Shown: one piece after another, positions 1 to 25,954 of the stretch
How the letters are laid out: each line of letters starts with the position of its first letter
Position numbering within the stretch: position 1 is the stretch's first letter
From: Anaerolineales bacterium
GTDB taxonomy: Bacteria > Chloroflexota > Anaerolineae > 4572-78 > J111
Direction of reading: 5' to 3'
Length of the DNA: 25,954 bases
NCBI GenBank assembly: GCA_012032575.1
Contig: JAAUSP010000029.1
Coordinates: forward strand, 1-25,954
The notes under the pieces: model-generated
The model's input: the letters and a program-made list of their open reading frames with translations, nothing else
Databases searched by the model: none
Told to the model about the DNA's origin: nothing
Translations under genes and position numbers: made by a program

Positions 1-93
1 AACCATTTTCTAAACTTTGTTCCACACTCGCTTCCTACTTTTCTATTCTACAATACATGGTGTTAAAATATTTCCATCCTGGAGGCGCTTTTT

Positions 94-1091
94 ATGAAAA
101 ATATTCTCGTCACCGGCGGGGCCGGCTTTATCGGTGCAAACTTTGTCCATTTGATGCTGGGCAAATATGACGACATCAATATCGTCGTTTTTGATAAACT
201 GACCTACGCCGGTAATCCCGACAACCTCATCCCGGTCGAAAAAAATCCCCATTATCATTTCTATCAGGGCGATATTTGCCACCCTGAGGCCGTGGACGAG
301 GCGATGCAGCGCTACGAAATTGATACCATCGTCAATTTCGCCGCCGAAACTCACGTGGACCGCTCGCTGATGGAGCCGGGCGGCTTTATTCAAACCGACG
401 TGTACGGCACCTACGTTTTGCTGGAAGCGGCCAAAAAATACGGCATTGAGCGTTACCACCAGATCAGCACCGACGAAGTCTACGGGGCGGTGCTGGAAGG
501 TCGCTCCAAAGAAACCGACCAACTCCACACCCGCAGTCCCTACTCGGCGGCCAAAGCGGGCGGCGATTTGATGTGCCTGGCCTACTACACCAGCTTCAAC
601 ATGCCCATCACCATCACGCGCGGCAGCAACAACATCGGCCCTTACCAGTACCCCGAAAAAGCTGTCCCGCTCTTTGTGACCAACGCGATAGACAACAAAC
701 CTCTGCCCCTCTACGGCGACGGCTTGCAAATGCGCGATTACCAGTACGTGCAGGATCACTGCGAGGGCATTGACGTGGTGCTGCGCCAGGGCCAGCCGGG
801 CGAAATTTACAACCTCGGCACCGGCGTCGAAACCACCAACATCGAGATGACCCACGCCATTCTGCGGCTGCTCAACAAGCCCGAAAGCCTCATCCAGCCC
901 ATCACCGACCGGCCGGCCATGACCGGCGCTATGCCCTCGATTGCAGCAAAGTGCAGTCACTCGGCTGGCGCAGCGCCCACAGCTTCGAGCAGGCTATCGA
1001 GGCCACGGTCAAATGGTATGTAGACAACGAGTGGTGGTGGCGCAAAATCAAAAGTGGCGAGCGCTACCAGGAATATTACCAGCGCCAGTAG
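94..1091 (+). CDS. rfbB: dTDP-glucose 4,6-dehydratase (one frameshift)
   Basis: Converts dTDP-glucose to dTDP-4-keto-6-deoxyglucose, the branch point for rhamnose and other deoxysugars of surface glycans; a cytoplasmic extended SDR enzyme using NAD. Seen: the Rossmann motif GGAGFIGANF near residues 8-17, the catalytic TDE at 126-128, and the YxxxK pair Y150 and K154 in SPYSAAKAGGD. A GGAGGCG ribosome site lies 6 bases before the ATG. The uncorrected frame runs to 1023 with a nonsense tail. From about 915 the next frame gives a normal family C-terminus (GHDRRYALDCSKVQSLGW, then WWWRKIKSGERYQ) ending at the TAG at 1089-1091. One G appears to be missing in CGGCCGGCCAT, so the intact protein would be about 333 residues, the usual family length. 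No other rml genes are next to it in the window. Confidence 0.9.
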
Positions 1092-1120
1092 CCGGGCGGG
1101 AGATAACCCAATAAAAAGGA

Positions 1121-1158
1121 TGGGCCGCATTTTGCGGCCCATTTGCATACATTTTTAG
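1121..1158 (+). terminator. rho-independent terminator after rfbB
   Basis: A 9-bp perfect stem, TGGGCCGCA with TGCGGCCCA around a 3-base TTT loop, starts 30 bases after the corrected rfbB stop and is followed by a T-rich stretch. Its position supports the corrected rfbB end at 1091. Confidence 0.8.
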
Positions 1159-1321
1159 AATTCTAACTTTTTTCTCATGATTTTCATAGACTCTTTTGAG
1201 CATTGTGTGGTAACATCACTTTGTCCAAATAGTTACCTCATAAAAAATCCCATTCTGTTTCCAACTACTCAACCTTTATCCTAAAACCCCAACCAACGGG
1301 ACCGATCTCTTTTGTTTCCCA

Positions 1322-1348
1322 AAACAAGGCCCAACTTGAGCCTTGTTT
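1322..1348. repeat. 9-bp inverted repeat, possible bidirectional terminator
   Basis: AAACAAGGC (1322-1330) pairs perfectly with GCCTTGTTT (1340-1348) around a 9-base loop. A short T-rich stretch follows on the plus strand. It lies in the long spacer between rfbB and the response regulator and may insulate the two. Confidence 0.45.
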
Positions 1349-1380
1349 ATTCTCTAACGGAAAGCTGGAGGGCTTATTTT

Positions 1381-1560
1381 GATTTAATCAGACTTATCTT
1401 TGCTTACAGATAAGTATTTCTGGAGTTGTTTTAGAGGATAGCCTTGATGGGTTATGGGAAGATCCATCAGGGCAAGGCGAGCAACGGAGTCGCCAGTCAC
1501 GCTCCAGGGCAACAGTGATAATAGGGGGAGATGTTAGCGAAGTTGCCTGGCCCGCGGATT
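1381..1560 (+). promoter_or_regulatory. candidate structured leader RNA upstream of the response regulator
   Basis: Four helices can be drawn by eye in 170 bases. ACTTATCT (1392-1399) pairs with AGATAAGT (1408-1415). A 10-bp stem joins 1441-1450 to 1464-1473 (one G-T pair, 13-base loop). GGCGA (1476-1480) pairs with TCGCC (1490-1494). CCAGGGCAAC (1504-1513) pairs with GTTGCCTGG (1542-1550) with one bulge. GGAG at 1486-1489 could alternatively pair with CTCC at 1502-1505. I could not match it to a known riboswitch. It ends about 50 bases before the probable start of the response regulator, so cis control is the simplest inference. No covariation has been tested. Confidence 0.4.
1447..1518 (+). 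CDS. possible 23-codon leader ORF
   Basis: An ATG at 1447 has a fair Shine-Dalgarno sequence, AGAGGA, at 1434-1439. It opens 23 codons beginning MGYGKIHQGK and ends with three consecutive in-frame stops, TGA TAA TAG (1516-1524). The ORF runs through the stems listed for the leader element, so ribosome movement could in principle change the fold. I recognise no homologue. It may be only a chance ORF, since its length is within random expectation. Confidence 0.25.
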   Translation: MGYGKIHQGKASNGVASHAPGQQ

Positions 1561-1605
1561 TGTTGACCATACTTTCTCGAGATGAATACTGAAAGGAAGT
1601 TAACC

Positions 1606-2466
1606 ATGACTGGGACGCTTTTACTTATCGAAGATGACGTCAGATTGTGTGAAACCCTGAGCCAAATCTTAACCTTTAAAGGTTTCCAGGTTCAGACGGC
1701 CAATGACGCCCTCACCGGTTTGGAAAAAATTTATCAGGATAAACCCGATCTTGTTATTCTGGATATTATGCTGCCTGACTCCGATGGCTGGCAGGTCTGT
1801 TCGCACATCAAAGCCATGTCTGATGTACCTGTCCTCATTCTCACCGCCCTCGGGGCCGAGGAGCATGTTCTTAAAGCGTTAGAACTGGGGGCTGACGATT
1901 ACATTGTCAAGCCGGTTACAACCCAGGAGCTTTTGAGCCGGATCAACAGTTTACTCCGCCGCACCTACCACCGCGGCAAAACATTGAGCGCTGATTATGC
2001 CGGCTCCGTTTTGCGCTACGGCGACCTTATGGTTGATCTTGACCGCCACGAGGTTACGCTTGAGGGCAAACGGGTAGATTTAAGCCCCACTGAATTTCAA
2101 CTTTTGACCGTATTAATTCGCTATGAAGGCCGCATGCTGCCCCACGAATTTCTGTTGAACAAGATTTGGGGTTCGGAATATACCAATAAAATAGCCTACC
2201 TGCGCCTGTATATTAACTACTTGCGGCGAAAAATCGAAAAGGACCCCGAAAAGCCTGAGTTAATCCACAACGAGTGGGGGATTGGCTATCGCTTTGGGGC
2301 CGCACTGCCCCACCGAAGTGATGATGCCTTCCCTGTCCTGTCTGGTTCTCAGAATATCAATCAACCCGCCTCGTCGAGTAAAGAACCCCATTTTTGGACT
2401 CACCCTAACCAGCCAAATACCGACAACACCTTACGCCAACCGTTGCTCAGACCAGCATTTTCCTGA
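1606..2466 (+). CDS. OmpR/PhoB-family response regulator
   Basis: A two-component transcription factor: a receiver domain (about 1-118) followed by a winged-helix DNA-binding domain (about 138-230). Seen: acidic pocket E9-D10-D11, phospho-acceptor D53 in LVILDIMLP, switch T80, and K102 in DDYIVKP. The output domain shows LSPTEFQLL and the terminal GIGYRFG wing. I chose the ATG at 1606 rather than the one at 1582 because AAGGAAG lies 6 bases before it and the family starts close to the LLLIEDD strand. After the wing there is an atypical tail of about 55 residues, rich in Ser, Pro and Asn, with no recognised domain. No histidine kinase is adjacent, so it is an orphan in this window. Confidence 0.9.
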   Translation: MTGTLLLIEDDVRLCETLSQILTFKGFQVQTANDALTGLEKIYQDKPDLVILDIMLPDSDGWQVCSHIKAMSDVPVLILTALGAEEHVLKALELGADDYIVKPVTTQELLSRINSLLRRTYHRGKTLSADYAGSVLRYGDLMVDLDRHEVTLEGKRVDLSPTEFQLLTVLIRYEGRMLPHEFLLNKIWGSEYTNKIAYLRLYINYLRRKIEKDPEKPELIHNEWGIGYRFGAALPHRSDDAFPVLSGSQNINQPASSSKEPHFWTHPNQPNTDNTLRQPLLRPAFS

Positions 2467-2653
2467 ACCAGTCAACCATCCGCTGCCTAGCAGCGGCGGC
2501 GGCTTGGGGGTTGAAGACGGCCCGAGTATCGCTGAAAAAGGCGTGCTGCGTGCCAGGATAAATGACTGTTTCGTGCTTGAGACCGATCCGGTCCAGCTGC
2601 GCCGCCCGCTTTTGGGCCACCTCCGGCGACACATCCTGGTTCAGCGCCACCAA
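2447..2653 (-). pseudogene. C-terminal remnant of a dienelactone hydrolase-like gene
   Basis: The minus strand encodes a piece resembling the C-terminus of the dienelactone hydrolase family: YPGTQHAFFSDTRAVFNP followed by a helix ending in WFRKML. The GTQHAFF segment corresponds to the catalytic-His region. Only about 65-75 residues of a normally 220-250 residue protein are present. No nucleophile motif or start region can be read upstream (2654-2720) in any frame. The 3' end overlaps the end of the response regulator on the other strand. It is most likely a decayed fragment. Confidence 0.6.
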
Positions 2654-2788
2654 ATGGGTAGTCGCCCTAAAATTGCCCGTGAAAACCGCACAGTTTTGCC
2701 TTCGAGCACCGTCATATTGGTTAAAGTTTCATCACATCAAAGTTGAGCAACTTATCAAAATCACTGTTTTTGTCAAGGAGAGAATCAA

Positions 2789-3334
2789 ATGTCAACGTCT
2801 GCTGTTTCACTGTTGAGCACTCAATTAAAAGCTGCCCACGACTTTTTGGAAGGGACAATGCAGGGAGTCACGGCGGAACAAGCCCGCTGGACGCCGCCCG
2901 GCCTGGCCAATCCTCTGGGCGCAACCTACGCCCACATTGCGCTTTCTGAGGATGGAATTATCAACGGGATGTTAAAAGGGGGCGCACCGCTGTTTGTCAC
3001 AGATTGGGAAGGCAAGGTCGGGCTGCAAAACCTGCCGCCAATGCCCAGTCCGGGCGGCTCCGGTTTATCCTCCTGGAGCGACTGGGCCAGGCAGGCTGAG
3101 GTGGACTTGCCGGCGCTGCAGCAATATGCCCAGGCTGTCTACGCTAATACGGAAGCGTATTTAACCTCCCTCAGCGACGAGGATTTGAGCCGGCCGGTAG
3201 ATTTATCGGCGCTGGGGTTGGGCCAGCACACTGTGGCCTCGCTGCTGAGCACAGCCCTGTCCAATATCCAGTGGCACTGCGGCGAAATTGCCTGCTTGAA
3301 AGGATTGCAGGGCGTCAAAGGTTATCCGGTATAA
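2789..3334 (+). CDS. DinB-fold (DUF664/DinB-like) protein
   Basis: A 181-residue protein of the DinB/YfiT-like four-helix family, whose characterised members bind a metal through three His and act in thiol-dependent or detoxification chemistry. The substrate here cannot be told. Seen: a helical N-terminus, the TYAHIALSEDG segment with H49, H147, and the C-terminal NIQWHCGEIACLKGLQG with H163, all in positions fitting the metal triad. AAGGAG lies 8 bases before the ATG. It is followed at once by a strong terminator, so it is probably a single gene. An ECF sigma factor converges on it from the other side. Confidence 0.8.
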   Translation: MSTSAVSLLSTQLKAAHDFLEGTMQGVTAEQARWTPPGLANPLGATYAHIALSEDGIINGMLKGGAPLFVTDWEGKVGLQNLPPMPSPGGSGLSSWSDWARQAEVDLPALQQYAQAVYANTEAYLTSLSDEDLSRPVDLSALGLGQHTVASLLSTALSNIQWHCGEIACLKGLQGVKGYPV

Positions 3335-3339
3335 CCAAA

Positions 3340-3388
3340 GGCGGAAGGATGAAGGCGGAAGGCGGAAAGGTAGCTTTCCGCCTTTTTT
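3340..3388 (+). terminator. heptamer repeat and terminator after the DinB-like gene
   Basis: Four tandem heptamers (GGCGGAA, GGATGAA, GGCGGAA, GGCGGAA) fill 3340-3367. The last one forms an 11-bp stem, AAGGCGGAAAG (3359-3369) with CTTTCCGCCTT (3374-3384), followed by a T run to 3388. This is both a short tandem repeat and a textbook intrinsic terminator. Confidence 0.8.
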
Positions 3389-3408
3389 ATTGGGTTCAGT
3401 TGGAAATG

Positions 3409-3490
3409 GAGTCCAAAGCTTGCTTTGGTCTTTCCAAAGCAAGCTTTGGACTCTAATCATTGTCTTTCCAAACCAAGGTTTGGACTCCAA
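3409..3490. repeat. perfect 20-bp palindrome plus a diverged second copy
   Basis: Arms 3409-3428 and 3434-3453 are perfect reverse complements (GAGTCCAAAGCTTGCTTTGG) around a 5-base loop. A second, smaller palindrome CCAAACC-AA-GGTTTGG (3468-3483) sits in similar flanks, with TCTAATCATT and TCCAATCATT on either side. It lies between the ends of two converging genes. A related hairpin occurs at 5691-5714. Confidence 0.75.
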
Positions 3491-4513
3491 TCATTGAAGC
3501 TCAGCAGGCAAATCGAAAGCAGCGAAGAGAGCGGGATTGATGAAGGTGGTCATATCGGCGATGCCGGTCTGAGTGAGAGTCACTACCTGAATGGCAAAGG
3601 CCCGGCAGCCGGAGCCATGTTCATCCTGCTGATAGAAAGCTACGGCGGGCTGCCCATTGGCCCGGATGGGTCGAGTGCGCCACTGGCCCGGCTGAGGCTG
3701 GGCGAAAGGCACAGCCGCCAGGAACGCGGCGATGGCGTCTCGTCCCTGGTACCAGGCCGAGGAAGGCGGCATGCTCAAAACCGCGTCTTCCTTGAGCAGA
3801 GCAATCAGCGCGGCGATGTCGGCGCTTTCCCAGGCCCGCATGTAACGGTCGAGCAGGGCCAGCATGGTTTCATCGGTGGGGGGCGGCGGGTCGGCGAGGC
3901 CGGCCTGGTAATGCTGGGCCAGGGTAGTTCGCGCCCGGTGGAGGGCACTGTTGGCCGCGGAGACGGTCATATCGAGCAGTCCGGCTACTTCACTGGCCCG
4001 CCAGTCAAGGACATCGCGCAGAAGCAGCACGGCTCGCTGGCGCGGCGGCAATAATTGCAGCGCCGCCAAAAAAGCCAGAGAGATACTTTCGCGGACAGCA
4101 TAACGGGCTTCGGGGCTGGCCGCTGCCGTTTCGGGCAGCAGTTCGTCGGGAAATGGCTCCAGCCAGATGGGGTCGGCCAGGGGTGGCGCGGGAGGCTGGT
4201 CGGGTGTACTGGGCGGATAGGCTGTCACCGGCAGCGTGCGGCGGGGGCGTTTATCCAGGGTATCGAGGCAGGCATTGGTGGCAATCTTGTATAACCATGC
4301 CCGGAAGGAGGCCCGCCCCTCGTAGGTGTCCAGCCGCCGCCAGGCCCGCAGCAGCGTTTCCTGCACCAAATCTTCCGCCTCGTGCAGCGAGCCGAGCAAG
4401 CGGTAGCAGTGAAGCTGGAGCTCGCGCCGGTACGGCTCGGTCAAATGGCCGAACTCATGCGGGTCGCCGGCCTGCGCTGCGGCCAGATGGGGTACATGAG
4501 CCATGTTAAGCAT
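3491..4513 (-). CDS. ECF sigma-70 factor with C-terminal SnoaL-like domain
   Basis: An extracytoplasmic-function sigma factor of the long, SnoaL-tailed type (SigX5/SigJ-like). Region 2 (about residues 25-95) shows YRLLGSLHEAEDLVQETLLRAW and TYEGRASFRAWLYKIATNACLD. Region 4 (about 145-205) shows LPPRQRAVLLLRDVLDWRASEVAG with the helix-turn-helix. A Pro-rich linker separates the two. Residues about 215-340 read as a SnoaL/NTF2-like fold (MRAWESADIAALIALLKEDAVLSMPP), which in characterised relatives modulates sigma activity in place of an anti-sigma factor. No anti-sigma gene is nearby. The start is uncertain: TTG at 4519, ATG at 4513 and ATG at 4504 are in frame and none has a clear ribosome site. 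It begins 15 bases after an aminotransferase remnant on the same strand. Confidence 0.85.
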   Translation of the reverse strand: MLNMAHVPHLAAAQAGDPHEFGHLTEPYRRELQLHCYRLLGSLHEAEDLVQETLLRAWRRLDTYEGRASFRAWLYKIATNACLDTLDKRPRRTLPVTAYPPSTPDQPPAPPLADPIWLEPFPDELLPETAAASPEARYAVRESISLAFLAALQLLPPRQRAVLLLRDVLDWRASEVAGLLDMTVSAANSALHRARTTLAQHYQAGLADPPPPTDETMLALLDRYMRAWESADIAALIALLKEDAVLSMPPSSAWYQGRDAIAAFLAAVPFAQPQPGQWRTRPIRANGQPAVAFYQQDEHGSGCRAFAIQVVTLTQTGIADMTTFINPALFAAFDLPAELQ

Positions 4514-4528
4514 AGTCAATACGATAAG

Positions 4529-4822
4529 CTAAACCAGCAGTTCTTTATGCCGGGTTAAACAATCCATCAAACGGTTCACATCGGCCAGGTGAGCTTCTAT
4601 TTTTTCCAGGCCAACGGATTGAATCAGTTTGATCCCGGCCACCCCGGCGTAGATATTTGGCACCGGCGGCGAGCCGGCCTCGAAGCGGCGGGCGGTGGGC
4701 GAGGGGGTGTTGGCGTAAATATCCATTGCGAAAATATTGGCCTGTGAAAACCAGCCCAGCGTGGTCGGCTGCAAGGTCGGGATGAGGTCATAGCGGGCAT
4801 ACAAACTACGCTTGCTTAACAT
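4529..4822 (-). pseudogene. internal fragment of a class V aminotransferase
   Basis: The 97 residues match the middle of PLP-dependent class V aminotransferases (cysteine desulfurase/isopenicillin-N-epimerase group): LYARYDLIPTLQPTTLGWF, then ARRFEAGSPPVPNIYAGVAG, then SVGLEKIEAHLADVNRLM. The N-terminal PLP-binding part with its catalytic Lys and the C-terminal domain are both absent. The 82 bases upstream to uppS and the 15 bases downstream to the sigma factor cannot hold them in any frame. This is a real remnant rather than a frameshift artefact, although it still has an ATG and could be expressed as a small protein. Confidence 0.65.
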
Positions 4823-4904
4823 CTATGGACAGCACGCCTTGCGAGCAGCTATTGAGGTATAATTTCTTTTATAAAATGGGGAAACGATCTCGAATGGACA
4901 AAAT

Positions 4905-5651
4905 TTACTTAGCGTCCCCATAGCGCCGTTCACGCTGACTGAAGGTATGCAACGCTTTGTAATACTCGTCTTTGTCAAAGTCAGGCCAGTAAACCGGAGT
5001 AATATAATATTCGGCGTAGGCGGCCTGCCAGATCAAAAAATTACTGGTGCGGAACTCTCCGCTGGTGCGAATAATCAAATCGGGGTCGGGCGAAGCGCCG
5101 GTATACATATATTTGCTTAATAAATCTTCGGTCACATCTTCTGGCTTGATGTTATCGCGGATGAGATTTTGAACCGCCTGGACAATTTCATCGCGCCCAC
5201 CGTAATTAAAGGCCACATTGAGGATGAGCCGGTCATTATTTTGGGTCAACTCAATGGCCCGCTGCACTTTTTCCCGGATGGCCGGTCTGAGTCTTTCTAA
5301 TTTGCCCAGATGCCGCAACTGCACCCCATTTTTATGCAGTTCGAGCAGCTCACGGTCAATCACGTTTTCCAGGATATTCATCAACCCCATTACTTCCAGG
5401 GGCGGACGTTTCCAGTTTTCGGTCGAGAAGGCATAAATGGTTAGCATTTTGACGCCAAACTCGACCGAATATTCCAAAATACGCCGCAGGTTTTCAGTCC
5501 CGGCCTTGTGCCCTTCAATCCGCATTTTACCGCGCGATTTGGCCCATCGCCCGTTGCCATCCATAATGATGCCGACGTGATAAGGCGGGTTCGGTAGAGC
5601 AGGATATTTGGTTTCAGCAGCGGGTTCGGTAGCCTTAACGATTTCGACCAT
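4905..5651 (-). CDS. uppS: isoprenyl (undecaprenyl) diphosphate synthase
   Basis: A cis-prenyltransferase that extends farnesyl diphosphate with isopentenyl diphosphate to the C55 lipid carrier used for peptidoglycan and glycan assembly. Seen: [14 protein letters not shown] near residues 25-38 with the essential Asp at 31, [15 protein letters not shown], and the C-terminal [15 protein letters not shown] motif. At 248 residues the length is normal. It is the last complete gene of the rpsB operon on this strand, 69 bases after frr. The ATG has only an AAGG directly before it, so the exact start is less certain. The usual downstream partner cdsA is missing and an aminotransferase remnant follows instead. 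Confidence 0.95.
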
Positions 5652-5690
5652 CCTTGGTTACATCAAAAAAAACCGATAACTGTTCCAGAA

Positions 5691-5714
5691 AGTCCAAAGC
5701 TTTGCTTTGGGACT
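5691..5714. repeat. TCCAAAGC-type hairpin between frr and uppS
   Basis: AGTCCAAAGC (5691-5700) pairs with GCTTTGGGACT (5704-5714) with one bulge and a TTT loop. It is a shorter relative of the palindrome at 3409-3453 and lies in the 69-base gap between frr and uppS. Confidence 0.6.
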
Positions 5715-5720
5715 CCATCC

Positions 5721-6278
5721 TTACACTTCCAGAATCTCTTTTTCTTTGGTCGCGCCGATGTCGTCAACTTTTTTGATGTAATCGTCGGTTAGTTTTTGCA
5801 GGTTATCGCGGCCCGAGTAAAAATCGTCCTCGGAAATCATTTTCTCTTTTTCAAAATCACGCAAATCGTCTAACTTTTCGCGGCGGGTATTGCGGATTGA
5901 CACCCTGGCCTCTTCCGTCCGCTTGGCGGCTGCTTTGACCAGGTTACGGCGGCGCTCTTCGGTCAGGGTGGGAACTTGTAACCGAATGATCTTACCGTCA
6001 TTGTTGGGCGTCATCCCTAAATCCGACTGCATAATGGCGCGCTCGATATGTTTGAGCGCTCCCGGATCGTACGGGCGAATGGCAATCAATTGAGGTTCGG
6101 GTACACTGACCAGCGCCAGCTCTTGCAACATGGTCGGAGTGCCATAGTATTCAACCAGCAACTTGTTGACCAACCCGGTTGAAGCACGGCCCGTGCGCAA
6201 GGCTGCCAAATCAACATTGAGCGCCTCGATGGATTTGTCCATTGCTTTTTTTGCTTCATTCAACACATCATTAATCAT
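5721..6278 (-). CDS. frr: ribosome recycling factor
   Basis: Splits post-termination ribosomes together with EF-G. The full 185 residues match the family: the N-terminal helix with AALRTGRASTGLVNKLLVEYYG, then PQLIAIRPYDPGALKHIERAIMQSDLG, and LTEERRRNLVKAAAKRTEEARVSIRNTRR. The start is well supported by GGAGG 8 bases before the ATG. It sits between pyrH and uppS as in most bacteria. Confidence 0.97.
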   Translation of the reverse strand: MINDVLNEAKKAMDKSIEALNVDLAALRTGRASTGLVNKLLVEYYGTPTMLQELALVSVPEPQLIAIRPYDPGALKHIERAIMQSDLGMTPNNDGKIIRLQVPTLTEERRRNLVKAAAKRTEEARVSIRNTRREKLDDLRDFEKEKMISEDDFYSGRDNLQKLTDDYIKKVDDIGATKEKEILEV

Positions 6279-6304
6279 GTTCTGCCTCCGATGCCAGAAT
6301 AACC

Positions 6305-6388
6305 GAGATCAGAGATTGGAGACTGCGAAGCGTCCCTTTGGGATTGGAGATTATTAGCCTGAATCTCCAATCTCCAATCTCCTTTTTT
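6305..6388. repeat. GGAGATT heptamer hairpin between pyrH and frr
   Basis: Three tandem AATCTCC units (6362-6382) face inverted GGATTGGAGATT (6341-6352) across a 9-base loop, with more diverged units at 6305-6323. A T run follows on the plus strand, the wrong direction to terminate this operon. The same heptamer, inverted, occurs at 25107-25154. Confidence 0.7.
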
Positions 6389-6398
6389 AAACTCTTTC

Positions 6399-7115
6399 TT
6401 AATAGCTAACCAAAGTTCCCACAGTCTCACCCAATACGGCATTCTTAAGACTATTAGTTTCCCACAAATTCAAAACAATAATGGGCATTTGATTGTCCAT
6501 ACACAGGGTTAAAGCCGTTCCATCCATCACTTTTAGCCCCATATTGAGGGCATCAATGTAGCTGATGGTATTGAATTTTTTAGCGTTTGGATCAGTTTTG
6601 GGATCTGAGTCGTACACACCATCTACTTTGGTTGCTTTAACCAGCAGTTCGGCGTCTATCTCCATCGCTCGCAGCGCAGCGGCGGTATCGGTGGTGAAGT
6701 AGGGGTTGCCGGTGCCGGCCCCCAAAATAACTACCCGACCCTTTTCCAGATGGCGGATGGCCCGCAGGCGAATATAAGGTTCGGCCACTGCTTTCATCTC
6801 GATGGCGGTTTGCACCCGCGTTTCGATGCCAATCCGCCCCAGAGCATCGGCCAGGGCCAGGGCATTCATCACCGTAGCCAGCATGCCCATATGATCGGCG
6901 GTGGCTCGATCCATCCCGTGATCCAAACCATCCTTCCCTCGCCATAAGTTACCAGCGCCCAGGACAATGGCAATTTCAACCCCCAAATCGAGGATTGATT
7001 TTATTACCCCCGCCAATGAGTCGGCGGCGTAGGGGTCAATTCCAAAGTTGCCTTCTCCGGCTAAAGACTCGCCGCCCAGTTTTAACAAAATACGCCGATA
7101 TTTCGGGGTGGCCAT
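6399..7115 (-). CDS. pyrH: uridylate (UMP) kinase
   Basis: Phosphorylates UMP to UDP in pyrimidine nucleotide synthesis; a hexameric amino-acid-kinase-fold enzyme. Seen: [13 protein letters not shown] at the N-terminus, the [10 protein letters not shown] loop, [19 protein letters not shown], and [19 protein letters not shown]. The 238-residue length is typical. GGGAG lies 6 bases before the ATG. A hairpin lies between tsf and this gene, so its expression may be partly uncoupled from rpsB-tsf. Confidence 0.97.
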
Positions 7116-7183
7116 GCAGTTCTCCCAGATCTTAAGTTTTTATGTTCTGTCGGCAACGGTGAGGCTAAAATCTGCCCCTACAG

Positions 7184-7218
7184 AAAAGGCCGGAACTTGT
7201 GTTATGTTCCGGCCTTTT
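7184..7218. terminator. bidirectional-looking terminator between tsf and pyrH
   Basis: A 13-bp perfect stem, AAAAGGCCGGAAC (7184-7196) with GTTCCGGCCTTTT (7206-7218), starts 8 bases beyond the corrected tsf stop. On the minus strand it ends in TTTTCTG, so part of the transcripts could stop here and lower pyrH-frr-uppS relative to rpsB-tsf. Confidence 0.7.
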
Positions 7219-7226
7219 TTATACGC

Positions 7227-8104
7227 TTAGCTCGCTCCGAGTTCAAACCTGGCGAAGCGCCGGACTTTTATCTCACCGCCCAGCTCTTTGCTGTACTTCT
7301 CCAGCAGCTTGGCGATGGTTAAATCGTTGTCCTTGACAAAAGGCTGGTCTACCAGCGCCACTTCCTCGTACCATTTTTCAGCTTGCCCTCGACAATTCGC
7401 TCTTTGATATTATCAGGCTTTTTATCTTCCGCCAGTTGCGCCCGGTAGATATTCTTTTCAGACTCGATGGCCTCGGCCGGAACATCGTCCGAACTCACGT
7501 AGCGAGGCGCGGCTGCCGCAATCTGCAAAGCTACATCGTGAACCAGCCCGGCGAACTTGCTGTTGCTGGCGCTGCCGCCGGCGACATCCACCAAAACACC
7601 CACCCGGCCGCCGGTATGAATGTAGCTGTCGAGCATGCCTCCATCGGTTGGCAGTTCAAAGCGGGCCACCCGCCGCACAATCATATTTTCGCCCAGTTTG
7701 GCAATGGTTTCCGTCAGCTTTTCGGCTACGGTTTTGCTGGAGTCGTTGATAAATGGCGAGGCCAGCAATGTTTCTACGTTGACCGCATCGGCTTGATGGG
7801 CCACTTGCTGAACCAGGGCAGCCACAAAAGCTTGAAAATCCTCAGTCCGGGCCACAAAATCCGTTTCGCAGTTCACTTCCACCAAAACGCCCAGCAGCCC
7901 ATCGGCACTGATATGCGAATTCACCTGACCATCATTTGCCTCGCGGCTGGCCTTTTTCGAGGCCGCAGCCAGACCTTTTTTGCGCAAAAATTCAATCGCC
8001 TGGTCAATATCGCCCTCAGTTTCCTGAAGCGCTTTTTTGCAGTCTAAAATCCCTGCTCCGGTTGATTCCCGCAGCAGCTTAATATCTTCGGTTGTAATTG
8101 CCAC
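7227..8104 (-). CDS. tsf: translation elongation factor Ts (one frameshift)
   Basis: Nucleotide exchange factor for EF-Tu. Seen: LLRESTGAGILDCKKALQETEGD at residues 10-32, then VEVNCETDFVAR with the conserved TDFV core, and HVALQIAAAAPRYVS-like sequence further on (VHDVALQIAAAAPRY). The start is GTG at 8104 with AGGAGG before it. The uncorrected frame ends early at 7349 as KNGTRKWRW. Inserting one A into the A5 run (7374-7378 on the plus strand) restores KWYEEVALVDQPFVKD and a normal end at 7227, giving 292 residues. Because EF-Ts is essential and the tail is fully conserved, a sequencing indel is far likelier than a mutation. Confidence 0.93.
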
Positions 8105-8130
8105 AATTCCTCCTGTGGAAACAATAATCG

Positions 8131-8176
8131 GTTATCAGTGGTCAGTCCTGATTAGGCGTTACTATCCACTGATAAC
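8131..8176. repeat. 11-bp inverted repeat between rpsB and tsf
   Basis: GTTATCAGTGG (8131-8141) pairs perfectly with CCACTGATAAC (8166-8176). Degenerate ATCAGTG units recur at 8134-8147 and near 8209-8222. No clear T run follows on the operon strand, so it is probably a spacer repeat rather than a strong terminator. Confidence 0.55.
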
Positions 8177-8246
8177 TGTTTCTTTATAAAAAGTATAGAG
8201 TAGTTATTGTCATCAGTGGTGAGTGAACAGCCTGACTGATTACTGA

Positions 8247-9242
8247 TTAGCGCTCACTCTCTTCGTTTTCAGCCTCGTCGGCGGCACTGGCAGCCAGAGC
8301 AGCGGCAATGGGTGAAGCAATGGGCAGCGGTCCCAGGTCATCCACTTCGCCGGTCGCTTCTGCTTCCTCAACCTCCACTTCGCCATCTTTTTCGTCGCTG
8401 TAGCTATCATCAACCTCTTCTTCGTCATCAGCGCCGGCTTCGGCCCGAATCTTGGCCAGGGTGCTGGGGCCAAGATACCGTTCCAGAGCCTCTTCACCTT
8501 CGACGCCGGCGGCTTCTTCTTCTTCCGCCTGGATGGTGCTCAACATAGCCCGGCCCTCAAAAGCGGCATTGGCGATGGTATTGACCATCAATTTGATGGC
8601 CCGAATGGCGTCGTCATTGCTGGGGATGATGTAATCTATGGGTTCAGGATCACAATTAGTATCCACCATCGCAATCACCGGAATGCCCAACGTATTGGCT
8701 TCTTTGATCGCCAGCGTATCACGGCGCACATCGGTAACAAAGAGCAGATTGGGCAGGCGGCGCATATCTTTTAACCCGCCCAGGCGATGGTTGAGGCGGG
8801 TAATTTCCTGCTCTCGCAGCAAGGCTTCCTTTTTGGGCAAGCGGGCAAATTCGCCCCGCGATTGCTGTTTTTCAATTTCCAGCAGATAATCAATCCGCTG
8901 GCGAATGGTGCGCCAGTTGGTCAAGGTGCCGCCCAGCCAGCGCTGTTCCACGTAGGGCATACTGGCCCGGCTGGCTTCTTGCACTATCGTCTCTTGAGAT
9001 TGGCGTTTGGTGCCCACAAACAGAACAGAACCGCCCGCGGCCACTGTATCTCTGACTGCGGCATAAGCCTGATTCAGACGAGTGATGGTTTGTTGCAAGT
9101 CAATAATGTGAATACCATTGCGCTCGGTAAAGATGTAGGGCTTCATCTTTGGGTTCCAGCGCCGGGTGCGGTGACCAAAGTGGACCCCTGCTTCAAGCAG
9201 GGACTTCATGGGTACAACAGATGCAGTGTTACCGTTAGCCAT
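8247..9242 (-). CDS. rpsB: 30S ribosomal protein S2 with acidic C-terminal extension
   Basis: A small-subunit ribosomal protein. Core motifs are present: [69 protein letters not shown], and [14 protein letters not shown]. The core ends near residue 230. About 100 further residues follow, very rich in Glu, Asp and Ala, probably disordered; total 331 residues against about 230-260 for typical S2. GGAGG stands about 10 bases before the ATG. It heads the minus-strand operon with tsf. Confidence 0.96.
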
Positions 9243-9275
9243 ATTTAATTTTCCTCCGTTTTGGCTTACTTCGTC

Positions 9276-9337
9276 CGCTCTTCTCTACCAGCGGGGAACC
9301 CGGTTAGCCCTGGGCACGGCCCCGCTGTCAAAGAGCG
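9276..9337 (-). promoter_or_regulatory. folded 5' leader of rpsB
   Basis: Between the promoter and the rpsB start two nested stems can be drawn: CGCTCTT (9276-9282) with AAGAGCG (9331-9337), and inside it CAGCGGGG (9289-9296) with CCCCGCTG (9320-9327), plus a small CCC/GGG stem in the loop. It lies about 30 bases before the ATG. S2 leader autoregulation is known in other bacteria, so this may be a protein-binding leader here; that part is inference. Confidence 0.5.
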
Positions 9338-9368
9338 TGTGAATTTGGGTAAAAATTTACAAGCGAGT

Positions 9369-9397
9369 AGTATATCATGCCGCCCAGGAATCAGCAA
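9369..9397 (-). promoter_or_regulatory. sigma-70-type promoter of the rpsB operon
   Basis: Read on the minus strand: TTGCTG (9397-9392), 17-base spacer, TATACT (9374-9369). It is placed about 30 bases before the folded rpsB leader and is the best match in the rpsB-dnaG divergent spacer for this direction. Confidence 0.65.
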
Positions 9398-9488
9398 GCA
9401 AATAGGACAAGTTTCAGGGAACTGTGTCCTTCAGTTCCCCCAGTTCCCTCGGCGCGCTCAGTGCTTTCGGCCCCCTTTTAAAAACGGT

Positions 9489-9517
9489 TTGGCAAACCAC
9501 CTTTTCGTGTGTATAAT
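9489..9517 (+). promoter_or_regulatory. sigma-70-type promoter of dnaG-rpoD
   Basis: TTGGCA (9489-9494), 17-base spacer, TATAAT (9512-9517), a near-consensus housekeeping promoter 48 bases before the dnaG start. It is divergent from the rpsB promoter about 100 bases away. Confidence 0.8.
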
Positions 9518-9565
9518 TATAAGACCTGTTGTTAAAGTCCTCGGCGGAGGGAGGGTTTTAGCACC

Positions 9566-11539
9566 GTGAGCGTTACGGATGACATAAAAGCACGGCTTGA
9601 TATCGTTGACGTAGTTTCTGATACCGTCAGCTTAAAAAAGTCAGGCCGCAGCTACACCGGGTTTTGTCCCTTTCATTCAAATACAAAAACCCCTTCCTTT
9701 GTTGTTTTTCCCGATACCCAAACCTGGCGCTGCTTTGGGGCATGCGCCGATGGAGGTGATCTGTTTAGTTTTGTCATGAAACGGGAAGGGCTTGACTTTA
9801 AAGGGGCGCTCGACCTGCTGGCCCATCGGGCCGGGGTAAAACTACCCGAATACCACGCCCGCTCCCCTCAACAGTCTGAGGAGCGGGATAAGTTATTGGA
9901 ACTGACCGCCGCGGCAGCCAGTTATTTCCACCAGCTTTTAACCACTTCACGCAGCGCCGCCACAACACGCGAATATCTGGTACAGCGCGGACTCACCGCC
10001 GAAACCATCGCTACCTTTCAACTCGGGTATGCTCTGGACGAATGGGAAGCGCTGAAAAGTCATTTTATGGGGCGCGGCTACACCGCCGCCGACCTGCTGG
10101 TGGTTGGCCTGATTGTCGAGCGAGACAACGGCGAACCCGGCTATGACCGTTTTCGCCACCGGCTGATGATTCCCATTCGGGATAGCCAGGGCCAGGTTAT
10201 TGGGTTTGGCGCGCGGGCTTTATCCACCGACCAGGTTCCGAAGTATCTCAACTCGCCCCAAACCGCGCTTTTTGACAAAAGTGCGACTCTGTACAGTTTG
10301 GACCTGGCACGCAAACACATCCGCGACAGCGGCCAGGCGGTCATCGTTGAAGGGTATATGGATGCGATCCAGGCCCATCAACAAGGGGCCAATAATGTGG
10401 TCGCTCAAATGGGCACCGCGCTTACCGAAGCCCAGTTGAAGCTGATTGCGCCCCTGGCCAACCAGATTGTGCTGGCGCTCGACTCGGATACGGCTGGCAA
10501 TGCCGCCACCATGCGCGGTCTGAGTTTGGCCCGGCAGTTATTGCCCAAAAAACACCGGGCCACTTCAACATCGCGGGGCATTGCTTATGAAGCGCACATC
10601 GAGCAGGAAATTTCCATTGCCGCCCTGCCGCCCGGTCAAGACCCCGACGATGTTCTGCGCGAGGGGCTGGAAGTCTGGCAGCAGTTTATCAATGGCGCGG
10701 TGCCGGCCCTGGATTTTTATGAAGCCCTGGTTTTTGGCTCCGCCGATTTAACCACGCCGCAAGGCAAATCGGCGGCGGTACGGGAGCTTATCCCGATTTT
10801 TCGGGAAATAAAAGACGATGTCGAAAAGGTGGCGCGGGTGCAGCGTTTGGCCCGCAAAACCGGTTTGGACGAACGCCTGCTGCTGGCCGAGTTAAAAAGT
10901 AAAACTGCCACGCCGCCGCGCCCGGCCAGCCGGCCTCAAAAACAGCCGGAGCCGGATAAGCCGGTAGTGCTGACTCCGGAACCCGTACCAGGGACCATCA
11001 GTTCAACAACCGGCCTGGGACTGGAAGAGTACTGTTTGGGCTTGATTTTGAACCACCCCCTGTCACTGGTTATGGCCAACGATCTGCTGGAAAAAGAGGG
11101 GCTGCCTGGTTTGAGCCTCAATGATTTCAGATGCGGCGAAAACAAAGAAATTTTTAAATCGCTGCAATTGTGGACGGTGGCGGAAACACCCAAAATTGAA
11201 ACCCTGGTCAGTATGGTGGGTGAGGTGTTGGAAAGGCCCTTGGCCGTTCTGGCCAGCCAGTGGCATCGCCGCCCTCAGCCGCCGCTGGAAAACATCAACC
11301 ACGATTTGAGCATGGCGATTTTACGCTTGCGCCTGCAAAATGTGATTGAGCAGCACAAAGAGTTAACCTTTCTGCAACACGAAGCAATGGATAGTAAAGA
11401 TTCTCAGGGCGCGCGTCATTACACCGAAATGGTTGAAACCTACAAACAAGAGCGTAAAAAACTGGAACAGACCCGCGACGCCTTTTCCCTTATGGGCCAG
11501 CGCCGCGCCGAAGCCAATCGTTTTGGGCAGGCGCTCTAG
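9566..11539 (+). CDS. dnaG: DNA primase
   Basis: Makes RNA primers for replication at the fork with DnaB. An N-terminal zinc-binding domain is seen: C34-P-F-H37, then C56 and C60 in WRCFGACADGGD (the second pair is spaced C-x3-C). The Toprim core has AVIVEGYMDAI with E262 and VLALDSDTAG with D306 and D308. A Pro-rich linker near 450-475 leads to the C-terminal helicase-interacting region. Length is 657 residues. The GTG start is supported by GGAGGGAGG at 9546-9554 and a consensus promoter upstream. It is followed by rpoD, the usual macromolecular-synthesis pairing without rpsU. Confidence 0.97.
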   Translation: MSVTDDIKARLDIVDVVSDTVSLKKSGRSYTGFCPFHSNTKTPSFVVFPDTQTWRCFGACADGGDLFSFVMKREGLDFKGALDLLAHRAGVKLPEYHARSPQQSEERDKLLELTAAAASYFHQLLTTSRSAATTREYLVQRGLTAETIATFQLGYALDEWEALKSHFMGRGYTAADLLVVGLIVERDNGEPGYDRFRHRLMIPIRDSQGQVIGFGARALSTDQVPKYLNSPQTALFDKSATLYSLDLARKHIRDSGQAVIVEGYMDAIQAHQQGANNVVAQMGTALTEAQLKLIAPLANQIVLALDSDTAGNAATMRGLSLARQLLPKKHRATSTSRGIAYEAHIEQEISIAALPPGQDPDDVLREGLEVWQQFINGAVPALDFYEALVFGSADLTTPQGKSAAVRELIPIFREIKDDVEKVARVQRLARKTGLDERLLLAELKSKTATPPRPASRPQKQPEPDKPVVLTPEPVPGTISSTTGLGLEEYCLGLILNHPLSLVMANDLLEKEGLPGLSLNDFRCGENKEIFKSLQLWTVAETPKIETLVSMVGEVLERPLAVLASQWHRRPQPPLENINHDLSMAILRLRLQNVIEQHKELTFLQHEAMDSKDSQGARHYTEMVETYKQERKKLEQTRDAFSLMGQRRAEANRFGQAL

Positions 11540-11557
11540 CCGGGCTGCCATTAATTT

Positions 11558-11586
11558 CAAACCTATTCTAATGTTGTCCAGGTTTG
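11558..11586 (+). repeat. short inverted repeat between dnaG and rpoD
   Basis: CAAACCT (11558-11564) pairs with AGGTTTG (11580-11586) over a 15-base loop, 18 bases after dnaG. No T run follows, so it may be a processing or stabilising hairpin rather than a terminator. Confidence 0.3.
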
Positions 11587-11675
11587 GAATTGTTGCACCC
11601 GGATTTTTATTCTTGGCCCTCTATGTGTAAAATGTTAGGCAAGCCATCAGGCGGATCAGGTGGAGATAAAAGAGC

Positions 11676-13051
11676 ATGGCAAAAAAGCAGGTTGCCAACC
11701 AACGAGCCCAAAACAAATTAATTCGGCCAAAAGCGGCCGAAGCGGAAGATGTGTACGACGAAGACGCCTCACCGCTAGAGATTTTGCTGCAAAAGGTAAA
11801 AAGCAAAAGGTTATCACCCAGAGCGACATTCTGGAAGTGTTGCCCGACAGCGATATCAACACCGAAGCTGCCGACGCTTTGATTGCCCAGTTGGTTGAAC
11901 ACGGAATTGAGGTGCTGGACGACGACGATGAAGACGGCGACACCGAAGCCCTGGCCGATGTCGAAGAACCCGACGACGCCGCGCTTCAGGAAGTCGAAGA
12001 AGAGCTGGGCGACGACGATTTTCTGAACAACCAGATCATGGAGCTGGCTTCCAGCGAATTGACCAACGACCCGGTGCGGATGTATCTGCGTGAAATTGGC
12101 CAGGTCAATCTGCTGACCGCCCAGGATGAAGTTTCGCTGGCCAAACGGATTCAAAAAGGCATCAACGCCCGCAAGTCTGTGGAAAAGAACGGCAACGGCT
12201 CGATGGATGAAACGGCCATTTTGAAGGCCGAACTGGATGGCAAACTGGCCAAACGCTGCCTGGCCGAAGCCAATCTGCGCCTGGTGGTCAGCGTGGCCAA
12301 GCGTTACATAGGGCGCGGCATGAACTTTTTGGATTTAATCCAGGAAGGCAACATCGGCCTGCTGCGTGCGGTTGAAAAATTTGACCACCGCCGGGGGTAT
12401 AAATTCTCAACCTACGCCACCTGGTGGATTCGCCAGGCCATCAGCCGGGCCATTGCCGACCAGGCTCGCACCATCCGTATTCCGGTCCACATGGTTGAAA
12501 CCATCAACCGGCTGGTGCGCGTTCAGCGGCGGCTGTTGCAGGAACATGGCCGCGAACCCACCTCGAAAGAAATCGCGTTGGAACTGGACCAGATGTCCCC
12601 CGAAGATACCGAAGCCATTCGCGAAGCCTTGCAGAAAAACCAGCCGGTAGAAGCAGCTCTGGAACGCCGCTGGCGGCGTGCCGCCGGCAAAGTCCGCCGG
12701 ATTATTCGGATTGCCCAGGAGCCGATGTCGCTGGAAACGCCGATTGGTTCCGAAGAAAACAGCTACCTGGGTGATTTTATCGAAGATGAAAGTGTGTTGG
12801 GGCCGGTTGACGCCGCCTCGAAACAACTGCTCAAGGAACAGTTGCACGAAATTCTGGATTCGCTGAGTGAGCGCGAGCGCAAAGTTTTGGAGATGCGGTT
12901 CGGCTTAACAGATGGTCAGGGCCGCACCCTGGAAGAGGTGGGCAGTGAATTTGGCGTGACCCGCGAGCGCATCCGCCAGATCGAAGCCAAGGCCCTGCGC
13001 AAATTGCGCCATCCTATCCGCAGCCGCAAACTGCGAGATTACCTGGGTTAA
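11676..13051 (+). CDS. rpoD: primary sigma factor RpoD (one frameshift)
   Basis: The housekeeping sigma-70. Numbered on the corrected frame (458 residues): acidic region 1.1-like part 80-115, region 1.2 [14 protein letters not shown] at 131-144, region 2 with [29 protein letters not shown] and [13 protein letters not shown], region 3 about 280-375, region 4 with [35 protein letters not shown]. The ATG at 11676 with GGAG 10 bases before it opens [10 protein letters not shown] and runs to LEILL. There one G seems to be missing (about 11788-11790), and the next frame continues [13 protein letters not shown] to the end. Uncorrected, only a GTG at 11660 overlapping the ribosome site gives a long ORF with an implausible N-terminus. 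An insertion of about 30 residues precedes [20 protein letters not shown]. Confidence 0.94.
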
Positions 13052-13052
13052 T

Positions 13053-13080
13053 TTGACGAAGCCGAAGTGTTGAATATAAT
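13053..13080 (+). promoter_or_regulatory. promoter for tRNA-Asn
   Basis: TTGACG (13053-13058), 16-base spacer, TATAAT (13075-13080). The -35 box begins one base after the rpoD stop codon and the -10 ends 46 bases before the tRNA, so the tRNA has its own near-consensus promoter. Confidence 0.75.
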
Positions 13081-13126
13081 CACAAAATCGAGTGTGTAAT
13101 AATATATACACAACAGAAACTCATAA

Positions 13127-13199
13127 TCCTCGGTAGCTCAATCGGCAGAGCGGCCGGCTGTTAACCGGTTGGTTGGAAGTTCGAGTCTTCCCCGAGGAG
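13127..13199 (+). tRNA. tRNA-Asn (GTT)
   Basis: A complete cloverleaf can be folded by hand. Acceptor TCCTCGG pairs with CCGAGGA (13192-13198), D-arm GCTC/GAGC, anticodon stem GCCGG/CCGGT with loop CTGTTAA giving anticodon GTT at 13160-13162, variable loop TGGTT, and T-arm GGAAG-TTCGAGT-CTTCC. The discriminator is G13199 and the CCA end is not encoded in full. Confidence 0.96.
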
Positions 13200-13213
13200 C
13201 CTAAAATATAGGG

Positions 13214-13247
13214 AAGACCGCCGGGAAAATCGGCGGTCTTTGTTTTT
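13214..13247 (+). terminator. rho-independent terminator after tRNA-Asn
   Basis: A 10-bp perfect stem, AAGACCGCCG (13214-13223) with CGGCGGTCTT (13231-13240), and TGTTTTT after it, 15 bases beyond the tRNA. Confidence 0.9.
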
Positions 13248-13388
13248 GGATGTCCCCTCAACACCTCTGGATGCAGATGTTGTGTCTCATTTCCCGGTTA
13301 TCCTGTCATTAGGCTTTGGGTCTTGGTTAAATGGTTGGGAGGGTCAAATCACAATGAGTAGCACCGTTTCAAAAAAGGGAACCTCGGC

Positions 13389-13745
13389 ATGAAACCCAAC
13401 ATCTTAAAATTCTGGTTTTGGCGCGCCCGGCTGATGGTCGCCGGACTTCACGAACACAAAGATAAATTTACCAAAATCTCGATCAACGATGAACTGAGCA
13501 TCGAACTGCACCCAACCAGCGGGTCAGATCAGCGGCCCTATCTGAAACTATGCCGCCACGTTGACGGCGAGCCGCAGTCCATCAATATTTATCTCAAGGA
13601 AGTGCCGTTGTTGATTGACTTTTTGCCTCGCTCTATTGCCCAATTGATGGTTCTGAACGCCGAGCGGGGTACGTACCAGCGCCACGCCCTGAACAAAATC
13701 CGGCGGATGGAAGTGCTGAAAAGCAACCCGGAATTGGTCGAATAA
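13389..13745 (+). CDS. small protein of unknown function
   Basis: I do not recognise this 118-residue protein. The N-terminus (MKPNILKFWFWRARLMVAGL) is aromatic and basic, possibly membrane- or lipid-associated. The remainder alternates beta-like stretches (KISINDELSIELHP, SINIYLKEVPLLIDFL) with a charged C-terminal helix. Codon use resembles the neighbours. An AGGGAA 8 bases before the ATG is a modest ribosome site. It is 46 bases upstream of another small gene and the M50 peptidase on the same strand, so an operon is likely. Confidence 0.65.
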   Translation: MKPNILKFWFWRARLMVAGLHEHKDKFTKISINDELSIELHPTSGSDQRPYLKLCRHVDGEPQSINIYLKEVPLLIDFLPRSIAQLMVLNAERGTYQRHALNKIRRMEVLKSNPELVE

Positions 13746-13790
13746 CCTTTCGGCCCACCCTAACTGGAACATTGAGGAGCAGACTGATTC

Positions 13791-14027
13791 ATGAATCGAG
13801 CCGAAACTTTAACCTGGATCGAGCTAATCCTGGACTCGTTGGACGACCACGAAACGATGGCCATTATCCGTGAAAGTTCCAACGATTTTGATGGCGAGTT
13901 TTTTGAAACCATTAATACGGAAACTGAACGATATGCTGCCGCCAACGATCAGGCTACGGCAGACCGTTTGACCGCAATTGCCCGCGCTATTGCGGTTGTG
14001 CGTAAAAATCGGTCCGAAAACCTGTAG
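13791..14027 (+). CDS. small acidic helical protein of unknown function
   Basis: A 78-residue, strongly acidic and apparently all-helical protein (WIELILDSLDDHETMAIIRES, then ETERYAAANDQATADRLTAIARAIAVVRK). There is no signal peptide, membrane segment or known motif. GAGGAG lies 11 bases before the ATG. Its TAG overlaps the Shine-Dalgarno of the M50 peptidase gene, which starts 8 bases later, so the two are translationally linked. A role as a partner or regulator of the protease is only a guess from context. Confidence 0.7.
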   Translation: MNRAETLTWIELILDSLDDHETMAIIRESSNDFDGEFFETINTETERYAAANDQATADRLTAIARAIAVVRKNRSENL

Positions 14028-14035
14028 GGGCCGGC

Positions 14036-15236
14036 ATGTCTCCAGGCCCTCAAGAAAACATCATCCTCGACGGCGTGCTGCTGGGCAAACTTCGGGCCGG
14101 TATCGAAGACATCTTCCGGGTTGACCAGGTTGAAACGCCCCGTCAGGCCGCGCAAGGGACCATCTATTTCATCGGCGACCTGCTTATGCGTGATAGCGAA
14201 GCTGCCTACGAACTCATCGCTCAACGCTGGCTGGCCCACCAATATACCCCCCTGCTGCGTCGCCGCAACGGCCAGATTGCCCTGATTGCTCAACCCGGTA
14301 TCGTCACCCCCAAACGGAGCAACCCTTTAATTAATTTAGCTCTGCTCGTTATTACCCTCATTTCCGTACTGTTTACCGGCGCTGCCTATGAATGTCAGGG
14401 CTGCATCCCGGCTACTTTATCTCAATGGCTGGCTGGCATTCCCATGATGCTGGCAATGATGGGCATTCTGCTGGCGCACGAGTTTGGCCACTATTTTGCC
14501 GCCAAATATCACAAAATTGCGGTAACGCTACCCTATTTTATTCCCTTGCCAATTGTATCGCCCGTAGGTACAATGGGCGCTTTTATTCAGTTGCGGCAGC
14601 CTTTCAAAACCAAAAAACAGCTTTTTGATATTGGGGTAGCCGGGCCTTTAGGCGGCCTGATTCTGGCCATCCCTTTAATTTTTTGGGGAGTGGCTAACTC
14701 AACCATTCAAGAAATCAGCCGCGGCGAGAACTCGGTTTTGGAGGGCAATTCCCTCTTCTACCTGTCGGTAAAATTTTTACTGCACGGCCAGCTTTTACCC
14801 AGCTTTGAAAATTATAGCCATCTACCGTCTTGGATAGAATTTCTAAGCCTTCTGGCCGGAGTACTTCCTTCCGGCGGCGGCACAGATATTTTTCTCAATT
14901 CGATGGCATTTGCCGCCTGGTTTGGCCTGTTTGTAACCGCTATGAACTTATTGCCGGTGGGTCAATTGGACGGCGGGCACGTGATATATTGTTTACTGGG
15001 CGAGCATGCCCGTTGGCTGGGCCTATTTCTGGTCGGAATGATGTTTATCCTGGGAATTTTTTTGGTGGTCCGGCTGGCTGTTATGGGCCATCCTGGTTTT
15101 CTTTGTCATCGGCCCCGGTCATCCCCCACCCCTCAACGATTTGGTGCCCCTGGGCTTGCCGCGCACCCTGCTGGCTTATATGATGATTCTTATTTTTATC
15201 ATCCTGTTTATGCCTAACCCGCTCCAGCCGTTGTGA
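14036..15236 (+). CDS. M50 family (site-2-protease-like) membrane zinc peptidase, one frameshift
   Basis: An intramembrane metalloprotease of the S2P/M50 superfamily, which cleaves substrates inside the bilayer. The zinc motif HEFGH is at 148-152 within MMGILLAHEFGHYFAAKY, and the second motif NLLPVGQLDGGH (311-315 for LDGGH) supplies the third ligand Asp. Several hydrophobic segments are present (about 100-117, 133-150, 198-218, 290-306, 328-342). A soluble N-terminal part of about 95 residues has no obvious domain. The uncorrected frame ends at 15217 in a nonsense tail. Removing one T from the T7 run (15057-15063) restores WWSGWLLWAILVFFVIGPGHPPPL and a last membrane helix, ending at TGA 15234-15236, about 399 residues. 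It is preceded by two small genes. Confidence 0.9.
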
Positions 15237-15275
15237 AACAAAGTCCCGATAGAAGACAGTTCCAAAATATGTAAT

Positions 15276-15311
15276 GCGTGAGGCGTGATGAATTTGCCCT
15301 TACGCCTCACG
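15276..15311. repeat. GCGTGAG heptamer hairpin between converging genes
   Basis: GCGTGAG-GCGTGAT (15276-15289) faces ACGCCTCACG (15302-15311), giving a 10-bp stem. It lies between the converging M50 peptidase and PPOX-family genes, where a bidirectional terminator would be expected, though there is no strong T run. Confidence 0.5.
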
Positions 15312-15313
15312 TA

Positions 15314-15739
15314 TCAGTCAGAAATATTTTTCACCGCCAGAATCTTCGTCGGCGTCACCCGCACCAGCCATTCACCGGGGACGCCGTTACGCTGGCCAAA
15401 AGCTTCGGCCTGATCCGCGCCCATATAACGCCCGGCAATCCGGGTAGCCCAGTCGCGTAGATCGGGGGCTTCCTCGGCAATTTCCGCTGTCCCATCAATC
15501 TGAACAAATGAAAACGGCGGCGCGTCGTCGTCAATGCACAGGCACACTCGCGAGTCGCGGCGCAAATTGGCTGCTTTGACCGATTCATGCCAGGTGGTAA
15601 AAATCAAATCGTCGCCATCCAGATCAAACCAAATCGGCGCGACGTGAGGCCGGCCATCAGCCCGCACGGTTGCCAATTTGGCGGTGCGGGCGCGGTCGAG
15701 CAAAAAGCTGCGATACTCGGCGGGAGTCATTTTTTGCAT
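15314..15739 (-). CDS. PPOX-class flavin/F420-binding split-barrel protein
   Basis: A 141-residue member of the pyridoxamine-5'-phosphate-oxidase-like split-barrel group. Residues 13-40 (FLLDRARTAKLATVRADGRP, then HVAPIWFDLDGDDL) and IFTTWHESVKAANLRRDSRVCLCIDD give the characteristic strands. The closest flavour is the F420-dependent TIGR03618-like subgroup, but the cofactor cannot be settled by eye. GGAG lies 7 bases before the ATG. It converges on the M50 gene and is followed upstream by a terminator. Confidence 0.8.
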   Translation of the reverse strand: MQKMTPAEYRSFLLDRARTAKLATVRADGRPHVAPIWFDLDGDDLIFTTWHESVKAANLRRDSRVCLCIDDDAPPFSFVQIDGTAEIAEEAPDLRDWATRIAGRYMGADQAEAFGQRNGVPGEWLVRVTPTKILAVKNISD

Positions 15740-15796
15740 CGCTTATCTCCTTTGCAAAAATTGTAACACAAATACAGCCGCAGTGACAACTTCAAA

Positions 15797-15830
15797 CAAA
15801 AAGGGCCGACCTGAGTGGTCAGCCCTTTTT
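15797..15830. terminator. bidirectional terminator
   Basis: AAAAAGGGC and GCCCTTTTT enclose GACC/GGTC with one C-A mismatch and a short loop. The A and T runs make it work in both directions. On the minus strand it closes the small membrane-protein gene at 15850-16109. Confidence 0.75.
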
Positions 15831-15849
15831 GGGGGGAGCGTGAATAAAT

Positions 15850-16109
15850 TTATGAAGTGAATAAAATAGCGCCCCCGGCTAAAGTAATGATAAACGCTAA
15901 GATGTATAAAAAGAAACTTTGCCGGGTCTCAACCCGGCTGCTGGTTTGACTGATCTTGGCCTCCTGTTTTTTCTCTTTTATTTCGTGCTCGATTTTTTTA
16001 GCTTTTCCAGCCGTTCATGGGCCAGATGCAGCTTCATCGAGGCGCTGAAAAAGGCCCAGGCGGCCAAAATCCCCAGCATCCCTCCCAAAACGAAGCTAAA
16101 GGTGTTCAT
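15850..16109 (-). CDS. two-helix membrane microprotein (one frameshift, hidden gene)
   Basis: On the minus strand an ATG at 16109 with GAGGG before it opens MNTFSFVLGGMLGILAAWAF, a clean first membrane helix, then a charged helix (HLAHERLEKLKK). The raw frame stops after 43 codons. Adding one base to the T7 run at 15993-15999 continues IEHEIKEKKQEAKISQTSSR, followed by a second hydrophobic helix (FFLYILAFIITLAGGAILF) and a TAA at 15850-15852, 86 residues in all. A membrane helix, a coiled-coil-like charged middle and a second helix make a coherent protein, which chance would hardly give. The function is unknown. It was split into two pieces below common length cut-offs. A bidirectional terminator follows it. 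Confidence 0.6.
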
Positions 16110-16439
16110 ATTACCCTCGTTGATGACGCTGTTCCGAACCGAACTGCCTTAACCTCTGCCTGGTTTTGTGGGGCAGAAAAAGTTCAGGTAGTCGATTCGG
16201 GGCAGTAAAATAATTAAATTTTTAAAAATGGGCTTGGGTTTAACAAGATTAATCATCGGTATTCAGCGGCAAAAAATAATAAAAAAAGCGTAAAGGTAAG
16301 GTAAAATCTGTGGTCGCTCTACCGGGGAAGGTGTATACTGCTACTGGCAGGCTTGCGGGAAAGCAGTAGATAGGCGGCAACTATTTAAAGTTGCGACTTT
16401 TTCAGAATTGAGCCAGGCATGGGTCAAAATGCCGTGCCG
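16110..16439. other. gene-free spacer with small hairpins
   Basis: I see no gene here. 16205-16310 is AT-rich. TACTGCT (16336-16342) can pair with AGCAGTA (16362-16368). GCAAC (16377-16381) pairs with GTTGC (16390-16394) and is followed by GACTTTTT on the plus strand, a weak terminator shape. A plus-strand small RNA is conceivable, but I find no matching -35/-10 pair and do not call one. Confidence 0.4.
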
Positions 16440-19400
16440 CTAGACTGTTTTGATCTGGAGTTCGTCAATTCTTGCCAGATTTTTCAAGCAAGCCTGTTCG
16501 ATTTGGTGCTGGCCGATCAGCCGGCTCAATTCCAGGGCCTGGCGGCAACACCCGGCGGCGTCGGCAAAATTACCCGTTTCTAAGAGCAAGCTGCCCAGTC
16601 CAGACAGGCTGGCGGCTTCGCCGGGGCGGTCGCCGCTGGTCTGGTTGAGCGCGAGGGCCTGGCGATAATACTTTTCGGCCTGGGGGTAGTCTTTGGTGAT
16701 TCTGTAAATGTCGCCCAAACAATTGAGGCTGCGCGCCTCGGCTTGCGGTGCGCCGGCCCCATTCAGAAAATCCTGGGCATCATGCCCGTGCGCGAGGGCC
16801 AACTCAATGTGGCCCTGCTCGGCGGAAATGTAGGCCAGTTGGATCAAGCTTTCGGCTTCCAGTAGGGGGTTGTCAATGCGGCGGGCGGCCAGCAGCGCAG
16901 TTTGGGCGGACGCAGCGGCCTGGGGTAAATGTTTCAGTATCCGCTCGTATTGGGCCTGGCGGTTGTGAACCATCACTTTTTTAACCGGGTCATCCAGCGA
17001 TTGGGTCAACTGTTGCAGCGCAGCCAGATCATCGGCCTGCGCCGGGCGGTTATCTAAAAAGTCATAAATCTGCTCCCGCGCCAGCAGCAGTTCAAATCGC
17101 TGGCTTTGGGCCACGTGGCCTGGCCCTAACTGGTCGAGCGCTTCCAAAGCGCGGGTGGTCCAAAAGAGGGCCTGGGGGCTGGCGTTGATGGCGCGGGCCT
17201 GGGCGGCGGCCTGAATACTGTAAGATAACCCTTTTTCCAGTTCCTGGGCCAAGAAGAAATGGTGAGCCAGTGCGGCGGCGAAGGGAACGTGGCTTTGTTC
17301 CAGGGTTTCGCCTACCTCGCGGTGAATGAGGCGCTGCTTCAGCGGGCTGAGGTTTTGGTACAGAACCGACCGGGTAGTGTGATGACTGAAGCGCATGACG
17401 CCTTCCAGGGGCACATCGCGAATCAATTGCCGTTCCAGGGCGGTGTCCAAACCTTCCAGGATATTACCATCTGACAATTCACTGATTTGCCGCAAATGGT
17501 CAAAGGTAAAGGTGTGGCCTAGTACGGCGGCCTGATATAGCAGCGCCTGGGTTTCCTTGCTGAGCCGGTTGGTCCGGCGCAGCACGGTATCCCCCAAACG
17601 ATGGGGCAGCCCGGTTTCGACCACCGGCGAAAAATACCAGCGCCCTTCACGCCAGGTGACGGTTTCATCATCCACCAGGCTCTTGGCAATTTCTTCCACA
17701 AACAAGGGATTGCCCTGGCTGCGCCGGTAAACAGCCCCCACCAAATCCAGTGGGGCGTCTGAGTCCAGATATTTTCGAGCAGTTCGGCCACTTCGCTTTC
17801 GGCCAGCGGCCCCAGGGTGACTGAGGTATAGGCCGGATAGCTGCTCCACTTTGGTAACGTTTCGGTCAGGGGCGTCTCGCTGGCCTCATCGCTGCGATAA
17901 ACGCCGACAATCATCACCGGCATATCGCGACAGCCGCGCACCAAATAATCCAGCAGTTGCAAACTATTGGTATCAGCCCATTGCAAATCATCCAAAATTA
18001 TCAACCAGGGGCGTTTAGCTGCTGCCCGACCCACCAGCTCAGCCAGGCTAAAGGTAGGCGGCCGGCGGTCGGCAGCCTGAGGCCGGTCTGGTAGAATTTG
18101 TTGGATTTCAGGGATTGCCTGAGCGGCCTGCTCCAGCACCCAGCTGACCTGTTTTTCACCCATATCGGTGGTGGTGGCAAAATAGGTTTTGAGCGCATCT
18201 ATAAAAGGCTGGTAGGACAGACTGCTTTCCGGAGGCCGGCAGCAGCCCAGCAGCACTGTAGCCTGGCTGGCCCGGTCGGCCAGTTCCTGAATCAGCCGGG
18301 TTTTGCCGCTGCCGGTTTCGCCGCTGACCAACGCCAGTTGGCCCTGGCCTTGCAGGGTCGCTGCCCACAGGTCCAGCAGACATTGCAGCGAATCTTCACG
18401 GCCCACCAACCCCGGCCAGCGGCGCGGGCGCAACACCTGGCGGCGCAGGCTGCGGCTAACCGTCTGGGTCAAATTGGTCAGAATCCGGCGGACCTGCCGG
18501 GCGCTGACATAACGTTTGTTGGGGTCTTTGTCCAGCAGTTTCAACACCACGTATTCCAGCGAGCGGGATAGGGTTGGGTTGAGTTCGCGCAGGGGGCGGG
18601 GGCGGCTGCTGCGATGATGCTCCATCACTTCCTGGTCCGTTCCCTCAAAAAGAGGCTGGCCGGTGAACAGCTCATACAAAATGATACCCAGCGTATACAA
18701 ATCGGTGCGGGCATCTATGGGATGGCCCAACACCTGTTCCGGGGCCAGGTAGCGGGCTGTGACCAGCGTCAGCGACGTATCTTCGCCGTTGAGCAGGGAT
18801 TTGCCGCTTTCCAGCCGGCCCAGGCCAAAGTCGCTCAGCTTTATTTCGTCGGCGGTAACAAGGATATTTTTGGGCTTCAAATCGCCGTGAATAACACCGC
18901 GAGCATGGGCATATTCCAGGGCGCGGGCAACCTTTTCGGCAATGGTCAGGGCCAGGTCGAGTGGCAGCGGCTGGCCGGGCTGGGCGTTGAGCAGGTCGGT
19001 CAGGCTTTGGCCTTCGACAAATTCCTCGACCATGAAGGACAAACCCTGGTCTTCGTCGCAATCGTAAATGTCAACAATGTTGGGATGAATTAAGTTGATC
19101 AGTTCGCGGGCCTGCTGCAAAAAGCGCTCGATGGCCGCTTCGCTGAATGAGGCTGACAGGACTTTGACAGCGACGGGGCGGTTCAGCCGGTTATCTACGG
19201 CCTTAAAACTGGTCCCCAGCCGGCCATCGCCAATTTTGCTCTCGACAAAATAGCGGTTTTGATGGTCTGGCCGGGCAGGTTGAGAGTTTCGCGGGCTTGC
19301 AGGGCGGTGAGCGCGGCATGCACCGAAGGGTAAATGGCAAAAAAGTCCAGATAGCCGGCCAGTTCGATGACCTGCTGCACGTTGATCGAAGGACCGGCCA

Positions 19401-20690
19401 GAACCATCGGGGTGCTCAACTGCTCCCGTCGAAGTTTGACCAGCGCCCGCAGTCCGGATACTTGCAGCATCTCCACGTCGGTCATATCTACAATCAGGTA
19501 GGGCGGCCAGCCCTCGGCCTTCAATTCGGCCAGTTGCCGTCTTAGCTCGGCGGCCACCCGCTCGTTAAAAATGCCGGCCGGTTTGAGGATGGCGGCTTTG
19601 CCGCCGGGAACCTGCTGCAACTGGGTGGTTTTGGGCGGGGTCAGGTCAAACGTCAGGCCCTCCTGGGCAATCATCACGTTGACCGGCTCGGCGTGGGGAT
19701 ACTGGCTCTGCTGGAACTTGCGGGTATCCTCTAAAATTTTTCCAGGTCGCGGTCGGTGTAGGTAGGGTCGTAATGAAACAGGACCAGATTCCTGACATTG
19801 GCTTCCTGAGCCATTTCGACCCCGGCCAGCGAGGAACTGTGACCCCAGTCCTCTTTTTCATCCGACTCTTTCTGGGTAAATTGCGAGTCATAGATGAGCA
19901 TATCGGCATCGGCAAAAAAGTTGAGGGCGGGATGGGTGTCGGTACCGGAAGGATAGGCGGCGTCGCTGGCGTAGACAAAAACCTTATCCGCTTTTTCAAA
20001 ACGGAAGGCATAGGCATCGCCAGGGTGGTGATTACGCAGGGTACGGATCCGCAGGTCGCCAAATTCCAGGCTATCTTCCGGTTTGAGCCGGATAAATTTC
20101 AACTCGGCCTGCATGTAATCCAGCGAAACCGGAAAGCTGATAAATTCCTGCTGCCGGCGCAGGGCCGCTTCCATATCGTGGAGGCCATATATAAAAATTT
20201 TGTTGCCGCGCACAAAAGCGGGCCGAAAAAAGGGGAAGCCCTGAATATGGTCCCAGTGGGGATGGCTAAAAAAAAGATGGATCGTCCCCCGACCCTGGCC
20301 GCACTTGCCCTTCATCAATTCCAGGCCCAAGGCTCGAATGCCGGAACCAGCGTCAATGATGAACAAATCATCGCCCGATTGAACCTCGATGCAAGGGGTA
20401 TTGCCCCCGGCGGTACCGGCGACAAGGGGCGACAAGGTGTCCAGGTAGGCCCGGACGACCTGCCGCCGTTTCACCTGAGTTTTAGCCAGGGCTAAGTTAA
20501 CCGACTGGCCTGATGAAATCTCTGAGGGCGCGGGGGACTCTTCCATGATAGCCGCCAGAAGTTCCTCCTTCAGCTCACCCTTTTCTATTTGCGAAATACC
20601 GAGAATGGCCGCGATGATCTTCTCCCGGATCTCATCTGGCCGGATGGGTGAGGGGATCGAGCCTCGCGCTCCCCAAATCTTCACTTTCAT
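16440..20690 (-). CDS. MBL - STAS - Ser/Thr kinase - AAA ATPase - TPR fusion protein (three frameshifts)
   Basis: After three one-base corrections this is one frame of about 1,417 residues. (1) Metallo-beta-lactamase fold, 1-350: ligands HPHWDH at 143-148, H221/H222, D243, H306, with an unusual helical insertion at about 18-95. (2) STAS domain, about 364-466, with S412 in QVSGLRALV at the anti-sigma-antagonist phosphosite position. (3) Ser/Thr kinase, about 480-745: GDGRLG loop, K510, HGDLKPKN (D604; HRD changed to HGD), DFG 621-623, APE 650-652. (4) ATPase, about 760-975: Walker A GETGSGKT 791-798, Walker B LIILDD 897-902. (5) TPR-like helices to the C-terminus. Missing bases: 17772-17775, 19269-19270, 19737-19741, all in short runs. 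GGAAG lies before the ATG at 20690. Domains 3-5 match PknK-like regulators. The MBL-STAS front is unusual. Uncorrected it would be read as two or three separate genes. Confidence 0.7.
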
Positions 20691-20723
20691 AAATCTTCCC
20701 ACAGTAGATTTAATATTGCCACC

Positions 20724-20781
20724 ATTATACCGGCATTTGGTTAGAAATGCTATAGTCTTTTTGGTAAGGTGTGTGTATAAT
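20724..20781. promoter_or_regulatory. divergent promoter region with two TATAAT boxes
   Basis: A minus-strand TATAAT (20729-20724) faces the fusion gene and a plus-strand TATAAT (20776-20781) faces the 800-residue gene. Neither has a good -35 at the right distance, so activator-dependent or weaker promoters are possible. The distance between the two -10 boxes is about 47 bases. Confidence 0.4.
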
Positions 20782-20834
20782 AGAAGTATCTGCCTTTACG
20801 AGGCAATAAACAGTCATCAGCGGCCCCGGAATCT

Positions 20835-23236
20835 ATGGAATCAAACCAACTCCTGTCTGACTTTAACCAGGTTTCCCTTAAAACAAGAGATGCGCTTAGA
20901 ACCATCGCCGTCTCGCGCCAACTGCGCGATTTGTCATCGCTAACGCTGCCGGAAATTGAGGCTGCGGTTAACCTGGTCAGCCAGGTTGTGCCGGCGGGCA
21001 ATGTACCTGGCATTATTTTAAACGGGCTAACCCGTGTGGCGGGCCGCAAGCCCCCGGCCAAAGTTGTCCAGCGAGACATTAACCTGCTCTTTCAGGGCGT
21101 TGACCGGGCGCTGAACACAGCCGTTTATGGCGCTTTTTTTGCCGGGCCGGCGGCGGTGATCTGGGGCTATCAAAATCTGCTCCGGCTGGCCGGCAAAGAC
21201 CCCGAAGATTCTTTTCCCGAAGGCACCTGGCAGTTTTATGTGGATTACGCCCTGCGCGAAGACACGCCCGCCATGCCACCGAGACGCACGGTTTCGATAC
21301 CCGGCTAAAAGAACACCGGCTGTCCCTCAGCCGGGTAGACCGGGTGACAGCCTGGGTCATGGCCGCGATCCACTGCCTGCATCAATATCCCGCGCTGCTG
21401 GAGAATGAGTGGCGCGAGCGGATTTATACCCAGTTTTTGCAGCAGCTCACCGCCGACCAGCCTGACGCGGCCCACTATGCCCGGCTCTACCGCGAATGGG
21501 AAAAGCAGCGTCCGTATGAACCCGGTCCTGATAAGCAAACCAACGAAAGCTATCCTGAGTACAGACGGCGCAAATTCGATCTCTTTTGGGACCAGGCCAT
21601 CCAAAATTTGCCCACGCCGCTGCACCACGAATTGACCCGCCAAATCCGAGAGGCTGAAACCGAAGCTTTACCGGCCTACCAGCAGCAGATGTCTATTCTG
21701 GCTTACCTCGACCCCGGCCCCTACGGCGAAACCCGCCAAAAGGTTTTGCCTGGGCAGCTCTGTGTGGGGTTGATTTATCAGGGCAGTTATCACCTGATCC
21801 ACGTTTATGCGCCAGGGGAAAAAAACCGGCTGAGGTGGAGATGGTTCGGGGGCAGGTGGCGGCGATTATAGGCCGCTCCTCAAGTTCACAGCCGGCCTCA
21901 CTCATGCCGCTGGCCCGCCTCAAACGGGCAGCCTGGCCCGAACTGCGCCAAAAGCTGAAGTCCGGCCCTGGTTAAAGAATTGGCCCTATTGCAACGCGCC
22001 CCTATTTTGCTCAACGCCGACCCGCGTCCCGCCGGCCTGCCGCTGGCCGAACTGCGCCAGGCCGAGCGCGGCAGCGGCGGCCACGCTTTGACTCTCTTTG
22101 ACACCGGCGAAACATTTGTCTTCGATCAGTCGCACATCTTTTTTGATGGAGCCTGGGGAGCCGCCCTGGCCGAAATTATGACCGATGAGGCCCTGGGCTG
22201 GGCCGTGTATCTCAGCACCCTGCCGCCCATTCAGGCCGGTTCGACTCATCTCAAAAGGCTGAATTTTCAATTCAAACCGGAGGACCTGGCTGTACTGGCG
22301 CAAACGCCCACAGTTGCCCCGGAGGTGAGCGTCGAAACAAAGGCGGTCAATCTTAAAGCTATCCAGCAGTTGCGTCGGGCCTTTAAACAGCGCAATGCTT
22401 CAATCGAGTTGACTGTTAGTGATCTGCTCATTCTCTACCGGGCGGTTCACGCTGTAAAATACCAGCCGGCCCAAAAACTGCTGGCGCAGTTGCAAAAGCT
22501 GACTAAAGACAGCGCCACCCGTGCGGCGGCAGAAGCGGCCCTTGAAGCTTTGCAGCCGGCCAAGCCGATGAGTCCGGCCATTGTCATTCCGGTTGACGCC
22601 AGCCGGCGCAATCCCCGCGACCGGCTGCACCCGATGACCTTTGAGGTTCCCTTAAACGACCTGGACTTAAGCAATTTGCACGATCGTACCCTAACGGCCT
22701 GGCGGACTTATCAGCAGGGTCAAGCCGATTTTGCCAAATTTAACCAACTGCGGGGCAAATACTTGCGTTTCCTGGTCGAATTCGGTAGGATGCTCTGTGA
22801 GGCCAAGAAGATTGCCTTAACCGGCGAAAGCGCCAGCGTAGGTTCGATTAAACTGCTGGCCCATTTGCCCATACCCTTGCAGCGTATGCTGGATCAGGTA
22901 CCCAGCCGTTTTGATGTTTTAAACGATCTCATCCGGGGCCGGGAGGTTTTTTCCAATGTCGGGGCGGTAGTCCCCGGCAGTACCCTGACCCGTTTTATTA
23001 CGGCCAAGGACGACAACGACAAAAAAACGCTGGCCTGGGGCATCATCACCGCTGCCAACGCTGTGATGCACGTCAGTCTGCGCGATTTCCGGCCGCACGT
23101 GGCAGCCTTGATTGACGCCGGGCACAAAGAATTAGCCGCCAGCCTGGCCCAGCACTATCTTGACACATACACCAACGGGCTTAACCGCTTCATTGCCGAC
23201 CTGCGCGATATTACGGAAGCCGGGGAGAAATTGTGA
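20835..23236 (+). CDS. unrecognised protein of about 800 residues (three frameshifts)
   Basis: I do not recognise the family. Three corrections join three ORFs into 801 codons exactly: a base missing near 21264-21268, one A missing in the A7 run 21819-21825 (giving YAPGEKKPAEVEMVRGQ), and one extra C near 21964-21969 (giving KSGLVKELALLQ). The N-terminal third is helical, with a hydrophobic stretch AVYGAFFAGPAAVIWGY near 97-112. Near 141-154 the motif REDTARHATETHGF has clustered His and Glu. A mixed middle part includes FDQSHIFFDGAWGAALAE, and the last 250 residues are helical and fairly hydrophilic. No signal peptide. It is divergent from the fusion gene and 129 bases upstream of a membrane kinase, so a signalling partner role is a contextual guess. 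Confidence 0.6.
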
Positions 23237-23361
23237 ATGGCGAATAGCGAATGGCGAATTTTCCAGGCTGAAAGTGGGATGCAAACCTGCGTCAGTCGGG
23301 GGTCGCAGACCCCCTCCGAGCAGTAAATTCACAATTCACAATTCACAATTAGTTCTGAGAC
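23233..23361. repeat. tandem-repeat spacer before the membrane kinase
   Basis: Four heptamers (GTGAATG, GCGAATA, GCGAATG, GCGAATT) at 23233-23260 overlap the stop codon of the upstream gene. GGGGGTC (23298-23304) and GACCCCC (23308-23314) form a tight hairpin. Then ATTCACA-type octamers repeat three times (about 23326-23350). No T run of terminator strength follows, so read-through into the kinase is possible. Confidence 0.65.
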
Positions 23362-23365
23362 AAAC

Positions 23366-25106
23366 ATGCCTAACGACTCCTTAATTGGCCGGAGGCTGGA
23401 CGAATACCACCTGGAGGCTCTGCTGGGCCAGGGGGGGATGGCCCGTGTTTATCGCGGGTTAGATGTGCGCCTCAAACGGTGGGTCGCCATCAAGGTGATT
23501 GACGCCCCCTTCCGGGCCGACTCCGATTACATTAAACGGTTTGAACTGGAAGCTCAGGCCATTGCCCAGTTGGAACATCCGCACATCGTCCGGCTGTACC
23601 GCTACGGCGAAGCCAAAGAACTGCTTTACATGGCCATGCAGTACGTCGAAGGCGCGCCCCTGAACGAAATGCTGGCCTCCTACCGAGCTGAGGGCGACTT
23701 CATCGAGCCGGCCGAGGCCAGCCGGATCATCGGCGAAGTCTGCCTGGCCCTCGATTACGCCCACCGCCAGGGGGTCATCCATCGGGATGTCAAGCCGGCC
23801 AATATTATCCTGACCAAGCAGGGCAGCGCGATTTTGACCGACTTTGGTCTGGCCCTGCTGACCGACGTCGGCACGCGCGGCGAAATCTTTGGCACGCCTC
23901 ACTACATGGCCCCGGAGCAGGCCATGTCGTCGGCGGGAGTTGTCCCCCAAAGCGACCTGTATGCCGTAGGCGTCATCCTGTACGAGATGTTTACCGGCCG
24001 CGTCCCTTTCGATGCGGCTACACCGCTGGATGTGGCCATGCTGCACATGAGCGAGCCACCGCCGCGCCCGCGCCAGTTTCGGGCCGACCTCAAACCCGCT
24101 TTAGAGAAGGTTATGCTGAATGCGTTAGCCAAAGACCCGCGCCAGCGCTACCCCAACGGCGCAGCCCTGGCCGAGGCAGTTGAGCAAGCCCTGAAAGCCC
24201 CCCGCCCCAAAGCCGCCCCAGCCGCCCCGCCCCCAGAAATCTATTCCTGAACGAGTGGCGGTGAGCATGGCCAAGCGCCCCCTGCCGCCGCTGCCCGCCG
24301 CCGTAGCCGCGCCGCCTGCCAAGAAAAAAGCGCGTCCGGCGTCCAAATCCGCCCCTGTACCCGCGCCCCCTCCCGAACCCGGCCGGCGCTGGTGGCCTTT
24401 TCTGGCTGCCGCCGTAGGGTTGATCTTGCTGGTTGGAATTGGCGCACTGTTCTTGACGCCCATAGCGTCATATTTCGGAGGGCCGGTCAACCGGGCAGAC
24501 GGACAGGCTTCGGCCAGCCAGTCCACCCCAGCGCTTACTCCGTCTCCGACTGCCCTGGTCAATGAACTGGCTCTGCCAACGCCGACTCCTTCGGCTACCC
24601 CGCTGCCGGAGCCAAAGGTTTTGGCCGACAGCCGCCGCGATTTCTCCGGCACATCCGGCGGGTGGGATTATCTGTGGTCGCCGCCGGACCAGGACGAGTG
24701 GACCCCGCTGAAATACGAAACGCGGCAGTACGGCGACTGCTGGTATGGGCAGGATTATATTCGTATTTGCGCCGACTCGGTTCACCCCGGCAACGGTGCT
24801 GATGTGGCCTTGCGCTGGCAAAGCGAGGTCAGTGGGCCGCTGGAGGTGCGCCTCCAGGCGGGTAAGAAAGACCTGGGCGGGGATGGCGTATCCATCGCCG
24901 TTTATCGCAACACCACTCAAACCACCGGCTTTCCCGAATTCAAAAAGTCGCTGGTCGGAAATGATGGAGGCGGATTTGCCGAAAAGTTCCAGCTTGACCA
25001 TATTACCCCCGGCGATTATTTATTGTTTGTCATCCAGAGAAACGGCGACGCCACCAACGACCATACCGCTTTTGAGGCGTTGATCTGTCACTATCGCTGT
25101 CCGTAG
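23366..25106 (+). CDS. single-pass membrane Ser/Thr protein kinase (one frameshift)
   Basis: A Hanks-type kinase with an external domain. Kinase 1-275: GQGGMARV loop 21-28, K43, HRDVKPAN with D141, DFG 159-161, APE 182-184. The raw frame stops at 24250 in a Pro-Ala linker. One extra C in the C5 run (24230-24234) explains this, since the next frame is open upstream (PQKSIPERVAVSMAKRP) and the sum is exactly 580 codons. Then a Pro/Ala/Lys linker, a membrane helix at about 343-364 (WWPFLAAAVGLILLVGIGALFL), and an outer domain of about 200 residues with Trp, Gly and four Cys, ending ICHYRCP, which looks beta-rich. Kinase inside and sensor outside is the expected topology. A terminator follows 1 base after the stop. 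Confidence 0.85.
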
Positions 25107-25157
25107 GGAGATTGGAGATTGGAGATTGGAGATTAAACCCAATCTCTAATCTCTATT
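25107..25157 (+). terminator. GGAGATT heptamer terminator
   Basis: Four perfect tandem GGAGATT units (25107-25134) face two inverted AATCTCT units (25141-25154) across a short AAACCC loop, then ATTTTT. The repeat begins immediately after the kinase stop codon and is an intrinsic terminator. The unit is the reverse complement of that at 6362-6382. Confidence 0.7.
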
Positions 25158-25172
25158 TTTAGAGGAAACTGT

Positions 25173-25954
25173 ATGAATCAAGATCCGCTGATTGGGCACA
25201 CCCTGGCAAACTTCAAAGTTGAACGCGCCATTGGCCGGGGAGGTATGGCCCAGATTTATTACGGCCAGGACATCAAATTAAAGCGTCCGGTGGCGCTCAA
25301 GGTGATTGACGCGCGTCACCGGGGCAAACCGGCCTACGCCAAGCGTTTTGTCCGTGAGGCCCAAACCATTGCCAAGTGGCGGCACGAAAACATCATCCAG
25401 ATTTATTACGCCGACGATAAAGACGGCCTGTATTACTTTGTGATGGAGCATATTGACGGCCAGGATTTGAGCCAGATGATGGCCAAATACAAAGGCCGGG
25501 GCCGGAAGATTCCCCAGGCCGAGGTGTTGCGGATTGGCCAGGCTGTGGCCAGTGCGTTGGATTATGCCCACAAGCAGGGTGTCATTCATCGCGATGTCAA
25601 ACCCTCAAATATTCTGGTGGCCAAAACTGGCCGGGTGGTGCTGACCGATTTTGGCCTGGCTTTGAATGTCGAGCAGGGGTCGCTGGGCGAGGTTTTTGGC
25701 AGCGCCAACTACATTGCCCCGGAGCAGGCCCGCAACTCGGCGGAGGCCGTGCCTCAATCCGATTTGTACGCGCTGGGTGTGATTTTGTACGAACTGCTGA
25801 CCGGGCGCGTCCCGTTTCAGGACCCGTCATCCACGGCGGTCACGGTCCAGCATTTGACCGTGCCGCCGCCGCCGCCGCGTCAGGTTAACCCCGACCTCAA
25901 CAAAGCCACCGAGACGGTTCTGCTGAAGGCGTTGAACAAAGCGCCCGACAAGCG
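25173..25954 (+). CDS. Ser/Thr protein kinase, cut by window end
   Basis: A Hanks-type kinase open to the window edge (260 codons visible). Seen: FKVERAIGRGGMAQIYYGQD with the glycine loop, VALKVID Lys, HRDVKPSNILV, LTDFGLAL, IAPEQARNSAEAVPQSDLY, and LGVILYELLTGRVPFQ. The kinase domain is nearly complete and its closest relative in the window is the neighbouring 23366 kinase, so the pair may be a tandem duplication. AGAGGAAA 6 bases before the ATG supports the start. The C-terminal part, probably a linker and membrane segment, lies outside the window. Confidence 0.9.
   Translation, partial: MNQDPLIGHTLANFKVERAIGRGGMAQIYYGQDIKLKRPVALKVIDARHRGKPAYAKRFVREAQTIAKWRHENIIQIYYADDKDGLYYFVMEHIDGQDLSQMMAKYKGRGRKIPQAEVLRIGQAVASALDYAHKQGVIHRDVKPSNILVAKTGRVVLTDFGLALNVEQGSLGEVFGSANYIAPEQARNSAEAVPQSDLYALGVILYELLTGRVPFQDPSSTAVTVQHLTVPPPPPRQVNPDLNKATETVLLKALNKAPDK

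Follow-up and report, generated by a model that had tools for sequence, protein, structure and literature searches.

The window, a stretch of 25,954 nucleotides from an Anaerolineales bacterium, carries four ORFs on the minus strand (16440-20702), which encode, in order, a metallo-beta-lactamase (MBL) domain, a STAS domain, a kinase with an ATPase, and a TPR region. This arrangement raises two questions: whether the four ORFs are pieces of one gene, as proposed in an earlier note, and, if so, which of the fused domains would determine the function of the protein.

A single gene with a broken reading frame

The pieces come from three frames and abut at three points, and when joined they are translated into 1417 aa followed by a stop, in agreement with the proposal that three apparent ORFs and a kinase fragment form one frame of 1,418 codons. 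The database protein closest to the joined sequence, P0001, consists of one frame of 1417 aa. The features are as follows.

16440..20690, minus strand: whole gene, MBL-STAS-Ser/Thr kinase-ATPase-TPR, 1417 aa according to the intact relative, with the frame broken three times in the contig
19731..19741, minus strand: first frame change, at the end of the MBL, from the joined frames and the comparison with P0001
19258..19266, minus strand: second frame change, between STAS and kinase, from the joined frames and the comparison with P0001
17748..17757, minus strand: third frame change, in the ATPase, placed by comparison with P0001

By segment, the window and P0001 share 96.9, 99.4, 94.7 and 92.3% identity with no gap columns, the last value being slightly lowered, as the joined query misreads about eight residues near the third frame change. 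The fusion across three breaks stands, while the third break had been placed incorrectly: P0001 keeps the upstream frame for eight codons past the previously proposed position 17,770, so that the change lies near 17,750, about 20 bases away.

A search with the first 480 residues yielded 333 proteins at E <= 0.001; in all 120 that were listed, HMMs built from the family identify the domain order MBL-STAS-kinase-ATPase. Pfam matches on the uncorrected ORFs agree with the order MBL, STAS, kinase, ATPase, TPR, and the closest full relatives are fused rather than divided into separate MBL, STAS and kinase genes. Six shorter close matches are also present in the database; five of them (P0121, P0122, P0124, P0125 and P0152) end or begin inside or just past a domain and the sixth, P0165, ends in an apparently wrong frame, and we therefore read them as probable fragments. 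We give hardly any credence to the idea that the three frame changes are genuine in the strain, making the locus a newly formed pseudogene or a set of short genes: the contig as given does read with broken frames and some close matches are short, but the ungapped identity of 92-99% to P0001 on either side of every break indicates no flanking decay, and none of the 120 long homologues listed of the 333 is split. At the level of sequence comparison, the minus-strand region 16440-20690 is confirmed as one five-part fused gene, the frame of which is broken in this contig.

Distribution of the family

Another search, with the first 492 residues, found 4040 proteins, and the 120 matches listed include shorter forms. 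Both lists together contain 239 proteins: 122 with four domains (full forms), 64 of the MBL-STAS-kinase type (three-domain forms), 30 of the MBL-STAS type and 23 consisting of the MBL only, some of these being fragments; P0123, the MBL piece of the window itself, is included in the 239 and was kept out of the alignments and of all counts beyond this classification. Those kinase-fused records that carry an organism name belong to Chloroflexota, chiefly Anaerolineae, most rows being unnamed.

The fused proteins are rare even within this class. Among 396 genomes of Anaerolineae (the class of G005, which carries the locus L006), 353 had no MBL match at 1e-40 and 43 had one, eight of them weak matches only; a stricter match limit left 7 of 150 genomes. 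Classified by the length of the open frame, at least 24 class genomes have the full form, at least 15 the MBL-STAS form and at least three the three-domain form, and at least nine carry two or more full forms; these counts are lower bounds, at most five candidates having been scored per genome. One "full" frame of 920 aa and one "three-domain" frame of 629 aa may be cut off, and 10 of the 80 rows were excluded because their matches were weak. The genomes share ancestry, so that Fisher values calculated from these counts do not represent independent tests. In the MBL tree, which has SH-aLRT support only and a root placed by us, the deep branching of the stand-alone and the fused forms is poorly supported, with several deep nodes at 30-66; the tree has 25 label changes, including those that come from cut-off database proteins.

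In databases, proteins of this kind are annotated as "protein kinase" or "anti-anti-sigma factor". No published description of the MBL-STAS-kinase-ATPase-TPR architecture was found among the matches listed and in the open-licence PMC literature, and the available passages of PMC7159879 mention neither MBL nor lactamase. The protein family is apparently undescribed.

Genomic context

Unfused MBLs with the same N-terminal part are found in Spirochaetes, Deltaproteobacteria, Neomarinimicrobiota, Armatimonadetes and other taxa (at least 80 loci). A search of the ORFs of 80 loci with the STAS HMM identified, besides the fusions, STAS genes in four loci: the STAS gene adjoins the MBL gene only in L020 (17 bases before it) and L022 (81 bases after it), and lies farther away in L014 and L021. 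L020 clusters with the MBL-STAS fusions on the MBL tree (support 56, parent node 89).

In 14 of 15 stand-alone loci from the class of G005 (L104-L117, but not L119), the MBL gene precedes a same-strand gene for a homologue of the GAF-histidine-kinase of L101-L103, the match falling into short or split frames in L115-L117. Two of these loci, L104 and L110, are those of L101 and L102, so that 12 of the 14 are new; moreover, as all are relatives of one query, the 14 represent one conserved operon and not independent pairings. The kinases of L101-L103 combine GAF repeats with a HATPase_c domain; in L101 and L103, the next gene encodes a receiver-BTAD regulator. The MBL also has neighbors encoding a histidine kinase and a GAF-HD protein in L024 and L079, both from outside Chloroflexota. 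Annotated Treponema loci show no kinase beside the MBL, which adjoins mltG-dnaG-rpoD; dnaG and rpoD are also present in the window, but at a different distance and strand, and we treat this coincidence as chance.

Pfam analysis of the neighbors in seven gene sets from outside Chloroflexota (L008, L018, L024, L051 twice, L052 and L079) identified YbjQ, SAF, receiver-PAS-histidine kinase, YceG/DnaG/sigma-70, CxxCxxCC and GAF-HD families. No constant partner was observed next to the fused genes in the few loci examined: a PPK2 gene precedes the fused gene of L001, a BtpA-family gene precedes that of L002, and L081 has a gene for an RNA-binding domain on the opposite strand. PMT_2 genes come after the MBL-STAS fusion in both L094 and L095. 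The PADLOC matches listed (PD-T4-6, MAD6, MkoA and others; PglW in P0113) fall on the kinase part, and we did not take them as a sign of phage defence.

The MBL domain

20690 to approximately 19650, minus strand: MBL module including an N-terminal helical insert, from the structure model
19770..20360, minus strand: metallo-beta-lactamase-fold hydrolase (Lactamase_B_2), Pfam 1.6e-18 on the uncorrected ORFs
20247..20264, minus strand: HxHxDH metal motif, H143-H148, with H143, H145, D147 and H148 in 121 of 121 sequences

All metal ligands of the MBL are present, as had been claimed, and the seven of them (H143, H145, D147, H148, H222, D243 and H306) are invariant in the alignment of the window with the 120 listed of the 333 homologues (121/121). 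So are N97, T98, C100, W146, D268, W282, G283, H284 and S286 in the same 121 sequences. The ligands are likewise invariant in the three-domain class (64/64), and the sole departures in the MBL-STAS and MBL-only classes are single gaps.

The structure model of the MBL piece of the window (pLDDT 80.2, pTM 0.72) is nearest in fold to YhfI (Foldseek 4.3e-13) and RNase Z; PhnP and Apyc1 rank lower in the list of matches. Since enzymes with other activities, namely an arylsulfatase (8.5e-12), the beta-lactamase PNGM-1 (9.0e-10) and PqqB (3.2e-8), are also found in this list, the fold does not fix the substrate. Matches to the NCBIfam models of cyclic nucleotide-degrading phosphodiesterase (NF041851; 52.3 bits, curated cut-off 400) and RNase Z (TIGR02651; 77.2 bits, curated cut-off 292.95) are well above chance and far below the cut-offs. 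The nearest folds are mostly phosphodiester-cleaving enzymes, which fits the earlier suggestion that the MBL could act on a signal such as a nucleotide or phosphodiester; the domain may well cleave a phosphodiester.

According to the literature, YhfI and Rv1339 either belong to the class II phosphodiesterases with an MBL fold or stand close to them; YhfI and Apyc1 form homodimers, and Apyc1 binds two zinc ions via HxHxDH. The window protein shares the fold, the HxHxDH motif and the ligand set with these atypical class II enzymes (YhfI, Rv1339, Apyc1; PF12706), but adds the N-terminal helical insert and the fused signalling domains, and it scores far under the NCBIfam cut-off.

The MBL could, instead, be a sensor of a metal, of oxygen or of a nucleotide ligand that informs the kinases without turning over a substrate. 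Its position N-terminal to the kinase, or in the gene preceding it, is one where sensors often sit; however, the complete invariance of nine residues that are not ligands is what would be expected of an enzyme, and we consider a mere sensor rather unlikely, although it is the strongest of the alternatives.

The kinase and its degeneration

18497..19258, minus strand: Hanks-type Ser/Thr kinase with K510, D604, N609 and D621, Pkinase 3e-39 on the ORF

Conservation of the kinase residues is incomplete: in the window and the 120 listed homologues, K510 is kept in 111, D604 in 102, N609 in 118 and D621 in 87 of 121 sequences. As the three-domain and MBL-only classes contain fragments, the census of the kinase was redone on proteins of complete length, by which 12 of the 64 three-domain rows and 11 of the 122 full-class rows were dropped. 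All four residues (K, D, N, D) were retained in 77 of the 111 complete full-length proteins and in none of the 52 complete three-domain proteins, 47 of which have lost both catalytic aspartates. The three-domain branch, MBL-STAS-kinase proteins of 690-745 aa, therefore has a degenerate kinase. On the MBL tree (142 rows with an assigned state), the distribution of intact and degenerate kinases requires at least ten changes.

By these counts, a working kinase is not a constant part of these proteins. Judging from the alignments, the catalytic center under the strictest selection is that of the hydrolase, not that of the kinase. Kinases lacking the catalytic residues would be inactive, and the kinase of the three-domain proteins is probably dead; it would work on the hydrolase as an allosteric or binding module.

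One could also imagine a writer and an eraser in one chain, the kinase modifying a client with phosphate or AMP and the MBL removing the modification. The loss of both aspartates in 47 of 52 three-domain proteins should leave no metal site for such a transfer in this class, whereas the pseudokinase SelO retains its DFG Asp; in addition, the hydrolase pairs with a histidine kinase as well. What speaks for the idea is a circuit that likewise combines a kinase-fold and an MBL-fold enzyme: according to PMC12663964, RNase Z, a structural neighbor of our MBL, removes the AMP that SelO places on its targets. SelO and RNase Z are, however, separate proteins, and the pseudokinases of the present family mostly lack both catalytic aspartates. 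We regard a writer-eraser pair as improbable, and prefer a phosphodiesterase that is governed by the kinase or pseudokinase.

The STAS domain and residue S412

19312..19593, minus strand: STAS domain, PF01740 1.4e-12, 47.8 bits with a cut-off of 22.6
19456..19461, minus strand: V411-S412, V411 falling into the phosphosite column of SpoIIAA/RsbV and S412 being next to it

It had been suggested that the STAS domain is phosphorylatable at S412. In our alignments, the serine column of solved STAS proteins (4hyl, 4qtp and 8ih8) corresponds to V411, with S412 one residue after it; the link to SpoIIAA and RsbV was made via the STAS protein encoded by the adjacent gene in L022, and the column of V411 is the one that is phosphorylated in both proteins. 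The 1tid chain carries Ala at this position, which fits the assignment. Column 411 is occupied by V (71), T (32), M (10), I (8) and L (1) in the 122 full forms, by V (29), T (18), I (13), A (2), L (1) and P (1) in the 64 three-domain forms, and by M (18), I (5), T (3) and V (2) in the 30 MBL-STAS forms, two of which have gaps. Hence Ser is absent from all rows that have a letter in this column, 122 of them from full forms, 64 from three-domain forms and 28 from MBL-STAS forms. Thr is present in 53 of these 214 rows, leaving room for phosphorylation in some members, but not in the window protein. Column 412 is mostly Ala (90 of 122 full, 59 of 64 three-domain and 28 of 30 MBL-STAS forms); of the 121 sequences formed by the window and the 120 listed homologues, 13 have Ser here and 18 have Thr, the window, P0001 and P0002 being among those with S412.

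By Pfam, a STAS domain is common to our family and to the anti-anti-sigma factors of the SpoIIAA/RsbV type, but the fused STAS has no Ser in the phosphosite column, and P0001 scores 38 bits against the NCBIfam model ant_ant_sig, below its cut-off of 53.45. STAS proteins of the SpoIIAA type are phosphorylated by GHKL kinases, and are not known to be targets of Hanks kinases. A switch in which the kinase phosphorylates S412 and so controls the MBL would find a suitable enzyme in the window, where all four catalytic residues are retained, and a possible target in the proteins with Ser or Thr at 412; yet the phosphosite column is that of V411, and the three-domain forms keep the STAS although their kinases are degenerate. 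For these reasons we rejected it as the main reading and regard it as very improbable. Under the preferred reading, the STAS would be a packing or docking domain of the phosphodiesterase and not a phosphorylation target of the SpoIIAA kind.

The ATPase and TPR regions

17906..18409, minus strand: P-loop ATPase (AAA_16), Walker A GETGSGKT, Walker B LIILDD, Pfam 4.2e-27
16521..16736, minus strand: TPR repeats, best Pfam stretch, TPR_12 3e-15, with matches to TPR proteins of the PDB

The Pkinase, AAA_16 and TPR_12 matches bear out the proposed likeness of the kinase-ATPase-TPR half to PknK, and the Walker A Lys is kept in 118 of 121 sequences (the window and the 120 listed). The literature classes PknK and MalT as STAND proteins, in which the effector may be at either end and the sensor is of the repeat type. 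No STAND protein was found among the PDB sequence matches to the ATPase piece, and the STAND label is thus based on AAA_16, the TPR region and the domain order, which suggest that the ATPase may be a STAND switch. The structure model of the homolog P0108 (1184 aa; pLDDT 84.7, pTM 0.70) is confident along most of the chain, and the 50 Foldseek matches listed for it are kinases.

A Hanks kinase, a P-loop ATPase and TPR-like repeats are common to our family and to the PknK-type STAND Ser/Thr kinases (M. tuberculosis PknK, MalT class), but here MBL and STAS are placed in front, and the three-domain relatives have neither ATPase nor TPR and have lost the kinase residues. The model of the TOMM kinase/cyclase fusion, TIGR03903, matches residues 761-1190 of P0001, that is, the ATPase and the part following it, but with 235.3 of 705.75 bits, with no cyclase match, and with MBL and STAS at the other end of our protein.

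Proposed function and implications

Since the MBL site is constant and the kinase is changeable, we infer that these proteins either regulate the hydrolysis of a phosphodiester or are regulated by it, with a kinase or pseudokinase acting on top. The reading that we favor, with a probability of roughly 0.5, is that of a phosphodiesterase in signalling which is under the control of STAND-like modules and of a kinase or pseudokinase, all within one protein of Chloroflexota. The N-terminal MBL would be a di-metal phosphodiesterase, its likely substrate being a cyclic nucleotide or a similar phosphodiester, and the kinase, ATPase and TPR half would form a switch of the PknK-type STAND kind. As the domain order suggests, the TPR region would be the sensor, the ATPase the switch, and the kinase and MBL-STAS the effectors. 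The presumed flow of the signal starts with the binding of a ligand or partner by the TPR region, upon which the ATPase would change its state, and the kinase and the hydrolase would be brought together or freed. Hydrolysis would be the activity that is always present, and phosphorylation one that can be absent.

A broader interpretation, which we put forward only tentatively and hold to be less probable, is that of an unnamed Chloroflexota system in which the phosphodiesterase is wired both to a GAF histidine kinase, in an operon, and to a Hanks kinase, by fusion; the latter would have decayed to a pseudokinase regulator in whole branches, and the system would act on a nucleotide signal undescribed in these bacteria.

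The MBL alone, MBL-STAS, MBL-STAS-pseudokinase and the full five-part protein form a natural series, in which the role of each domain can be tested. On the broader interpretation, the system would be a phosphodiesterase controlled by a pseudokinase. The family may point to a signal in Anaerolineae and related bacteria that is a nucleotide or another phosphodiester.

Gene neighbourhood of the fused gene and of its MBL relatives

Genes of the window
3491-4519, sigma-70-family factor with a SnoaL-like domain at its C-terminal end
4905-13051, minus-strand part, uppS-like gene, frr, amino-acid-kinase-family gene, tsf, rpsB
4905-13051, plus-strand part, after the minus-strand set, dnaG and a sigma-70 gene
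20835-24250, plus strand, adjoining the fused gene, three ORFs and then a second Ser/Thr kinase gene (23366-24250)

The set at 4905-13051 is ordinary housekeeping, its amino-acid-kinase-family gene being pyrH by position. Beside the fused gene, the three plus-strand ORFs ahead of the second kinase gene had no match in Pfam.

In a Treponema bryantii locus (L051:9947-15880), a relative of the MBL of the fused gene is followed by mltG (YceG), dnaG and a sigma-70 gene, and frames of the same sizes are found at other Treponema loci.

At a further locus, L127, an MBL-STAS gene lies in two frames (L127:1498-2799; MBL 1498-2346, STAS 2404-2799) and is another family member, broken or split.

Two Anaerolineae loci encode a stand-alone MBL, a GAF-repeat histidine kinase and a receiver-receiver-BTAD regulator in consecutive genes:
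L101:116-5628
L103:79-5486
The intergenic gaps in these rows are 2 to ~60 bases. The row is a three-gene signalling operon of Anaerolineae.
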